From Leptolyngbya sp. NIES-3755 (lineage in GTDB: Bacteria; Cyanobacteriota; Cyanobacteriia; Leptolyngbyales; Leptolyngbyaceae), in the NCBI GenBank assembly GCA_001548435.1, contig AP017308.1, positions 4,845,030 through 4,909,029 of the forward strand: DNA of 64,000 bases. The letters run 5' to 3'. The position numbers and the translations under genes were made by a program. The notes beneath the pieces are model-generated. The model had not been told where the DNA came from. It searched no databases and saw only the letters and a program-made list of their open reading frames with translations. How positions within the stretch are numbered: the first letter of the stretch is position 1; each line of letters opens with the position of its first letter. Shown piece after piece: positions 1 to 64,000 of this stretch.

Positions 1-547
1 AATAGTCGCCGCGCAATGATTTCGCATCCAGATCAACACCCGCGAACTTTGCCAACTGCCCTAGAGCCATACACCGTCGCTGTCGATTGCGGGTATCGGG
101 TTCCGTCTCAAGTATCGACTGACGAAGAATCTCAGGCGATATCGGTTCATTCTGTGGCAACTGTCCAAACGGTTGCTTATAGTCGGTTCTCCATGTGGTT
201 TCTGACTTGGGATTGCGCGATCGACGATTAAAATACTCAGCTTCATATCGCTCGATCCATGCTGCAACCGTGTCAGAGTCGGGTGTCTCCGGCTCTATCC
301 ATTCATCCCATCGAAACTCTCTTAAGCCAATCTGGACGGATAGTTTTTTGGCTTCCAATTCCGCCCGTTTCAGTCCAGCCGGATTGTTCTGAAGTCCTAA
401 GCTTATATATTGCCAGTAGGAACTACCAGAGCCGTTCTTAGGTGGAACTTTGGCACGTAAGGAAAGAATAGATCCCTTGCCCCGCGCTGCAATGGTCACG
501 CCAAGGTTAGCCGCTCTCAGACGGGCATTAATCGCTTCTAAGGTCAT
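1..547 (-). CDS. Tyrosine recombinase/integrase, N-terminal part (cut by window edge)
   Basis: This frame is open from an ATG at 547 to the edge and encodes 182 residues. The N-terminal part reads like the arm-binding region of cyanobacterial site-specific integrases (YWQYISLGLQNNPAGLKRAE, then a WDEW segment). It continues into a helical core-binding (SAM-like) region with RQRRCMALGQLAKFAG and SLRGDY. The catalytic R-H-R-Y domain would lie beyond the edge and cannot be checked. The start codon overlaps the stop of the upstream 74-residue gene by 4 nt (ATGA), so the two are probably translationally coupled. It likely catalyses integration of the element at tRNA-Phe; this role is inferred from family and position. 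Confidence 0.8.
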   Translation of the reverse strand, partial: MTLEAINARLRAANLGVTIAARGKGSILSLRAKVPPKNGSGSSYWQYISLGLQNNPAGLKRAELEAKKLSVQIGLREFRWDEWIEPETPDSDTVAAWIERYEAEYFNRRSRNPKSETTWRTDYKQPFGQLPQNEPISPEILRQSILETEPDTRNRQRRCMALGQLAKFAGVDLDAKSLRGDY

Positions 548-768
548 TTGTTTGATGGGTAGGTTTTGCGCTTCTCAGGAGGCGTACAAAGCTGGATGCT
601 GCAACGCTCGAAATGAAATTGCAGCGTGGATCGTTTGGAACCATTAGGAGCTACATCGCGAACGTGGTAGCCCATTTTGAACATTCCAGATCGGTATAAC
701 TCTCTCAGTTTTTCGGCAGGCAAATCAAGAGCGATCGCGGCATCACTCGTAGAGAACCAGGTTTTCAT
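544..768 (-). CDS. Small excisionase-like DNA-binding protein
   Basis: The product has 74 residues. It opens with WFSTSDAAIALDLPAEKLREL, the form of a MerR/excisionase-type helix-turn-helix that reads the family phrase 'choose helix by locus', followed by a basic C-terminal half. It overlaps the integrase start by 4 nt. A small winged-helix protein translated just before an integrase is the common layout of recombination directionality factors. That function is inferred; no specific family is recognised with certainty. Confidence 0.6.
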   Translation of the reverse strand: MKTWFSTSDAAIALDLPAEKLRELYRSGMFKMGYHVRDVAPNGSKRSTLQFHFERCSIQLCTPPEKRKTYPSNK

Positions 769-797
769 TTGTGGAAATTCTTTAGAAGGACTGAGGG

Positions 798-825
798 GAG
801 AGCGGTAGAACTAGCCACCGCTCTC
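798..825 (-). terminator. Intergenic hairpin between rep and xis-like genes
   Basis: The arms GAGAGCGGT and ACCGCTCTC form a perfect 9-bp stem with an 11-nt loop. It lies in the 68-bp gap after the replication gene. No T-tract follows on the minus strand, so it may be a processing or pausing hairpin rather than a true intrinsic terminator. Confidence 0.45.
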
Positions 826-836
826 GGAATGAAGGA

Positions 837-3800
837 CTAGACCGCTAGAGGCAATCTAGATGAGTTCTCGATCTGTCCTGTGTCCTTGCCCGCTTCGCGG
901 TTTGGGAAAGCCTGATCCAACATTGACTCGATCGTAGAGACTCGCTCGATTACTGGAGATTGACCCTCCTTTTTTGCCTTGCGATCTGCTCGTTCAACGA
1001 TGATGTTGTCTCGGATTGCTCCAACCACGATTTGATAGTTCTGCTTGAAAAAATTATTGCCTGAGCAATCCATGTAGATCCACCCAATGAAGTAGCTCGT
1101 TCTTGAGTTTGTGTACCGTTGAACGCCTCTAAACGTCCCGTTGGGTCTGGCTTCTGAGGTTTTCTCTCTCGCCTTCTTAGAGACAGATTGGAACCCGAAG
1201 GCTTTCATACAATTACAGATCGTTTTCCAGAATTGATCGATCGTCTCAACCAGTGGAAACAGCTTACGGAGCGCTGCATTAGCTTGGAATTGTTGCCACA
1301 TTCCGCAGATAACCGGACTCCTCATATTGAAAGCGGTTTGATCTGAGATCGCATTATCGGGCTTTCTTTCTGACAGGGAAACGAGCGCAATCAGCTTCAG
1401 TTCTCGGTAAAGAGTGATGTTCTGACGTGCCTTAAATGCGCCTGAGTTGTAGGTCGTGACGCGATTCTTTAGCCGCTCCAAAAGGTTCTCATCATCGTCT
1501 AGATGGCAGTCTTCAGCGATGATCCAGTTCTTCAGCTTGGTGATCCTGGAAGATGTCAACAGCTTGCAGAAATCGATCGCAGTGTGACTGCCATCTTTAA
1601 CCATCCGCTCGATCAGTGCTGGATATTTGCCGTGGAGGGTTGCCAGCTTGACATCCCACACCTGAGAGTTTTTGTGCGGCTGTTTCTGCGCGTCGATCAG
1701 TCTGTAGCCGCTCTCTAGGCTAGCTTTCAGAATGTTCTCAGCGTCTTGAAACTTGATCGAGTCAACAAAAGAATCCCATTTGGTTTTAGAGCCGCTGGAA
1801 ACCTCGATCGACTCAACAGAGGCAAAATACTCTTCGCACAACGACTGTAGATACTCAGAACCAAAAGCCTTAGTGATGTCGCTCGTTAGGTTTTCCCAAA
1901 GTCCAGACACTTGTAGGCAGTAGGGAGCGTTGTACTCCAGATCTGCAAATGTCGATCTGATTACTTCTCCCCACTGCTTAACTTTCTGTCCGTTCAGAGA
2001 TGGCGTGATTGCTGTTGCGGTATGGCGTGGAGCCGATACGAACCATTCCCCGCATTGACGGCAACGACCCATCATCTGCAGCATTTCGGTAGGGCACAAC
2101 ACACCGCAGCTAATCAGAAGACCTCGATCAAAACTTGCTTGGATGTCTAAGCCAGATTTTGCGGTTGGTGTGTAGACGATTGCTTGAGCCTGGGAACCGA
2201 TGATCGTTTCGTCAGGATTCGGCATAAACCGAGAGTTTTCTTCGGGTGTCTCAGAGCAAGCAAGCCAAGTCCTGACCCCTTTCGACTGAAGGAAGTTGCG
2301 GATAACTTTAGCCGTCAAAATGGAATCAACCGCGATCGCGATTCTCTGAATTGTCCCCGCCGCAATTTCATCTGCCCACTGCCCAAGTAAATCCAGGTAA
2401 ACGCCTTGATGAGAGAAGCTAGTATCACCCTGTGCGTTGCGAGTTTCAATCCACTTGATAGATTTGCGTGATTTTGCTGCTTCCTGACGATACAGCCCGA
2501 TTTGATGCCCTCTGAGGGATTGAATCAGTTCTAGGTCAACATCCGATAGGAAGGCATCAGCCGTAATCAATGAACCACAATTCTCGATCGCTTTGCTGAT
2601 TTGGGGAAGCTCAGAGACTTTGGTGTGAATGTCCTTACGAATTCCTGAGAATTCATCCATTACAAGAACTACTTGCGACCAGTCAACCTCGCCAACCGCA
2701 TACTCCTTGAACGAATCAGGACACATGAAGTAGATTCCCGGAGCGGCACTATTGAGCGCAATCCGGTTCATTGTTACATCGTCTTGGTAATGGAACGTTT
2801 GAAAGCCATGTCGATAAGCTCTCATCGCTGTCTGTCGGTTCAGCCCATTGTTGGGAGCCACCCAAACGATCGCTTTGTCCTGGAACGGCTTTAATGATCG
2901 GATGATTGTCTCGGTTTTTCCCGTGCCTAGCCATCCCTGAACCGCGATCGTATCCCAATAGGGATCGAGCGTAGGGCAGTACCCTTCATACTCGATCTGA
3001 TCAACGCCTTCGATACTTTGTGATAGCTGGAAATCTCGCTTAAGGTCTTTCCAGTATCCAGCGAAACGAAACTTTCTCAGTCGCAACAGACGATCGCGCT
3101 CAGATTCATCCGGTCTTTGCTTAAGCTCATTCCCCGGCAATAGTGCTGAAAATTCATCCCAGGACAGGGAACGAGCGCCAGTAAATTCTTCGCGGGTTAG
3201 CTCATCAATGTCGTTATCGTTCTTGGTCGTCTGTCCCCACCAAAGGATCGACGGCTCAACATCGATCGATCGAAGATACTCAACTTGCCGTTGAATCCGA
3301 TTTGCAACCTGTGTGTTGACAACATCCCCAGCATCAGGAACAATCACCACGGGCAATCCTGGGAACGCCTCGATCACTGCCTTGAGTTGCGTTGGAGACG
3401 ATGAGAAGTTCCCGCCAGCCGCGCCGATCGTAATGGCTTTCAGTCGTTCTGATGCGATTAACGGCTTAACTCCGGTTCCTTCGACAAGTGAGATCGCGGT
3501 TGGATTCTCAACTTTGAAAACAGCGATCGGCATTTCATCAGTTCCGGGGTACTGCTTCCCACCAGGTAAATCGTGCCAACGGTAGCGACCTCCTTCGATG
3601 TTTTCGCCCGTGAGCCGTACTTGAGCGCCCACGTAAGAGCCGCCCAGACCTTTGAACGGCAGAACGTACCCGTAACCGAGAGAAATCGCGATCGATAAAT
3701 CTTTGATGCCGCGCTTCTCTAAATCTGCCTTGTCGCGCTCACTCAGGGAGCCTTGAGCAAGAAGGTTTCGATAGTACTCGTCGCGCTTCTTCAACGGCAT

Positions 3801-4139
3801 CACATTGGCAATCTGAACCTGTTTCGCCTGCTGCGCCGCTTCTTTTTTGCGGTTCCACTCATCGCGATCGAAGCTGTTGTTTTCTGAAACCCAGACCCCC
3901 CACACCCCGTTCCTGGTTGGCTTGACGAAGCGATAGCCCGGTACTCCGTGGGTGTCTGTCGGATAGGTCATGCACTGAACCATATCGCTGTCAGTGGTTC
4001 GGCATTTCCCGGAAATGTTGCTACAGACTGGGCAAGGATTCTTTTTGTTTGTGGGCTTCAATTTGCCACGAAACAAGTTAGAATTAGAATGATTGTTTGA
4101 ATTAGAACTATTGACCGTTCCTGAGAAATCGTTTAGCAT
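837..4139 (-). CDS. CyRepA1-like plasmid replication protein (primase/helicase)
   Basis: The 1100-residue product has a zinc-finger pattern near the N-terminus (Cys36, Cys39, Cys46, Cys56). A TOPRIM-like DUF3854-type region follows (LVEGTG around 218, VPDAGD around 267). Then comes a superfamily helicase core with Walker A GWLGTGKTE (402-410), Walker B VLVMDEFSG (491-499) and a motif-VI-like QMMGRCRQ near 690. This order matches the cyanobacterial plasmid replication protein family called CyRepA1, thought to prime and unwind DNA at plasmid origins. It is the best evidence that the surrounding segment is an integrated plasmid. The N-terminal 30 residues are Asn/Ser-rich. The family name is from memory; the domain motifs are directly visible. 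Confidence 0.8.
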   Translation of the reverse strand: MLNDFSGTVNSSNSNNHSNSNLFRGKLKPTNKKNPCPVCSNISGKCRTTDSDMVQCMTYPTDTHGVPGYRFVKPTRNGVWGVWVSENNSFDRDEWNRKKEAAQQAKQVQIANVMPLKKRDEYYRNLLAQGSLSERDKADLEKRGIKDLSIAISLGYGYVLPFKGLGGSYVGAQVRLTGENIEGGRYRWHDLPGGKQYPGTDEMPIAVFKVENPTAISLVEGTGVKPLIASERLKAITIGAAGGNFSSSPTQLKAVIEAFPGLPVVIVPDAGDVVNTQVANRIQRQVEYLRSIDVEPSILWWGQTTKNDNDIDELTREEFTGARSLSWDEFSALLPGNELKQRPDESERDRLLRLRKFRFAGYWKDLKRDFQLSQSIEGVDQIEYEGYCPTLDPYWDTIAVQGWLGTGKTETIIRSLKPFQDKAIVWVAPNNGLNRQTAMRAYRHGFQTFHYQDDVTMNRIALNSAAPGIYFMCPDSFKEYAVGEVDWSQVVLVMDEFSGIRKDIHTKVSELPQISKAIENCGSLITADAFLSDVDLELIQSLRGHQIGLYRQEAAKSRKSIKWIETRNAQGDTSFSHQGVYLDLLGQWADEIAAGTIQRIAIAVDSILTAKVIRNFLQSKGVRTWLACSETPEENSRFMPNPDETIIGSQAQAIVYTPTAKSGLDIQASFDRGLLISCGVLCPTEMLQMMGRCRQCGEWFVSAPRHTATAITPSLNGQKVKQWGEVIRSTFADLEYNAPYCLQVSGLWENLTSDITKAFGSEYLQSLCEEYFASVESIEVSSGSKTKWDSFVDSIKFQDAENILKASLESGYRLIDAQKQPHKNSQVWDVKLATLHGKYPALIERMVKDGSHTAIDFCKLLTSSRITKLKNWIIAEDCHLDDDENLLERLKNRVTTYNSGAFKARQNITLYRELKLIALVSLSERKPDNAISDQTAFNMRSPVICGMWQQFQANAALRKLFPLVETIDQFWKTICNCMKAFGFQSVSKKAREKTSEARPNGTFRGVQRYTNSRTSYFIGWIYMDCSGNNFFKQNYQIVVGAIRDNIIVERADRKAKKEGQSPVIERVSTIESMLDQAFPNREAGKDTGQIENSSRLPLAV

Positions 4140-4210
4140 GATGAAAGTTCGTTAGAGATCTCTAAGCGTTTGTTTGGCGACTTCGGCTTAGAGGTGAACA
4201 TTGAAATTTT

Positions 4211-4244
4211 GAACCGCTTGGGAGCTTACACTCTTACGCGGTTC
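4211..4244. other. Hairpin in the leader of the replication gene
   Basis: The arms GAACCGC and GCGGTTC are separated by 20 nt and lie between the 106-residue gene and the start of the CyRepA1-like gene. TTTT follows on the plus strand and AAAA on the minus side, so it could act as a terminator or attenuator for either strand. Confidence 0.4.
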
Positions 4245-4251
4245 TTTTGGC

Positions 4252-4572
4252 TTAAGGAGACAACCAGACAGTTTTCTGTGCTGAATCGATTTGAGCCTCT
4301 GGATCAACGTCCGGGAACAGCTTGACTGTCATCGCCTTCCACTTCCGAAGCAGGCTCTTAGTTGGTTTTCCTTCGCGGGATAGCAGTGTGATTTTCGCGC
4401 TTAGTTCCATGTGAGATCTGTGTTGCTCATCCGCCGCGAACCAGTAAAGGCAGGTCTCGGCATCTTCTCCGTGAAGCTGTGCCGTGTACGATTTCTGCCA
4501 ATCTCGAAGCTCTTTCTTGTGCAATTGCTCAGGGGTGAGCGTCTTCTCTTTCCGTCCGAATCCTTTAGGCAT
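4252..4572 (-). CDS. Hypothetical charged protein
   Basis: The 106-residue product is highly charged, starts MPKGFGRKEKTLTPEQLHKK, and ends in a KxWKAMTVKLFPDVDPEA stretch. No domain is recognised. It lies directly before the replication gene on the same strand, separated by 112 bp that hold a hairpin (4211-4244). The position suggests an accessory replication role, but nothing in the sequence proves it. Confidence 0.6.
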   Translation of the reverse strand: MPKGFGRKEKTLTPEQLHKKELRDWQKSYTAQLHGEDAETCLYWFAADEQHRSHMELSAKITLLSREGKPTKSLLRKWKAMTVKLFPDVDPEAQIDSAQKTVWLSP

Positions 4573-4624
4573 GGGTTAATATCTCCATTCTGGTAATTTA
4601 CTGAACATCCAGCCCACGATCGCC

Positions 4625-4789
4625 CTAAGCGCCTTCGTGGGTTTTTGCTTGGGAATCGAGCCAGAATTCAACCGCTTCGTTGACGATCGCATTACGAGAC
4701 ATTCCAAGCGTGACTTTGGAACGGTTCAATTGATCTAGTAGCGGTCTTTGAAATCTAATTGTGGTCGTGCCACCAATTGGTTGAGTCAT
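4625..4789 (-). CDS. Small ribbon-helix-helix protein
   Basis: This 54-residue frame starts MTQPIGGTTTIRFQRPLLDQ. The beta strand TTTIRF is followed by two helices (RPLLDQLNRSKVTLGM, SRNAIVNEAVEFWLD), which is the CopG/Arc-like ribbon-helix-helix layout. Such proteins are typical plasmid repressors of copy number or partition. It lies upstream of the replication gene in the same direction. The stop codon sits inside a hairpin (arms CCCACGA and TCGTGGG, 4613-4641). Function as a repressor is inferred from the fold. Confidence 0.65.
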   Translation of the reverse strand: MTQPIGGTTTIRFQRPLLDQLNRSKVTLGMSRNAIVNEAVEFWLDSQAKTHEGA

Positions 4790-4954
4790 TGCTGTCCTCG
4801 ATGTGTCACATCTTTAAAACGTTCATTCTGCGGAATCGGTCTTTCTATCGCTCTTTTGGTATCGCTTGCTACCGTTCTCTAGAAATCCTTGGGAAAGATA
4901 CGCCAAATCGCTTAAAGCTTCAGTCAAATGGCGTAGGTCTTTCTTAAGGTTTCG

Positions 4955-5125
4955 TTACGATCTAGCGAAGATTTTACGCAACCGAACCTTAAGAATCTCT
5001 GCGTAGGCTGCGAGGGCTTCTAACGCTTCCGGTCTTTTGGCGTATTCTGCCATCTCCTGAGTAAACGCCTGGACGGTAGTACTGTTGCCCATTGGTTTGC
5101 CGGATAGTTCTGTTCGCCATTTCAT
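4955..5125 (-). CDS. Small hypothetical protein
   Basis: The 56-residue frame starts MKWRTELSGK and contains a helical QAFTQEMAEYAKRPEALEAL segment. It begins 6 nt after the stop of the upstream 72-residue gene, which supports an operon. No family is recognised. The alternative ATG at 5120 is in a different, arginine-rich frame and looks like a shadow. Confidence 0.5.
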   Translation of the reverse strand: MKWRTELSGKPMGNSTTVQAFTQEMAEYAKRPEALEALAAYAEILKVRLRKIFARS

Positions 5126-5131
5126 CGTTCT

Positions 5132-5350
5132 TTACCCGTGGATGTAATAACCTTTGTCTTGCACTGGAGAAACACAAATCTGATGCAGATTCCAGAGCCT
5201 ACGTTTAACCGACCGCATCAAATACCGTTTCTCACGAAGATCAATCCCAACACAGTCCTTCATGGTTTGATAATCTACGATCGTGCTGCGACCACTCTTG
5301 AGAAAAAGGTCTTCCAGCATTAAAGTTTCTGATCTTGCTTGACGCGCCAT
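5132..5350 (-). CDS. Small basic hypothetical protein
   Basis: The 72-residue product is basic and contains LFLKSGRSTIVDYQTMKDCV followed by a KRRLWNLHQI helix and VSPVQDKGYYIHG. The second half could be a small winged-helix DNA-binding fold, but this is only a guess. It belongs to the leftward gene series between the partition genes and the replication gene. Confidence 0.55.
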   Translation of the reverse strand: MARQARSETLMLEDLFLKSGRSTIVDYQTMKDCVGIDLREKRYLMRSVKRRLWNLHQICVSPVQDKGYYIHG

Positions 5351-5505
5351 TTTTAGCCTCTAGTGAATGGTTCTGTGGCTGACAAATGAGAGGTTAGCCC
5401 ACCTTCCCAATAAATGAAAGATTTATGTTTCTCTGTTTTTCTCTATGATTCCGCGACTTTCCATAGAGAAGCTCCGAAACGTTCCGAGGGCTTGCTGTTG
5501 TGGGT

Positions 5506-5787
5506 CTAGTCGGGATCTTCGTCTAACAGATCGATCGTCTGTTTTGCCGGGGGCACTGCTTCAGGTTGATCCGGTTCTGGCAGTTGGCTGGATGCTTCAG
5601 CCTGTGGCACTGGTTGACCTCCGAAGGTCATTACACCAGCGTTTACAGATGACAGAATCCACTCGATAAAGTCAGCGTCGGAACCCTCAAATGATGGGAA
5701 CCTACGCCGCGCAGATTCCACGATCGATTGCTTGATGTACGGTCTGATTTTTGCCTCAGCAGGTTTGCGATTCACCGATGGGGACAT
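5506..5787 (-). CDS. ParR-like partition adaptor
   Basis: The 93-residue product starts 1 bp after the stop of the actin-like gene, so the two are co-translated. The N-terminal half is basic (KIRPYIKQSIVESARRRFPS) and could hold the DNA-binding fold. The C-terminal half is acidic and proline-rich, ending TIDLLDEDPD. In type II partition systems a small adaptor encoded just after ParM binds the repeat DNA and caps the ParM filament. Identity rests on position, size and charge pattern, because ParR proteins diverge too fast to recognise by sequence. Confidence 0.6.
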   Translation of the reverse strand: MSPSVNRKPAEAKIRPYIKQSIVESARRRFPSFEGSDADFIEWILSSVNAGVMTFGGQPVPQAEASSQLPEPDQPEAVPPAKQTIDLLDEDPD

Positions 5788-5788
5788 T

Positions 5789-6802
5789 CTATGCAGCCTC
5801 CTGAGAAAGTTTGCTGTGTTGCTTCAGGGCGTAGGAGTGGAGACCTCTAGCATTTGCCATCAATGGATCATCCAAAATGGTGTATCCCTTATTTTTCAAG
5901 TAGTCCGCGATTAGCTTGACTTTGCAGGCTCCCCCGGTTGCAAACTTGCCATCCACCTTTGCGAGATGATGCCCCATCATTTGATCGACTTGAGCCAACC
6001 GACCATTGAGCCAGCGAGAGACCTCATGCCGAAGTGCGATCGACAAATCAACCTGTCCACACGCACCCCTGATGATATGAACCGGGGAAGCCTCGACAAT
6101 TGCTTTCGATTGGTCATAGGTCAACACTGATCCATTACCGATCGCCTTGGATACCGATTCGCACTTTGCAAACTCAGCAATCAGCATCCGAGTGCCTTCC
6201 CGTTTGAGCAGGTACGGGGGGCAATCCTTTGGAGCCTTCAGACCATCAAATACAGACGCGATAACAGTGTCGCAACCCAAATCTAAAAGATGATTACTAC
6301 GAGAGTTAACCTTGGCTTGAAGAATCGCGCCCACGCCTTCGTTTACAACGGCAAGGACAATAATCTCAATCTGCTTTGTGGTCTTGCCTTGGGTGAAGCT
6401 ATGGGAACCCGTTAGAGCATTCTCAATCATTCCTGCCAGTGCTGCTTTGTTGTGGACGGATGCCACCACATAAAGACGGTCGCCATTCTTCAAAACGTCC
6501 CACATTGCAGAAACTAGCAGGGGGAGAATCAGCCTTGGTTTACCTAAGTCATCGTGCATCGTTCTCAGTTCCATGCAGCCGCCAGCACTAGCAACCCATG
6601 ATCGACCCTTCCATTCACCACTGCCGGACGTGCAAGTAATCGCATCATCGTCATCGGCATCGACCTCAGACAATACAGATCGGCGCTGAATCTCTAAAGC
6701 TTTTCCTTTACCCGCGATCGAGTAAACGATTTTTTCGTTCTCATTTCCACAATCAAGCCCAACGATTAACGATCGCTTGATCTCCGTCTTAAAATCACTC
6801 AT
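5789..6802 (-). CDS. ParM/StbA-like actin-family partition ATPase
   Basis: The 337-residue length is typical for ParM. Phosphate-1 motif GLDCGNENEKIVYS is at about 15-28. Phosphate-2 motif LDLGCDTVIASVFDG is near 170-185, preceded by NEGVGAIL. An adenosine-type motif, ATGGACKVKLIADYL, lies near the C-terminus. ParM forms filaments that push plasmid copies apart. The gene is followed immediately by a ParR-like gene and preceded by 11-bp direct repeats, as in the parMRC locus of plasmid R1. Finding this in an integrated element suggests an extrachromosomal phase. Confidence 0.8.
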   Translation of the reverse strand: MSDFKTEIKRSLIVGLDCGNENEKIVYSIAGKGKALEIQRRSVLSEVDADDDDAITCTSGSGEWKGRSWVASAGGCMELRTMHDDLGKPRLILPLLVSAMWDVLKNGDRLYVVASVHNKAALAGMIENALTGSHSFTQGKTTKQIEIIVLAVVNEGVGAILQAKVNSRSNHLLDLGCDTVIASVFDGLKAPKDCPPYLLKREGTRMLIAEFAKCESVSKAIGNGSVLTYDQSKAIVEASPVHIIRGACGQVDLSIALRHEVSRWLNGRLAQVDQMMGHHLAKVDGKFATGGACKVKLIADYLKNKGYTILDDPLMANARGLHSYALKQHSKLSQEAA

Positions 6803-6822
6803 TTTTAACTCCTTTGGTTTGT

Positions 6823-6936
6823 TAGCCCGTTTCTAGTCCGATATCAGTCTGTTTCTAACCCGTTCATAACCCGTTCTTAGCCTAAGTAGATTCTAGCACA
6901 CTTTAGCCCGTTGTTAGCCCGTTTCTAACCTAACCT
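6823..6936. repeat. 11-bp direct repeats, candidate parC centromere
   Basis: Units of 11 bp with consensus TARCCCGTTYN run in register from 6823 to 6888 (six units, some degenerate). They resume from 6904 to 6936 (three units) after a 15-bp gap. The array starts 20 bp upstream of the parM start. Plasmid R1 parC also has 11-bp repeats in two blocks upstream of parM, so a ParR-binding centromere that also autoregulates parM is the natural reading. Confidence 0.75.
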
Positions 6937-7080
6937 CACCCATGATTTCTCCCCCATTTTCCGCCCATTCCCCACGATCCAGCCCTTAGAAAGTGCTATT
7001 GATTAATATCAACCAGCGCATTTCTTGGGGTTATTTCCTAGCGTTAATTGTGGGAATTTGTAGAGGGATCTAATTCTTGT

Positions 7081-7202
7081 CTAATTGTCCCGGTAATTGT
7101 CCCGGTAATTGTCCTGAACACTGTCCTGTAATTGTCCTAATTGTCCCTGACAGTTTCTTAGGCTTCTCAGGACAATTAGGACAATTAATCTCAGGACAAT
7201 TA
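7081..7202. repeat. TAATTGTCC iteron array, candidate replication origin
   Basis: Five exact TAATTGTCC units lie at 7082, 7094, 7106, 7129 and 7138, with a degenerate unit near 7119. Three inverted GGACAATTA units lie at 7170, 7179 and 7194. The units at 7129-7146 and 7170-7187 form a perfect 18-bp inverted repeat. The rest of the 415-bp gap, between the two arrays, is AT-rich with no gene. Such iterons usually bind a replication initiator, but a terminator or transfer site is also possible. Confidence 0.65.
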
Positions 7203-7218
7203 ACCAAGGCAGATAATG

Positions 7219-8967
7219 TTAGTCAATAGCTCGAATTTGCTTCGATGGAACGCCTCTACCCTGCTTCACTTGAAACTCAAACTTTTGCTTGTGGACATAG
7301 GCTAAAGTACGGCAATATCCCTCGATTTCATCGGAACTGATGCCGGGGTAGTCGCGATCGAGCGTTCTTTGGATATCTCGCAACTTGACCCATCCTTCGC
7401 TGTCTTGATTGTCAGGAAGTTTGATCGCCGCGATAACAGCATCGATCCGATCGTCGGATTGTGGGGAAGCAACTTGAGCAGATGCCGTTGCCTTTGCCAC
7501 CTCTGCCTTCAATTGATCAGCAAGTAGATCGCCTTCCGATGGATTGCTACCAAGTGGAAGTTCTTTAATCATTTGCTCAGAGTCGCGATCGTATGCCGAG
7601 TAGTTCTCAAGTTTGGGAGTCGGGACAAAGTTACCCGCGATTTGCATGACTCGCTTTACTGGGGATTGCTTTGCAAGTTGGTTAAACTCTGACTGTTCAA
7701 GAGATGCGTTAGTGCGGTTCTGGTTAACCTGCTTCTTTGCCCTCATATACTCATCCTCTCGGAAAAGTCCCACTTGGGTAAAGTTCTTAAGCACTTCATC
7801 AGAACCAAAACTATCGCCCGCGTTGAATGATTGAGTGATGGCGATAACGTGAATCCCGGCAGAATCACCCGTACTGATAGCCTCGGCTCCAAAGCTTGCC
7901 AGTTCATCAAAGATAGGTTTATCAAGTTTCGTCTTGAGTGTGAGCAGTTCATCAAAGACGAGAAACAATCTCATGCCACGGGCTACATCCGCCTGAGAAA
8001 CCAAGTTACGCGCCTGAGATAGAAACTCTGCCACCTTTGCGGCATACGCAGCTTTGTTTAGTGCGATGCCTCGGAAAGCAAACCGTTTGATCCGTGGATG
8101 TTCCCAGTAGCCTGCTTCCTTGGCATCGTCTTTCGGGTCAAGAACAAACGCGATCGCATTGGGATATTGATCGAGCTTCCATCGCAGTAGATTCGCCGCA
8201 AACATTCCTTTGCCGCTCCCTTTGGAACCTCCGATGTAAAAACTATTGTTTCGATTCACTACGGATCTCATCTGTTGGATGTAGTCGATCGTTGCTTGTA
8301 CTGATGATTCTTGCCAACTGGTAGCAGGTTGCGCGGGAACATCGATCGCGCTCGTTTCCCCTAGTTGGGTTGTGATTTTCGCGGGCTGATGTTCTGGGAG
8401 TTCCTTCGGCATCTTTGCCCAATTATCGGGATTGTCAGGATCAACGGGAGCCTGCAATAGCCCTGTGAGAATCCGAAGATACTCACGCGCCATTAGATTC
8501 GCATCCGCACTGCCTGAGCTTTCATAGTTGTCTAGGAAAATGTCCCATGCCGCAATCAGGTTTTGATTGTCAACTCCTTTGAGGTGGCAACCGTACATCA
8601 GTTCAAGTAGGTTAGGACAGTTCTTCAATGCTCGTAACTCGATTTCTCGTCTCGGAATACAGTTGTTTGCTTCCCTAAATGTAAAGAACGCCAGTGCAGC
8701 CGCGCCAATGGGAAGCACCCCAACCAAGCCTAATGTTCCACCTGCAATCAATCCGATGACTCCACCTGCTACCGATAGCCACTTCGCTGTAGATGCGACC
8801 GAAACGGTTTGAGCATAAGCCTGCTTCGCGTTGGGTGCAAGATTTTCTAATGCCTCTTTCACTGCCCATCCTTGCTCTTGAACGTAGTGCCCAAGCAGGG
8901 ATTCATCATGAGCGGCAGTATTACGATCGTACTGAGATTGGTTGTACCGGGTTAGATTGGTAGACAT
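7219..8967 (-). CDS. Membrane-anchored P-loop ATPase (VirD4/FtsK-like pattern)
   Basis: The 582-residue protein has one or two membrane segments at about 62-97 (WLSVAGGVIGLIAGG onward). A P-loop IGGSKGSGKGM is at 245-255, LDPKDDAKEAGYW near 276, and Walker B RLFLVFDELL at 333-342. An AITQSF motif follows. Membrane hairpin plus soluble motor is the plan of conjugative coupling proteins and DNA pumps. No relaxase or other transfer gene is visible in the window, so the substrate is unknown. The C-terminal quarter could be a winged-helix region. It heads a leftward group with three other small proteins. Confidence 0.65.
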   Translation of the reverse strand: MSTNLTRYNQSQYDRNTAAHDESLLGHYVQEQGWAVKEALENLAPNAKQAYAQTVSVASTAKWLSVAGGVIGLIAGGTLGLVGVLPIGAAALAFFTFREANNCIPRREIELRALKNCPNLLELMYGCHLKGVDNQNLIAAWDIFLDNYESSGSADANLMAREYLRILTGLLQAPVDPDNPDNWAKMPKELPEHQPAKITTQLGETSAIDVPAQPATSWQESSVQATIDYIQQMRSVVNRNNSFYIGGSKGSGKGMFAANLLRWKLDQYPNAIAFVLDPKDDAKEAGYWEHPRIKRFAFRGIALNKAAYAAKVAEFLSQARNLVSQADVARGMRLFLVFDELLTLKTKLDKPIFDELASFGAEAISTGDSAGIHVIAITQSFNAGDSFGSDEVLKNFTQVGLFREDEYMRAKKQVNQNRTNASLEQSEFNQLAKQSPVKRVMQIAGNFVPTPKLENYSAYDRDSEQMIKELPLGSNPSEGDLLADQLKAEVAKATASAQVASPQSDDRIDAVIAAIKLPDNQDSEGWVKLRDIQRTLDRDYPGISSDEIEGYCRTLAYVHKQKFEFQVKQGRGVPSKQIRAID

Positions 8968-9004
8968 CGGTTGGTTGCTCCTAAAGCTTGATCAACTGAG
9001 AACT

Positions 9005-9030
9005 GCCCTAGAGACAGCCATCTCTAGGGC
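9005..9030 (-). terminator. Intergenic hairpin
   Basis: GCCCTAGAGA and TCTCTAGGGC form a perfect 10-bp stem with a 6-nt loop in the 69-bp gap between two membrane-protein genes. There is no T-run on the minus strand. It may partly uncouple expression of the two genes. Confidence 0.45.
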
Positions 9031-9036
9031 TTTGAA

Positions 9037-9816
9037 CTATTTCTGCAAATCCTGTGCGGCGATCGCTTTCAATCTGCGCTGATGCTCTCGGTAGTGTCGG
9101 GACTGACGCGCGGTAAGTCGTAATTGCTTCATCCAGCTAGAGAACTTCAGACAAATCTCAAATCCTGCGATCGCGATAATTGCTCCGATAATGCCGGGGA
9201 CATTCAGAACGCCTGCCGTGAAGATTTGGAATGCCCACAATGCGCCGATCGTCTCAATGCCATACGCGATCGCGCTTGCTCCCCGCATATCTTTGAACAG
9301 CCGCTCAGAGCTACGCTTTGCCATGTCGGTTGCCTGTGGAAGCAGTGAAGGACTGTTGCGATCTGATGACGGTTGCGCCACTGGGGAGAGTTTCAATTTC
9401 ACTGCCAACTGTTCAGCCATACCGGGGAAGTAGGCATCCAATCGGGGGAAGATTTCGAGCAGTTGTAACCCAGTGCCAAGGACGATCGATAAAATCAGTC
9501 CCGCAAGCCAATCAAACGGTAAAGGCAAACTTCCCGCTAATGCTGGAATGAGCAATCGACCGTAAGCGTGAATGCCGATCGCGAGACAAACACCCGCGCC
9601 AACATAACCCGCTGTCATCAGCACCGATGGACTGAGCAGACGGGTAACGAGTCCTTCGATCAAATCTCCGAGATGTGCCCCCGCATCAATTCCCACGCCT
9701 TTCTCTGGCTTATCTTTTGTCCTTTTGGGAGAGAATCGATTGTTGTCAAAGTCGCTGTTTCCGGTATGTACCGGATCGGTTTTTCCCGTTGAATCTCTGC
9801 CGTGTAGCTTAGTCAT
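9037..9816 (-). CDS. Integral membrane protein of the element
   Basis: The 259-residue protein has a charged soluble N-terminus (about 60 residues). Four hydrophobic segments follow, near 65-85, 88-118 (two) and 195-225, and it ends in a basic tail rich in Arg and His. No family is recognised. It starts 3 bp after the gene before it and precedes the P-loop ATPase gene. A membrane complex with that ATPase is plausible. Confidence 0.6.
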   Translation of the reverse strand: MTKLHGRDSTGKTDPVHTGNSDFDNNRFSPKRTKDKPEKGVGIDAGAHLGDLIEGLVTRLLSPSVLMTAGYVGAGVCLAIGIHAYGRLLIPALAGSLPLPFDWLAGLILSIVLGTGLQLLEIFPRLDAYFPGMAEQLAVKLKLSPVAQPSSDRNSPSLLPQATDMAKRSSERLFKDMRGASAIAYGIETIGALWAFQIFTAGVLNVPGIIGAIIAIAGFEICLKFSSWMKQLRLTARQSRHYREHQRRLKAIAAQDLQK

Positions 9817-9819
9817 TGG

Positions 9820-10224
9820 TTAAAGTCCTCGGTTGTTTAAGATTCGATTGATTTGCTCGATCGGAGCTTGTTTGATGTCGGAAATTGCACCCGTGGCATC
9901 AACGATCGCGGTATGCCCAGATCGAGAACAGAGCGTCGTACCCGTCGGAAGCAATCGCTTTGATGTCCTTCCTGTTGCGTCGTAGAAGGCTCTTGCTCCA
10001 TCAACCAATGGATAACGCTCGTCAATGCGGATACATTTTGTAGCTCGGTCTAGTGCAACCCTGATTTCTTCGGACTGCTCGGACTGTTGACGCTCGATCG
10101 CGTTTCTTTGCTGTGTTTCTGCGTTGGATTTCCGATACAGCACGATCGCGCTCGGTAGGCAGGTCGCAGCAAAGATTAAACTGAGAGCGGGAATTTGCCA
10201 CTTGAGCGGAAGATTTAGGCTCAT
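9820..10224 (-). CDS. Single-pass membrane or exported protein
   Basis: The chosen start (MSLNLPLKWQIPALSLIFAA) overlaps the stop of the preceding gene as ATGA. This makes 134 residues, rather than the 151 from an upstream non-ATG start. One hydrophobic N-terminal helix (about 8-30) is followed by a Gln/Glu-rich stretch. A small domain with two cysteines (TKCIRIDE, TTLCSRSG) comes last. It could be an assembly protein of a membrane complex. Family unknown. Confidence 0.6.
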   Translation of the reverse strand: MSLNLPLKWQIPALSLIFAATCLPSAIVLYRKSNAETQQRNAIERQQSEQSEEIRVALDRATKCIRIDERYPLVDGARAFYDATGRTSKRLLPTGTTLCSRSGHTAIVDATGAISDIKQAPIEQINRILNNRGL

Positions 10225-10550
10225 TCTGCGTAAACCTTTCCTTTGAGTTGTGCCGTCAATGCTGCAATCAGGCACAAAGCATCATCTGGGGTGAGGGGAC
10301 GTTCTTGCTCTGCCAGGAAGGAAATATAAAGGTAGAACGCTTCAGAACAAGACAGAGGGCAATCTTCAGCGGCTTGTGGAATGCTGTAACTCTCATCATC
10401 CTCCGAGAGCCAACCCGCGAGAACCGCAATCAGAGCAAGCTTATCCCCGCTCGTGATCTGCTCAAGTGCATTGCCCCAGATTTCAGTAAGTTTGTAAGCT
10501 GGGCTGTCAAATCCCGCGCCCTGATATCCGACATTCATTGATGGGGTCAT
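10221..10550 (-). CDS. Hypothetical acidic protein
   Basis: The 109-residue, mostly helical and acidic product has two related segments: LIAVLAGWLSEDDESYSI and YISFLAEQERPLTPDDAL. No family is recognised. It is the first gene of the tightly packed leftward trio ending in the 259-residue membrane protein, with a 4-nt overlap to the next gene. Confidence 0.55.
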   Translation of the reverse strand: MTPSMNVGYQGAGFDSPAYKLTEIWGNALEQITSGDKLALIAVLAGWLSEDDESYSIPQAAEDCPLSCSEAFYLYISFLAEQERPLTPDDALCLIAALTAQLKGKVYAE

Positions 10551-10729
10551 AATTGAAAAACCTCAGTGATTTTGTAGTTGCTAGGGGTGATCCGCTCCCG
10601 ATGTTTCTCAGGCAGGGGAGCGGCATCAGACTATCGTTTCTCGTCGTAGTCGGTGATCAGTGGGCGATCCGAGGGAACCTCTCGGTAGACCTTTGACCCT
10701 GGTTGAGTCTGCTCGAAGACCGTACCGAC

Positions 10730-10885
10730 CTAGAACGGAAGCGGATCAACGAAGTGGCAGGCTTTTCTCTTGGGATGAGTCTTAGCAGCGTCCTCAAGTC
10801 CTGCCCTGGCTTTCATCAGGCAGAGGCACGATCCAGAGTCATACTCTCGACATTGGGCGCAAGTGGGAGCCGTTTGAATTACCAT
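10730..10885 (-). CDS. Small cysteine-rich protein, possible metal binder
   Basis: The ATG at 10885 is preceded by GAGGA at a good distance. The resulting 51 residues contain CAQCREYDSGSCLC and a late KACHF, so five cysteines and nearby histidines could hold zinc or an Fe-S cluster. The frame stays open for 32 more codons after the TAG stop, with protein-like composition (see findings). It may therefore be a gene interrupted by an amber codon. Hairpins with GGGAGCGG arms lie on both sides (10592-10623 and 10914-10947). Confidence 0.5.
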   Translation of the reverse strand: MVIQTAPTCAQCREYDSGSCLCLMKARAGLEDAAKTHPKRKACHFVDPLPF

Positions 10886-11397
10886 TGATGAATCCTCATT
10901 TAGTAGTGGGGTTGCCGTTCCCGTGGTTTGGTCGCTAGGGGAGCGGCTTTTGCTGTTTCTGGAGAGAATGCAGCGGATCGGCATCTATATAAGAGGCGCG
11001 ATCGCTGAAATCTTTAGATTCCTACCCCTTCGCTTATCGGATTGATTCCGCCTCGCGTGGCTTAACGGGGTCATTTAATTGACTTGGTACTATGCTTGCC
11101 CTTCTGGGCTTCCGGTGTCTCTGGCAGGCTCATCGCCGCCCCCTGTTTCCGGGCTGTCTTAGGGTTGTCTCTCCCCTCGCATATTTCAATAGTACACCAT
11201 TGTTTTAGTTTTGGTATTACTTTTGAATTAAATATGTCTTATTGCATAGAACCGGGCACTACCCAGCGAGAAGCCTGCTAGTAAAGCAGTACAGCGGTTT
11301 TCACGACTTAAGGCTATATAGTACTAGCTTATATTTTGGTGTACTATTGAAAAAACAAGCTAGTATTAATCCATAGTTATTGATTGGAGATACAAAA
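10886..11397. promoter_or_regulatory. Divergent regulatory region of the element
   Basis: This 0.5-kb gap separates the leftward operon from the rightward one. It holds a perfect 12-bp inverted pair, AATAGTACACCA (11188-11199) and TGGTGTACTATT (11337-11348). A 9-bp pair, TACTAGCTT (11322-11330) and AAGCTAGTA (11357-11365), lies nearer the rightward gene. GTAC-centred motifs recur. A repressor encoded by the first rightward gene could bind both promoters. No long reading frame in the gap looks real. Confidence 0.55.
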
Positions 11398-11655
11398 ATG
11401 GTCGCGGTTCCGGTTCTAATGCCACCCCGAAAAGCAAAAACGTTTAAGTTGGATGAGGAATTGATCGAAGCACTTGAGCGTCTATCGGAAGGTGCTAACG
11501 AGAGTATTGGCGCGTATGTTGAGCGGGTCTTATGGCGATATTGTCAGGGTGTTGGTGCTATCTCTCCAGATAAGGAACCACCCAAAGATCCCAGAGGTGG
11601 CAGGCGCGAAGGCGCGGGAAGAAAATCTAAATCCCAAGAGGACACAGAAGAATGA
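11398..11655 (+). CDS. Ribbon-helix-helix-type regulator
   Basis: The ATG at 11398 follows GGAG at 9 nt and gives 85 residues; an upstream TTG is less likely. A strand (KAKTFKLD) and two helices (EELIEALERLSEG, SIGAYVERVLWRYC) suggest a ribbon-helix-helix DNA-binding protein. The C-terminal tail is basic and Gly/Arg-rich. It overlaps the next gene by 4 nt. It is the best candidate for the protein acting on the inverted repeats just upstream. Confidence 0.6.
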   Translation: MVAVPVLMPPRKAKTFKLDEELIEALERLSEGANESIGAYVERVLWRYCQGVGAISPDKEPPKDPRGGRREGAGRKSKSQEDTEE

Positions 11656-12230
11656 GCGAATCGACTAGTAGAGCCACACGCGCCACGGTCATGATCGGGA
11701 ATCTGTCGATCGATGGCTTCATGCTGCCAGATGGGACATATCGCATGAGTCAAGCACAAGCCGCAGCCGCGATCGATGAGGCTCCCGTTTACGCATTACG
11801 GTTTCTACAGTCGAAAGACTCTAAAGCTTTATTGGGAGAAGCTTATACGGATTACACCCCGGAATCTGTAGAGGTTGAATCTGATCCAGGGAAGCGAGGA
11901 CAGACCAGAATCAATGCGCTACCGATCCAAGTGGTTACAGCCTATTGGCTAACTAGAGCATTCAAAGGCAATAAGAAGGCTTTTGTGATGTCTTGGGCAC
12001 TGCTCACAGAATCTCTAGAGCGTCGCTTTGATACTGCCTTTGGGGTCAATCGTACCGATGATGATTTCAATCAGCGTCTCAGCGATCGCGTCATCGCTCA
12101 ATTGGAGAACGACTTAGGAGAAGCTTTAAGCGGTGAGTCTGTATCGAGAAACGAGATTGAGTATCTAATGCAGATTCTCCGGTATCACGGCATCGATCCC
12201 TATCAACTGCCACAAGACGAAGAAACATGA
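11652..12230 (+). CDS. Hypothetical protein, phage/plasmid accessory type
   Basis: The 192-residue product starts in an ATGA overlap with the regulator gene. It contains DGTYRMSQAQAAAAIDEAP, then YALRFLQSKDSKALLGE, ALPIQVVTAYWLTRAFKGNK and a helical C-terminus. The order (a short strand-rich start with YRMSQ, then a helical body) recalls antirepressor-like proteins of phages. I cannot assign it to a named family. Confidence 0.6.
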   Translation: MSESTSRATRATVMIGNLSIDGFMLPDGTYRMSQAQAAAAIDEAPVYALRFLQSKDSKALLGEAYTDYTPESVEVESDPGKRGQTRINALPIQVVTAYWLTRAFKGNKKAFVMSWALLTESLERRFDTAFGVNRTDDDFNQRLSDRVIAQLENDLGEALSGESVSRNEIEYLMQILRYHGIDPYQLPQDEET

Positions 12231-12382
12231 CCCAACTATCCCCCGCTCAATCTCTGATCCTCGATATGTCGATCGCAAGTTTGCATTTTCTTAAGGAATG
12301 TGCTGAGGAGTACAAATGCTCGATTGACGATCTGACGGATGATCAGCTACGGACTTACGCCACTTCCCAGAGAAAATCCTAA
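12227..12382 (+). CDS. Small hypothetical protein, last gene of the operon
   Basis: The 51-residue frame starts MTQLSPAQSLILDMSIASLH and ends TYATSQRKS. It is coupled to the gene before it by a 4-nt ATGA overlap, and a strong inverted repeat follows 60 bp downstream. The acidic helical middle (EEYKCSIDDLTDDQL) fits no family I know. Confidence 0.5.
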   Translation: MTQLSPAQSLILDMSIASLHFLKECAEEYKCSIDDLTDDQLRTYATSQRKS

Positions 12383-12442
12383 GTTGTGCTGATCTGTCAC
12401 AACCTCAAAATCAAGGTTTATTTTCTACCAGTAAACCTCAAG

Positions 12443-12484
12443 AAATATCCCCCGGTAAGCACTAATGCCTATCGGGGGATATTT
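12443..12484 (+). terminator. Perfect 12-bp hairpin after the rightward operon
   Basis: AAATATCCCCCG and CGGGGGATATTT pair perfectly around an 18-nt loop. It lies 60 bp after the last gene of the rightward operon and is probably its terminator, although no long T-run follows. Between here and the leftward genes near 12820 the sequence holds only a 9-bp direct repeat (GTAGTACGA twice near 12619) and a 25-codon frame at 12658. Confidence 0.55.
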
Positions 12485-12770
12485 GTGTCGTTATAGGAAT
12501 CTGCGTAACGAGATTGAGTACTTATGCTTAGGGAAGAATCCGCGTCAACTCACCGTCTTAACGTGAGTCTCAGAAGCCGTACTACACCACTGGGCTAATT
12601 TTGGACTGATGCCATTTTGTAGTACGAGTAGTACGAGAGCTACGATTCAGTAAACTCATGAGACAGCGATCGCCCAAACCCAATGAAATCGTTGAAGCTC
12701 TGCGTCGCGAAGCAGTACCTCCACAATTGGACTAAGGATTTTTGTGCCCTCATCTCAGGCTAAAAAGACA

Positions 12771-12807
12771 AATCCCAAGTGCGACCATTAGATCAACGCT
12801 TGGGATT
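12771..12807 (-). terminator. Terminator for the leftward gene pair
   Basis: AATCCCAAG and CTTGGGATT form a perfect 9-bp stem. On the minus strand the stem is followed by TGTCTTTTT. It lies 14 bp beyond the stop of the 44-residue gene, so it should terminate that short operon. Confidence 0.6.
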
Positions 12808-12820
12808 GTACGGGTTTAGA

Positions 12821-12955
12821 CTATTGCAACAGTGCGCGGGTGATTTCTCGATCGCGTCTTTTCTCTCGATCGCGCATCTTCTTTTGATTTTCTTGGGAGA
12901 TGTCCCGAAGGTTTTTCTCCAGAGAGGATTGGAAGCCGTCAATGGGTTGGGTCAT
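12821..12955 (-). CDS. Small charged hypothetical protein
   Basis: The 44 residues start MTQPIDGFQSSLEKNLRDIS and run into an Arg/Lys/Glu-rich helix (KKMRDREKRRDREI). The start lies 4 bp after the stop of the 99-residue gene. A longer upstream frame would overlap that gene and is rejected. Confidence 0.45.
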   Translation of the reverse strand: MTQPIDGFQSSLEKNLRDISQENQKKMRDREKRRDREITRALLQ

Positions 12956-12959
12956 GGGG

Positions 12960-13259
12960 TTAATCAAATTTGTGATTAGGATCGACCGTCTGAAAATATT
13001 CTTCGGGAACGTCATCAATCGGGACGATCGCAGTTTCCACGCCGCCGAGATTTGGACTACCCCAACCTGTGGCGATTTCCGCATCAGGACGAAACTCGGT
13101 CACAGCCACTTGAGGAACGGCAAAATATCGCCCGTGAAGTTTCACAAACATTGTGCTTTTCGTCAGATCGATATGCTCGTTTTGGATCGGGTAACAGTCG
13201 ATTGAGGCTGGACGCTCTTTAACCACGATCATTCGTTTCTTCTGACTTTTCGTGGGCAT
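12960..13259 (-). CDS. Hypothetical protein
   Basis: The 99-residue product has a basic start (MPTKSQKKRMIVVKER), a central MFVKLHGRYFAVPQVAVTEF, and an acidic end. No family is recognised. It and the 44-residue gene form a short leftward operon ending at the 12771-12807 hairpin. Confidence 0.55.
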   Translation of the reverse strand: MPTKSQKKRMIVVKERPASIDCYPIQNEHIDLTKSTMFVKLHGRYFAVPQVAVTEFRPDAEIATGWGSPNLGGVETAIVPIDDVPEEYFQTVDPNHKFD

Positions 13260-13367
13260 TATCGATTTTCTCCGTGTAATGTGTGTAATTGCCCCTCTGA
13301 GGTTGCCCGTTAAGCAGGGTCTAGAGGATTGCGCTTGTGTTTGTACCTTGAACGGGTCTGGAGCAGC

Positions 13368-13583
13368 TTAAACGTCTAACGGGTATGTTTGCCCTCGTTT
13401 TGCCGCTGATTGTACGATCGCGTTTAACATCTGCTTTTCCATCACGAGAAGCTTAAAACCCCGTCGCAGTAGGGAACTAACATCGGTATTCTCTTGACGT
13501 GCGATCGACTTGAGTAAGGTCAGATCCTCGTGAGTCATGCGGCAGGACGCTCTAGCTGGATACCGACGATCGATAAAGTTCAT
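13368..13583 (-). CDS. Small helix-rich regulator-like protein
   Basis: The ATG at 13583 gives 71 residues; a TTG 36 nt upstream is possible. The segment ASCRMTHEDLTLLKSIARQENTDVSSLLRRGFKLLV looks like the two helices of a ribbon-helix-helix or related plasmid-type regulator. It is the last plausible gene of the element before the hairpin-rich stretch next to the tRNA. Confidence 0.5.
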   Translation of the reverse strand: MNFIDRRYPARASCRMTHEDLTLLKSIARQENTDVSSLLRRGFKLLVMEKQMLNAIVQSAAKRGQTYPLDV

Positions 13584-14329
13584 GGGAATTACCAGGGAAC
13601 ACCCCTCTAAGACGTTCAACCCAGTCGGACAGGCTTAAGGGGCTTTCCATTGGGGTGAGCGATCGACTGTTCCCGTTTCAAACGCAGGGAGTGAGGTTAC
13701 AACAATTTGTAGACACCTTGGAATCCCCAAGGGTATATGTTCAATTGATACCCTTGGGGCTTTTCCATTCTCAAAATGGAGAAATCACCAATTTACCGAC
13801 CTCGGTAAGTGGCATCGCTTTGTGGTCAAGAACGATCCACCACTGGCAAGGACTTCAGCCATTCTCTAGGCGGTTCTGTGGTCAAGTGCCCGCACAGTCC
13901 CGATTTGAAATCGGAGGTTTTCCTCAAACCTGCGGAAAACTGTCGCGTTTGCCACCACACCTGCAACGATCGTGACAGTCCCATTTTGAAAATGGAGGTT
14001 CTCCCCTTGACTAACGGAACGCCCTTGGAATCCCTGGAGCCATTGCCGGGAATGGTCTTGAGGTTGGCTAACGGAAAGTATCGGGATTCCCACCTTTTTA
14101 ACAAAGTGTTGAAAAACCCTCGCTCTTGTCACCTCTCATCAGAGACGTAGGTATTTACTCACAGCAAATTGTGTGTTGACAAGCCTGGAATATAGATTTT
14201 TCTAGATCCACCGTTGTCAACACACAACCATGCAGCAGCTACGGGTATTATTCCCGGTTCTGCAAAATATTCAATTTCGGGTTCTCTGCTCACATCTTGC
14301 TCACGCTTTCGATGGAGGGTTGGAACCCA
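13584..14329. other. Hairpin-rich noncoding stretch at the tRNA end of the element
   Basis: About 745 bp hold no convincing gene. There is a strong hairpin (CCCCAAGGGTAT with ATACCCTTGGGG, 13725-13759) followed by CTTTT. Short perfect palindromes lie at 13764-13780, 13793-13808, 13900-13914 and 13981-13995. A 14-bp inverted repeat lies at 14169-14182 and 14214-14227. TGTGGTCAAG occurs twice. These could be recombinase-binding arms, origin structures or a structured RNA. Confidence 0.6.
13725..13764 (+). terminator. Intrinsic-terminator-like hairpin
   Basis: The perfect 12-bp stem CCCCAAGGGTAT/ATACCCTTGGGG has an 11-nt loop and is followed by CTTTTCC. There is no clear rightward gene before it, so it may insulate the attachment end of the element or end an unseen small RNA. 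Confidence 0.55.
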
Positions 14330-14402
<73 letters not shown>

Positions 14403-14560
14403 GAGTGCGCTTTTTTCAGTGCTTAATTAAAGTAACAAAAGATTCGTATCTTTGCAAGTCAATTTTCCGGGAAACTTGTTAAGCCGATCGAGATTGATCA
14501 AAACAATCGACTCGATCAAGCCAAATTCAGCCAAAATAGACAACAGACCACAACTCACCC

Positions 14561-14589
14561 TTGCAGTCGTTACCCTGATAGAGTATAAA
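14561..14589 (+). promoter_or_regulatory. Sigma-70-type promoter of the VKOR gene
   Basis: TTGCAG (14561-14566) and TATAAA (14584-14589) are 17 bp apart and end 23 bp before the ATG. This is a good match to the housekeeping consensus, identified by eye. Confidence 0.55.
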
Positions 14590-14612
14590 GCCACTCTTGT
14601 TAAAATTCGCTT

Positions 14613-15608
14613 ATGACCCGCCGACGTTCTACACCCTGGATTTACCGAAACTCTCGCCTCTTAATTGCCGCGATCGCACTGCTTGGCATCCTCAATACGG
14701 GCTACATCACCTATGAAAAGCTGTTCAGCGGTGCTGTCGCCTGTCCCGCAGGGGGTTGTGTCAAAGTGCTGCAAAGCCCTTATGCCGTGTTATTTGGTTT
14801 ACCCTTATCCCTGTATGGATTGTTGGCATATATCGCGATGGCAGTCTTCGCGCTGGCTCCGTTGGCGGTGAATCCAGAAGAAAAGAAATCACTCCGAACA
14901 AACCTAGAAAATAATACCTGGTTGCTGCTATTCGCGGGCGCAACGGCGATGCTGCTGTTTAGCGGCTATCTAATGTACATTATGTTTTCTAAATTCGTCT
15001 CGCAGTTTGGGGCGAATGGAATTTGTTATTTCTGTGTTGCCTCTGCCACATTTGCGACTTTGATGTTCATCCTGACGCTAATTGGGCGGGATTGGAACGA
15101 TCGAGGACAATTGGTTTTTCTGGGATCGATCGTGGGAATTGTCACCCTGATCGGATCACTGGCTTGGGGCGCATCTGTCGGACAAGCTCCCGTGAATGCC
15201 ACAACGATTTCAGACGCTCAAGGGAATCCGTATTTCTTGATCGAGAACACATCGGGAGAAGCAGAACTGCAACTGGCACGGCATCTGAAGCAGACGGGAG
15301 GCACGATGTACGGGGCTTACTGGTGTCCGCACTGCTGTGAGCAAAAAGAATTATTTGGAAAGGAAGCCGTTGCAGAATTTCCGTATGTGGAATGTGCAGA
15401 GGGCGGAAAGGATGCTCAAATTGAAACCTGCCAACGAGTTCTTGGAGAGGCAGAAAAGCAATTAGGGCAAAAAGCAGGCTTCCCGACTTGGCAGATCAAT
15501 GGACGATTCTTTAGTGGACGGCAGAATTTGGATCAATTAGCCAAAAATTCGGGATATACCGGACCGCAAAACTTTAAGAATCCGTTCAGGACTTGTAGAC
15601 AACCGTAA
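14613..15608 (+). CDS. Vitamin K epoxide reductase-thioredoxin fusion
   Basis: The 331-residue membrane protein has a VKOR domain with the loop cysteines CPAGGC (44-49) and the active-site CYFC (138-141) between transmembrane helices. A thioredoxin-like domain with YWCPHC (237-241) follows. Cyanobacterial and plant (LTO1) fusions of this type form disulfide bonds in lumenal or periplasmic proteins, passing electrons to quinone. All key cysteines are present. It is transcribed alone and ends at a strong terminator. Confidence 0.9.
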   Translation: MTRRRSTPWIYRNSRLLIAAIALLGILNTGYITYEKLFSGAVACPAGGCVKVLQSPYAVLFGLPLSLYGLLAYIAMAVFALAPLAVNPEEKKSLRTNLENNTWLLLFAGATAMLLFSGYLMYIMFSKFVSQFGANGICYFCVASATFATLMFILTLIGRDWNDRGQLVFLGSIVGIVTLIGSLAWGASVGQAPVNATTISDAQGNPYFLIENTSGEAELQLARHLKQTGGTMYGAYWCPHCCEQKELFGKEAVAEFPYVECAEGGKDAQIETCQRVLGEAEKQLGQKAGFPTWQINGRFFSGRQNLDQLAKNSGYTGPQNFKNPFRTCRQP

Positions 15609-15613
15609 TTGAG

Positions 15614-15640
15614 AGGAGCCTTATAATTGGCTCCTTTTTT
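15614..15640. terminator. Terminator between convergent genes
   Basis: AGGAGCC and GGCTCCT pair around an 8-nt loop, followed by five or more T residues on the plus strand. It sits 6 bp after the VKOR stop and just before the end of the aldolase gene on the other strand. Confidence 0.8.
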
Positions 15641-15642
15641 GT

Positions 15643-16542
15643 TTAATTTCGATAAGCCGCAGCCGCTAACCGATCTGCATAAGGCGTTTCATGCAGGTGA
15701 GCTTTGCCGACTGAGCCAAATAATTCTAGTTTTTCGATGATTACGTCTTGCATGGCAGCGATCGCTTCTCCAGTCACGTCCAATAAATCCTTATCGTCCT
15801 GTCCACAAATCTCATCTTTCAACGCCTGCATATATGCCTGTCTGACTTCGGTATTGACGTTGAACTTGCAGACACCAAGTTGAATCGATCGAGCAATCAT
15901 CTCCGGTGGCAATCCCGATGCACCATGTAAGACGAGCGGGATTTCGAGCAGATTCCGAATCCGTTCTAAACGGGGAAAATCCAAACGAGGAGGGCTTTTG
16001 TATTCTCCATGAACGTTACCGATCGTGACGGCTAAAGCGTCTACATTTGTGGCTTGGACAAATTCGACGGCTTGTTGCGGATCGGTCATTTTGGCTTCTT
16101 TTTCCGCGATCGTTAATCCATCTTCTGTGCCGCTGATTCGTCCGATTTCGGCTTCAACGATCGCGTGATACGAATGTGCCAATCGAGTCATGTCGCGGGT
16201 AAATTCGAGATTTTTCTCATACGGCATTGGGGAACCGTCCGCCATAATCGATCGCACTCCTTCTTTGAGAACTCGATCGATGTCTTTGACCGAAGTGCTG
16301 TGATCGAGATGCACAGAGATTGGAACTGATGCTGCTTCTGCCGCTTCTAGACACATCGCAACGAGTGGCGTATTCCCGTATTTAAGAGCGCTCGGATGAA
16401 GTTGGAGCATGGCAGGGCTATGGCTCACTTCGGCTGCACTCACGACCGCTTTGACTCCTTCGAGGTTGTAGACGTTGAACGCCCCGATCGCGAAAATATT
16501 TCGTCGTGCCGTTTCTAGAAGTTCACGGGTGGAAGTCAGCAT
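15643..16542 (-). CDS. Class II fructose/tagatose-bisphosphate aldolase family protein
   Basis: The 299-residue protein has the class II aldolase signatures. LDHSTS (near 80) holds the catalytic Asp and a zinc His, GNVHGEY (near 180) and LHGASG (near 207) hold the other zinc ligands, and FNVNTE binds phosphate. It lacks the long loops of the main Calvin-cycle FbaA-type enzyme and is closer to GatY/KbaY-type short forms, so the true substrate is uncertain. The ATG at 16542 was chosen over a TTG 9 nt upstream. Confidence 0.8.
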   Translation of the reverse strand: MLTSTRELLETARRNIFAIGAFNVYNLEGVKAVVSAAEVSHSPAMLQLHPSALKYGNTPLVAMCLEAAEAASVPISVHLDHSTSVKDIDRVLKEGVRSIMADGSPMPYEKNLEFTRDMTRLAHSYHAIVEAEIGRISGTEDGLTIAEKEAKMTDPQQAVEFVQATNVDALAVTIGNVHGEYKSPPRLDFPRLERIRNLLEIPLVLHGASGLPPEMIARSIQLGVCKFNVNTEVRQAYMQALKDEICGQDDKDLLDVTGEAIAAMQDVIIEKLELFGSVGKAHLHETPYADRLAAAAYRN

Positions 16543-16616
16543 GAGCAGCAATTCCCTTAAAATTAGGGATTGTACGACAAGCTCCGCTTAAATTCTGCGG
16601 TTTAACATAAAACGAT

Positions 16617-17339
16617 ATGGCTGAACTTCCTAGTACTCTCGACGACGCGATCGCACAAGCTCAAAGTGCCACTCAAGCTGCACTCGCCGCAGGTTATACC
16701 CGTTTGCAGGTCGAGCTTGTGTTTCCTGAATTAAAAGCAATGCCGATCGCGGAAAAATTCATCTCGATTTTTCGCGATCAGGGTGCAGGTTTGAAATTGT
16801 TTTTCACCGATTCGGGGATTGCAGCATTGGCAAAACGCGATTGGGGTGAGCTTCCCCATCAGATCCGGAGTTTGGATGTTGCAGGATCGCGGCAAACGAC
16901 TCCAGTAGAAGAACAAGTTGATCCAGAGGATGAACTTTATGTTTTTGTTGCACCCAGTTCCGTTGAAGTGAGTCCGGTCGAACAGATTTGTAATGTCGTA
17001 GGTGAACGTCCAGTGATTTTACTCAATCCGAGACTGGAAGATGTCGCAACGATCGGGATCGGATATGCGGGACGGCAATTACGGCAGCGATTTTTAGACA
17101 CGATCGAACCTTGTTATTACTTGCGCCCCTTGGATGATCAATCTGCGATTCTGCGCTGTTATCCGTCCCCGTGGCAGGTCTGGTACGCACCCGATGGTGA
17201 GTATCAACTGATTGCAGAAGAACAAGAGCGACCGGATTCTGAAAAATTGGATGAAATTTTTGCGGGAGTGTTGGGACAAACCGCGAAACCTGGATTATTT
17301 GCGGGGTTTCAGCAGTTTCTCAAAGCATTGGGAAGATGA
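16617..17339 (+). CDS. DUF1995 family protein
   Basis: The 240-residue product starts MAELPSTLDDAIAQAQSATQ and contains ELVFPELKAMPIAEKF and a late WYAPDGEYQLIAEEQ, which match DUF1995 proteins of cyanobacteria and plastids. Plant relatives include LPA3-like photosystem assembly factors. The role here is unknown. It is a single gene divergent from the aldolase gene, with a 74-bp gap. Confidence 0.8.
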   Translation: MAELPSTLDDAIAQAQSATQAALAAGYTRLQVELVFPELKAMPIAEKFISIFRDQGAGLKLFFTDSGIAALAKRDWGELPHQIRSLDVAGSRQTTPVEEQVDPEDELYVFVAPSSVEVSPVEQICNVVGERPVILLNPRLEDVATIGIGYAGRQLRQRFLDTIEPCYYLRPLDDQSAILRCYPSPWQVWYAPDGEYQLIAEEQERPDSEKLDEIFAGVLGQTAKPGLFAGFQQFLKALGR

Positions 17340-17481
17340 AGAAATTATCTGGTGGCGATTAAGAATCCCGTTTTACTGTCACAGTTAACGGTAGACAGGG
17401 CATAATTGTGGCATACACCCAGATCCGTGTTTCCGGATTCTCTTGTCTAATTTCAAGTCTTAACCGTTTTCGGGAGATCGC

Positions 17482-18237
17482 ATGAGTCAGCAACCCTACC
17501 GCCGAATCGTGATTGGTGATGTGCATGGTCACTATGAAGGGCTGATGAATTTGCTCGACACGATCGCGCCCGCATCAGACGATCAAGTGTACTTTTTGGG
17601 GGATTTAATCGATCGAGGTCCGCAAAGCTGCCAAGTGATCGAATTCGTCAAAGATAGCCCGTATCAATCTCTGCTCGGAAATCACGAACATTTGCTGCTC
17701 GAAGCCTTTCCAAATGGGCAAGTGTACGCCCCTGCTCTTCAAGCCTGGTTACAAAGTGGCGGACGGGCAACGGTTGCGAGTTATGTCGATGTGGAATTGC
17801 TCGTAAAACACGTGGAATGGATTCGCACCCTGCCGACTTATTTAGATTTGGGTGATGTCTGGCTGGTTCATGCAGGCGTAAATCCAGAGTTACCGATCGA
17901 GCAACAGGGCTATGCGGAATTCTGCTGGATTCGCGATGAGTTCCACAGTTCAATTCAGCCTTATTTCCCAGATAAAACGATTATTACCGGGCACACGATC
18001 ACCTTTACGTTTCAAGGAGTTACACCGGGCGCGATCGCTCAAGGACGAGGTTGGCTTGGCATCGACACCGGAGCGTACCATCCCAAGAGCGGCTGGTTAA
18101 CGGCGTTAGAAATTAATAGCGAACAAGTTTATCAGGTGAATGTTTACACGAATCAGGTGCGAATTTTGCCGCTGAATGAAGTCACGATTCGGGTCGAACC
18201 TCAGAGACGGGGAAAACGGCAGGCACTCAGACTTTGA
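17482..18237 (+). CDS. PPP-type metallophosphatase (serine/threonine phosphatase family)
   Basis: The 251-residue protein has the metallophosphoesterase motifs GDVHGHYEG (near 12), GDLIDRGPQS (near 41), GNHEHLLLE (near 65), and later VHAGVNPE and TGHTITF. These are the metal ligands of PPP-family protein or dinucleotide phosphatases. GGGAG lies before the ATG. The stop codon belongs to the inserted element that abuts the gene (right end at 18234), so the natural C-terminus may have been changed by that insertion. Confidence 0.85.
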   Translation: MSQQPYRRIVIGDVHGHYEGLMNLLDTIAPASDDQVYFLGDLIDRGPQSCQVIEFVKDSPYQSLLGNHEHLLLEAFPNGQVYAPALQAWLQSGGRATVASYVDVELLVKHVEWIRTLPTYLDLGDVWLVHAGVNPELPIEQQGYAEFCWIRDEFHSSIQPYFPDKTIITGHTITFTFQGVTPGAIAQGRGWLGIDTGAYHPKSGWLTALEINSEQVYQVNVYTNQVRILPLNEVTIRVEPQRRGKRQALRL

Positions 18238-18664
18238 CACTCCTCGACCTGAAGGTACGAGGATTCTTGGCTCAACGAAACCACTTCAACTAGATGCCTT
18301 GCAGTCTCTAGCCCAGAGGTGGGATTCTCCCCAAGCGTTACTTCGGGTATGCCCTACCCTAGTTGCTTTCGCAAGTCCTGTTTCGTTTTGCAGCGTATTT
18401 GCTCCAAAATGCTGTTCGTCTAGCTCCTCTGGATCCTTTACCTACTGCGAGGGGGAGTCTAGAAAAATGCAGTAGAACCGCATCGATTCAATTTTCAAGG
18501 TTCAGCGCTTTGTCTTTCGACGGCTAGGTTTTTAGAGTGGTTGATTACCTTTCCACTAATGCAAGTATATGACGAAGCTGTGCTAGAAGCGCTCAGCCCT
18601 GTAGGAGGGTTTCCCTCCGTAGGGGACTGAGTAAGAAGTACAGGGCTTTAGACCCATTTTTTCG
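18234..18664 (-). mobile_element. IS200/IS605-type non-autonomous element, copy A
   Basis: This 431-bp element is flanked on its left side by TTAC (plus-strand 18665-18668) and ends in TCAA, the cleavage signature known from IS608-like elements. The left end folds as GGG(T)C-TAAA-GCCC. The right end folds as CCTCG(T)ACCT-TC-AGGTCGAGG, each with a bulged T as recognised by Y1 transposases. No tnpA, tnpB or iscB frame is present. A copy in opposite orientation lies at 25798-26175. Copy A has an extra segment of about 50 bp containing a GGAGGG/CCCTCC hairpin (around 18598-18650). Confidence 0.75.
18297..18657 (-). ncRNA. HEARO/omega-RNA-like structured RNA, copy A
   Basis: The interior holds segments recalling the IscB omega RNA: GGGTCTAAAGCCC, CATTAGTGGAAAGGTAATCA, then TAAAAACCTAGCCGTCGAAA. 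Compared with copy B, two stems show paired changes: GGGTA/TACCC against GGGCG/CGCCC, and TTGC/GCAA against TCGCG/CGCGA. That argues for a selected RNA fold. The resemblance to HEARO RNA is from memory and needs a covariance-model search. Bounds are approximate. Confidence 0.55.
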
Positions 18665-18687
18665 GTAAGTCCCTGCCAAATTTAGAG

Positions 18688-19518
18688 TTAACGAAGTCGC
18701 GCTCGATAACTAGCAGCATCCGTTCCAGCCCGTCCAGGAGCCGGACTTTGAGAAATCAACTGCTGTAACCGGGTAATCCGATCGCTCGTTGCTGGGTGAT
18801 TTGCCAGAAAGGTCGGCGGAGACGAAGAATTCAATAGTTTCCGCATAAAGGCAACTGCTTCTGACTGAGCATATCCCGCACGTCCCATCGTTCGCAGTCC
18901 GAGTTCATCCGCTTCATATTCATCCCGACGACTATTTGGTAAGCGGAGAGCAACTTGAACCCCCAAATTGACCGCCGTACTGCGATCGAGTCCTCCTGCT
19001 GCCAAAAGTCCTTGTTGGATTGCCGTTTGACGCATCTGTTTGAGCGCGTGTTTTCCAGCAATGTGTCCAATCTCGTGACCAATCACGCTGGCGACTTGTG
19101 CTTCATTGTCAGCGGCATTTAGCAAACCCCGGTGAACATAGACAAATCCGCCCATTGTGGCAAAAGCGTTGATGCTATTTTGATCAACGACTTGGAACGT
19201 GTAGCGAATATTCGGTCGGGTGCTATTTGCGGCAAGTCTTTGACCGATCTCGTTCACATAAGCGGTTAACTGCGGATCGCGGACAATTCGGACTTGGCTA
19301 CTGGTCAATTCAGCATTAATTTGGCGACCGAGATCTGTCTCTTGATTATCGTTGAGGCGAGAAAGCTGAGTGCCTTGAATAATCTGAATTCCGCCCCGGA
19401 GCAAATCTCCCCAGGAGATCGCTTGAGCGACAAGTGGCTGCCCAAAAGCAATTCCGGCAACCATCACGATCGATAAAACAGGATACAGCCAACGGCGACG
19501 TAATGTTTTTGTAATCAT
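18688..19518 (-). CDS. M48 family metalloprotease
   Basis: The 276-residue protein has an N-terminal signal or anchor (WLYPVLSIVMVAGIAFG) and the zinc motif HEIGH in VIGHEIGHIAGKHALKQ. EYEADELGLR supplies the third ligand. This is the BepA/YggG-like periplasmic branch of M48, which acts in outer-membrane protein quality control in other bacteria. The single gene is preceded by an A/T-rich upstream region. It ends 24 bp from the inserted element. Confidence 0.85.
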   Translation of the reverse strand: MITKTLRRRWLYPVLSIVMVAGIAFGQPLVAQAISWGDLLRGGIQIIQGTQLSRLNDNQETDLGRQINAELTSSQVRIVRDPQLTAYVNEIGQRLAANSTRPNIRYTFQVVDQNSINAFATMGGFVYVHRGLLNAADNEAQVASVIGHEIGHIAGKHALKQMRQTAIQQGLLAAGGLDRSTAVNLGVQVALRLPNSRRDEYEADELGLRTMGRAGYAQSEAVAFMRKLLNSSSPPTFLANHPATSDRITRLQQLISQSPAPGRAGTDAASYRARLR

Positions 19519-19699
19519 AGAACTGTAGGAAATGCGTGAGGCGCTTCTGTTGGAGACGGAGCTTGACTCGATTTAGTTGCGATCGCAATCGAAAAATTGC
19601 TCGATCGCTTCGTGGAGTCGTGCTAATCTTGACAGGCGTTGATCAAAGATTGACGATTCATCCCGTTCAACACACAAGACATTTAGATCAAGCATAACT

Positions 19700-20218
19700 A
19701 TGGCTATCGTGGATTCTCAAGGTCGGCTCTTCGGAAAGGTCAGCATCCTGGATGTGGGTGCAGCCCTGGTGATTCTGCTCGTGGTGGTTGGAATTTTTGT
19801 GTTTCCAGGAACCTCTGGCTCGGCTCAAGGGGTTCGACTTCCCGTTGAGGTGGATGTGGTGGTACGAGGTTTGAGCGCGACGAATCCTAAAGAGTTTATC
19901 CAGGCGGGAACTCAAACGAATATTCTGGTGCGGAAACAGCCTTCGGGCACGGCGACTTTGAAAGAGATTAAGTTCTTGCCGCGTACTGTTGCAACTCCTC
20001 AACCGAATGGAACCCTGAAAGTTTTTCCTGATCCTCGTCCAGAGTTGGCTTTAACGACAGACATGATGCTGACGTTGGCGAATGAGGTTCCGGTGGTCGA
20101 TGGAACGCCTGTGTTGGGTGCAGAAAAAGTCAAAGTCGGAACCACGATCGAACTCGATGGTCCAACTTATAACTTTGCAAGTAGCGTGGTCGCAATTCGG
20201 ATTCAGAAGAAGGGCTAA
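19700..20218 (+). CDS. DUF4330 family membrane protein
   Basis: The 172-residue protein starts MAIVDSQGRLFGKVSILDVG and has one transmembrane helix (ALVILLVVVGIFVF) followed by a beta-rich extracytoplasmic domain. This is the usual layout of cyanobacterial DUF4330 proteins. Function is unknown. The gene converges on exoD with 2 bp between the stops. Confidence 0.75.
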   Translation: MAIVDSQGRLFGKVSILDVGAALVILLVVVGIFVFPGTSGSAQGVRLPVEVDVVVRGLSATNPKEFIQAGTQTNILVRKQPSGTATLKEIKFLPRTVATPQPNGTLKVFPDPRPELALTTDMMLTLANEVPVVDGTPVLGAEKVKVGTTIELDGPTYNFASSVVAIRIQKKG

Positions 20219-20220
20219 AT

Positions 20221-20823
20221 TCAGCTCAACTGATTGAGTAGATCTGGAGCTTTCCAGAGGATGTAAACCGCGATCGCACAAATCGCAGTAATCAGAGCCG
20301 TTACTCCATAAGCGATACACATCAGCAATCCGTCCGATTCGAGCATTGCAACCACGAGAAGCAATATCCCGATCGTCGGAAACGGATTCGTAAATGGAAT
20401 CGGTGCAATTAATAGAATCGCCAACCAAGTAATGCACAGTCCATTGAACTGCCAGATATGCGGATTTGAGGCGATTCGACGCAGACGAGGGCGCGTGATT
20501 TTTTCTAGAATCCGGGTTACTCGTCTGATATTTTTTAACAACTGACGTGCGATCGCGGTTGGAAATTGAAACTCTGCCACTTTTTTCGGCAACCAAGGCG
20601 ATCGTTTTCCCAATGCCATCTGCATTCCCAAGATGACGCATCCGGCTCCTGGAATTCCGGTTAATCCGGGCGGCAATGGGAATAGAAACGGAATCACCAA
20701 TAGCGCGATGACCAAGCAAAATCCACGTTCTGAAGTTTCTGCCAAAATTGAAGCGATCGTCAAAGGTTCTTCTGAGATTCGCTTCAGCAAAGATTCAAGG
20801 TCTTGAGAAAAACGAAGGTGCAT
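20221..20823 (-). CDS. ExoD family exopolysaccharide synthesis protein
   Basis: The 200-residue membrane protein contains LVIPFLFPLPPGLTGIPGAG and LGKRSPWLPKKV, both typical of ExoD-like proteins, and three to four hydrophobic segments. ExoD homologues affect exopolysaccharide production in rhizobia; the biochemical role is unclear. The start at MHLRFSQDLESLLKRI fits the family length. Confidence 0.8.
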   Translation of the reverse strand: MHLRFSQDLESLLKRISEEPLTIASILAETSERGFCLVIALLVIPFLFPLPPGLTGIPGAGCVILGMQMALGKRSPWLPKKVAEFQFPTAIARQLLKNIRRVTRILEKITRPRLRRIASNPHIWQFNGLCITWLAILLIAPIPFTNPFPTIGILLLVVAMLESDGLLMCIAYGVTALITAICAIAVYILWKAPDLLNQLS

Positions 20824-20913
20824 AAGGGCGCGATCGATGAGCCGTCAGTGGAAATGCGCTGTTTACCATCTTATGTCACTGAGGCGATGGACTTCCCTCA
20901 AGTCGCTAAACAC

Positions 20914-20950
20914 AAAAAATGAAGGGTGAAAGCATTTCGCCTCCACCCTT
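20914..20950 (-). terminator. Terminator after the patU-like gene
   Basis: AAGGGTG and CACCCTT form the stem, and on the minus strand it is followed by CATTTTTT. It lies 19 bp beyond the stop codon of the hetZ-patU operon. Confidence 0.7.
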
Positions 20951-20968
20951 TAACCTCAGCCTCAATTG

Positions 20969-21958
20969 CTATTTCTGAACCCCGATCGCAAAAGTGAGTA
21001 AATCCTGCTCACCTAAGCGAATCTCTAACGGATAGACTCGATCGAGATCGAATTCACGAATCTCCAGGCTTAATCGACCCGCATCATTGCGATCGACCAA
21101 GGCACGAGATTCATCACCCTGAAACGACAAACTGCCACCACAAGGGAGCATCGCTTCGATCGAGAACCGCTCCGATTCATACCCAACCTTTAACGTAAAT
21201 GCGCCCAACTCAGTGAGCCATTCGCGCTCTAATTGCGGCTGATGGGTCGAAACCGTGAGCATCAATGTGCTGAGAATTTCCCGTGCAGCTAAGAGCGATA
21301 ACGCCATTTGTTGCGTCTCGATCGCGCTGTCATACGACTGGGGAAGTTCTTCACCGATTTCGATCGCGAGGTCTTGCAGCTTGGCAACCTTAGACCGAGC
21401 CGGTGATACCATCACATAACCCGCAACATTATTCAGCAGTTGAGTTTGACCCGGAAACAGTGGATCGACTGCCCGAACCAGTTTTGCTCCTTCTCGGAGC
21501 GAGGAGAATAATACCGATTGGCACCGCGCCAGAAGTTCGGTCATCACCGCTTCAGGCATGGGAATCGGCAAATTCATCTGACGAATTTGTTGTAACCAAA
21601 CAGTTGCAGCGACTAAAGCAGGTTGCGCTTCGGAACGGGACGGCTCAGCGTCATAGTCCACCGCTTCTTTCTCCCAAGGAAAAAGAGGGGGGTTTTTCTG
21701 AGCTTCCTGTAGAAGACGATGTTTTAGCAGCGCATGAAAACGATCTTGCACAGCAGGTATCTCTCCCGGTTGGTGTGATGAATCCTCGTGTGAGGAACGC
21801 GCTCGGAGGGAACTGTCCCCACGAACGGAGTCACTGATTGGATCACGATTTAGGGGCGGCTGTAGCAAATCTATCTGAGGGTCAGATCGATCGACCAGAC
21901 CGAGATTTTGTAACAGTTTTAATAGAACTTGTGTTCTCTTGTCTAAGTTGTGATCCAT
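20969..21958 (-). CDS. PatU-like protein
   Basis: The 329-residue protein begins with a short helical domain (LDKRTQVLLKLLQNLGLVD) and a disordered middle. Then PPLFPWEKEAVDYD and a C-terminal domain of about 200 residues follow. A gene of this kind lies directly after hetZ in filamentous cyanobacteria. In Anabaena it is patU, which affects heterocyst pattern. Here it starts 12 bp after hetZ and shares its terminator. The assignment depends on synteny and the FPWE segment. Confidence 0.65.
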   Translation of the reverse strand: MDHNLDKRTQVLLKLLQNLGLVDRSDPQIDLLQPPLNRDPISDSVRGDSSLRARSSHEDSSHQPGEIPAVQDRFHALLKHRLLQEAQKNPPLFPWEKEAVDYDAEPSRSEAQPALVAATVWLQQIRQMNLPIPMPEAVMTELLARCQSVLFSSLREGAKLVRAVDPLFPGQTQLLNNVAGYVMVSPARSKVAKLQDLAIEIGEELPQSYDSAIETQQMALSLLAAREILSTLMLTVSTHQPQLEREWLTELGAFTLKVGYESERFSIEAMLPCGGSLSFQGDESRALVDRNDAGRLSLEIREFDLDRVYPLEIRLGEQDLLTFAIGVQK

Positions 21959-21970
21959 TGTGATAACACC

Positions 21971-23158
21971 CTATTCATCAGCCGATGGGGTTCCTCCGGA
22001 ATCTTGGTCATTACGAATTTCCCAAGCTTGCTCAAGGAGTTTAAACCATTGTTTCTGAACTTGATTCACGGTGCAACCTAATCGTTGGGCGATCGTAGTT
22101 TCCGGTAATTTTTGTTGCTTCAGATCCAAGAGTTTTGCTTGAGCGGCGGTGGCGCGTTGGTGTAACGTTTGCCACTGGCGATTCGAGAGTCCGAGATTGC
22201 GCTCCAAGTCTGCCTCTAGCCATTGATGGACGAGTTCCCAATGGTGCGAGAACGAGAATCGAATCAAATGATATTTGAATCGTTGCTGTAAGTAATCCCG
22301 TTGGCGAGGGGTTAAGCCCAAAATCGCTTCGATTTCGTTGGCGGGCAAGTCTTGAAGCCGCAGAGTGAAGTAGTCGATACAGTCGGTTTGCTTGCGTTCT
22401 TCGAGGTAGGCGACCAGTTCTTTGATCACCGATTGGCGTAGGGTGTCTTCTGCCAATTCCGGCTCTTGAGCGACCATTTGTTCGCGAACTTGCTGGATCG
22501 ATGCCATATTCCAAGGATTTTCGGATTCGGACATTGAACCTTCGGCAGCTTGCTCTAGATCGACTAGAGTTTCGATCGGTTGCTGTTGAGAGAAGGTTTG
22601 CGCTCGAAGAATGATCAATTGCTGATTGCGATGTCCAGGAAGAGGAATTCGCCGTTTTCCATAGCGCTCGGTGAACGCCATATATTCGGAGAGTTCTAAC
22701 GTCGATCGAGGCGTGTAAGTCGCGCCTAATTGGGACTCCCGACGAAACGCATTCAGCGCTTCCATGTAGAAGCCTTGTAAAAAATCTTCGATCAGAACTA
22801 ACCGCGCTTGATAACTCGATTGAGTTTGCGGGGGTGTGATGTAACGGTAAATCACTGCGCTCAAATTGCTGTGCAGTTCAGCACGACCCCGACGTGAACC
22901 GAGGCGATAATACGCCAAACATTGTTGGAGACGGTGTTTCGCGAGCGTCGTTGCCCACGTTTGAATTTCTCCGGATGCTTGAATCCGTTTGCTTTCCGAA
23001 CAGATTCGGACAACTTCCTGGGTCAGTCGATCGGCAACTTCCCGGCAGTTTCGCTCAGAGGCAGTGGTGGCTTGTTTCAGTTCATTCAACAGAAGCTGAA
23101 AAATTGCGTCCACGCTCTGGCAGATTTCCCCCACAGTTTCTAGTGTCGTGCAAATCAA
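21971..23158 (-). CDS. HetZ-like regulator
   Basis: The 395-residue protein has family segments YRLGSRRGRAELHSNLSA, LSEYMAFTERYGKRRIPLPG and RLQDLPANEIEAILGLTPRQ. The last is a sigma-factor-like helix-turn-helix. HetZ controls early heterocyst differentiation in Anabaena and is also conserved in filamentous strains without heterocysts, where its role is less clear. The start appears to be TTG at 23158; GTG at 23134 is an alternative. A 20-bp palindrome lies 33 bp upstream. Confidence 0.75.
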   Translation of the reverse strand: MICTTLETVGEICQSVDAIFQLLLNELKQATTASERNCREVADRLTQEVVRICSESKRIQASGEIQTWATTLAKHRLQQCLAYYRLGSRRGRAELHSNLSAVIYRYITPPQTQSSYQARLVLIEDFLQGFYMEALNAFRRESQLGATYTPRSTLELSEYMAFTERYGKRRIPLPGHRNQQLIILRAQTFSQQQPIETLVDLEQAAEGSMSESENPWNMASIQQVREQMVAQEPELAEDTLRQSVIKELVAYLEERKQTDCIDYFTLRLQDLPANEIEAILGLTPRQRDYLQQRFKYHLIRFSFSHHWELVHQWLEADLERNLGLSNRQWQTLHQRATAAQAKLLDLKQQKLPETTIAQRLGCTVNQVQKQWFKLLEQAWEIRNDQDSGGTPSADE

Positions 23159-23190
23159 TGGCTTACTCTCATTGGTTTGATGGAACTTTT

Positions 23191-23210
23191 TTGTGATGCC
23201 TAGATCACAA
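23191..23210. promoter_or_regulatory. 20-bp palindrome between divergent hetZ and neighbour
   Basis: TTGTGAT and ATCACAA are perfect 7-bp arms around GCCTAG. It lies in the short space shared by two divergent genes and is a likely operator. The half-sites resemble those of CRP-family proteins, but the spacing is 2 bp longer than in the CRP consensus. Confidence 0.5.
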
Positions 23211-23239
23211 TAGTGGTAGAAATCCCTGATTATTTGCGG

Positions 23240-23734
23240 ATGGCACGGTTTATGAACCTAGATCAACAGCTTCAAACGCTTATCGATGAAGCCCCCCAGG
23301 ACGGCTCAACCCCTCAGTTAATTAAATCTATCGCTCCGGTGTTGGGCGCGATCGCGCAACGGTTACGACATCTTCAATATTATGTGGTGCAGACGCTCGA
23401 TCAAAATTGGGTGATGCTGACCCTCAACCACCGTGCCCAGAACGAACCTGAGAAAAACGTGATTTATGCCTTTCCCAGCCTCAAGGACGTGGCTTCTAGT
23501 CCTTATAATTTGGCTGATCCGAACTTGATTGCTTTGCCTGTTCCGGTGACGCATATCCTGTTTCAAATGCTGGCAATGGATAAAGAGTACAGCACGATTT
23601 TTTTTGAAACGCCGGGGAATGCGACGATCGGGACAGAGGTTCAGCGATCAGAACTCGAAGTCATGATTCAAGAATATTGGCGTGAACAGGCAGATGCGGT
23701 GACTGAAACCAATATTCCAAGTGATATCGCCTGA
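23240..23734 (+). CDS. Conserved cyanobacterial hypothetical protein
   Basis: The product has about 164 residues from the ATG at 23240 (a GTG at 23213 and an ATG at 23252 are alternatives). It is a compact alpha/beta protein with RLRHLQYYVVQTLDQNWVML and NVIYAFPSLKDVAS. No named domain is recognised. It is divergent from hetZ, so the two may be co-regulated. Confidence 0.6.
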   Translation: MARFMNLDQQLQTLIDEAPQDGSTPQLIKSIAPVLGAIAQRLRHLQYYVVQTLDQNWVMLTLNHRAQNEPEKNVIYAFPSLKDVASSPYNLADPNLIALPVPVTHILFQMLAMDKEYSTIFFETPGNATIGTEVQRSELEVMIQEYWREQADAVTETNIPSDIA

Positions 23735-24143
23735 GATGGACTGATTCGTGCGGGTTGGAACTGTAGATCTAAATCTTGGTAGAAGGCTTTAGAGTTGCAG
23801 TTCTGACTTTGCTAGAGAAAAACTCTGAGAAAGTCAACCGTCTGAGTACGAATCTTTTCTAACTGCTTCCAGATTGCACCGCGATGAACACGGGGACAAC
23901 CTCAACCCTTAGATTCAAACACAATCCTTACGCTTTCTCAGAGTCAATTCATGAAAGCTTTATATAAAGCATCCGGTTTAAAATCGCTCTAAGTGAAGAC
24001 GTGTAAGGAGTTTAAGCGATTTCTCTGAATGCGACAGCGCATAAATTGAATTTTTCCGGGAACTTTGGGATCTGCTAAAAGACGGAGCTTCAGAATTGGG
24101 GATCGCTGTTACGATCGCCGAAGTTTAATTTTTGGCTTGAAAA
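23735..24143. other. Noncoding gap with a distant inverted repeat
   Basis: These 409 bp hold no credible frame. CTCTGAGAAAG (23823-23833) and CTTTCTCAGAG (23933-23943) are perfect complements 99 bp apart. GCTTTATATAAAGC is palindromic near 23957. A small RNA or long leader of the DUF1830 gene is possible; nothing more can be said. Confidence 0.4.
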
Positions 24144-24410
24144 ATGAATTCTCTTTCGTCTCAGGCGAGTCCTAAAAACCTCTGCTGCTATGTCAATTCA
24201 ACGCGGCATATACAGATTGCTCGAATCATTGATGTTCCGAATTGGTATTTTGAGCGGGTGGTTTTTCCAGGGGAGCGTTTGATGTTTGAAGCACCCCTGG
24301 AGGCTCATTTAGAGATTCATACCGGATCGATGGCGAGTGCGATTTTGATGGACACGATTCCGTGTGAGCGGTTGCGGGTTCGGAGTTCGGTCTCTGCGGC
24401 TTCGTTGTGA
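24144..24410 (+). CDS. DUF1830 family protein
   Basis: The 88-residue product has the family core LCCYVNSTRHIQIARIIDVP and NWYFERVVFPGERLMFEAP. It is a small cyanobacteria-specific protein of unknown role. The reading frame matches the usual length. A C-run/G-run hairpin around CCCCCAAAATGGGGG follows the gene near 24433. Confidence 0.8.
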   Translation: MNSLSSQASPKNLCCYVNSTRHIQIARIIDVPNWYFERVVFPGERLMFEAPLEAHLEIHTGSMASAILMDTIPCERLRVRSSVSAASL

Positions 24411-24469
24411 GCGGGTTGTGCCCCCTAAATCCCCCAAAATGGGGGACTTTGATTCAGAAAAAACTTTCT

Positions 24470-25759
24470 CTAAGATTGGCTGTTCCAAGTTTGAGCCGCG
24501 TCTGAGAGGGCTTGATCGACCGTTTTTTGTCCAAGCATTGCAGCTTGGAGGTTTTCGTAAATCGTTTGCTGCAAGGACTTGATGTTTTTGATCACGGGAA
24601 TCAGAACTTCTGCTCGTTGAAGTTGTCCAGCACTAACGATTCGGGCTTTGTCGATCGAGGTTGCATCCTTGGGCGCAGTCGTGAAATACGCATCTTTCGC
24701 GGCTTGGATCGTTGAAGGTAGAACATTCGCGGCTTTGGCAAAGGCAAGCTGATTCTCGTTATTGGTCAGGAATAGCGCGAATTTCACTGCTGCATCGGGT
24801 TGATCCGTATCTTTTGGAATCGCCACATTCATCACAGCAACGTTCTTTTTGCCTGTATCACCTGTGATTTGGGGGGCAGATTGGGAAGATTTCGCGATCG
24901 ACGGTGCGTTTTTGGCGATCGACTTCAAGAATTCGGCTCCCGATGCCAGGATCGCGGTATTGCCTTGTTGGTAAAGGTCGATCGCGTGTCGGTGTCCTTC
25001 GGTTAAGACCTCTTTCGGCATCAAGCCATTTTTGTACATATCCACCCAGTACTGGAATGCAGCTTTTCCCTGAGGCGAATTGAATGCGGCTTTTCCTTGA
25101 ACATCGACAAGCTGAACGCCCATCTGGACAAAGGATTCCATCACTTCGCCTGAATCATTTGGAACAACTGTGGCAAAAAAGGCATATTTCCCAGTTTTGT
25201 CTTTGATTTGCTTGGCGGCTTGAGCGAGTTCCGCATAAGTGGCAGGAGGTTTCGCAATACCCGCCTGCTTCATCAAATCTGTGTTGTAAATGGCGACTCG
25301 CGTGGTGAGATACCAGGGCACACCGAACGTTTTGCCGTTTAGCGTACTCGCTTGCCAGATTCCTGGAAAGTATTGCTGTTTGACATCGGCTGGAATTTTT
25401 TCATCTAAGTTCATCCAAGCTCCACGTTCTGCTAGTTGAGAAGCAAAACCAGGATTGAGATTCACCACATCGGGAGCGGTTTTTGCAGCCACCGAAGTTA
25501 AAATCTTGCGCTCCATTTCTGCCCAAGGTACATCTGTCCAACGAATCTCTACTCCTGGATTTTCCTGCTCGAATTTAGCAAACAAGGATTTGAAATAGTC
25601 ATCGAATTGGGGACTGAGTTGCATCGTCCAAAAATCGAGTTGATCATCGGCTGTCTGCTGTCCGGCTGGGGTTCCACTTCCACAACTGACAAGCCAACTG
25701 ACTACAACTCCCAAAATTGTAAATATTGTGAACGTTTTCCAAGATCTGATTTGACGCAT
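24470..25759 (-). CDS. ABC sugar transporter substrate-binding lipoprotein
   Basis: The 429-residue protein has a lipobox LVSC with the lipidated Cys at 26. It reads as a family 1 solute-binding protein: DFWTMQLSPQFDDYFKSLF, TDVPWAEMERKILTS, and GVPWYLTTRVAIYNTDLM. It should bind a sugar or sugar-like solute outside the membrane. A UgpC/MalK-type ATPase lies 2 kb further on, but no permease genes are nearby, so the transporter must be completed elsewhere. Confidence 0.85.
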   Translation of the reverse strand: MRQIRSWKTFTIFTILGVVVSWLVSCGSGTPAGQQTADDQLDFWTMQLSPQFDDYFKSLFAKFEQENPGVEIRWTDVPWAEMERKILTSVAAKTAPDVVNLNPGFASQLAERGAWMNLDEKIPADVKQQYFPGIWQASTLNGKTFGVPWYLTTRVAIYNTDLMKQAGIAKPPATYAELAQAAKQIKDKTGKYAFFATVVPNDSGEVMESFVQMGVQLVDVQGKAAFNSPQGKAAFQYWVDMYKNGLMPKEVLTEGHRHAIDLYQQGNTAILASGAEFLKSIAKNAPSIAKSSQSAPQITGDTGKKNVAVMNVAIPKDTDQPDAAVKFALFLTNNENQLAFAKAANVLPSTIQAAKDAYFTTAPKDATSIDKARIVSAGQLQRAEVLIPVIKNIKSLQQTIYENLQAAMLGQKTVDQALSDAAQTWNSQS

Positions 25760-25797
25760 GGATTTAGATAATTGAATCGCAGCGTAGCCCAGTTTAC

Positions 25798-26175
25798 CGA
25801 AAAAATGGGTCTAAAGCCCTCTTTCTAGCACGGCTTTGTAGTATTATTTCATTAGTGGGAAGGTAATCAACCACTCTAAAAACCTTGTCGTCGAAAGACA
25901 CGCTGAACCTTGAAAATTAAATCGATGCGGTTCTACTGCATTTTTCTAGACTCCCCCTCGCAGTAGGTAAAAGATTTAGAGGAGCTAGACGAACAGCATT
26001 TTGGAGCAATTTGCTTCAATCTGAAACAGGACTCGCGGAAACGCGAATAGGGCGGGGCACGCCCGAATTAACGCTTGGGGAGAATCCCACCTCTGGGCTA
26101 GAGACTGCAAGGACTCTAGTTTAAGTGGTTTCGTTGAGCCAAGAATCCTCGTACCTTCAGGTCGAGGAGTGTCAA
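25798..26175 (+). mobile_element. IS200/IS605-type non-autonomous element, copy B
   Basis: The 378-bp element is preceded by TTAC (25794-25797) and ends in TCAA. It has the same bulged-T end hairpins as copy A and lies in opposite orientation. It fills the space between the sugar-binding protein start and the histidine kinase stop (14 bp away). No protein frame is inside. It lacks the extra 50-bp hairpin of copy A. Confidence 0.75.
25805..26112 (+). ncRNA. HEARO/omega-RNA-like structured RNA, copy B
   Basis: It shows the same conserved order as copy A: GGGTCTAAAGCCC, CATTAGTGGGAAGGTAATCA, TAAAAACCTTGTCGTCGAAA, GGAGCTAGACGAACAGCATT and AACGCTTGGGGAGAATCCC. Stems GGGCG/CGCCC and TCGCG/CGCGA covary with copy A. 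It may be a stand-alone guide-type RNA acting with a protein encoded elsewhere, or a decaying relic. Bounds are approximate. Confidence 0.55.
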
Positions 26176-26188
26176 AGGATTAAATCGC

Positions 26189-27940
26189 TCAACTCCACAG
26201 CAATTGTTTCACTGGAATTTCAATTACAAAAGTGGCACCTCGTTTTGAAGTTCTGTCGCATTTCAATCGTCCTCCATGTTGCTCAGAGACAATCTGATAG
26301 CTGACAGATAAACCGAGTCCTGATCCTTGACCGATCGGCTTTGTGGTGAAGAATGGATCGAATAAACGGGAATGCGTTGCCGCAGTCATTCCAATGCCAT
26401 TATCAGAAATCGAGACGCGTACCCATTCAGAAGATTTCGTTTCTTGAAAGAGTGAAGTTTGAATTTCTATAGTTGGCGTGAAATCCATTTCTTCGGCTTG
26501 CCAGCGATCGTTAATTGCCTCGATCGCATTCGAGAAGATGTTGATAAAAACTTGGTTCAATAGTCCCGCAAAACATTGGACTTTTGGCAGCGTTGTATAG
26601 TGCTTCACGACTTGAATCGTAGGACGAAGGATCGGATTGCCAGAAGCACGATTCGATTTCAGTAAATGCTGCAATAACATTAGAGTGCTGTCGATCCCTT
26701 CGTACAAGTCAACGGCTTTTAGATCCGCTTCATCGTGACGCGAGAAAGTTCTCAGAGATCGCACAATATCGCGAATTCGCTCTGCTCCAGTTCCCATCGA
26801 ATCGAGCAGCTTGAACAAGTCATGTCGCAGGAATTCTAAATCAGCGTCTTCGATTTCTTCTGCAACTCGATCGCTAGGAACGGGATGATCAGTTTGGTAT
26901 AGATGAATGATGTGTAGAAGGTCTTCAATGTATTGTTTTGCTGGCTCAACATTGCCATAGATAAAACTCACCGGATTGTTGATTTCATGAGCAATTCCCG
27001 CAACTAATTGCCCCAAGCTGGACATCTTTTCGGTTTGAATCAGTTGAGCTTGAGTTTTTTGGAGTTGTTTGAATGCGGTTTCAAGTTCTTGAGCTTGTTG
27101 GCGTAATTGTGACTCAGATTGTTTGAGCGCGATCGCAGTTTGTTCTCGTTCGGTTTCGACTCGAAATCGATCGGTAATATCAATTCCCATCGAAACAATG
27201 CTCATCACACTGCCATTTGGAGCTAACAAGGGATAGTGATACCACTCACAAACGATCGCTTTTCCGCTTTGAGTGCAATGATTTTGAATTTGCTGTGTGA
27301 CTCCCGATTGAGTGAGCAGAGGCGCGATTTGATCAAGCACTTCCTCTCGTGCAAGTTCTGGCAAAATTTCATCGAGCGATCGACCCACTGCTTCTGAGCG
27401 ATGATAGCCAAATACTCTTTGAGCCGTTGCATTCCAAGTCTGAATTTTATAGTCAGCACTCCATTCCACGAACATAAATGGAGATTGTTGAATTAATAGC
27501 GTTAAACGTTGCTGCGATCGTACTAATGCTGCTTCCGCTGCTTTACGTTCTTGGATCTCTTGCTCTAATTGGGTCGCTTGTGCTTTGGGCTGACTGAGCA
27601 AATCATTGATCGTCGCTACGATATACGGTGTTCCTGCTGCACCGTAAGTAATTGATTTTACCAGTGAAATTTCCTGGGCGATACCAGTCGCATCATAGAG
27701 ATATCCTGATTGGATCACTTGAGTTCCAGTCTGGAAAATCACTTCGTCGTCTCTGAGTTCTGAAGAGAAAATACGATCGACGTTTTCGAGAAATTCTGAG
27801 AGATTATAGTGCGATCGCTGACAAAGAGCGCGATTTGCGAAGACGATTCGATGCTGTCGATCGATGATAAAAATGGGAACTGCAACTCGATCGAGAACTT
27901 GCCAAAGCTCTAACTCCGTCTGCTCAATTGCGCCAATCAT
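26189..27940 (-). CDS. PAS domain sensor histidine kinase
   Basis: The 583-residue soluble kinase has two PAS domains (about 10-100 and 140-255) and a coiled-coil linker. The phospho-acceptor H318 is in GIAHEINNP. ATPase boxes include N (NIFSNAIEAI), G1 (DNGIGM) and G2 (GQGSGLGLSVSYQIV). No membrane segment is seen, so it senses a cytoplasmic signal. No response regulator gene lies nearby. Confidence 0.9.
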   Translation of the reverse strand: MIGAIEQTELELWQVLDRVAVPIFIIDRQHRIVFANRALCQRSHYNLSEFLENVDRIFSSELRDDEVIFQTGTQVIQSGYLYDATGIAQEISLVKSITYGAAGTPYIVATINDLLSQPKAQATQLEQEIQERKAAEAALVRSQQRLTLLIQQSPFMFVEWSADYKIQTWNATAQRVFGYHRSEAVGRSLDEILPELAREEVLDQIAPLLTQSGVTQQIQNHCTQSGKAIVCEWYHYPLLAPNGSVMSIVSMGIDITDRFRVETEREQTAIALKQSESQLRQQAQELETAFKQLQKTQAQLIQTEKMSSLGQLVAGIAHEINNPVSFIYGNVEPAKQYIEDLLHIIHLYQTDHPVPSDRVAEEIEDADLEFLRHDLFKLLDSMGTGAERIRDIVRSLRTFSRHDEADLKAVDLYEGIDSTLMLLQHLLKSNRASGNPILRPTIQVVKHYTTLPKVQCFAGLLNQVFINIFSNAIEAINDRWQAEEMDFTPTIEIQTSLFQETKSSEWVRVSISDNGIGMTAATHSRLFDPFFTTKPIGQGSGLGLSVSYQIVSEQHGGRLKCDRTSKRGATFVIEIPVKQLLWS

Positions 27941-28011
27941 CCTGAGACCCTGATGTGAAACACGTTGGTTTCAAGAGTTCCCAAAAAGTGGAGTTGATTA
28001 AGAAGTAAAGC

Positions 28012-29208
28012 TTAGTAGAGATTTGGAACGATCGCAGATCCAGTTTTGGCATCGAATAGATGAATTTTGTCAGTCGGGAAATCAAGGCGCAGTGCTTCAC
28101 CGAGTTTCACGGTTCGATCGGGTTCAATCCGAACTTGCATCGTGTCGGAATTGTCCGCTAAACGCACAGAGAGAACAGTTTCATGTCCTAAAGCTTCGAT
28201 CAAATCAACAGCGACTAAAAGTGATTGTGGGCTAGAGTCACCCAATATCAGATGCTCAGGACGAATTCCAAGTGTGATCATTTCGCCGTTATAGCGGTTC
28301 AGGGTCGATCGCCAGTGTTCAGGCAGTGTGAGTTGAAATAGGGCGTGATGCAGAGTGAGCGGAGAGCGGACTTGGACGGGGAGAAAGTTCATGGGAGGTG
28401 AACCGATGAACTCAGCGACAAACCGATTTGCAGGACGAGTGTAGAGTTCTAAAGGTGTGGCAAGCTGTTGAATTTGTCCAGCATTCATCACGGCAATGCG
28501 ATCGCCCATGGTCATGGCTTCCGTTTGATCGTGCGTGACGTAAATCGTAGTGGTTCCTAACTGTCTCTGAAGTTTGACGATTTGCGCTCGTGTTTCGGCT
28601 CTGAGTTTTGCATCTAAGTTCGACAGCGGTTCATCCATCAGAAAGACTTGCGGATTTCGTGCCATGGCGCGACCGAGGGCAACCCGTTGTTTTTGTCCAC
28701 CGGAAAGCTGTTTTGGGAGTCGGTGTAACAATGGCTCAATTTGGAGCATTCGAGCCACCAGTCTGACTCGTTCTTGAACGGCTTTTTCTCGATCGCTCAC
28801 AAATCGCATTCCGCTTGGCAAATTTCGAGTTACGCCAACTGCCAGATTTTCAGACCATTTCGCATTCTCTCCATCGAGCTTAGTGCGGCGCAGTCCAAAC
28901 GCCAAATTATCGTAAACACTCATGTGCGGATAGAGTGCATAGTTCTGAAACACCATTGCGATGTCGCGTTCTTTGGGTGGGAGATCGTTCACAATGCGAT
29001 CGCTGACTCGAATATTTCCAGCGGTCAGTTCTTCGAGTCCCGCAATTAGCCTTAACAGCGTACTTTTTCCGCAACCAGAGGGACCAACCAACACCATAAA
29101 TTCACCGTCTTCGATCAAGAGATTAATCGATCGCAATACGGCAGAATTTTCGGTCTGATCGCCCTTTTGATAGGACTTGTAGACGTTTTCGAGAACGACT
29201 TGAGCCAC
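28012..29208 (-). CDS. ugpC: ABC sugar-import ATPase (UgpC/MalK type)
   Basis: The 398-residue ATPase has Walker A GPSGCGKST, signature LSGGQKQRVALGRAMA, Walker B VFLMDEPLSNLD and the switch THDQTEAM. A C-terminal regulatory OB/TOBE domain is present. Between the Q-loop and the signature there is an extra stretch of about 30 residues compared with MalK. The start is GTG at 29208. It probably serves sugar importers including the nearby binding protein; such ATPases are often shared. Confidence 0.85.
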   Translation of the reverse strand: MAQVVLENVYKSYQKGDQTENSAVLRSINLLIEDGEFMVLVGPSGCGKSTLLRLIAGLEELTAGNIRVSDRIVNDLPPKERDIAMVFQNYALYPHMSVYDNLAFGLRRTKLDGENAKWSENLAVGVTRNLPSGMRFVSDREKAVQERVRLVARMLQIEPLLHRLPKQLSGGQKQRVALGRAMARNPQVFLMDEPLSNLDAKLRAETRAQIVKLQRQLGTTTIYVTHDQTEAMTMGDRIAVMNAGQIQQLATPLELYTRPANRFVAEFIGSPPMNFLPVQVRSPLTLHHALFQLTLPEHWRSTLNRYNGEMITLGIRPEHLILGDSSPQSLLVAVDLIEALGHETVLSVRLADNSDTMQVRIEPDRTVKLGEALRLDFPTDKIHLFDAKTGSAIVPNLY

Positions 29209-29348
29209 GATCGCATTTCCCTAATTCGTAGAAGCAAGTTTAGCGCATCCAGAAGCATTGGATCGATCGACGATTCAAACATGGGATTGTCATTAGAATT
29301 TAATCTTGTGGTGCTTCAATTACGAAAGATTAAGTTCAAGATTGAGAT

Positions 29349-31589
29349 ATGACCTCACCGAAGCCAAGTTTTTCTCGTGGACGTTTACCTTCTCCGCCTG
29401 CTGCGACATTGATGCTCTTGAGTGTTGTGATGTTGTCGGGCGCGATCGTGCTTGCCTGGTTCACGGGTCAGGGAACGATTAGTCGAATTTTTGAGCGATT
29501 GAATCGATTGCAGGAAAATCCACCGATGTGGATCGATGCTCCAATGCAACTCGGTAACTATTTCCTGTTTTGGACAGTTCTGCTGTTGCTGAGTATTGTG
29601 CTGATTACGAAAGTTTCTCCTCGTCCTCAAGCTTGGTCGCGGACGGTCGTAGTGGGAACGCTTTTAGTGCTGCTATTGAGATATCTAGTTTGGCGATCGC
29701 TGACCACTTTGAATCTTAGTACTCCGCTGAATGGTGTGTTTAGCTTAGGATTGTTCGCACTAGAGTTGCTGATGTTAGTTTCGAGTTTGATCCAGCTTGT
29801 CTTATTGTTGCGAGTGCGCGATCGACGAACTGAAGCAGATCAGCGATCGATTGCTGTGATCAATGGAACGTTTACACCTTCAGTTGATATTCTGATTCCG
29901 ACTTACAATGAGCCAACTTTTATTTTGAGAAGAACAATCATCGGATGCCAAGCCCTGAACTATCCGAATAAGCGGGTTTATCTCTTGGATGATACGGGTC
30001 GATCGCAGGTAAAAGATCTCGCTGAAGAATTAGGTTGCTTCTACATTACTCGTCCAGATAATCGACATGCGAAAGCTGGCAATCTGAACAATGCTTTAAC
30101 TCAAACGAATGGTGAACTGGTTGTTGTGTTTGATGCTGATTTCATTCCAACTAAAAACTTTCTCATTCGTACTGTAGGCTTTTTTCAGAATCCGAATGTC
30201 GCATTAGTTCAAACGCCACAAACCTTCTACAATCCTGATCCAATTGCTTACAACTTAGGTTTAGAAGACGTACTAACACCTGAAGAAGAAGTATTCTATC
30301 GTCAGATTCAACCGATTCGAGATGCAGCAGGTGGAGTTGTTTGTTCTGGAACATCATTTGTGGTTCGTCGATCGACCTTAAAAGCAACCGGAAATTTCTT
30401 CACTGAGTCATTGAGCGAAGACTACTTTACCGGAATCAAACTGGCTGCAAGTGGCTATGAATTGGTTTATCTCAATGAAAAACTAAGTGCAGGATTAGCG
30501 GCGGAAAACATCGCTTCACAGGCACTCCAGCGAATACGATGGGCACAGGGAACGTTGCAAGCGTTTTTCATTCAAGCAAATCCTTTAACGATTCCTGGAT
30601 TGCGTCCGATTCAGCGGCTTGCTCACCTAGAAGGACTACTACATTGGTTCACAAGCCTTTCACGATTAGGATTTCTGCTTGTCCCTCCAGCTTATGCCTT
30701 TTTAGGTGTAATTCCAGTGAGAGCAAATATGGAAGAAACATTGTTCTACTTTGTTCCGTACTATCTCGCTCAGATCACGACTGCAAGCTGGCTCAATCAT
30801 CGATCGCGTTCTGCATTGTTAGCTGATCTCTACTCACTGGTTCTTTGTTTTCCTTTAGCAATCACAGTGATGCAGACATTACTCAAGCCGTTTTCTAAAG
30901 GGTTCAAAGTCACGCCAAAGGGCAAAAAGAGCGATCGCTTTGTGTTTAATTGGCAGTTAGCAATCCCGCTGATTGTACTTTTTTGTATCAGCGCACTCAG
31001 TTTATGGATCAGTTTGGGTGTGTATACGATGACTGGAATGGCTGATGCAAGCACACCAGAGCAAACGATCGTACAATTCAAAGGCTATGGTTTGGGAGTG
31101 TTCTGGGCGGGCTACAATCTTGTCATGCTAGGGATTGCATTGTTAGTTCTGATTGATGCGCCTCGACCTTCACAGTATGAATGGTTTCAGCTTCATCGAA
31201 CCGTTCGTTTAACAGTCAATCAGCAAGAATATTGGGGATCAACGATCGCACTTTCAGAAGTAGGTGCAGAAATTGTTGTTACTCAGAATGCTTTTCTCGA
31301 TGCTCAACAGGTTCAAATCGAACTGATGGAAGAGCGGTTAAAAATCAAAGGAACTGCAACATTAATCGATCGAGATGCACTCAAATATTTGATTACTTTC
31401 GAGCCACTAAGCTTAAAGCAACATCGCTGTTTGGTTGAACTCTTATTTTGTCGTCCGGGACAGTGGAAAAGCCGTTGTGCACCTGGAGAACTACGATCGC
31501 TTTGGTTGCTCGTCCGAATCTTTCTTAAACCTCGAATCTTGGTCGATCGAGATCAAAGAGTTCATGCGATCGCAGTTTCTCAAAGCTGA
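29349..31589 (+). CDS. Cellulose-synthase-like family 2 glycosyltransferase
   Basis: The 746-residue membrane protein has hydrophobic segments at both ends of a GT2 domain. The domain carries DVLIPTYNEP-like SVDILIPTYNE, VVVFDADF (DxD), SLSEDYFTG (catalytic base) and QRIRWAQGT (QxxRW). The C-terminal part resembles a degraded PilZ domain (RLTVNQQEYWGSTIALSEVG). It probably makes a beta-glucan or related exopolysaccharide. No bcsB or bcsC partners are near. Confidence 0.85.
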   Translation: MTSPKPSFSRGRLPSPPAATLMLLSVVMLSGAIVLAWFTGQGTISRIFERLNRLQENPPMWIDAPMQLGNYFLFWTVLLLLSIVLITKVSPRPQAWSRTVVVGTLLVLLLRYLVWRSLTTLNLSTPLNGVFSLGLFALELLMLVSSLIQLVLLLRVRDRRTEADQRSIAVINGTFTPSVDILIPTYNEPTFILRRTIIGCQALNYPNKRVYLLDDTGRSQVKDLAEELGCFYITRPDNRHAKAGNLNNALTQTNGELVVVFDADFIPTKNFLIRTVGFFQNPNVALVQTPQTFYNPDPIAYNLGLEDVLTPEEEVFYRQIQPIRDAAGGVVCSGTSFVVRRSTLKATGNFFTESLSEDYFTGIKLAASGYELVYLNEKLSAGLAAENIASQALQRIRWAQGTLQAFFIQANPLTIPGLRPIQRLAHLEGLLHWFTSLSRLGFLLVPPAYAFLGVIPVRANMEETLFYFVPYYLAQITTASWLNHRSRSALLADLYSLVLCFPLAITVMQTLLKPFSKGFKVTPKGKKSDRFVFNWQLAIPLIVLFCISALSLWISLGVYTMTGMADASTPEQTIVQFKGYGLGVFWAGYNLVMLGIALLVLIDAPRPSQYEWFQLHRTVRLTVNQQEYWGSTIALSEVGAEIVVTQNAFLDAQQVQIELMEERLKIKGTATLIDRDALKYLITFEPLSLKQHRCLVELLFCRPGQWKSRCAPGELRSLWLLVRIFLKPRILVDRDQRVHAIAVSQS

Positions 31590-32383
31590 TCTGGAATTCC
31601 CCAAATCCGAACCGTTCGATCTTCACTTCCACTCACAATCAAAGATTGATCTTCATTCACTGCAACCGCAGTCACTAAACTTTGATGTCCCTGTAGCAGA
31701 CAAACTTCCCGTCCTGCTTGCAAATCCCAGATTTTGACTGTATTCCGGCTGCCACTGATTAGATAGCGATCGTCATTTCGCGTCACTGATGCAATCTGTC
31801 TCAGTTTAATCTCAGTTGGATCAATCTCTTGCCCATTCCTCAAGCTCCAAGATTTGATCTGTCGTCTTGCACCTTGAATCGTGAAAATATCAGCTTCAGT
31901 ATCAATCGAAATCGTGTAGACGAATGTATAAGCAGGAATTGTAAAAATGGTTTCTTCAGCCGCAACATCCCACACTTGAATCAGACCATCACGACTTGCG
32001 CTGATTGCAATTTGACGATCGAAGTATCTTAAATGCTGAGTTGCAACCGCGATCGCAGTAATTCCTGTGTTATGTCCTTTCAATGCTGCTAAACATTCAA
32101 ATAATCGATAGTGTGGATAGTTCGCTAGTAACTCAGGATAAGGCTGTAATAACTTGTAAGCAACTTGCTGAACTGCGATCGCGGAATCATTCAAAGCTTG
32201 CACTAACAAATCCAATCCTGCTGGTATATGTTGAACTTGGTGCAATGCCGCAATTCGTTGATCAATACGATCGCTCTTGAATCGTTGTCGAATCCCGTCA
32301 ATTCCGCCCAAGACGACACTTCCCATCATCGGACGGGCAGCATTGCCTAAGACAGCATCAAATTCGTTGGGGGAGTCGGACAT
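31580..32383 (-). CDS. WD40-repeat protein with HEAT-like start
   Basis: The chosen ATG gives 267 residues. A HEAT-like stretch (RIAALHQVQHIPAGLDLLVQ, ALNDSAIAVQQVAYKLLQ) is followed by about four WD-type blades, such as AISASRDGLIQVWDV and VSGSEDRTVRIWGI. This is too few for a full seven-blade propeller, so it may pair with another protein or be degenerate. The 3' end overlaps the glycosyltransferase gene by 10 bp. Confidence 0.75.
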   Translation of the reverse strand: MSDSPNEFDAVLGNAARPMMGSVVLGGIDGIRQRFKSDRIDQRIAALHQVQHIPAGLDLLVQALNDSAIAVQQVAYKLLQPYPELLANYPHYRLFECLAALKGHNTGITAIAVATQHLRYFDRQIAISASRDGLIQVWDVAAEETIFTIPAYTFVYTISIDTEADIFTIQGARRQIKSWSLRNGQEIDPTEIKLRQIASVTRNDDRYLISGSRNTVKIWDLQAGREVCLLQGHQSLVTAVAVNEDQSLIVSGSEDRTVRIWGIPDQL

Positions 32384-32447
32384 ATTCCTTGAATATGGTA
32401 TATTTGAACTATGAGCGAATCGAGAAGTTTCTGTCACAATAGCGCAC

Positions 32448-34031
32448 ATGACTTCTAATCTGTCCCACTCTCATCAAGAAATTGTCGAGCAGCTTGATCT
32501 GATGTTACGTGCTCGATATCCGTTGATTTATCTCATCGGAGTCGAGGAAGAACCGATCGAGGAAGTTTTGCACGAAGTTTGCGATCGCGCTACTCGTGAA
32601 CTCAGATGTTGGGACATTGTGCGCGGTTGGGACGATACCGGAGCCGATAAAGGAAGTGCGATCGCGGCTCTTGGAAGAATTGCCAAAGCTTCAAACGACA
32701 AATCTACTGTCTATGTGCTGCGCGATCTTCACCCGGTTCTGAAGTTCCCGCTACAAGCCAGCAATGTTCCGATCGTTCGTGAAATCAAAAACCTCGCTCG
32801 TGATTTAAAGCGCAGTCGCAAGACTCTAATTCTTACCAGTCATTCGCTCGATGTTCCGCAAGAATTCATCGAAGAAATGACTGTGATTGATTTTCCGCTA
32901 CCGGACACGCAAGAGATTGATACTTTGATTTCACAGATTGTTGTACCTGAAAAGCTTAAACTCTCTCAATTAGGAAAAGAGCAATTGGTAAAAGCTTGTC
33001 AGGGATTGAGTCGAGCGCGAATTCAGCGAGTGTTGGCAAAAGCGATCGCTGCAAAACAACACATCAGCGAACAAGATATTGATAGTGTTCTCGAAGCTAA
33101 ACGCCAAGCCATTCGCCAAACTGGGATTCTCGAATTCTTTACCACGCAAGAATCACTCAAAAGTGTGGGTGGATTAGACAATCTGAAAAAATGGGTACAA
33201 ATGCGCCAAGATAGCTTTACCGAAGAAGCAAGGCGCTATGGCATTCCGAATCCGAAAGGGGTTCTACTCGCGGGAATTCAAGGAACGGGAAAATCACTCT
33301 CCGCAAAGACGATCGCGCATGAATGGCGTTTACCGTTATTGCGGCTCGATGCAGGTCGATTGTTCGGGGGACTGGTCGGAGAAAGTGAAAGTCGAGTCCG
33401 ACAAATGATCCGAATTGTTGAAGCGATCGCGCCTTGTGTTCTCTGGATGGACGAAATCGATAAAGCATTTGGCAACATTAATGCAGGCATGGACGGAGAC
33501 TCTGGAACGAGCCGCCGCGTATTTGGTAGCTTGATCACTTGGATGCAGGAAAAAACCAGTCCAGTCTTCATCGTCGCCACCGCAAACAATGTTCAAATTC
33601 TGCCTGCTGAACTTTTACGCAAAGGTCGCTTTGATGAAATTTTCTTTCTAAATTTGCCGACCGAACCAGAGCGGCGTGAAATCTTTAGAGTGCATCTCCA
33701 GCGGTTACGCCCTAGCCGACTGCGCGAGTTTGATCTTACTTTACTCGCTCGTCAAACCCAACAATTCAGCGGTGCAGAAATCGAACAAACCATCATTGAT
33801 GGAATGCAACGCGCCTTTAGTCAAGGAAGTCTAGGCAATCGTCGGGACTTTACGACCGAAGACATTGTGCAAGCGATCGAAGAAACTGTTCCTTTAGCTG
33901 CGATCGCACGAGAGCAAATCGATGGCTTAAAAGAATGGGCGGCAAATTCGGGGGCGCGTCCCGCATCTCAGGATGTACAGTTGATCGAAGAGTTACGCGC
34001 CATTACTCGACAGCGTGGAATTGATTTTTAG
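32448..34031 (+). CDS. Ycf46-like AAA ATPase
   Basis: The 527-residue AAA protein has the Ycf46-type N-terminus (RYPLIYLIGVEEEPIEEVLHEVC). One ATPase module follows with Walker A GIQGTGKS, Walker B CVLWMDEIDK and sensor VATANN plus an arginine-finger region RKGRFDEIFF. Ycf46 is conserved in cyanobacteria and algal plastids; a role in CO2 or photosynthesis regulation has been proposed. It is followed 11 bp later by Ycf35. Confidence 0.85.
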   Translation: MTSNLSHSHQEIVEQLDLMLRARYPLIYLIGVEEEPIEEVLHEVCDRATRELRCWDIVRGWDDTGADKGSAIAALGRIAKASNDKSTVYVLRDLHPVLKFPLQASNVPIVREIKNLARDLKRSRKTLILTSHSLDVPQEFIEEMTVIDFPLPDTQEIDTLISQIVVPEKLKLSQLGKEQLVKACQGLSRARIQRVLAKAIAAKQHISEQDIDSVLEAKRQAIRQTGILEFFTTQESLKSVGGLDNLKKWVQMRQDSFTEEARRYGIPNPKGVLLAGIQGTGKSLSAKTIAHEWRLPLLRLDAGRLFGGLVGESESRVRQMIRIVEAIAPCVLWMDEIDKAFGNINAGMDGDSGTSRRVFGSLITWMQEKTSPVFIVATANNVQILPAELLRKGRFDEIFFLNLPTEPERREIFRVHLQRLRPSRLREFDLTLLARQTQQFSGAEIEQTIIDGMQRAFSQGSLGNRRDFTTEDIVQAIEETVPLAAIAREQIDGLKEWAANSGARPASQDVQLIEELRAITRQRGIDF

Positions 34032-34042
34032 AGGTAAATCCA

Positions 34043-34420
34043 ATGTCACACTTTACAACAATCAAAGTTCAGATCAAAGATGGCGAAGTGCTGTGTGAAA
34101 CCTTGCGCGAACTCGGTTACAAAGTGGAGCAAGATGCACTGGTACGAGGCTATCAAGCCGATAAAACAGAAGCAGAGTATGTGATTCGTCGATCGAATGG
34201 TTACGATCTTGGTTTTCGACGCGAAGGCGATGATCAGTATGTCTTGATTGCTGATTTTTGGGGAGCGCGAATCAATCAAACTCAATTTGTGAATGAGATC
34301 CAGCAGAAGTACGCTCATAAACAGCTACAGAAGACCGCAGCAGAACAGGGATATACGATCGAGGCTGAAGAAGTCCTAGAAGATGGAACCGTTCGAGTCG
34401 TGGTCGGTCGCTGGATTTAA
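34043..34420 (+). CDS. Ycf35-like DUF1257 protein
   Basis: The 125-residue product starts MSHFTTIKVQIKDGEVLCET and contains DLGFRREGDDQYVLIADFWG, typical of Ycf35. A GAGG ribosome site precedes it and it follows the Ycf46-like gene within 11 bp. This suggests the two conserved plastid-type proteins are made together. The function is unknown. Confidence 0.85.
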   Translation: MSHFTTIKVQIKDGEVLCETLRELGYKVEQDALVRGYQADKTEAEYVIRRSNGYDLGFRREGDDQYVLIADFWGARINQTQFVNEIQQKYAHKQLQKTAAEQGYTIEAEEVLEDGTVRVVVGRWI

Positions 34421-34532
34421 TCTTCAGTGAATCGATCGGCATTCAATCAAATCTGGGTCAATGATCTGTTAGCTCAACCCGCTTTAAGTCAGGCTTTAGA
34501 GGAAGTGACAGTTTCATTCTGTTGCTTCCTCA

Positions 34533-35210
34533 TCAAACGCACTTTTGCATAAAATCAATCACTTGGTGGATAAATCCCGGTTTCGTCACGATCAGCACCG
34601 TAGAATCTGGCTCCAGAATCGTACTGCCGTTGGGAATCTCCAGATCCATGTGTGCATGAGGCTGATACCCAATAATCAATGAACCCTGTGGAAATCTTGG
34701 ATCTTGAGCAACTTCCGCCACACTCCGACCCACCACACTACAACTCGGCGGAATCGAGAGTTTGAAGACCTCGATCTGACCTTGCTCGAAGTGCATCATC
34801 GATTCAACTTCTGGATATTCGATCACATTCACCATCGTTGAGACGGCAAGCTCGATCGCATTAATCACATGAGTCGCGCCCGCAAATCGATAGGGTGCTG
34901 CAAAATCTTTGTGCCGCATTCTCACCAAAATATTTGGGACACCGTAATGTTTCGCCAGCGTCACCATCGCCAAATTCAAGGCATCATCGCGGAGAACAGC
35001 CGCGATCGCATCCGCTTTGCGAATCCCAGCTTCGATCAGCACTTCAGTACTCACCGCACTGCCCTCGAATGCGATCACGCCCAATTGTTCTCGTGCATAT
35101 CGACAGGCGGCAGGATCAACATCAATCATCGCCACCGTATGTCCCAATTCAATGAGACGCTGAGACAAACTCAATCCAATGAGACCTGCGCCCCCGATTA
35201 AAACGTACAT
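34533..35210 (-). CDS. TrkA-type potassium channel regulatory (RCK) protein
   Basis: The 225-residue protein has an RCK_N Rossmann start (VLIGGAGLIGLSLSQRLIEL, MIDVDP) and an RCK_C domain at the C-terminus (IIGYQPHAHMDLEIPNGST). It should bind NAD(H) or a nucleotide and gate a Trk/Ktr potassium transporter. No transporter subunit is adjacent. Confidence 0.8.
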   Translation of the reverse strand: MYVLIGGAGLIGLSLSQRLIELGHTVAMIDVDPAACRYAREQLGVIAFEGSAVSTEVLIEAGIRKADAIAAVLRDDALNLAMVTLAKHYGVPNILVRMRHKDFAAPYRFAGATHVINAIELAVSTMVNVIEYPEVESMMHFEQGQIEVFKLSIPPSCSVVGRSVAEVAQDPRFPQGSLIIGYQPHAHMDLEIPNGSTILEPDSTVLIVTKPGFIHQVIDFMQKCV

Positions 35211-35261
35211 AAATGCTCTGAATCTCGCTTTGTTCTAGCCTATAGCAAGATTCAAAGAATG

Positions 35262-35468
35262 TTAGTCGAGTTTGAGCGAATTGACAGGAACCTCGTCCCA
35301 AGAAGTCACTTGACGCATCCGAGCCACCCAACCTTGTTCTTTTTGGTTATCGGTTAGATTGGCTTCAAAGGATTCGTGACATTCTTGCGCTTGAGTTTCA
35401 TCACAGCAAGCAATACAGGCATACATCAGCCCTGACGGATCAACTTGTTCATTTACCCAAATGGTCAT
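35262..35468 (-). CDS. Small conserved cyanobacterial protein
   Basis: The 68-residue product starts MTIWVNEQVDPSGLMYACIA and is preceded by GGAGGAAAGGA. It has CIACCDETQAQECHESFEAN with four cysteines, and ends SWDEVPVNSLKLD. No domain is recognised. The ribosome site supports this ATG over the TTG 15 nt upstream. Confidence 0.6.
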   Translation of the reverse strand: MTIWVNEQVDPSGLMYACIACCDETQAQECHESFEANLTDNQKEQGWVARMRQVTSWDEVPVNSLKLD

Positions 35469-35514
35469 GATCCTTTCCTCCAAAACCCTACTGAAAATTT
35501 TGCCATATTTACGA

Positions 35515-35991
35515 TCAACGCGATCCCAGTTCAGAAAGGGCTTCTCCAGTCACGCGGCAAATTCGCCAGTCAGGAAGTACTGTTGCACCCATGCGTTGAT
35601 AAAAGCCGATCGCACTTTCATTCCAGTCTAAAACGCTCCATTCTAATCGCCCACAGTCCCGCTCTACAGCAATTTCAGCCAATCGAGTCAGTAGCGCTTT
35701 TCCGATTCCTTGTCCTCGATATTCCGGTAGAACAAAGAGATCTTCAAGGTAAATTCCGGGCTTTGTGAGAAATGTTGAATAGTTGTGTAGAAATAGTGCG
35801 AAAGCGATCGGTTTATTTTCAACGACTGCCACGATCGCTTCTATGAAAGGCTTTGAGCCGAAGAGATGAGAATGAAGATTGTCGATCGAGCCTGTAACCT
35901 GATGAGACAATTTCTCGTATTGTGCCAAGGCTTGAATCAGAGAGAAAATTGCGGGCACATCAGCAGGCGTAGCAGGACGAATTTCAAACAT
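35515..35991 (-). CDS. GNAT family N-acetyltransferase
   Basis: The 158-residue protein contains the acetyl-CoA loop LPEYRGQGIGKALLTRL and an N-terminal FEIRPATPADVPAIF, both typical of GNAT enzymes. The LEDLFVLPEYRG segment recalls diamine acetyltransferases, but the substrate is not settled. It starts 3 bp after the end of the upstream histidine phosphatase gene on the same strand. Confidence 0.85.
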   Translation of the reverse strand: MFEIRPATPADVPAIFSLIQALAQYEKLSHQVTGSIDNLHSHLFGSKPFIEAIVAVVENKPIAFALFLHNYSTFLTKPGIYLEDLFVLPEYRGQGIGKALLTRLAEIAVERDCGRLEWSVLDWNESAIGFYQRMGATVLPDWRICRVTGEALSELGSR

Positions 35992-35994
35992 TCC

Positions 35995-37320
35995 CTACAA
36001 TGCTCCCGCTGCGGTCTTGTCCAAAACGCCACCTAAATGAGTAGTGATATTCATCGCCATCAACATCGGGGTTGCATCGCTTCCGTTGACATAATCGATC
36101 ACGCTGACCGCACCATTTCCTTGTTTGAAATTCCAGAATGAGGCAGGGGTTAGACCTGAAACATAACAGAGAATCGCTTTGTTAATGGCATCGTGAGCCA
36201 CCACGAGAATCGTTTCTCCCGGTTTTGCCGATTGTACGATCGCAGTCCATCCCTCGACCGCCCGATCCCAAACTTGCTGCAAATTCTCCCCTTCTGGCAT
36301 TTGTACCGTTTCCGGTTTGCTTTGCCATTGGTGCAACAATCCTGGATAACCTGCTTCAATTTCAGATTCAAATTTGCCTTCCCAAAGTCCGTGACTGATC
36401 TCGCGCAAGTCATCTCGCAGCTTCAGTTCAATTTCTGGATGATATTTGAGAATGATTTCTGCGGTTTCTTTGGGTCGTGCCATTGAACTACTCACAGCCG
36501 AATCAATCTGCACCGATTTGAGAAATTCAGCGGCTTGACCTGCTTGCACTCGTCCATTGTCATTCAGCGGCACATCAATTTGACCCTGAAATCGTCCCTG
36601 TCGATTCCATTCAGTCTCACCATGTCGCACTAAAAGAAGACGTGCACCTTTCTGATTCGGTCTCGGTTTGGGAATGGTTTCGCCTAGATGTGAGGTGACG
36701 TTCAGCGATTCGATTTGCACTTGATCCCCGAAATCACCAGAGAAGTTCAATACACTGATCCCACAATTGGAAATATGGAAGCGTTGATAATCTGCGGGAT
36801 CAAGCCCGATCGCAGTATTGATCAATGCTCGATTAATCCCACTGTGCGCGACGATTAGAATCGTTTGATCCTGGTGTTGGGGAATCAGCGATCGCCAAAA
36901 TCGTTCTGCCTGTTGATACAAATCCAACACTGGAGCGAGTTCACCGCCATCTGGCAAAGTCATTTTCACCTTATGCGGCTCAGAATGCCAGTGAGCATAC
37001 ATTTCTGGATACTTCTCTGCCACTTCGGTAAACAGCATTCCTTCCCAAAGCAGGATATTGATCTCTTTCAAATTATCTGTGGTTTGCAGTGAAGGCGGAT
37101 TGTCTAAACCATTGAGAATAATTTCAGCCGTCCGTTTTGCTCGTCGTAAGGGACTGCTATAAACCGCATCAAACTTCAAATCTTTTAGAGCCGTTGCAAC
37201 TTGGGCTGCCATCTTTTCGCCCTTCTCGGTCAGCGTCGAGAGATCACAATGCCCCTGTGCCCGTTTTTCAACGTTGTAGCTGCTTTCACCGTGGCGCACA
37301 AGAATTACACGAGTCGTCAT
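35995..37320 (-). CDS. Tandem histidine phosphatase
   Basis: The 441-residue protein has two phosphoglycerate-mutase-like domains. Each has the RHGE motif (LVRHGESSYN near 8; LVRHGETEWN near 230) and a second catalytic His (IVAHSGINRAL; VVAHDAINKAI). Both active sites look intact. Plant 2-carboxyarabinitol-1-phosphatases have a similar double layout, and cyanobacterial relatives may act on sugar phosphates. The substrate is unproven. Confidence 0.85.
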   Translation of the reverse strand: MTTRVILVRHGESSYNVEKRAQGHCDLSTLTEKGEKMAAQVATALKDLKFDAVYSSPLRRAKRTAEIILNGLDNPPSLQTTDNLKEINILLWEGMLFTEVAEKYPEMYAHWHSEPHKVKMTLPDGGELAPVLDLYQQAERFWRSLIPQHQDQTILIVAHSGINRALINTAIGLDPADYQRFHISNCGISVLNFSGDFGDQVQIESLNVTSHLGETIPKPRPNQKGARLLLVRHGETEWNRQGRFQGQIDVPLNDNGRVQAGQAAEFLKSVQIDSAVSSSMARPKETAEIILKYHPEIELKLRDDLREISHGLWEGKFESEIEAGYPGLLHQWQSKPETVQMPEGENLQQVWDRAVEGWTAIVQSAKPGETILVVAHDAINKAILCYVSGLTPASFWNFKQGNGAVSVIDYVNGSDATPMLMAMNITTHLGGVLDKTAAGAL

Positions 37321-37396
37321 AGAAAATGTTTAGGGCAAAAAGTCAGCCTGATTTTAGCGTGTTCAGGTTGCCAAAGTTTAGAAGAGTTGGAGGTGT

Positions 37397-37421
37397 GGGG
37401 TGTGGGGTGCGGGGTGTGGGG
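37397..37421 (+). repeat. Perfect G-quadruplex motif
   Basis: Four GGGG tracts are separated by TGT, TGC and TGT, the classical G4-N3 pattern. It is in the 193-bp gap upstream of the CPBP protease gene, about 95 bp before its ATG. A C/T-rich stretch with matching ACCTC units follows at 37450-37480. Confidence 0.6.
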
Positions 37422-37513
37422 TTGTGAGCGATCAATCTTTCTTACCTTCGCACCTCGTACCTCATCCCTCACACCTGCCATAAAATAGCGAGGAGACGTT
37501 TTAAGAAACTGGC

Positions 37514-39046
37514 ATGACACCGAAGCGGATTTTATTGTGGGGACTGACCTTAGTAGCGATCGTAGCGATCGCATTAGATCTCATCAGCAGTTGGAATCAA
37601 CCCCAATTCCAAAGCCGATTAGAACTATCACAAACCGATCTCTTGCTTCAGGCAGCCCAGTATCAGGGTGAATCGAAGATTTTGAGTGAAGAAAATCCTC
37701 AGAAAACAGCATTAGAGGCGTATCAAGAAACGCGATCGTCAGTCGAAAAAGCAATTTCTTCAGCCCAATCCCAAATCGAAGCAAGTCCCGCTCCGGATAG
37801 TGCAAAACCGCTCAGCGTAGAACTGGCAAAACAGACCACTTTGCGCGATGAACTTGATGTGCGAATTGGAATTCTCCAAGCTCAGCAAAATCAAGTCGAT
37901 GCTGCTTTGAAGAGTTGGGCGAATGTGACTGGAACGCAATCTAACACACAGCCTAATTCACCTCGAACTGTGACCAGTCGCAATCTTCGATCGACCGCTG
38001 CAACTTTAACCGCACTTTGGCAAAATACATTACCGCCCAGAGCCGAAGCGCTCTTAAAACAGAATCTCACAGGCTGGTTTCGCAATCGTGGATTAGAAAA
38101 GCTTTATACCTTGGAACAGCGATCGGATGCGTTGAATGAGCTTCGCACCGCAGAACAGCAAGCCGCTCAACAAGCATTCGTGAAATGGATTAGCGCAAAT
38201 GCAATTCCGACGATCGCAGTTCTTCTTGGTTTCGGAGTATTGCTTTTCGTCGGTGGACAATGGTTGTTTAATCGAAAAAACTCGTTACTTGTCGGAACAA
38301 ATTCAATTCGATGGACAGTTCCTTGGGATTATGAAATCACCTGGCAAGTTTTGGTCGTTGGATTTTTTGCGGTTGGGCAGATTCTAATCGGTGTTGTGAT
38401 CGTGCCGCTCTCATTATCGATCGCGAAAGCTTTGTTTCAAGTTGATCCTGCAACTTTTACGACTCGCGATCGAGCATTCTTCGCCCTCTTCACTTACATT
38501 CTCTTAGCAGCAGGCGGACTAGGTGTTCTCTACTACTCAATTCGTAGATACTTGCCCCTCGAAAATAATTGGTTTCGCTTCAATCTCAGAGGTCGATGGT
38601 TCCTTTGGGGCTTAGGTGGATATGTCGCAGCTTACCCTTTAGTCGCGGGAATTTCTTGGATCAATGACAAAATTTGGCAAGGTCGAGGTGGCAGTAATCC
38701 ATTGTTGTCGATCGCACTTGAAGGACGAGACACGATCGCGATTATTCTTTTCTTCGTGACGGCAGCGATCGCGGCTCCATTGTTTGAAGAGACATTCTTT
38801 CGCGGATTTCTCTTACCGTCATTGACTCGCTATTTCAGTACATGGCAAGCGATCGTCATTAGTGGACTCATTTTCGCGATCGTTCACCTGAGCTTGTCCG
38901 AAGTGCTACCGTTAACCGTTCTCGGAATCATCTTAGGATTCGTCTACACCCGAACTCAAAATCTCATGGCTTCTGTGCTACTCCACGCCCTCTGGAACAG
39001 TGGAACTTTGGCAGCATTATTCCTACTCGGTAGTGCCGCAGGTTAG
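37514..39046 (+). CDS. CPBP family intramembrane glutamic endopeptidase
   Basis: The 510-residue protein has an N-terminal extracytoplasmic helical region (about 25-210) and a C-terminal bundle of hydrophobic helices. The Abi/CPBP motifs EETFFRGFLLPSL (EExxxR) and IFAIVHLSLSE are present, with a later HALWNSG. Family members cleave membrane-anchored substrates or process prenylated proteins. The large N-terminal region is common in cyanobacterial members. Confidence 0.8.
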   Translation: MTPKRILLWGLTLVAIVAIALDLISSWNQPQFQSRLELSQTDLLLQAAQYQGESKILSEENPQKTALEAYQETRSSVEKAISSAQSQIEASPAPDSAKPLSVELAKQTTLRDELDVRIGILQAQQNQVDAALKSWANVTGTQSNTQPNSPRTVTSRNLRSTAATLTALWQNTLPPRAEALLKQNLTGWFRNRGLEKLYTLEQRSDALNELRTAEQQAAQQAFVKWISANAIPTIAVLLGFGVLLFVGGQWLFNRKNSLLVGTNSIRWTVPWDYEITWQVLVVGFFAVGQILIGVVIVPLSLSIAKALFQVDPATFTTRDRAFFALFTYILLAAGGLGVLYYSIRRYLPLENNWFRFNLRGRWFLWGLGGYVAAYPLVAGISWINDKIWQGRGGSNPLLSIALEGRDTIAIILFFVTAAIAAPLFEETFFRGFLLPSLTRYFSTWQAIVISGLIFAIVHLSLSEVLPLTVLGIILGFVYTRTQNLMASVLLHALWNSGTLAALFLLGSAAG

Positions 39047-39102
39047 ACACATCAGAGCGAGAAGGATTGCTAAGATTCGAGAAGCTTCCCTACTTCTTCA
39101 TA

Positions 39103-40020
39103 ATGCTGAAACGCCTTAATCGCTCTGGGTTTGGTCTACTTTCTCGATTTCTACAATTTTTCCGCTATCTCAACCTCAAACTACTGTTCACGATCGTGCG
39201 ACGGGCAGCGTTCCATCGGCTTCCCGGACTCTCGGCTGAGATTGCCTTCAATGCGATGTTTGCCCTATTTCCAGCAGCATTAGCAGTCTTAAGCGCGATC
39301 GGGCTTTTCGAGATTTCAGAAAACAATTTCCGCACGTTAACCAATCAAGTCAGCCAAGTTATTCCAGAACAGGCTGTGATTTTGACGAGAGATGCCCTCA
39401 ATTATTTGAGAGCCAGAAGCAGTCAGAGTTTATTTTCCCTCAGTTTCCTAGCCGCGATTTGGGTGTCTTCGAGTGTGACCGGGGCAGCAATGGCGGCTTT
39501 GGATCAGATTTATCGCATTCCACGCGATCGTGTTCGTCCGTTTTGGCAGATGAAATTAATTGCGATCGCGTTGGCGCTTGGAACCGTTCTATTGCTAGTT
39601 GCTGCGCTTTTGATTGTGGTAGCGAGCGATATTGCGGTTCAGATTGTAGCTTTTCGGAGTGGAAGTTTTGCTCACATCCTGTTTCATCTTTGGCATCAAT
39701 TGAGTTTACCGATCGCTTTATCGATCGTGGCTCTAGCACTCGGTTCCATTTATCGCTATGGAACAAGCCGTTGGCAACACGGTAGACCGATCATGCCTGG
39801 AGCAATTTTGGCTGCATTACTGTGGGCGCTCTTATCTGGATTGCTACGGTTTTATGTCTCGCGAGTGACTAACTTCAACCAAGTGTATGGCGCGATTGGG
39901 GCTGTGATCGTTTTGCTGTTATGGCTCTACTTCAGTGCATTTTCGATGCTCTTGGGTGGATTGTTTAATTCGATCGTTGGAGAAGCCATGCAGAAGAAAT
40001 TGAAGCAACCGAGACGATAG
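39103..40020 (+). CDS. YihY/BrkB family membrane protein
   Basis: With ATG at 39103 the product has 305 residues; a TTG start 36 nt upstream is less likely. It contains HRLPGLSAEIAFNAMFALFP and VTNFNQVYGAIGAVIVLLLW, the conserved regions of the YihY/BrkB family, with six predicted helices. It is probably a membrane transporter-like protein of unknown substrate and not an RNase despite old names. Confidence 0.8.
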   Translation: MLKRLNRSGFGLLSRFLQFFRYLNLKLLFTIVRRAAFHRLPGLSAEIAFNAMFALFPAALAVLSAIGLFEISENNFRTLTNQVSQVIPEQAVILTRDALNYLRARSSQSLFSLSFLAAIWVSSSVTGAAMAALDQIYRIPRDRVRPFWQMKLIAIALALGTVLLLVAALLIVVASDIAVQIVAFRSGSFAHILFHLWHQLSLPIALSIVALALGSIYRYGTSRWQHGRPIMPGAILAALLWALLSGLLRFYVSRVTNFNQVYGAIGAVIVLLLWLYFSAFSMLLGGLFNSIVGEAMQKKLKQPRR

Positions 40021-40189
40021 CTCATTCATATCAACAAACTCAAGGCATCAAGCTTACGTTACAACAATAAATCGAGCGGTCTAACGATACCGTTCATCCG
40101 CACAGATCACCTCTCAAACTTAGCGAAGAGACTTCAATGATCGGGTGCAACGGGCTTGTTCTGCCGTCCACTACGCATCGGGTTTACAG

Positions 40190-40465
40190 TTACTTGTGCG
40201 CTTCCATGTACGCTCTCAGCAAAGTGTTGATCTGGGTTTGATATCCGCGCCCTCGTGACTTGAACCACTCCAACACATCACTATCGATCCGTAACGTCAC
40301 CTGCTCTTTGTTCTTAGCGGATGGTAAGCCGCGTCGCACCACCGATGACGCAAACTGTTCCGGTGTCACTTCTGGGCAATCTGACAGATCAATCTCTTCG
40401 TCGCTCATTGCGTCGAGTCGCTGCCAATCAGTCTGCGAGTTCCTGGAAATAGGATCGTTGCTCAT
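40190..40465 (-). CDS. BrnA-type antitoxin
   Basis: The 91-residue protein ends in the BrnA ribbon-helix-helix region (KEQVTLRIDSDVLEWFKSRG then GYQTQINTLLRAYMEAHK). It binds the BrnT toxin and represses the operon. The 5' end overlaps the toxin gene by 38 nt. The region between 40021 and 40189 holds no gene. Confidence 0.85.
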   Translation of the reverse strand: MSNDPISRNSQTDWQRLDAMSDEEIDLSDCPEVTPEQFASSVVRRGLPSAKNKEQVTLRIDSDVLEWFKSRGRGYQTQINTLLRAYMEAHK

Positions 40466-40703
40466 TTTTGGTTGCCTTTCGTGCAGAAATAATGCGAATC
40501 AACTCACCTCGGTCGGTATGAACAACAGCCACAACTCGCCCTTGCAACAAACCAAAGGTGACAAAGCGCTGCTCCCCATAACTGTAGCGATCGTCTTCAA
40601 CGGTTACGATATCTCCGTCAAACACTTCTGGGACATCGATAAAATCAATGCCATGTTTTTCAAGATTCGCAAGACGTTTTGCTTCATCCCATTCAAACTC
40701 CAT
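40428..40703 (-). CDS. BrnT-type ribonuclease toxin
   Basis: From ATG at 40703 the product has 91 residues with MEFEWDEAKRLANLEKHGID, the BrnT start, followed by VFTFGLLQGR-like VTFGLLQGRVVAVVHTDR and a terminal ISARKATKNEQ segment. BrnT is a RelE-fold ribonuclease. The toxin comes first in the operon, as in other BrnTA pairs. An upstream in-frame extension to 40760 is unlikely. Confidence 0.85.
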   Translation of the reverse strand: MEFEWDEAKRLANLEKHGIDFIDVPEVFDGDIVTVEDDRYSYGEQRFVTFGLLQGRVVAVVHTDRGELIRIISARKATKNEQRSYFQELAD

Positions 40704-40948
40704 CACCGAATGACTCGCTACAGTAGTTTTAGTGTAACTACAATTTGTCATTACAGTCATTGAGTTGATGTGAACTTTTTTCTGGACTTGAAAGACTGAA
40801 CGAGCAATGTCAAACTGCCATCACTACCTGTAACGTAGACGGTAGAACGGTTCGGTTGAGCGGCGACAAATAGATTTAAATGCTAGATGCAAAAACTTTG
40901 CTCGCTGCTCCAACCAAATTGTTATACGGCTCGTGCAGAATTGAAAAA

Positions 40949-41761
40949 CTAACAATTATCGCTTGAATGCGTTTGTGTAAACAGTCCTCCAATCACTTCT
41001 ATACACTCATAATCTTCTGTTATTTCTATTCCCAAATAAGAATGCAACAACCTTTGACAATGCCGCAAGAATAAAAGCAACGAAAGCAGACCTCCGTAGT
41101 GTTGCCATTCAACTTCCAAGCCATTAACAGTTGTCGTATCAACAGCTATCACATTAGGAATAACAAATTTTCCAATATGGTTTTCATTCGTGCAATTCCA
41201 TTTTGGGAAGAATGGATCGTGTGTGTACGCATTCCTTAAAATTCGGGCTATTCTAGCAGCAATTTTAATATCTTGATTTGACGAGCTAAATCTGTCAGGC
41301 ACTATGTTTTCAAACGCTGAATCAATAACTACTGCAAGAGTGAGTATTGAACAGTGTTTTAGACCATTACTAGCTAATGCAGCGTCATCTGCTGACAATT
41401 TCAAATCCTCTTCATTGATATGCAGTCCACCATACGTCATTCCACCAAGCCTTTGAGGAAATGGAGCGCTTTCTACAGGGTCAGCACCTTCAAACTTGAG
41501 TCCTTCAAACCAAAGAGGTGCATGTGCAGATCCCTCAGCCTGCAAAGCAAACTTTAATTGCAATGCAGCAAGATCTAATGAACGCAGGTACTGATGGTAA
41601 TTCATGAACTGAGCAAGAAGACTCCAGATATTATAAAAAACCCAAAATCTATTTATTGATAAAGCAATTTTTGGAAAGGGAGAGAGCCGTATAACTAGCT
41701 TTTCAGCCAGAAGCGCCCGCAAAGTATTAGGAAGAGATAAAAATTCCTCGATCGATTTCAT
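40949..41761 (-). CDS. Hypothetical protein with HEPN-like RxxxxH motif
   Basis: The ATG at 41761 has GGAGGAAG at a good distance and gives 270 residues. The protein is helix-rich and contains RIARILRNAYTHDPFFPKW. Here RNAYTH fits the HEPN RNase motif R-N-x-x-x-H. No family is recognised. The coding DNA is AT-rich and has no HIP1 octamer, unlike its neighbours. It lies directly downstream of topA on the same strand and next to a toxin-antitoxin pair. A defence or stress RNase is a guess. Confidence 0.55.
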   Translation of the reverse strand: MKSIEEFLSLPNTLRALLAEKLVIRLSPFPKIALSINRFWVFYNIWSLLAQFMNYHQYLRSLDLAALQLKFALQAEGSAHAPLWFEGLKFEGADPVESAPFPQRLGGMTYGGLHINEEDLKLSADDAALASNGLKHCSILTLAVVIDSAFENIVPDRFSSSNQDIKIAARIARILRNAYTHDPFFPKWNCTNENHIGKFVIPNVIAVDTTTVNGLEVEWQHYGGLLSLLLFLRHCQRLLHSYLGIEITEDYECIEVIGGLFTQTHSSDNC

Positions 41762-41775
41762 CTCTTCCTCCAAGC

Positions 41776-44493
41776 TCAATCGTTAGTTTTGACCCGCTTG
41801 CTTGTGCCTGTCGATTTCTTCGCGGCAGCAGCTTTCGTCGTGGTCTTCTTCGTCGTTGTTTTAGTCGCAGTCTTGGCAGAGGTCTTCTTCGCAGTCGTTT
41901 TCTTCGCGGTCGTCGTGGTCTTCTTCGATTTGGTCGCTTTCTTTGTGCCTGCTTTTGCTTCTAGCGCTTGGACTGCGACATCCATCGTAATCTCCTCGAC
42001 GGTTTGACCTTCAGGCAGTGAGGCGTTCACTTTGCCGTGTTTGATGTACGCGCCGTAAGGACCGTTGTAGATATTCACAGGTTCACCGTCGCTCGGATGT
42101 GCGCCCATTTCGCGAATCGGGGTGGCAGTTCCGCGTTTGCCACGAGCCGCTTTGGGTTCAGCAAACAGTTCTAAAGCTCGATCGAGGGTAATCGTCACCA
42201 CATCATCCCCTGCTTTTAGCGATCGATAATCTTTCGCGGCTTTCCCGTCTTCGCCTTTGCCCAAATCATGCACGATATACGGACCAAATCTCCCGATCGC
42301 GGCTTGAATCTTCCGCCCGGTTTCGGGGTGAGTGCCCAAGGTTCTCGGCAGCGAGAGTAATCCGACTGCCATATCAAGCGTCACATTTTCGGGCTTGACC
42401 TTGGGTGGAATCGAGACGTTTTTGGGTTTTGGATTCTCGTCGGTTCTATCTCCAAGCTGGATGTAGTGCCCATAAGGTCCAAGCTTGACGTAAATCGGCT
42501 CTCCAGTTTCGGGATGCGTCCCAAGCTGTTTTGGTCCCTTCAGCAGATCTTCAACCTGTTCGGGATTCAAATCAGCGGGGGGAAGATCCTTCGGCAGATT
42601 GATATTGCCGTTTTCAGATTCGATATAGGCTCCAGTGCGACTGATTCGGATTTTTGCCTCCAAATCATCTAGATGAATCGTCCGAGCTTCCTTGGGATCA
42701 ATGTTGCTGTCTCGCTCTCTGACCTGGGTTTCTAACCCATCATCACCGAGATAAAACTTTTTCAGGTACGGCAGCCAGTCAACTTCACCTGCTGCAATGT
42801 CGTCTAAGGTTTGCTCCATCTTGGAGGTGAACCGCAGATCTACAATGTCGGGGAAATGCTTCTCTAACAAGTCCACGACAGCAAACGCGGTAAAGGTTGG
42901 AACCAGAGTATTTCCAACGAGTTGAGCATATCCCTTACGCTCGTCGGTGATTGTGCCAATGATGCTGGCATAAGTAGACGGTCGCCCGATCCCTTCACTT
43001 TCGAGCGTTTTTACTAGAGATGCTTCGGTGAATCGTGCAGGCGGTTGGGTTTCGTGCCCGATCGCTTCTAAATGATTGCACTTCGGATGATCCCCAGAGC
43101 GCATCGGCGGCAGGATGATTTCTTGGTTCTCGATCGCTGCATTCGGATCGTCTGATCCCTCGACATACGCTCGGAAAAATCCTGGAAAATCGATTCGCTT
43201 TCCGCTCGATCGAAATCCTGCGTCTTCGACCTGAATTTGCACCGTCACTTGAGTTTGACGCGCTTCTGCCATTTGAGTCGCAACAGTTCGCTTCCAGATC
43301 AAGTCATACAGTCTGAGTTCCCGATCCTTCAGTCCAGTTTGTCTCGGTGTGCGGAATGTCCCACCAGAGGGACGAATTGCTTCGTGTGCTTCCTGTGCGC
43401 CTTTGCTTTTCGTGGTGTACTGGCGCGGCTGTGGGCTGAGATATTCCGTTCCGTACATTTCTTCAACGCAACTTCGAGCGGCTGAAATCGCTTGTTGCGA
43501 TAAATGCACCGAGTCCGTCCGCATATAGGTGATGTAACCTTGCTCGTACAGACTTTGAGCCGTCCGCATCGTATCTCGCGCCGATAAGCCTAATTTCCGG
43601 TTCGATTCCTGTTGCAAAGTCGAAGTCGTAAACGGTGGCGAAGGTTTACGAGTTACGGGACGTTCTTCGAGATCCGTCACCGTCCAGGTTTTGCCATCTA
43701 ATCGAGCTTGGAGCGATCGCGCTTCGTCTTCGCTCAAGAGAACGACATTTCGACCTGCGGTAATTCTTCCAGTCGATTCATCGAAATCCGCACCTGTCGC
43801 GACTTTTCGACCTGCTAACGTAACCAGTTTCGCTTCAAATTCTTGTTTGGGAGCCGCATCAACCGCCAACAATGCCTTCAAATCCCAGTACGTTCCCTTT
43901 CTGAAGGCCCGACGTTCCCGTTCCCGATTTACCAAAAGCCGCACTGCCACCGATTGCACCCGACCCGCAGACAGACCGTAGGCAATCTTCTTCCAAAGCA
44001 GCGGTGAAAGGGTGTAACCGACTAAGCGATCGAGAATTCGTCTCGTTTCCTGAGCACGAACCAACCGCACATCGATATCGCGGCAATTGTCGATCGCTTC
44101 TCGAATCGCATCTTCGGTAATCTCGTGAAACACCATCCGCTTCACAGGCACTTTCGGCTTGAGAAGCTGGAGCAAATGCCAACTAATACTTTCCCCTTCG
44201 CGGTCCTCGTCAGTCGCCAGTACCAACTCATCCGCTTCTTTCAGAGCATCCTTTAAAGTCTTTACGATCTTCGACTTATCTTTGGGGATCAAGTAAATCG
44301 GTTCAAAGCCCGCTTCCACATCCACACCCAATTCACGCACCCGCTTATCCTTCACCGAATCGGGCACATCGCTTGTAGACTGAGGCAAATCGCGCACATG
44401 ACCCATCGAAGCCTCGACGCGGAAATTGCGAGGCAAATAATTACGAATCGTGCGGGCTTTGGTTGGAGATTCGACAATGACAAGAGTTGGCAT
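41776..44493 (-). CDS. topA: DNA topoisomerase I
   Basis: The 905-residue type IA topoisomerase has the TOPRIM start [17 protein letters not shown] and acidic [13 protein letters not shown]. The active-site region [17 protein letters not shown] holds the catalytic tyrosine. The C-terminal region has repeated domains ([30 protein letters not shown]) and ends in a long Lys/Thr/Ala-rich tail. It lacks the zinc fingers of E. coli TopA, as usual in cyanobacteria. It relaxes negative supercoils. Confidence 0.95.
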
Positions 44494-44505
44494 GAGTCTG
44501 TCTAA

Positions 44506-44787
44506 CTAGAAATCGCTGTTCAACAAGGGAATCGGGGCGTACTGACTATCAATATCACTCAAAGAGAGCGATCGTGGGGTACGGAAAACCAATCTGAGGC
44601 GCATGGCAACCGTTGAGTCACCCGCTTCTAACTTATAACCATACCCAACTGTCCGTTTTGATTCACCAGGAAATGATCCAAATCCAGAAATTGGGCAGAA
44701 CAGTCTAAGTTCTAGACTGTAGACGATTGTGATCGGATCGTCTATCTTTTCTTTCCAAATTCTTTCTGAAGGCAGTTGTCCGATCAC
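44506..44787 (-). CDS. Possible small protein upstream of topA
   Basis: A 93-codon frame begins with GTG at 44787 and ends 12 bp before topA on the same strand. Its residue pattern (VYSLELRLFCPISGFGSFPG, TVGYGYKLEAGDSTVAMRLR) looks protein-like and the spacing suggests an operon. There is no ATG near the start and no family, so it may be a chance frame. Confidence 0.35.
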   Translation of the reverse strand: MIGQLPSERIWKEKIDDPITIVYSLELRLFCPISGFGSFPGESKRTVGYGYKLEAGDSTVAMRLRLVFRTPRSLSLSDIDSQYAPIPLLNSDF

Positions 44788-44975
44788 TATAGATCAAACT
44801 TGATGAATGAATGATAACGATCCCAATCAGAGGTTTCACCCTCAGAACCCAGATTTAACGAGAACAGGTCTACGTGGCGCGTTAGAATCCCTTAAAGGTG
44901 AAGTATACGCTTGCCTCAAATAAACGTGCGCCTAGCATAAATTTCTGTTAATCCTGCTTCTACGGACTTCGCGCT

Positions 44976-46562
44976 ATGGATTTTGCTTCTCTCGTAACTC
45001 AGTTGAATGCTGGGACGATTCTTCCAGAGGTGATTGTAATCACCACCCTACTCGTCGTCATGGTAGGCGATTTGATTGTGGGGCGACAAAATTCTGCTAA
45101 ATGGACTCCCTATTTCGCGATCGGTGGTTTGCTCACGGCGGTGGGTGCGCTGGTCACGTTATGGGATAGCTCAAGCCCGATCGGGTTTCTGGGTGAGTTC
45201 AATAGTGATGATTTAAGTATCGTGCTTCGGGGGATCGTTGCGCTCTCCGCAGCCGTGACGATTTTAATGTCGGTGCGCTACGTCCAACAGTCGGGAACGG
45301 CTCTGGCAGAATTTCTCGTAATCCTGCTCACGGCGGCTTTGGGTGGAATGTTCCTCTGTGGCTCAGATGAGTTCGTTTCGGTTTACGTCTCGCTGGAAAC
45401 GCTCAGTATCTCGTCTTATTTATTAACGGGTTATACCAAGCGCGATTCTCGATCGAATGAAGCGGCTCTGAAATATCTCCTCATTGGTGCATCGAGTTCG
45501 GCAATTTTCCTCTACGGCGCGTCGTTGCTGTACGGATTATCGGGCGGTGAAACGCAATTGAGTACGATCGCTCAAAAAATCTCCGCAGCAGGATTGGATC
45601 AATCGATCGGGCTTGTGATTGCGCTGGTGTTTGTGATTGCCGGTATTGCCTTCAAAATCGCAGCGGTTCCGTTTCACCAATGGACACCAGACGTATACGA
45701 AGGTTCGCCGACTCCGGTTGTAGCGTTCCTTTCGGTTGGTTCTAAAGCGGCTGGATTTGGTTTAGCAATTCGCCTTCTCGTGACTGCATTCCCCCAAGTC
45801 ACCGATCAATGGCATCTTGTGATGACGACGCTGGCGATTCTCAGTATGGTGCTGGGTAATGTGGTGGCTCTGGCACAAACCAGCATGAAGCGACTTTTGG
45901 CGTATTCGTCGATCGGCCAAGCAGGCTTTGTGATGATCGGGTTAGTCATCGGTTCGGATGCTGGGTATGCCAGTATGTTGTTCTATCTGATGATCTATCT
46001 GTTCATGAACCTGGGTGCATTCACTTGCATTATCTTGTTCTCGCTCAGAACTGGAACTGATCAAATTAGCGAATACTCTGGCTTGTATCAGAAAGATCCG
46101 CTGCTCACTTTGGCTCTCAGTATCTGTCTCTTGTCGCTTGGTGGAATTCCTCCGCTGGCTGGCTTTTTCGGAAAACTCTATCTGTTCTGGGCAGCTTGGC
46201 AAGCAGGTGCTTATGTTCTAGTGATTCTGGGCTTGGTCACGAGCGTGATCTCGATTTACTACTACATCCGAGTGGTAAAGATGATGGTCGTGAAAGAGCC
46301 TCAAGAAATGTCGGATTCAGTCAAGAACTATCCGCCGATCGTCTGGAATCTTCCTGGTTTGCGTCCTTTGCAGGTTGGCTTAGTTCTGACCTTGATTGCA
46401 ACCTCGATCGCTGGAATTCTCTCGAATCCGCTGTTTACATTGGCAAATGATTCGGTTGTGAAATCGCCGTTGTTGCAGCAAGCCATTGTCAAACCGAAAG
46501 CGATCGCAAAACAACCCAGCCAAGAAACTGCCGAACTTCCTCAAGTTGAAATTCGCGGCTAA
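44976..46562 (+). CDS. ndhB: NAD(P)H-quinone oxidoreductase subunit 2
   Basis: The 528-residue membrane protein of the NDH-1 complex begins [20 protein letters not shown]. It has the antiporter-like core [42 protein letters not shown] and [15 protein letters not shown], with about 14 transmembrane helices. The Lys and Glu residues for proton translocation lie in these segments. NDH-1 drives cyclic electron flow and respiration in thylakoids. It is transcribed alone. Confidence 0.95.
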
Positions 46563-46580
46563 GACTGGTTGAAACATTTG

Positions 46581-46615
46581 AAAAGCCGACTGATTGTGCG
46601 ATCGGTCGGCTTTTT
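46581..46615 (+). terminator. ndhB terminator
   Basis: The stem AAAGCCGACTGAT pairs with ATCGGTCGGCTTT (one G-T), followed by five T residues, 19 bp after the ndhB stop. A diverged copy of this terminator together with the last ndhB codons lies at 47330-47407. Confidence 0.85.
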
Positions 46616-46670
46616 GCTGATTGTCGATTTCTACGGGGAGATTGTCTGATTCTGTGGCGGCTCGTTTAAC

Positions 46671-47006
46671 TCAGCGATCGCGGTTTTTACACAAGCGCGG
46701 ACAGCCTGCCAATCTCGCTCTGATAATTGACGATAATTGACCAATCCGCATCACATTGGCAGAACTCGGAAGGGTGACAATAAAACTTCTGAATACCGAT
46801 GCAACTCGTAATCCCGATTTTGCCCAATCCTGAAGCGCGTAATCTGTCACTCCCAAGTCCTTGGTTTGGGAGGTAATCAGACCCACGATAATATCTGGAC
46901 GAATCGCATGATAAGTAGCAGACGACAAAACAACAGCAGGGCGGCGTTTTATTCCTGTCGCACCTGGAAAATCAACGCTGACGACATCACCAGGACTAAA
47001 TGGCAC
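46671..47006 (-). CDS. MazF/PemK-type endoribonuclease toxin
   Basis: The 111-residue protein starts MPFSPGDVVSVDFPGATGIK and contains RRPAVVLSSATYH and VASVFRSFIVTL, the conserved strands of PemK/MazF toxins. These cut mRNA at specific short sites. The C-terminus (RLCKNRDR) is basic. The start overlaps the last base of the antitoxin stop. It is on the opposite strand to ndhB and converges on it. Confidence 0.8.
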   Translation of the reverse strand: MPFSPGDVVSVDFPGATGIKRRPAVVLSSATYHAIRPDIIVGLITSQTKDLGVTDYALQDWAKSGLRVASVFRSFIVTLPSSANVMRIGQLSSIIRARLAGCPRLCKNRDR

Positions 47007-47224
47007 TAGACAGCCTCCTCTTCTGGGAATAGGGAAGCTGCATACTGCAACGAGAAATTAACAACATCGGCTTGATCCTGCTCAGTCCAAGCGTCACTCT
47101 CATCGATCGCAGGAGGACTTTGCTGAACCAACTCATTGAGAATGAGCGTTGCCAAACGTAGCCGTTCTGTTGGTGATAAAGCGCGAATGATTTCGTTGTA
47201 CACGTCTTGAGCAGTAGGTGGCAT
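47006..47224 (-). CDS. MazF-associated antitoxin
   Basis: The 72-residue acidic protein starts MPPTAQDVYNEIIRALSPTERL and ends AASLFPEEEAV. It is the first gene of the pair and overlaps the toxin start by 1 bp. It is not a classical MazE, but such small helical partners are common before MazF-like toxins in cyanobacteria. Identity is by position. Confidence 0.7.
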   Translation of the reverse strand: MPPTAQDVYNEIIRALSPTERLRLATLILNELVQQSPPAIDESDAWTEQDQADVVNFSLQYAASLFPEEEAV

Positions 47225-47329
47225 AGAAGGATCTCCTGGTTGTCATCCTTTCTAAAATGTAGCTGATGCAAGTGCAGCTTCTTAGAAGAAATCGATCGTA
47301 GAACGCCTGCGTTAAGACACCGCGATCGC

Positions 47330-47407
47330 TCCCCAAGTTGAGATTTGCGGCTAGAACTGGCTGAAATAATTGAAAAGCCGACTAATAATTTGATCGATCG
47401 GTTTTTT
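47330..47407. repeat. Diverged copy of the ndhB 3' end and terminator
   Basis: The segment matches 46541-46612, including the last ndhB codons (GTTGA-A/G-ATT-C/T-GCGGCTA), the short gap and the stem-loop AAAAGCCGACT, with about 80 percent identity by eye. The two copies flank the toxin-antitoxin pair, suggesting insertion with duplication or a recombination event. Confidence 0.6.
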
Positions 47408-47459
47408 GTTACTCAATCTTCGGAATCTTTACATTGAGGCTATCGTTCCTGCTGAGCTT

Positions 47460-48176
47460 TTAGACGGTTTTGGTGCACAAGTACTCAGCATAAGTCAGGG
47501 TGTTGTAGTTGGCTTCGACAATCTTAAAACCCGCCCGCGTCAGCATTTCCTCGATAATCCATCCATAAGTACTATGTTCTTCCCGTACGTGCATCTCAAA
47601 GTCTCCGGCTGTCCACCCTTCGCCTTCCGGTTTTGCGACCTGTTCAATCCAATTATTAATTGAAGCTTCATAATCTGCGGGCGGAAATGAGAAAATGACA
47701 TCTCGCAAATAAAACATCCCATTCGGCTTGAGCATTTCAGCAATTCTTAAAAAAGCCGTCATCTTCCAAAAATCAGGCAGAATATGAAGTGCGTTTTTGG
47801 TTATGACAAAATCGGCTAGTTTGTCTTGATGTTTGTAGGTTAGAAAGCCTGCTTGATGAAATTTGATCATCGGTGCGCCTGTTTTTTGCGCTTTGGATTG
47901 AGCATAGATGAGCATCGCTCTTGACACGTCGATCGCATGAACAGATGATCCAGTTAGGGCGGCTTGAATCGCAAAATTTCCTGTACCTGCACCTAAATCA
48001 ATCACAGTATGATTGGCAGATATCCCTAAGCGAGTGACTAAAGCTTGTTCTTTCTCTGGCGTACTCATGGTCTGATAGTGATCGTACACTTCAACTTGTG
48101 CAGCATCGTCAAAGTCAACCCCTGCCATATTTGACTCATCAAAATACCAGCCTGGAAAAGTAGACATCGGTTTCAT
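47460..48176 (-). CDS. Class I SAM-dependent methyltransferase
   Basis: The 238-residue protein has the SAM-binding motif I VIDLGAGTGNFAIQAA, the acidic loop VHAIDVSRAML, and motif III-like FVITKNALHIL. The substrate is unknown. The N-terminal STFPGWYFDESNMAGVDFDD and the later MFYLRDVIFSF recall UbiE/COQ5-like small-molecule enzymes. ATGs at 48176 and 48167 are both possible starts. Confidence 0.8.
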   Translation of the reverse strand: MKPMSTFPGWYFDESNMAGVDFDDAAQVEVYDHYQTMSTPEKEQALVTRLGISANHTVIDLGAGTGNFAIQAALTGSSVHAIDVSRAMLIYAQSKAQKTGAPMIKFHQAGFLTYKHQDKLADFVITKNALHILPDFWKMTAFLRIAEMLKPNGMFYLRDVIFSFPPADYEASINNWIEQVAKPEGEGWTAGDFEMHVREEHSTYGWIIEEMLTRAGFKIVEANYNTLTYAEYLCTKTV

Positions 48177-48236
48177 AGAGTAGTACAGAGCGTTTAGATT
48201 AAGAATGTAAATTAGTTCTTCATACGTTTATAGATG

Positions 48237-49328
48237 TTACCGATACCAAATCGATTCGATCGCATTTCCCATTTCCAACGCCGATTCCCTCGAATCCAAT
48301 AAAACAGTAACGTGTCCTAACTTGCGACCCGGACGCGATTCTGATTTGCCGTACCAATGAACGAAAGAGTCTGGCAGTTTTGCGATCGCTTTTCTCTTCT
48401 CCAAATAATCACTCTCCGCCCGTTCAAAACCAAGCAGATTCACCATTAAAGCTGCACCACATTTCAAAGCTGAACTACCCAACGGTAAACCGCTCACGGC
48501 TCGAAGCTGCTGTTCAAATTGGGAAGTTTCGCAAGCTTCGATCGTGTAATGTCCCGAATTGTGAGTCCGAGGCGCAATCTCATTCACTAAAACGCGATCG
48601 TCTTTCGTTAAAAAGAACTCAATCCCATAAATTCCGACCACTTCTAATTGCTCTAAAAGCGTGTGAGCGATCGCAGAAATTTCTCGCTCAATCGATTCTG
48701 AAACTTCGGCGGGAGCAATCACTCGACGGCAAACTTGATTTTCTTGCTGTGTTTCAACGACCGGATAAACAATGATTTCGCCAGAAGTCGATCGCGCTGC
48801 CATCACAGCTAATTCTCGATCGAACGGCACGAATTCTTCAATCACGATCGGAACCGATTCGAGACGAGCGATCGCACTCTCCCAACTTGCTTGATCTCGA
48901 ATAATCAAAGTCCCTTGACCGTCATAGCCTAAACGACGAGTTTTAACGACAACTGGAAATGAAACAGATTGTTCTCCAGGAAGCCAGAAATTCGGAGTAG
49001 GGAGATTGTTCTCTTTGAGAAACGATCGCTGATCGTACTTATCTAAAAGCGGTTTGAGTGCGGATAAACTTGGACGAAAGCAGGTTTGGATCTGAGACAA
49101 GGCATCGAGATCAACGAATTCATTTTCAAACGTGATCACATCGACTCGATCGCTTAATTTTTGAGTCGCGATCGCATCATTGACAGGAGCAAAGATTGTC
49201 TCTTTCGCGATCGACACGGCTGGATCGTCTGCGCTCGGTGTCTGAATCACTAACTCGATTCCCAATTTCTTCGCCGCATCGCCCATCATCCAAGCTAACT
49301 GTCCGCCCCCAATCACCCCAACTCGCAT
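48237..49328 (-). CDS. purK: 5-(carboxyamino)imidazole ribonucleotide synthase
   Basis: The 363-residue ATP-grasp protein has the PurK start VGVIGGGQLAWMMGDAAKKL, VVVKTRRLGYDGQGT and the end NEIAPRTHNSGHYTIEAC. It converts AIR to N5-CAIR with ATP and bicarbonate in purine synthesis. All ATP-grasp signatures are present and the length is normal. It lies next to, and 9 bp downstream of, the pentapeptide protein gene. Confidence 0.95.
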   Translation of the reverse strand: MRVGVIGGGQLAWMMGDAAKKLGIELVIQTPSADDPAVSIAKETIFAPVNDAIATQKLSDRVDVITFENEFVDLDALSQIQTCFRPSLSALKPLLDKYDQRSFLKENNLPTPNFWLPGEQSVSFPVVVKTRRLGYDGQGTLIIRDQASWESAIARLESVPIVIEEFVPFDRELAVMAARSTSGEIIVYPVVETQQENQVCRRVIAPAEVSESIEREISAIAHTLLEQLEVVGIYGIEFFLTKDDRVLVNEIAPRTHNSGHYTIEACETSQFEQQLRAVSGLPLGSSALKCGAALMVNLLGFERAESDYLEKRKAIAKLPDSFVHWYGKSESRPGRKLGHVTVLLDSRESALEMGNAIESIWYR

Positions 49329-49337
49329 ACGCTTCTC

Positions 49338-49856
49338 CTAAGAGGGACATCCGAGCGATTCTCGTGTATCGACTCCCGTTTTGGAATTCGTGCCTTGAGC
49401 CACTGCACACAACTCACGGATTTGAGCACGATCGAGAATTGCATCGGTAAAATCTGCCCCCGTGATATTAACATCCAAAAACGCACTTCTTAGCAGCATC
49501 GCATCGGTGAGAATTGCATCGCTCAGATCCACACGCACCATTGGAACTTGATCGACCATTGCTTGCCGTAAGTTCGCCCCGTGTAAATTGGTTTCGGTCA
49601 TATTTGAAGCGCTCATTGCTGCACCGGACAAATCCGCATCTGAGAAATTCGCATCGGTCAAGTTCGCATTTGTGAATTCAGCAAATTTCAGCATTTGTCC
49701 AGAAAAATCTTGTCCTCGCACATCGGCGTTACTGTAGGACAACGGTGGGCGATACTGCTGGTCATAGCGCTTTCCGACGATCGGATCAGCTAGGGCACTC
49801 GACATCATCCAAATACTACAAATGAGAGTCAGTAGACCGATCGCAATTCGCTTCAT
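49338..49856 (-). CDS. Exported pentapeptide-repeat protein
   Basis: From the ATG at 49856 the product has 172 residues with a clear signal peptide (RIAIGLLTLICSIWMMSSALA). An ATG 21 nt upstream adds seven residues. Pentapeptide repeats of the A(D/N)LXX type follow (ANLTDANFSDADLSGA, DAILTDAMLLRSAFLDV), forming a right-handed beta helix. Two Cys occur near the end. It is probably lumenal or periplasmic; function unknown. Confidence 0.8.
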   Translation of the reverse strand: MKRIAIGLLTLICSIWMMSSALADPIVGKRYDQQYRPPLSYSNADVRGQDFSGQMLKFAEFTNANLTDANFSDADLSGAAMSASNMTETNLHGANLRQAMVDQVPMVRVDLSDAILTDAMLLRSAFLDVNITGADFTDAILDRAQIRELCAVAQGTNSKTGVDTRESLGCPS

Positions 49857-49896
49857 GCTTCGCCGCCAAATCAACATCTTTCAGCTTATCGAGAAT

Positions 49897-50247
49897 TCAA
49901 GCGATCGCGATCGTCACTCGATGTTCAATGACTTGTTTCGGCACAATTAAATGAGTTGAGCCAGATGCCAAAATTGCGGCTGCTTCCGCCACACTCGGTC
50001 GATCCAAAGAAGGATTTGGAACCGCGATCGTACTCAGCTTTTCTACAGAGAATAGTAATAACGGAACATGATGGGCTTCACAATATTCAAGGAGTCCAAT
50101 TTCGTCAAATTTGCGATCGACAGTGGCAAGTCCCGCGATGTGATTCGCTGAAAGCTTGTATTGATCGAAAACTTGAGCGATCGCAGTCTCGATCGTCTCT
50201 CTCGAAATTCCCCGGCGACATCCAATACCGATCCAAAGTGATTGCAC
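49897..50247 (-). CDS. CbiG C-terminal domain protein (cobalamin synthesis)
   Basis: The 116-residue product reads SLWIGIGCRRGISRETIETA and LATVDRKFDEIGLLEYCEAH, which match the C-terminal domain of CbiG/CobE. It lacks the rest of CbiG, so it stands alone like CobE. It is thought to act in the anaerobic or hybrid corrin route. No other cob genes are nearby. Confidence 0.8.
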   Translation of the reverse strand: MQSLWIGIGCRRGISRETIETAIAQVFDQYKLSANHIAGLATVDRKFDEIGLLEYCEAHHVPLLLFSVEKLSTIAVPNPSLDRPSVAEAAAILASGSTHLIVPKQVIEHRVTIAIA

Positions 50248-50413
50248 TGATAAAAAATAAACACTTTACGAAAACATGATAAAACTTAAGAGTTAATCAG
50301 CAATTTAACGAATACGGTTCCGTACTGATGCTCACTTAGTACAGAATAGAACCGATCAGGGTGCGGTAGATACCGAAGTACGACTTGTCATCCACGTATT
50401 AAGGCACTCAAGT

Positions 50414-51376
50414 ATGCAAGTATCCAAGCACTCAGTTCTTCCAATTCTTCTGACCTTAACTGCTGCGGCTCTCACAACTGGATGTGATGATGGCTACGAT
50501 GCGGTTCGCGCCTCGACTCCCGAAATAAAGAGCGATCTTGCACTGGGTGATCCAGCTTTTTACGTAAATCTAGGGAACGAACTGCAACAAAGTCGCAAAT
50601 ACGATGAAGCCACCGCCGTTTACCGAAAAGCGATCGTGCTTGATCTCGAAAATTCCGATGCCTATACCGGACTGGGCGATGTCCTAGCCGCTCAACGTCG
50701 AACTGAAGAAGCGATCGCATCATACCGCCGTTCTATTGAAATCAATCCTCAAAACGCCAAAGCCTATACAGGACTCGGAAATGCACTTGCCGATCGCAGG
50801 AGACTCGAAGAAGCGATCGCTGCCTATCGTCGTTCAATCCGACTCAATCCGCAACAAATGAATGCCTATGCAGGATTGGGAAATGTACTGGCACAGCAAA
50901 AGAAAACTCCTGAAGCGATCGCATCGTTCCAAAAAGCTTTGAACGCTTCAGAACAGACCGAGACCGCACAAGCGATCGCATTTGTCGGATTAGGTCGGGC
51001 ACTCCAAACTCAAGGACGCGACGATGAAGCCCTTCAGCTTTTTCGTAAAGCCACCGAAGTCGCACCCGATAATACTTGGGCACAGATTTTCCTCGGTCAC
51101 GCTTTGGCAAATCAGAATCAGTTAGAAGAAGCGATCGCAGCTTATCAGCAAGTTCTGAGTCAGCCGATCGAGCGGAAAACGAATCTGGGAAATAGTCATG
51201 CGATCGCCCTCAATGGATTGGGTTCAGTCCTGCAACGTCAGGGGAAAGTCAAAGAAGCGATCGCCCAATTCGAGAAAGCCGTAGACACGGATCTGAATTA
51301 TGAAGCGGCTCAACGGAATCTAGAACGGGCAAAACAACTCGCTCAAAAATCCGCTCAGCGAATTGCCTTGAGATAA
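50414..51376 (+). CDS. TPR-repeat lipoprotein
   Basis: The 320-residue protein has a signal with lipobox LTTGC (Cys near 24). About seven TPR units follow, such as AIVLDLENSDAYTGLGDVLA, YRRSIEINPQNAKAYTGLGN and YRRSIRLNPQQMNAYAGLGN. The repeats are highly alike, suggesting recent internal duplication. The protein is probably a scaffold on the outside of a membrane. Role unknown. Confidence 0.85.
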   Translation: MQVSKHSVLPILLTLTAAALTTGCDDGYDAVRASTPEIKSDLALGDPAFYVNLGNELQQSRKYDEATAVYRKAIVLDLENSDAYTGLGDVLAAQRRTEEAIASYRRSIEINPQNAKAYTGLGNALADRRRLEEAIAAYRRSIRLNPQQMNAYAGLGNVLAQQKKTPEAIASFQKALNASEQTETAQAIAFVGLGRALQTQGRDDEALQLFRKATEVAPDNTWAQIFLGHALANQNQLEEAIAAYQQVLSQPIERKTNLGNSHAIALNGLGSVLQRQGKVKEAIAQFEKAVDTDLNYEAAQRNLERAKQLAQKSAQRIALR

Positions 51377-51442
51377 TCCCAGACTTGAAGATTTCTGCTT
51401 TGGCTGCGATAATTTCAGAACAGATGCACTGGAGGAACGATT

Positions 51443-52147
51443 ATGACTGCCTGTTCTCCTGTTTCGCAAACCGCAGAAATCTTCTATCCAACTGGTGACG
51501 GTGAACCCGTGGCGGAAACTTTTGACCATCTCTATGCCATCCTGATTACGATCGAAGTCTTGCGACAGTACTTATCGGGTCAGCAAGCGACCGTTTTAGG
51601 CAATCAGTTCCTCTACTATGCTCAGGGCTTGCCAAAATTAAGAACCGCCCCCGATGTCATGGTGATTTTTGATGTCGAACCGGGTGGACGCGACAACTAT
51701 AAGATTTGGGAGGAAGGACAAGTTCCAGCCGTGATCTTTGAGATGACTTCACCTGGAACGAGAAGTCAGGATGACAGCTTTAAGAAAACGCTGTACGAGC
51801 AGTTAGGCGTTCAAGAATATTGGCAGTTCGACCCTAGAGGTGAATGGATTCCAGAGAAACTACGGGGCTACCGACTGCGGGGTGAAACCTACGAACTGAT
51901 TACCGATGGTCAAAGCCAACCCTTACAACTTCGACTCACTGTAGAGGAAAAACTGATCGGGCTATATCGCTTGGACACAGGTGAAAAACTTCTGATTCCT
52001 GACGAGCTTGCGGCTGCACTCGAAACCGCAGAACTCGAAGCGGCTCAGGAACGGCAACGAGCAGAAGAAGAACGGCAACGAGCAGAAGAGCTTGCGGCTG
52101 AATTGGCTCGATATCGAGAACGCTTTGGCGATTTACCAGATGCCTAA
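51443..52147 (+). CDS. Uma2 family (PD-(D/E)XK-like) protein
   Basis: The 234-residue protein has the Uma2 features KLRTAPDVMVIFDV, PAVIFEMTSPGTRSQD and KKTLYEQLGVQEYWQFDP, with an acidic PD and ExT-type core. A coiled-coil tail rich in Glu/Arg/Gln (ERQRAEEERQRAEE) follows. Uma2 genes are abundant in cyanobacteria; most have no known function and nuclease activity is not established. It ends 4 nt into the FHA gene on the other strand. Confidence 0.85.
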   Translation: MTACSPVSQTAEIFYPTGDGEPVAETFDHLYAILITIEVLRQYLSGQQATVLGNQFLYYAQGLPKLRTAPDVMVIFDVEPGGRDNYKIWEEGQVPAVIFEMTSPGTRSQDDSFKKTLYEQLGVQEYWQFDPRGEWIPEKLRGYRLRGETYELITDGQSQPLQLRLTVEEKLIGLYRLDTGEKLLIPDELAAALETAELEAAQERQRAEEERQRAEELAAELARYRERFGDLPDA

Positions 52148-52689
52148 CCTGCACAAGTTGTCTCACCCCAATCGGTAAAGCCGTCTTTCATGCTGACCAC
52201 AAAGAATTCGACGGGCAAATGGCTGAATGCGATCGAATTGCCATCTTCGAGCGATCGACGTTCCAAAACAGGCAATTGTTCACCATTCAAAAAAGTTCCA
52301 TTACTACTGCCCACATCCATCAAGTAAAAACCCTCAGATGGACTGTGACCGATCACAGCATGGCAACGAGACACAGACGGATGAGGAAACTCGATCGCGC
52401 AATTTCGACTTCGACCAATGAGCCAAGTGGACGCGATCGCAGTGAGTTGAGCTTGATTTGGACTGGGCAAATTCGTTGTTAAAAAGGCGGTTCGTCCGGT
52501 GGTTACCGCTTGAATGTAATAAGAAGCAGCACACCGTTTGGGAGCCTCTAGAATCGGCTCAACCAAAGTCGAAATTTTGTCTATGTCGTGACCGCAATCG
52601 AGCAGCAGCGATCGAGAAATCGCGGGGTAGCTTTTCAAAAATTGGAGTGCACGATCGCCACTATTATTTGATGGCGGAAGATTTAGCAT
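52144..52689 (-). CDS. FHA domain protein
   Basis: The 181-residue protein has an FHA domain (about 85-165) with IGRSRNCAIEFPHPSVSRCH and MDVGSSNGTFLNGEQL. Arg, Ser-Arg-x-His and Asn-Gly residues for phosphothreonine binding are present. The N-terminal 80 residues are a helical region of unknown type. No kinase is adjacent. Confidence 0.85.
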   Translation of the reverse strand: MLNLPPSNNSGDRALQFLKSYPAISRSLLLDCGHDIDKISTLVEPILEAPKRCAASYYIQAVTTGRTAFLTTNLPSPNQAQLTAIASTWLIGRSRNCAIEFPHPSVSRCHAVIGHSPSEGFYLMDVGSSNGTFLNGEQLPVLERRSLEDGNSIAFSHLPVEFFVVSMKDGFTDWGETTCAG

Positions 52690-53372
52690 AGCTTGTGTCC
52701 GAGCAATAAACCGTTGAACGATGGGGAAATTCTCTGTGACGATTTGACGCTTCTCGAAACTTCAACCCAGCCACACCCAGCAAAGTCGCAAAAGGTACGG
52801 ATATCAATCGGTGTGGGTGAATTCAGAAATTTGAAAATAAACAATCACCCCAATGGGTGAGATGCACGGAACTACGTAGAATAAACACTACATTTCCACA
52901 AGGTGCAATGGTTTGGGATTGCTCTTCTTACAACCTTTATACGGATTCGGCTACGGAGAGGGATCTTTAAACTTTTATGAATTCTCAGCATCATTTCGCA
53001 TCCAGTGTTGATATCGCTGCTTCGGTATTTACGGATATAACGATACAATCTGGGAACACTGCTCTCCTCTACACCGAGCATCAGATCGAATCAGGATGAT
53101 TTTTGAAGTCGCAGATTAATCTCTACCAAGCGATAGAGTATGAATGTTCGGGTGGACAAAATTTTCTCAGTTTCAGAAACTCGCACGATCCTAATGAATC
53201 TAAGAATAAGAAGCGATCGTGAAGCGCGGTGCAAGTATCGCACACCTCACAGGATTGTTCTAGACTTCTCAAGATGTCCCCCTTCTAAGGCAGAATAGAG
53301 CAATCAAAAGACGGGGTGAGGCTATCATCCGCTTCTGATAAAATTTGGAAGGTTTTTAAGAACTTAGAGCCA
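52690..53372. other. Long noncoding leader before the lipid operon
   Basis: These 683 bp have no convincing gene. A 40-codon frame at 52977-53099 with ATG is possible but has a poor ribosome site. A short TCACCC/GGGTGA palindrome lies near 52845. Promoters for plsX and for the FHA gene should lie here, but no strong -35/-10 pair can be fixed by eye. Confidence 0.4.
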
Positions 53373-54404
53373 ATGGGATCAACGCGGGTACGAATTGCTA
53401 TTGATGCAATGGGTGGAGACAATGCTCCCGATGAAATCGTCGCGGGTGCAGTACGAGCACAGGCTGAACTCGATGTCGATGTCGTCTTGGTGGGTGATCC
53501 GCAACAGGTGGAAACTGCCCTGAAACAGCATTCGCAGTCAGCAGAGATTGAGATTGTGCCGTCGGAAGGGACGGTCGAAATGGAAGAGGAACCGCTGGTG
53601 GGATTGCGCCGTAAGCCCAAAGCCTCGATTAATGTGGCGATGGATTTGGTGAAGAAAAAACAGGCGGATGCGGTCGTGTCGGCGGGTCATTCTGGGGCTG
53701 CGATGGCGGCAGCATTGTTGCGATTGGGACGATTGAAAGGCATCGATCGACCAGCGATCGGGGCGGTTCTTCCAACTCTGATTGCAGGTAAGCCCGTTTT
53801 GATCCTGGATGTTGGCGCGAATGTGGATTGTCGCCCGAAGTTCCTAGAGCAATTTGCTTTGATGGGAACAATTTACTCTCAGTATGTGTTGGGTAATGAT
53901 GAACCGAAAGTGGGTCTGCTCAATATTGGTGAAGAACCAAATAAAGGCAATGAGTTAGCAATTCAAACTCATCAATTGCTGACAGACAATCCGTTGATTC
54001 CTTTTATTGGCAACGCGGAAGGGCGCGACGTTCTTTCCGGTGATTTTGATGTGATTGTCTGTGATGGCTTTTCAGGCAATGTTTTGTTGAAATTTGCCGA
54101 AGCGGTTGGAGAAGTTGCCCTTCAAATTCTGCGCGAAGAATTACCGCGTGGACTGCATGGGAAAGCGGGTGTGACTTTGCTGAAACCGAATCTGAAGCGA
54201 ATTAAGCAACGCATGGATCACGCTGAACATGGAGGCGGATTGCTGCTCGGTGTCGATGGTGTGTGCATCATCAGTCACGGAAGTTCACAGGCTCCAACGA
54301 TCTTTAACGCGGCTCGATTGGCGAAAGACGCGATCGACAATAACGTTTTAGACCGAATTCGCTCTAGCTATGATCCGACAGTGGCAGTTCGATCGAACGG
54401 CTAA
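53373..54404 (+). CDS. plsX: Phosphate acyltransferase PlsX
   Basis: The ATG at 53373 gives 343 residues starting MGSTRVRIAIDAMGGDNAPD, the classic PlsX N-terminus. It also has VSAGHSGAAMAAALLRLGR and VCDGFSGNVLLKFAEAV. It makes acyl phosphate from acyl-ACP, the first step feeding PlsY. It is the first gene of the operon with fabH and fabD. A GTG start at 53316 is rejected because it adds non-family residues. Confidence 0.95.
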   Translation: MGSTRVRIAIDAMGGDNAPDEIVAGAVRAQAELDVDVVLVGDPQQVETALKQHSQSAEIEIVPSEGTVEMEEEPLVGLRRKPKASINVAMDLVKKKQADAVVSAGHSGAAMAAALLRLGRLKGIDRPAIGAVLPTLIAGKPVLILDVGANVDCRPKFLEQFALMGTIYSQYVLGNDEPKVGLLNIGEEPNKGNELAIQTHQLLTDNPLIPFIGNAEGRDVLSGDFDVIVCDGFSGNVLLKFAEAVGEVALQILREELPRGLHGKAGVTLLKPNLKRIKQRMDHAEHGGGLLLGVDGVCIISHGSSQAPTIFNAARLAKDAIDNNVLDRIRSSYDPTVAVRSNG

Positions 54405-54433
54405 CTCAAACGCACTTGGAGTTAAACATTTTG

Positions 54434-55432
54434 GTGGATTACTCAGGGATCGGAATTGCCGTCACTGGATGCGGATCAGCCGCACCTCCAACCGTGATCG
54501 AGAACGATCGACTTAGCGAGATTATGGAGACTTCCGATGAATGGATTGCGTCTCGGACAGGCATTCGGCAGCGACGATTAAGCGATCCGAATGGCTCTTT
54601 AGTTGAGATTGCGTCTAAAGCAGCGAAAAGTGCGATCGACATGGCGGGATTAGATGCGATCGACATTGATCTGATCTTGCTGGCAACTTCGACTCCGGAT
54701 GATATGTTCGGCAGTGCGTGTAAAGTTCAGGCAGCATTGGGAGCCTCTCAAGCGGTCGCGTTTGATCTGACTGCGGCTTGTTCGGGCTTTGTGTTCGGAA
54801 TGGTCACAGCAGCGCAGTATATTCGCACTGGAACCTATCGGAATGTTTTGCTGATTGGGGCAGATATTCTGTCGCGGTGGGTGGATTGGAGCGATCGACG
54901 AACTTGCGTTTTGTTTGGAGATGGCGCAGGTGCGGTCGTGATTCAGGCGAATCCTGTCGATCGATTACTTGGCTTTGAACTGAGAAGCGATGGCAGTCAG
55001 AATCATTGTTTGAACTTGGCTTATTCCGGTTCACCGAAAGCTTTACTCGACGACTGTGATATTAGTGAAGGACAGTTTGCACCGTTAACGATGAACGGTC
55101 AAGAAGTCTATCGATTTGCGATTAAACGAGTGCCAGAAATTGTTGAGAAAGCACTATTTCGAGCAAATCTCAGTGTTGATCAAATCGATTGGCTTTTGTT
55201 ACATCAAGCAAATCAGAGAATTTTAGATGCGGTTGCCGATCGCTTAAAGATTCCTCCTGAAAAAGTGATCAGTAATCTGGCAAAATACGGCAATACTTCA
55301 GCGGCATCGATTCCACTGGCACTGGATGAAGCGGTGCGGGATGGATTGGTTAAGAGTGGAGATACGATCGCGGCATCTGGGTTTGGAGCAGGCTTAACTT
55401 GGGGTGCAGCGATTTTCCAATGGGGACGATAA
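54434..55432 (+). CDS. fabH: 3-oxoacyl-ACP synthase III
   Basis: KAS III starts near VDYSGIGIAVTGCGSAAPPT. No ATG is available, so GTG at 54434 or TTG at 54431 must be the start; GGAG at 54417 fits either. Catalytic residues: Cys in FDLTAACSGFVFG, His in LLHQANQRI and Asn in KYGNTSAAS. It condenses acetyl-CoA with malonyl-ACP. About 30 bp from plsX, in the same operon. Confidence 0.9.
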   Translation: MDYSGIGIAVTGCGSAAPPTVIENDRLSEIMETSDEWIASRTGIRQRRLSDPNGSLVEIASKAAKSAIDMAGLDAIDIDLILLATSTPDDMFGSACKVQAALGASQAVAFDLTAACSGFVFGMVTAAQYIRTGTYRNVLLIGADILSRWVDWSDRRTCVLFGDGAGAVVIQANPVDRLLGFELRSDGSQNHCLNLAYSGSPKALLDDCDISEGQFAPLTMNGQEVYRFAIKRVPEIVEKALFRANLSVDQIDWLLLHQANQRILDAVADRLKIPPEKVISNLAKYGNTSAASIPLALDEAVRDGLVKSGDTIAASGFGAGLTWGAAIFQWGR

Positions 55433-55454
55433 TTTACAACACACAACTAGGACA

Positions 55455-56336
55455 ATGGTAAAAACGGTATGGGTGTTTCCTGGGCAAGGATCTCAGGCGA
55501 TCGGAATGGGTTCGGATTTGTTAGAGATTCCGACGGCAAAAGCGAAATTTGACCAAGCAGAAAAGATTTTGGGCTGGTCAGTCGTAGAAATTTGCCAAAA
55601 TCCAGACAATAAAGTTTCTCAGACGATTTACACTCAGCCTTGTCTGTATGTGATTGAAGCAATTTTGGCGGATTTGCTCAAAGACAAAGGGCAATATCCT
55701 GATTATGTAGCAGGGCATAGTTTAGGGGAATATTCGGCACTGTACACCGCTGGCGTGTTCGACTTTGAAGCGGGACTAAGATTAATGCAGAAACGCGCTC
55801 AATTGATGGATAGTGCATCCGATGGCATGATGGCGGCGCTGTTGGGATTCGATCGCGATCAGCTTGAATCGGTGTTAGCTCAAACTTCTGATGCCGTTCT
55901 CGCAAATGATAACAATGCAGGACAAGTTGTCATCTCTGGAACACCCGAAGCCGTTGAATCTGTGATGTCTCAGGTGAAATGCAAAAAAGCTGTCAAACTC
56001 AATGTTAGCGGGGCTTTTCACTCCCCATTGATGGCAGATGCGGCGGAACAATTTCAAACCGTTCTCGATACTGTTGACTTCAAAGCGGCTGAAATGCCTG
56101 TGTTATCCAATGTTGATCCGATTCCGAGTCGGAATGCTGGAGAGTTGAAAAATCGGCTCAGTCGGCAAATGACCGGATCAGTTCGATGGCGGGAAATTTC
56201 GCTTAGATTTGCCGATGAATATATCGATCGAGTGATCGAAGTCGGACCCGGAAAAGTGCTAACCGGAATTATTAAGCGCACATGTCCCGATCTCGTGTTA
56301 GAAAATGTGAGCAGTCTTGCGGACATCCCGACATGA
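55455..56336 (+). CDS. fabD: Malonyl-CoA-ACP transacylase
   Basis: The 293-residue protein starts at MVKTVWVFPGQGSQAIGMG; an upstream in-frame ATG would overlap fabH by 29 nt. The active-site serine is in VAGHSLGEYSALY, and the Arg in LMQKRAQLM and His in SGAFHSPLM are present. It loads malonyl on ACP. Its stop overlaps the plsC start by 4 nt. Confidence 0.95.
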   Translation: MVKTVWVFPGQGSQAIGMGSDLLEIPTAKAKFDQAEKILGWSVVEICQNPDNKVSQTIYTQPCLYVIEAILADLLKDKGQYPDYVAGHSLGEYSALYTAGVFDFEAGLRLMQKRAQLMDSASDGMMAALLGFDRDQLESVLAQTSDAVLANDNNAGQVVISGTPEAVESVMSQVKCKKAVKLNVSGAFHSPLMADAAEQFQTVLDTVDFKAAEMPVLSNVDPIPSRNAGELKNRLSRQMTGSVRWREISLRFADEYIDRVIEVGPGKVLTGIIKRTCPDLVLENVSSLADIPT

Positions 56337-57007
56337 GAGAAACGCCGACCCGTCCCGTAAATGCTGAAATTGTTCGCGATCGAGAACCGTTGATCAGTTT
56401 GGTGCTCTATCACCTGTTCAAATGGTCGATCGTGTCTCCGGTGCTGCATACCTATTTCCGGGGTCGCATCTACGGGGCTGAAAATGTTCCAAAACAGGGT
56501 CGGCTCTTAGTGGTGAGCAATCATGCGAGTGATTTTGATCCGCCCTTGCTTTCTTGTGCGATCGGTCGTCCCGTTGCTTATATGGCAAAGGAAGAACTCT
56601 TCAAAGTTCCGGTGCTGAAACAAGCAATTAAAGCGTATGGTGCGTATCCGGTGAAGCGGGGAGTTGGAGATCGATCCGCGATGAAGGCGGCAATGGCATC
56701 CGTTGAATCGGGTTGGGCGACCGGTGTGTTTCTCGATGGCACTCGTACCCCAGATGGACGAATTGCTGATCCAAAATTAGGTGCAGCTTGGATTGCTGCT
56801 AAAACGAATTCGCCTTTGATTCCCGTCAGCTTGTGGGGAACGCATCAGATCTTTAAGCCTGGAAGTTCGATTCCGCGACCTGTACCGCTTACGATTCGGA
56901 TTGGGGAAGTGATTGAAGCGCCCAAGAGTAGCGATCGAGCCGAACTTGAAGCGATTACTCAACAGTGTGCGGAAGCAATTCATAAACTACACGATTTAGG
57001 AAGATGA
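56333..57007 (+). CDS. plsC: 1-acyl-sn-glycerol-3-phosphate acyltransferase
   Basis: The ATG is in an ATGA overlap with fabD and gives 224 residues. The acyltransferase motif NHASDFDPP (NHx4D) and the EGTR-like region VFLDGTRTPDG are visible, as is GAYPVKRGVGD. It makes phosphatidic acid. Its own stop overlaps the next gene start as ATGA. Confidence 0.9.
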   Translation: MRETPTRPVNAEIVRDREPLISLVLYHLFKWSIVSPVLHTYFRGRIYGAENVPKQGRLLVVSNHASDFDPPLLSCAIGRPVAYMAKEELFKVPVLKQAIKAYGAYPVKRGVGDRSAMKAAMASVESGWATGVFLDGTRTPDGRIADPKLGAAWIAAKTNSPLIPVSLWGTHQIFKPGSSIPRPVPLTIRIGEVIEAPKSSDRAELEAITQQCAEAIHKLHDLGR

Positions 57008-58023
57008 AACACTTCTGGAAAGTGAGTATCCTGTTTATTCTTGTTGTTATATTTTCATGGGTTGCAGCCACACCCGCACAAAACGTGCAAATTAAGATAA
57101 CTGGAGGGGGTTCGTCTTTTCAAGCTCTACTTTACGAAAGCTGGTTTGAGCAATACAGTCGTCTTAATCCAACTGTAGACCTGAGCTACCAAGTTATTGG
57201 GAGCGTGGCAGGGATTGACAGATTTCTAAACCAAGCGATCGACTTTGCTGGCAGCGATCGTCTGATAAACGTCAAGGAACGTCAGCGATCTCCACTCCGC
57301 AGAGAAGTTATCCAAATTCCAATCGTCGGGCGGATGATGGTGCTGGCGTATAACTTACCTGGAATTGAGAATTTGCGGCTTTCGCGTTCTAGCTACTGTG
57401 CGATCGTCACAGGTCAAATTCGGAATTGGTCAGCCCGACGCATTGCACAAGATAATCCCAATATTCGCTTGCCAAATCTCCCGATCACGTTTGTGTTTCG
57501 CGCTGATGGATCGTTAACCACACTGGTCATGAGTCAGCATCTCGAAAAAGCTTGTCCAAACTGGTCTTCTGGTGTAGGACTAACCGTCAGGTGGATAAGA
57601 GGCATCGGCGCAAGAGGCGGAGAGGGAACGAGTGCAGCTATTGAGCAAAAACCTGGTGCGATCGGATATTTCGATTACAACATAGCAAGAGTGTTCAATT
57701 TACCTTCTGCGACATTGCAGAATCAAGCGGGACAATTTGTAGCGCCTTCAGTTGCAGCGGCAGCGATCGCACTACAATCAGTCGAAAAGGATTTAAGTGC
57801 GACGACGATTGATCCGCCGGAAACTGGAGCTTACCCAATCGTGGTTCCAACTTATTTCATGTTGTATGAGCGGTACGACGATCCAGCAAAAGCAGAAGCG
57901 CTGAAGCAGTTTGTTCAGTGGGCATTGCAGGACGGAAGAACGATCGCTGAAAAACTAAACTATGTGCCTTTGCCGGATAAGGTTGTGGAACAAGTATTGA
58001 AGACACTCGGAGTGAATCCGTAA
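57004..58023 (+). CDS. PstS-like phosphate-binding protein
   Basis: The 339-residue protein has a signal (VSILFILVVIFSWVAA) and PstS features: ITGGGSSFQALLYESWFEQY, DFAGSDRLI and FVFRADGSLTTLVMSQHL, with GAIGYFDYNIA. These residues line the phosphate pocket in PstS. It is coupled by ATGA overlap to plsC, an unusual place for a pst gene, and no pstCAB genes follow. It could bind phosphate or another oxyanion. Confidence 0.8.
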   Translation: MKHFWKVSILFILVVIFSWVAATPAQNVQIKITGGGSSFQALLYESWFEQYSRLNPTVDLSYQVIGSVAGIDRFLNQAIDFAGSDRLINVKERQRSPLRREVIQIPIVGRMMVLAYNLPGIENLRLSRSSYCAIVTGQIRNWSARRIAQDNPNIRLPNLPITFVFRADGSLTTLVMSQHLEKACPNWSSGVGLTVRWIRGIGARGGEGTSAAIEQKPGAIGYFDYNIARVFNLPSATLQNQAGQFVAPSVAAAAIALQSVEKDLSATTIDPPETGAYPIVVPTYFMLYERYDDPAKAEALKQFVQWALQDGRTIAEKLNYVPLPDKVVEQVLKTLGVNP

Positions 58024-58185
58024 GTTTGCAGTCGAAGGTCATGATTTCCTGAAATTGACCAGAGCAAGTCCCTTTTTCCTGCCAGTTGTTCGGAATTCTA
58101 AAGCATCCCTTTGAAGATTAACCTGGACGTGCGATCGGGATTGGAGAAAACTAACGGTTGGAACAGAGTTATTTGAGACTTTGAT

Positions 58186-58782
58186 ATGAACCAGGAAGAT
58201 TTGAATGCAATCGAGCAAGCAGTGAACGAAAGCTGGCAACGCATTGAGAACTGGCTGCGAGACAATGCGCCTGGTCTTTTAGAGTGGTTTAATCCGCCTG
58301 CAACTGAAGAAGAGATTAGACAGGTCGAATCAGCGATCGGCAAACAGTTTCCGCCTTCAGTGCGATTTTCTTATCTGCGGCACAACGGATTTGGGAATCT
58401 TTCGGGTTGGAAAGACAGCAACAGTTTTTTTGATGATTACGAGTTCATGGCGCTTGGCAGAGTGATGCTATGGGATGAAGAAATGAAAAGATTGGAACGA
58501 GAAGACGGATTAGATGACTATGACACGGTAAAGCAAATTCAAATCTGTCAGTTCCAGTGCGATTTCTTTTGTGTTGAATCGTCATCGAATGGTAAAGAGA
58601 CGGTATTGAATGAATGGCGCAGCCGCAACGACAACTATAAACACACGCCAGTAGCAGATAGTTTTGCTGCATATCTATCAAGCTTTGCCAACAGGTTAGA
58701 AAACAGAGAATTTTATTATGTGGACGACGAAGACGACGATGCCTATGGATGCTTGATGAGAACAGATGCAGAGTTGTTTTAG
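58186..58782 (+). CDS. SMI1/KNR4 family protein
   Basis: The 198-residue product has PPATEEEIRQVESAIGKQFP and VRFSYLRHNGFGNLSGW, the SMI1/KNR4 signature, and an acidic tail (VDDEDDDAYG). Such proteins often act as immunity proteins in contact-dependent toxin systems, but no toxin is beside it. The start ATG follows a G-poor leader. Function unresolved. Confidence 0.85.
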   Translation: MNQEDLNAIEQAVNESWQRIENWLRDNAPGLLEWFNPPATEEEIRQVESAIGKQFPPSVRFSYLRHNGFGNLSGWKDSNSFFDDYEFMALGRVMLWDEEMKRLEREDGLDDYDTVKQIQICQFQCDFFCVESSSNGKETVLNEWRSRNDNYKHTPVADSFAAYLSSFANRLENREFYYVDDEDDDAYGCLMRTDAELF

Positions 58783-58910
58783 TGCCATTTCCCTCAAAAT
58801 TTGTGAAGATTGCTCACAGTTCTTGAACGATCGCACCAATTCTTCGGAATCATCGATCGGAGAACCGTTTAAAGCAGAAGTACCGATGTGCCCCTAGCAG
58901 AATCAAAGTT

Positions 58911-60230
58911 ATGACCTTTTCTGATCCAGTTCCCGCTCTCCGTGATGCGCTCCGATTTTCGCCGGACAATGTGCCGCTTCGATTGCATTTGGCAGAGACA
59001 TTACTCAATCGGGGGGAAGCTGAAGCGGCGGAACCAGAGTATGCAGAAGCGCTGAGGCTTGCTCCAGAGAATACGGCTGCAAAATTTGGATTAGCCCGAT
59101 CGCTGTTTCAACTCGGACAGTTTCCGCCTGCACTGAAGCTACTCGACGCTTTGACACAACAATCGAACCCAGAAGCAGCTTGGTTATCATTACACGCACG
59201 AGTGTTGTTACAGACGGGGGACATGACCAAAGCCGCTCAACAGTTTCGCAAAGCCGCAGAACAGGATGAGAGCTTGAAGACTTCAGATCTAGCGGATCAG
59301 TTGGCGGCAGTGCCCGTGTTTGGATCTGTTGCACCTCAAAGTAGTGATCAATCGTTTGCACAGCGTGGCGAAGCCATCGAGCGTCCGAAGCTCACTTTTG
59401 CAGATGTGGGTGGGATGGAAGAGTTGAAGGAACAAATTCGGCTCAAGATTATCTATCCGTTAGCAAATGCGGAATTGTTCAAAGCTTATGGAAAAGCGAT
59501 CGGGGGCGGAATTTTGATGTATGGACCTCCGGGTTGCGGTAAAACACATATTGCACGAGCTACAGCGGGGGAAATTCAGGCGAACTTTATTGCAGTTGGG
59601 CTGAATGATGTGCTGGATATGTGGATAGGAAGCAGTGAGCGCAACTTACATGAGTTGTTCGATCAAGCAAGACGGAATTCGCCCTGTGTTTTATTTTTCG
59701 ATGAAGCGGATGGGTTGGCAGCAAGTCGATCGGACTTTCGCCAGTCGGATTCCAGAAAAGTCATCAATCAGTTTTTGATGGAGCTAGATGGCGTTGAATA
59801 CTCGAATGAAGGAGTGCTAATCTTAGCAGCAACGAATACACCGTGGCATTTGGATAGTGCATTTCGTCGTCCGGGAAGGTTCGATCGCATTTTGTTTGTT
59901 CCACCGCCTGATCAGAGTGCTCGATCGGCAATTTTAAGACTGTTATGCAAAGGCAAACCTGTTTCAGATATTGATTTCGACTTTATTGCGAAGAAAACGA
60001 AGGACTTTTCTGGAGCCGATCTAAAAGCGGTGCTTGATGTTGCTGTTGAAAGAAAGCTACAGGAAGCAATGAAAACCGGAAGACCGCAACCTCTGACGAC
60101 TAAAGATTTAACCAATGCAGCACAGACTGTGAAACCTTCGACACGCGAATGGTTTAGCTCGGCTCGAAACTACGCGATTCATGCCAATCAGGATGGTACA
60201 TACAATGACATTCTAGACTATCTTAAATGA
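58911..60230 (+). CDS. AAA ATPase with TPR N-terminus
   Basis: The 439-residue protein has TPR-like repeats (about 10-125) and an AAA domain of the CDC48/FtsH type. Walker A is GPPGCGKTH, Walker B VLFFDEADGL, sensor AATNTP, with an arginine finger in FRRPGRFDRI. It overlaps the next TPR gene by 4 nt (ATGA). The pair probably works as a remodelling ATPase with a TPR membrane partner. Confidence 0.85.
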   Translation: MTFSDPVPALRDALRFSPDNVPLRLHLAETLLNRGEAEAAEPEYAEALRLAPENTAAKFGLARSLFQLGQFPPALKLLDALTQQSNPEAAWLSLHARVLLQTGDMTKAAQQFRKAAEQDESLKTSDLADQLAAVPVFGSVAPQSSDQSFAQRGEAIERPKLTFADVGGMEELKEQIRLKIIYPLANAELFKAYGKAIGGGILMYGPPGCGKTHIARATAGEIQANFIAVGLNDVLDMWIGSSERNLHELFDQARRNSPCVLFFDEADGLAASRSDFRQSDSRKVINQFLMELDGVEYSNEGVLILAATNTPWHLDSAFRRPGRFDRILFVPPPDQSARSAILRLLCKGKPVSDIDFDFIAKKTKDFSGADLKAVLDVAVERKLQEAMKTGRPQPLTTKDLTNAAQTVKPSTREWFSSARNYAIHANQDGTYNDILDYLK

Positions 60231-61165
60231 GCAACTATTTTGAAAGAGCGCGGTTGCTGTTTGAACAGCGACGGTTTGATTTAGCTGTGAGGGAATTGCA
60301 GCAAGGACTCGCGATCGAGCCAGATAATGCGTCTTATCACCGATTGTTAGCGCTATGTTTCTCGCAACAAAACAAGCCAAACGACGCGATCGCAGAAATT
60401 GATCATGCTATTTCTCTTGATCCGAATCATGGCGGCGGTCACTATATCAAAGCGGGAATTCTGCGAGATCAAGGCAACTTGAAAGCGGCGAGAAGTACGA
60501 TCGCTGAAGCACTCAGACTTGATCCAGAAGATACCGATAGTTATTCTCGACTGGCTGCAATTCAATTTGATCAGAAGCAGGTAAAAGAATCATTGGCAAC
60601 GGCTGAAACGGGTTTGCAAATTAATCCAGAACATCTAGGCTGCATGAATCTGCGAGTCTTGTCGCTTACAGAGTTGGGACAGTTACCGAAAGCAGAATCG
60701 GAAGTTTTAGTGGCTCTCGCGATCGCGCCTGAAAATCCTTTTGCTCATGCAGTTCACGGATGGATTTCGTTTCGGCAAAATCGAATTTCTGCGGCTTTAG
60801 ATAGCTTCAAAACGGCACTCAGACTGAAGCCTGATTTGGAATGGGCAAGGCAAGGACTCGTCGAATCTCTGAAAGCTCGAAATGGCATCTATCGGTTTAT
60901 TTTGGGAGTCGATCGATTTCGGGTGGGAATGTTCAAAGGTCCGCGATTGTTATTGCTGGCGATTCCTCAGATTCGAGCACTTTATTGGCTCATGTATCTG
61001 ATGGTGGTCGCAACTCGACCATTTTTTACTGTGCTATTGTCATTTGATAGTTACGGCAGACTGACGCTGACTCCCACAGAAATTAAGAAAAGTCGTTGGG
61101 TTGCAGGGATTATCTTATTCGTGATTTTCATGTTTCTACTGCCGATTTTGGCGAGTTCGAGATGA
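60227..61165 (+). CDS. TPR protein with C-terminal membrane helices
   Basis: The 312-residue protein has five or more TPR units (ARLLFEQRRFDLAVRELQQG through AALDSFKTALRLKPDLEWAR). Two hydrophobic helices close to the C-terminus (IRALYWLMYLMVVATRPFF, GIILFVIFMFLLPIL) follow. It is co-translated with the AAA gene. The 3' end overlaps the convergent WD40 gene by 30 bp. Confidence 0.8.
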   Translation: MSNYFERARLLFEQRRFDLAVRELQQGLAIEPDNASYHRLLALCFSQQNKPNDAIAEIDHAISLDPNHGGGHYIKAGILRDQGNLKAARSTIAEALRLDPEDTDSYSRLAAIQFDQKQVKESLATAETGLQINPEHLGCMNLRVLSLTELGQLPKAESEVLVALAIAPENPFAHAVHGWISFRQNRISAALDSFKTALRLKPDLEWARQGLVESLKARNGIYRFILGVDRFRVGMFKGPRLLLLAIPQIRALYWLMYLMVVATRPFFTVLLSFDSYGRLTLTPTEIKKSRWVAGIILFVIFMFLLPILASSR

Positions 61166-64000
61166 ATCAGGTGGATTGCAGATCGTTCGATCGCGGTCTT
61201 TGACGGTCGAATTGTGTTCCAAATAGTTCTGAAGCCAATCACAGCTTTGAGTTAGAAGTTGATCAAGACTCGATCGCCATTCCCATAAAATAATCGTTTT
61301 ATCTCGACTTGCAGAAGCTAAGAATCGATCGGAATTCGGACTAAAGCTTAGACCTTCCACAATTCCAGTATGTCCTCTTAATGTTCTGAGTAAGTTACCT
61401 TTTCGATCCCAAAGTTGAATGGTTCCGTCTTGGTGTCCGGTAGCGATCGTTTGACTATCGGAACTAATTGCAATGCTGTAGATTGAACCACCATCGCTTT
61501 TAGCCGCGATCGATTCTTTCCCCTGAAAGTCCCAGTACCTTAAAACTCCATCATTTCCACCTGAAACAATCCGTTGATTGTCTGGGCTAATCTCAGCGTT
61601 ATACACTCTGCCACTATGAGCGTTCATCTGTTGAAGTTGTTTGCCTTGACGATTCCACAATCGAACCGTTTCATCTCCACCTGCGGATACGATCGTCGTT
61701 CCATCCTGGCTAAATTCTGCACTGTAAATTCTGCCGCTGTGTCCTCGGATTGTTTTGAGTACTGTGCCTTGAAGATTCCAAAGTCGAATTGAGGCATCAT
61801 AGCTGGTAGACAGAAGCGTTTGACCATCGGGACTAAAGGCAATGTTGTAGACTCTTCCGGTATGACCTGTAAAGGTGTTTAGCAGAGTTCCATCGGGTTT
61901 CAGAAGTTTGATTGTGCGATCGCGACTCGCAGCAGCAATCATTGAACCATCTGGACTGAAAACCGCACTTTGAAACCAATTGGGATGAGATGCGATCGTG
62001 CTTAAAAATCGCCCATTCACATCCCAAAGCTTGATACTGCCATCCTGACTTGCACTCACCAACTGTTGTCCATTCGGACTAAATCGCACACTATTCACTT
62101 CTGCCGTATGTCCGCGCAAGACTCGACGCAACGGATTCTCTAACTTCCAAAGTTTCACACTATTGTCATAGCTCGATGATGCCAGAACTTTCCCATCTGG
62201 GCTAAAACTGACGCTGTAAATTGCGCCTTTGTGACCTGTGAACACATTGATTTCTCGACCGTCAGACACTCGCCATTGTTTTACAGTTCCGTCCTGATGT
62301 GCAGATGCGATCGTTCTTCCATCCGGGCTAAAACTCACACTATAAACCTGTCCATTTCGGCTATTCAGCGTTCTAATCAAAGTTCCATCTTTCCAGAGTT
62401 TTACAGTTCCGTCACCACTCGCAGAAGCTAATAAATCACCTGAGAAACTTAAGCTATTAATTTGAGTCTCATGCGCTTTCCATTGTTTTAAGAGCTTGCC
62501 TTCGATCGTCCAGAGTTTGACATCTCCATGCTCACCCGCAGAAGCTAAAGATTGTCCATCTGAACTAAAGCTAACGGTATAGACTGCGCCTTTATGTCTT
62601 AGCTGAGGTGTTTTAATTGCATCACCACTGAGCGTCCAAAGTCGAATTGTATTATCCCAACTTGCGGAGGCGATGGCGCTTTTCCCAATCGCTACATTTT
62701 CAATCCCCTGTGTCTGTCCTGACAGCGTTTTAATCAATTCACCCGCTGAATTCCAAACGTAAATCTTACCGTTTTGGCTGGTCGCGAGTAAGCGATCGTC
62801 ATTCGTAAAAGCAACGCTAGTAAAAGCACTACAGCGTTTCTCCTGCTCACAAGATAGCGACTTAATTAGCTCGCCTTCAACAGTCCAAAGCTTGACGGTT
62901 GTATCATCGCTTGCCGTTGCAATCCGTTTTCCATCTCGACTAAAAGCAACGCCATTCACCTTATCCTGATGTTCCTGTAAGCGATTCCATTCGTGAATAC
63001 TGTAAATCGATTGCTGTAGCGTATTGCTTGTTTCTGAAAGTAATTTAGACTGTGCATCGGGCGGTAAATTTGAATAGCTTTGAACCGCTTTAACACTTTC
63101 GAGCAGTCCATTCAGTTGATCATTTTTTAGCGATCGTAGTTGTGCCGCAGCATTAAAACTCTCGATTTCTACCGATCTTCGAGCAATTTCAGCATTTCTC
63201 AGAACATTCCGAGCTTCAAGACTCACTGTAATGGCAGCGATCGACATCAATGCCAACATTCCAAACCCAATTCGAGCCACCCAACGCGCTTTCCATTGTG
63301 TTTTTGCAAGTCGTTGATTCGCTTTCCGTTCTTCGGCTTCCGCTTTCTGTCTTGCTTCTGTGAGAATTTGATTCGCTTGTTGTTCCGCCTCTAAAGCTTT
63401 CTGAACTTCACGAGTTTCGAGTTCACGACTCGCATCTAAAAACCAATAATCTCGATCGCTTAAACTTTTCCCGGTAGCCCAAATCTGCGCCTCTTGCAAT
63501 GCCTGTTTTCTGAGCAACCAAGATTCATTCTGACCCGATGCCATCCAAGCATTCAACGCATCCGCATACGGGCAAAGACTCGCTAAAATCTGCTCGATCC
63601 ATTCGAGATTGAACACCTCTGCATAGATTGGATTGTAAACAGATAAGTACCCTTGACGTTCGACCACTAATCCAGACAATCTCAGTTCAATTTGATCAAA
63701 GCTGCCGTCCGTTTTGAGGGTGTGTGTGAGTGCCTTTTGATAAAGTCCGAGCAAGCGACCAGTGCGTTTATTCAGTAAGCGATCGCGAATTGTTTTCAAA
63801 TGAGTCGGCTCATCTTGGAACTCCCATTGTTCTAAAATTCTCGATCGAACAATTTCTTCAACCTCTTCACCTGTTTGCTCAACCAATCGACAAAGCTTCT
63901 GTGTCAAAAAAGGCTGCCCACCCGTCCAATTTAGGATTTTTTTGATCACTTTTTTTGGATCAGCGACAGGTAAACCTTGAGCGAGAACACCAACTTCGTG
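61136..64000 (-). CDS. AAA-like plus WD40 repeat protein, C-terminal part (cut by window edge)
   Basis: The frame stays open to the right edge, so the start is outside. The first visible residues (HEVGVLAQGLPVADPKK, then TGGQPFLTQKLCRLVEQTGE) belong to the winged-helix part of an AAA-like ATPase. A coiled-coil and one transmembrane helix (IGFGMLALMSIAAITVSL) follow. About fourteen WD40 repeats then make two propellers, such as VAFSRDGKRIATASDDTTVK and VSFSPDGRTIASAHQDGTVK. Such proteins act as signalling scaffolds in cyanobacteria. Function unknown. Confidence 0.85.
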   Translation of the reverse strand, partial: HEVGVLAQGLPVADPKKVIKKILNWTGGQPFLTQKLCRLVEQTGEEVEEIVRSRILEQWEFQDEPTHLKTIRDRLLNKRTGRLLGLYQKALTHTLKTDGSFDQIELRLSGLVVERQGYLSVYNPIYAEVFNLEWIEQILASLCPYADALNAWMASGQNESWLLRKQALQEAQIWATGKSLSDRDYWFLDASRELETREVQKALEAEQQANQILTEARQKAEAEERKANQRLAKTQWKARWVARIGFGMLALMSIAAITVSLEARNVLRNAEIARRSVEIESFNAAAQLRSLKNDQLNGLLESVKAVQSYSNLPPDAQSKLLSETSNTLQQSIYSIHEWNRLQEHQDKVNGVAFSRDGKRIATASDDTTVKLWTVEGELIKSLSCEQEKRCSAFTSVAFTNDDRLLATSQNGKIYVWNSAGELIKTLSGQTQGIENVAIGKSAIASASWDNTIRLWTLSGDAIKTPQLRHKGAVYTVSFSSDGQSLASAGEHGDVKLWTIEGKLLKQWKAHETQINSLSFSGDLLASASGDGTVKLWKDGTLIRTLNSRNGQVYSVSFSPDGRTIASAHQDGTVKQWRVSDGREINVFTGHKGAIYSVSFSPDGKVLASSSYDNSVKLWKLENPLRRVLRGHTAEVNSVRFSPNGQQLVSASQDGSIKLWDVNGRFLSTIASHPNWFQSAVFSPDGSMIAAASRDRTIKLLKPDGTLLNTFTGHTGRVYNIAFSPDGQTLLSTSYDASIRLWNLQGTVLKTIRGHSGRIYSAEFSQDGTTIVSAGGDETVRLWNRQGKQLQQMNAHSGRVYNAEISPDNQRIVSGGNDGVLRYWDFQGKESIAAKSDGGSIYSIAISSDSQTIATGHQDGTIQLWDRKGNLLRTLRGHTGIVEGLSFSPNSDRFLASASRDKTIILWEWRSSLDQLLTQSCDWLQNYLEHNSTVKDRDRTICNPPDSSRTRQNRQ

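Follow-up and report, generated by a model that had tools for sequence, protein, structure and literature searches.

The window, a 64,000-nucleotide stretch of Leptolyngbya sp. NIES-3755 DNA, contains two inverted copies of a short element that carries no protein-coding gene (Table 1). The preliminary description had placed both copies exactly, with TTAC on the left and TCAA on the right of each, and a repeat scan identified three pairs of inverted arms between them, 78-138 nt long and with 87-96% complementarity. The bulged T that it had assigned to the end hairpins is seen in the right-end hairpin (CCTCG-T-ACC/GGT-CGAGG), and the left ends of the copies differ in length by ~50 nt, which is accounted for by a separate repeat within the left-end loop of copy 2. 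Reading of the listed frames of at least 90 aa bore out that no tnpA, tnpB or iscB frame lies inside either element. Two stems differ between the copies by paired changes read from the sequence (GGGCG/CGCCC against GGGTA/TACCC, and CGCG-GAAA-CGCG against TTGC-GAAA-GCAA), and the maintained RNA fold claimed on this basis is matched by covariation across homologues. The count of copies that had been proposed as a check yielded a third in the genome (C1:5438769-5439114; 84% identity across positions 56-396 of the 406-position query). Given this third copy, and given that the 5' domain of the element is found in 51 of 388 sampled genomes of the class (E≤1e-4), the element pair is real and far beyond chance.

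Table 1. Coordinates, in window positions, of the features of both element copies
Feature	Positions	Strand	Remarks
Complete element, copy 1	25798..26175	+	378 bp; first base C 3' of TTAC, last bases TCAA
Complete element, copy 2	18234..18664	-	431 bp; first base C 3' of TTAC, last bases TCAA
TTAC target tetranucleotide, left flank of copy 1, would-be TnpB TAM	25794..25797	+	TTAC also in the empty sites of five same-genus genomes
TTAC, left flank of copy 2	18668-18665	-	
Left-end hairpin AAAGCC/GGCTTT, copy 1	25813..25837	+	
Core of the separate ~50-nt repeat within the left-end hairpin loop, copy 2	18604..18635	-	
Predicted -10 box TATTAT, copy 1	25842..25847	+	7 nt 5' of the first stem of the RNA
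Predicted -10 box TATACT, copy 2	18564..18569	-	7 nt 5' of the stem
5' domain (model R2), copy 1	25854..25995	+	5' pseudoknot, hairpin, pseudoknotted core
P1 stem, GTGG (25855-25858)/CCAC (25871-25874)	25855..25874	+	5' H-type pseudoknot
P2 stem, AAGGT (25860-25864)/ACCTT (25882-25886)	25860..25886	+	Closes the pseudoknot over an A-rich loop
5' domain and variable linker, copy 2	18375..18557	-	
TnpB-type guide-RNA scaffold and right end (model R1), copy 1	26035..26175	+	Ends TCAA
TnpB-type guide-RNA scaffold and right end, copy 2	18234..18374	-	
Predicted 16-nt guide, right flank of copy 1	26176..26191	+	Inferred from the ISDra2 reRNA (available text of PMC8612924)
Predicted 16-nt guide, right flank of copy 2	18218..18233	-	Inferred likewise (available text of PMC8612924)

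Insertion and kinship of the ends

Of seven same-genus genomes, five have a precise empty site with TTAC where copy 1 is inserted, indicating insertion 3' of TTAC without target duplication. The site of copy 2 finds a continuous match in one such genome (G003), where a one-base gap makes it read CTAC, and a ragged alignment only in another (G006). A Chroococcidiopsis element with tnpA and tnpB has an end that matches the left end of copy 1 at 80% over 46 nt, and the ends match those of a TnpB locus in the same genome (L046) at 79% (left) and 81% (right) over 43 nt. Transposase genes, which were to be sought elsewhere in the genome, are represented by three Y1 TnpA matches, one of them interrupted by an internal stop. 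Both copies are probably non-autonomous IS200/IS605-type elements.

The 3' scaffold

By homology, a TnpB-type guide-RNA scaffold makes up the last ~140 nt of the element. When 31 tnpB-less elements, and no others, were used to build a covariance model (R1), the model matched the 3' end of 29 of the 30 tnpB loci that a protein search had identified (L225-L254; E 2e-24 to 1e-3) and of five of the 16 tnpB genes of the window's own genome, two of those only at E about 1. The fold consists of four stems and a pseudoknot near the guide. Both sides have changed in 20 of 31 pairs, and 94.8% of cells are paired against 23-41% in slid versions, a comparison that favours the unslid structures given that the structures of both the scaffold and the 5' domain were derived from copy 1. 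The pseudoknot pairs positions -105..-103 with -6..-4 in 22 of 31 rows, failing in nine, against six rows at most at any of 16 neighbouring offsets. CTTGG/CCAAG was also tried as a pseudoknot and dropped: the pair encloses the inner stems and is thus nested, as stem 1.

For the ISDra2 omega RNA, the available text of PMC10097598 gives four stems and pairing of -103..-105 with -5..-3. The present RNA resembles the omega RNA/reRNA of TnpB (ISDra2, IS608 group) in its homology to tnpB 3' ends, its four stems with a 5'-3' pseudoknot, TCAA at the right end and a predicted right-flank guide, but differs in lying outside any tnpB mRNA with its own predicted promoter and in carrying an extra pseudoknotted 5' domain of ~145 nt. 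Its homology to tnpB ends places the scaffold's predicted guide in the right flank.

This conflicts with the preliminary description, in which the interior was likened to the HEARO omega RNA of IscB and the guide was taken from the left flank. A stand-alone, structured RNA at IS605-type ends would be in keeping with such an identity, and stand-alone HEARO/IscB omega RNAs, reportedly described by Altae-Tran et al. in 2021, are likewise guide-RNA genes without their protein that are presumed to act in trans; in those, however, the guide is at the 5' end. The HEARO covariance model finds no match in the whole window at the Rfam threshold, none on copy 1 at E≤10 and none in eight solo loci at E≤0.5, but does recover, as a positive control, the one genuine HEARO-iscB locus of the genome, 1.4 Mb away (C1:3495501-3496282), an iscB having been among the genes to look for; the genome's sole RRXRR match lies at C1:3495758. 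Furthermore, judged by the position of the promoter, the transcript is predicted to start inside the element, leaving the left flank upstream, and GGGTCTAAAGCCC, one of the motifs held to recall HEARO, belongs to the left end, ahead of the predicted promoter, and would not be part of the transcript. With the scaffold homologous to tnpB ends, an IscB/HEARO omega RNA with a left-flank guide is very improbable. What is retained of the earlier proposal is the IS200/IS605-type ends, the maintained RNA fold, the lack of a protein gene inside and a putative stand-alone guide RNA that would need proteins in trans. A weak Transposase-2 match on copy 1 (15.5 bits, well below the cut-off of 42.7; E 1.6) was set aside.

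The 5' domain and its predicted promoter

Homologues were drawn from 114 motif loci, 98 of them with P1 pairing, one of which (L127) is a coding chance match by reading; among the 16 dropped loci are some that are probably genuine elements whose P1 is broken or unmatched (L077, L099, L175), and P1 statistics are conditional because the loci were filtered on P1 pairing. The 101 distinct elements were reduced to 56 with a right end matched by regular expression, 35 of 295-345 nt and, after removal of near-duplicates, 34. Inserts or altered stretches removed L087, L109 and L105 from alignment A1 (31 of the 34) and L087, L109, L093, L100 and L169 from alignment A2 (29); alignment A3, used for model R2, is also without L173, L097, L122 and L125, two of these mis-trimmed (25).

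The 5' domain, ~145 nt long and multiply pseudoknotted, covaries, with changes on both sides in 15 of 28 pairs, and 92.9% of its cells are paired against 27-48% when slid. On one of five measures it is not above shuffles (29 further pair types against 28.0), and its hairpin Ph is paired in just 69% of cells. Among homologues, in rows pre-filtered for P1 pairing, P1 occurs as GUGG/CCAC, GCGG/CCGC and GAGG/CCUC. An extended -10 box is predicted about 7 nt 5' of the domain: of 84 distinct upstream sequences, 76 have a TANNNT whose end lies 5-9 nt from the stem, against a mean of 15 and a maximum of 25 after shuffling.

No family of Rfam 15 matched the 5' domain. Searching the literature found no description of the present RNA, a weak absence given the thin coverage of subscription papers and preprints. 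In viral contigs the exact motif had no match, and three matches to a looser motif were chance-like on reading. IStrons combine IS605 ends, a TnpB-type guide RNA and an additional structured RNA, as the present elements do; the latter differ in having their own predicted promoter inside the element and no match to an Rfam intron, group I included, in the window, copy 1 or eight solo loci.

According to the available text of PMC8612924, the TnpB-bound reRNAs of ISDra2 are only ~150 nt, and therefore TnpB alone does not explain the conserved 5' domain. The motif was also considered as a 5' UTR of tnpB, and this was rejected for two reasons: first, tnpB similarity lies within 2.5 kb in three of the 98 stem-bearing loci, the nearest at 744 nt, in a search in which 21 of the 98 records have less than 1 kb after the motif and in which the own-genome queries, rerun with 13 L015-clade queries added, gave the same three loci. 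Second, among 46 tnpB loci model R2 matched none convincingly (best E 0.82).

This last result would suit an RNA that guides a regulator rather than a nuclease, such as a TldR-like protein, that is, a domesticated, nuclease-dead TnpB, acting on flanking genes, or an RNA whose 5' domain is itself the working part, as a ribozyme or via another protein. A divergent ribbon-helix-helix frame upstream of some solo elements (18 of 112 regions, a count that includes double-fetched loci and weak matches) also points that way. However, the copies are insertion-polymorphic and their flanks, and therefore their guides, differ, and there is no match to an Rfam ribozyme, riboswitch or intron; a regulatory role is thus considered unlikely.

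Distribution, candidate TnpB partners and relationships of the scaffolds

Judged by sequence, related RNA-only elements occur across cyanobacteria, and since they are protein-less, the enzyme may be borrowed from other transposons. TnpB of the L015 type is present in 38 of 51 solo-RNA genomes, and lacking in 13, against 65 of 337 others (odds ratio 12, p 1e-14, with kinship and transposon load ignored). The window's genome has no match to the L015 TnpB clade, the closest one, at E≤1e-60 among the four candidates scored, the best of its own TnpBs being about 36% identical, and because of this the window copies may be orphans or may rely on a divergent TnpB. Besides these copies, the genome has two more solo families, whose scaffolds share 77-81% identity across ~100 nt with the scaffolds of resident TnpBs, L046 (three loci) and L042 (two loci).

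The scaffold tree (141 columns; 22 of 58 inner branches open) was built after one truncated row (L207) and two secondary matches were left out; L253 (no earlier R1 match), L196 and L223 were left out of the R1 extraction, and the R1 match is absent in two of 28 solo loci (L217, L221). Solo scaffolds cluster on this tree, with four label changes against 20.4 when shuffled, at least three being forced by starred branches. They form one clade in 0% of 200 bootstrap trees, and an AU test does not reject such a clade (p 0.33). The clustering disfavours an origin by recent deletion of resident tnpB elements, and the RNA-only lineage is probably old.

It also bears on whether the copies are inert MITEs or PATEs, deletion derivatives mobilised by TnpA whose interior has no RNA function. 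Such derivatives would be protein-less, bear IS605 ends and be insertion-polymorphic, as the present copies are, and PATEs bearing omega RNA were reportedly described by Meers et al. in 2023. The PATEs of Haloquadratum, as far as the available text of PMC3119063 describes them, are transposase-free IS605 relatives that share near-terminal palindromes and the lack of target duplication; the present interior is, in contrast, a conserved RNA gene across cyanobacterial orders and not a fused end remnant. Compensatory changes in internal helices across these orders, a promoter at a fixed distance, invariant unpaired bases and solo scaffolds that are clustered instead of scattered as fresh deletions would be all argue against an inert interior, which is accordingly judged improbable.

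A proposed guide RNA acting in trans

It is suggested, as the likely explanation, that both copies are non-autonomous IS200/IS605 elements that encode a TnpB guide RNA standing alone and acting in trans. The sole gene of each copy would be an RNA of ~320 nt with its own promoter, running from the 5' H-type pseudoknot through the conserved multi-pseudoknot 5' domain to the TnpB-type omega-RNA/reRNA scaffold, which would read through the right end into the right flank as the source of its guide. TnpA supplied in trans would move the element by excising it as a single strand and inserting it 3' of TTAC with the aid of the end hairpins. TnpB, also in trans, would load the RNA and cleave the donor site that excision leaves empty (TTAC plus right flank), and repair from the sister copy would then restore the element, making it a protein-less satellite of TnpB homing. 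The 5' domain may stabilise the RNA or aid its competition for TnpB in trans.

A bolder proposal, put forward tentatively and somewhat more doubtful than not, is that these elements represent an ancient cyanobacterial RNA-only mobile class, in which a guide RNA escaped its nuclease gene, came under a promoter of its own, gained a new 5' domain with multiple pseudoknots and spread as a satellite capturing TnpB and TnpA in trans. Given the two further solo families in the same genome, this escape route would be recurrent.

If true, long-lived, promoter-driven guide RNAs without a protein gene would mean that RNA-guided nucleases can be parasitised at the level of RNA, and the 5' domain would then represent a new RNA module, either rendering a TnpB guide RNA competitive in trans or recruiting a further partner. 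It is proposed in the available text of PMC10097598 that tracrRNA/crRNA pairs derive from the splitting of an omega RNA; a stand-alone guide-RNA gene occurring in nature would be relevant to such an origin and would offer a natural compact RNA design. The elements constitute a widespread cyanobacterial RNA family absent from Rfam 15, for which covariance models are ready for searching.

Insertion sites and element ends

The two tnpB-less elements of the window (copies 1 and 2) lie where the preliminary description placed them, each between TTAC on the left and a right end in TCAA, and inspection of the listed frames found no tnpA, tnpB or iscB inside either copy; the paired changes claimed between them in two stems are likewise present. 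A genome-wide count added a third copy (84% over positions 56-396 of the 406 of the query), which with the first two forms family A, and one right-end remnant. Copy 2 is longer than copy 1 mainly because a separate repeat of about 50 nt occupies its left-end hairpin loop. The core of this palindromic repeat, CTTACTCAGTCCC..GGAGGGAAACCCTCC, has five genomic occurrences with up to 3 mismatches allowed (window 18604-18635 and positions 299597, 1432384, 2785141 and 4703296 of contig C1), three of which, by reading, fall within IS605-type elements or next to them (copy 2, L191 and the tnpB locus L051). It recurs within solo RNAs, those without tnpB, of genome G027 and is possibly a separate tiny mobile repeat.

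Location of the tnpB-less elements in the window and in the whole genome (G000)
Feature	Location	Strand	Basis or resemblance
Copy 1	TTAC 25794-25797, element 25798-26175, end TCAA	+	sequence
Copy 2	TTAC 18668-18665, element 18664-18234, end TCAA	-	sequence
Family B, tnpB-less (L185, L187, L188)	G000 C1:439415-439528, 4824880-4824991, 6233655-6233763		scaffold like L046
Family C, tnpB-less (L191, L192)	G000 C1:299807-299926, 1394958-1395077		scaffold like L042

When the two flanks of copy 1 were joined and searched in seven same-genus genomes, they were continuous in five (G003, G006, G001, G007 and G005; 77-89% identity), with TTAC kept, no duplication and a single base different at the junction, and gave separate matches only in G002 and G004. 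Copy 1 is precisely inserted; passages of PMC8612924 describe insertion of IS608 3' of TTAC without duplication. The joined flanks of copy 2 gave junction-spanning matches in five same-genus genomes (67-83%), and of the two inspected, G003 is continuous, with CTAC through a one-base gap, and G006 has diverged too far to be read base by base. The copies have IS605-like ends. A search that started from a Nostoc homologue's left end led to a Chroococcidiopsis thermalis element, carrying divergent tnpA and tnpB, one end of which matches copy 1 at its left end (80% over 46 nt); the ends of the TnpB locus L046 of the window's genome resemble both element ends (79% and 81% over 43 nt). The window's genome holds 16 TnpB matches and three Y1-transposase (TnpA) matches, one with an internal stop.

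A TnpB-type guide-RNA scaffold

The elements had been likened to HEARO, the IscB omega RNA. This reading is rejected, given that the HEARO model is silent on the elements yet detects the genome's own HEARO-iscB pair. A Rfam scan of the window at the curated threshold returned one match only, a tRNA; copy 1 searched alone yielded no HEARO hit with a cut-off as loose as E<=10, and eight solo loci, both copies included, had no Rfam match at E<=0.5. The one HEARO RNA of the genome (C1:3495501-3495706, 85 bits) is genuine and directly followed by the sole RRXRR/IscB-type frame, the pair spanning C1:3495501-3496282.

A covariance model (R1) built from the 3'-terminal 141 nt of 31 elements without tnpB (alignment A1) matches tnpB 3' ends, at L015 and L032 (E about 3e-23), L046 (1.6e-13), then L051 and L042. 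Of 30 loci found by searching with TnpB protein, R1 matches 29, in every case over the 3' end of the protein hit. In A1, two-sided changes occur at 20 of 31 pairs, in counts above all 500 shuffles, and 94.8% of cells are paired versus 23-41% with partners slid, the structure having been derived from copy 1, which itself favours it over the slid partners. The fold comprises an upstream hairpin, then stem 1 (CTTGG/CCAAG), which encloses a pair of inner stems, and last the right-end hairpin. A pseudoknot of -105..-103 with -6..-4 is paired in 22 of 31 sequences, and none of 16 other offsets exceeds 6 sequences; this is near the register of the ISDra2 omega RNA, to which passages of PMC10097598 give four stems and a pseudoknot of -103..-105 with -5..-3. 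By homology, the last part of the elements is a TnpB-type guide-RNA scaffold. Given such a scaffold, and that the ISDra2 guide is the flank past the right end (passages of PMC8612924), the guide of a solo RNA should by analogy be the right flank and not, as first proposed, the left.

The 5' domain and predicted promoter

Upstream of the scaffold lies a domain of about 145 nt (alignments A2 and A3, covariance model R2). In rows pre-filtered for its first stem, P1, it opens with an H-type pseudoknot of GUGG/CCAC (or GCGG/CCGC, GAGG/CCUC) and AAGGU/ACCUU or AGGGU/ACCC, an A-rich loop running across; the interior holds a helix GAAUC/GAUUC (in others GAAGA/UCUUC), a hairpin and a crossing helix CUAG..CUCC/GGAG.CUAG. 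In A2, two-sided changes fall at 15 of 28 pairs and 92.9% of cells are paired versus 27-48% when slid. Of five covariation measures, four lie above all shuffles or nearly all of them; the fifth, further pair types, shows no excess (29 versus 28.0 shuffled). Pairing is weak in the small hairpin Ph (69%). In 46 distinct tnpB loci, of which 30 came from the protein search and 16 belong to this genome, R2 gave no convincing match (best E 0.82); it detects two solo elements of another family of this genome, L192 and L191 (E 8e-5 and 0.03), and the short-form relatives L014 and L023. The 5' domain of the solo RNA is new. It is preceded by an extended -10 box: of 84 distinct sequences, 76 have a TANNNT that ends 5-9 nt upstream of P1, 57 of them at exactly 7 nt, versus a mean of 15 and a maximum of 25 in shuffled sequences.

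Shorter RNAs of about 200-280 nt (L014, L061, L063 of G049, L143 and L095) keep the 5' pseudoknot and by reading lack the central domain; they come from G049, from a genome of the Gloeomargaritales and from Synechococcus sp. M44_DOE_062. In Sphaerospermopsis, BAZ83709.1, annotated 'transposase' and possibly a spurious gene call, runs antisense across a solo RNA (L270 2704-3087). Small divergent ribbon-helix-helix frames adjoin the RNA promoter at L008, L025 and L060, and tnpB at L016; those of L008 and L016 score above the Pfam cut-off and that of L025 slightly below. A small HMM from these three finds such frames in 18 of the 112 regions upstream, several of the 18 being weak or the same locus fetched twice. 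The frames are possible repressors and, since they stand beside some solo RNAs, some copies may regulate their own promoter.

Distribution and age

Searching GTDB genomes for the motif returned at least 114 stretches. Among the 114 matches listed, 98 have the paired stem, and 95 of these are by record origin from Cyanobacteriota, the other three being one coding chance hit and two MAG contigs. Similarity to tnpB within 2.5 kb was found at 3 of the 98 stem-bearing loci listed (nearest 744 nt off; 21 records hold <1 kb after the motif). Across 388 sampled genomes of the class, R2 matches 51 at E<=1e-4 (up to 8 copies among the best 8 candidates scored per genome) and L015-like TnpB occurs in 103 at E<=1e-60 (best 4 candidates scored per genome). 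Both are present in 38, solo only in 13, TnpB only in 65 and neither in 272 (odds ratio 12, p 1e-14, on raw counts regardless of kinship and transposon load); with strong solo hits only, the respective counts are 33, 10, 70 and 275. As the window's own genome is one of the 13 solo-only genomes, the copies in it may either be orphans or depend on a divergent TnpB, for instance L046.

A tree of 61 scaffolds requires 4 changes between the solo and the tnpB-linked state, versus 20.4 in shuffles. A single solo clade is not rejected by the AU test (p-AU 0.33) and appears in 0 of 200 bootstrap trees; the starred branches require 3 changes or more. Given so few changes, the solo RNAs seem to represent one old lineage or a few, not numerous recent deletions, which is a reading and not proof. 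Among the matches listed, L237, L240, L246 and others are L015-type tnpB copies with one or two in-frame stops, still similar and multi-copy per genome.

Within the window's genome, R1 at E<=1 gave 14 matches: three family-A copies, one remnant, five tnpB ends and five with no tnpB frame found, the last five being the loci of families B (three) and C (two). The family B scaffold is 77-81% identical over about 104 nt to that of L046, whose left end two of the three loci also share, and an R2 search for the family-A 5' domain gave no match there. The family C scaffold is 80-81% identical over about 100 nt to that of L042, with no match to that of L046, and its 5' domain has weak homology to that of family A. 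The recurrence of tnpB-less families in one genome supports the reading of these RNAs as guides acting in trans.

Proposed mechanism

Transposase-free relatives of IS605 are known as PATEs (PMC3119063), and the copies here likewise lack tnpA. Searches of mainly open-access literature found no description of a TnpB guide RNA that lacks tnpB, has its own promoter and carries a 5' domain of this kind. PATE-borne omega RNAs exist, as do stand-alone IscB omega RNAs. The sequence analysis shows the precise insertion of copy 1, the IS605-like ends, the position of the promoter, the fold, the homology of the scaffold and the clustering of solo scaffolds. It is suggested that TnpA supplied in trans would move the element, that the solo RNA would be transcribed with its tail running into the right flank, and that TnpB would bind it in trans and cut the empty donor site, where TTAC adjoins the right flank, whereupon repair would restore the element; homing with repair is proposed for ISDra2 in passages of PMC8612924. 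As for the 5' domain, it may protect the 5' end of the RNA, promote capture by TnpB or bind a further partner.
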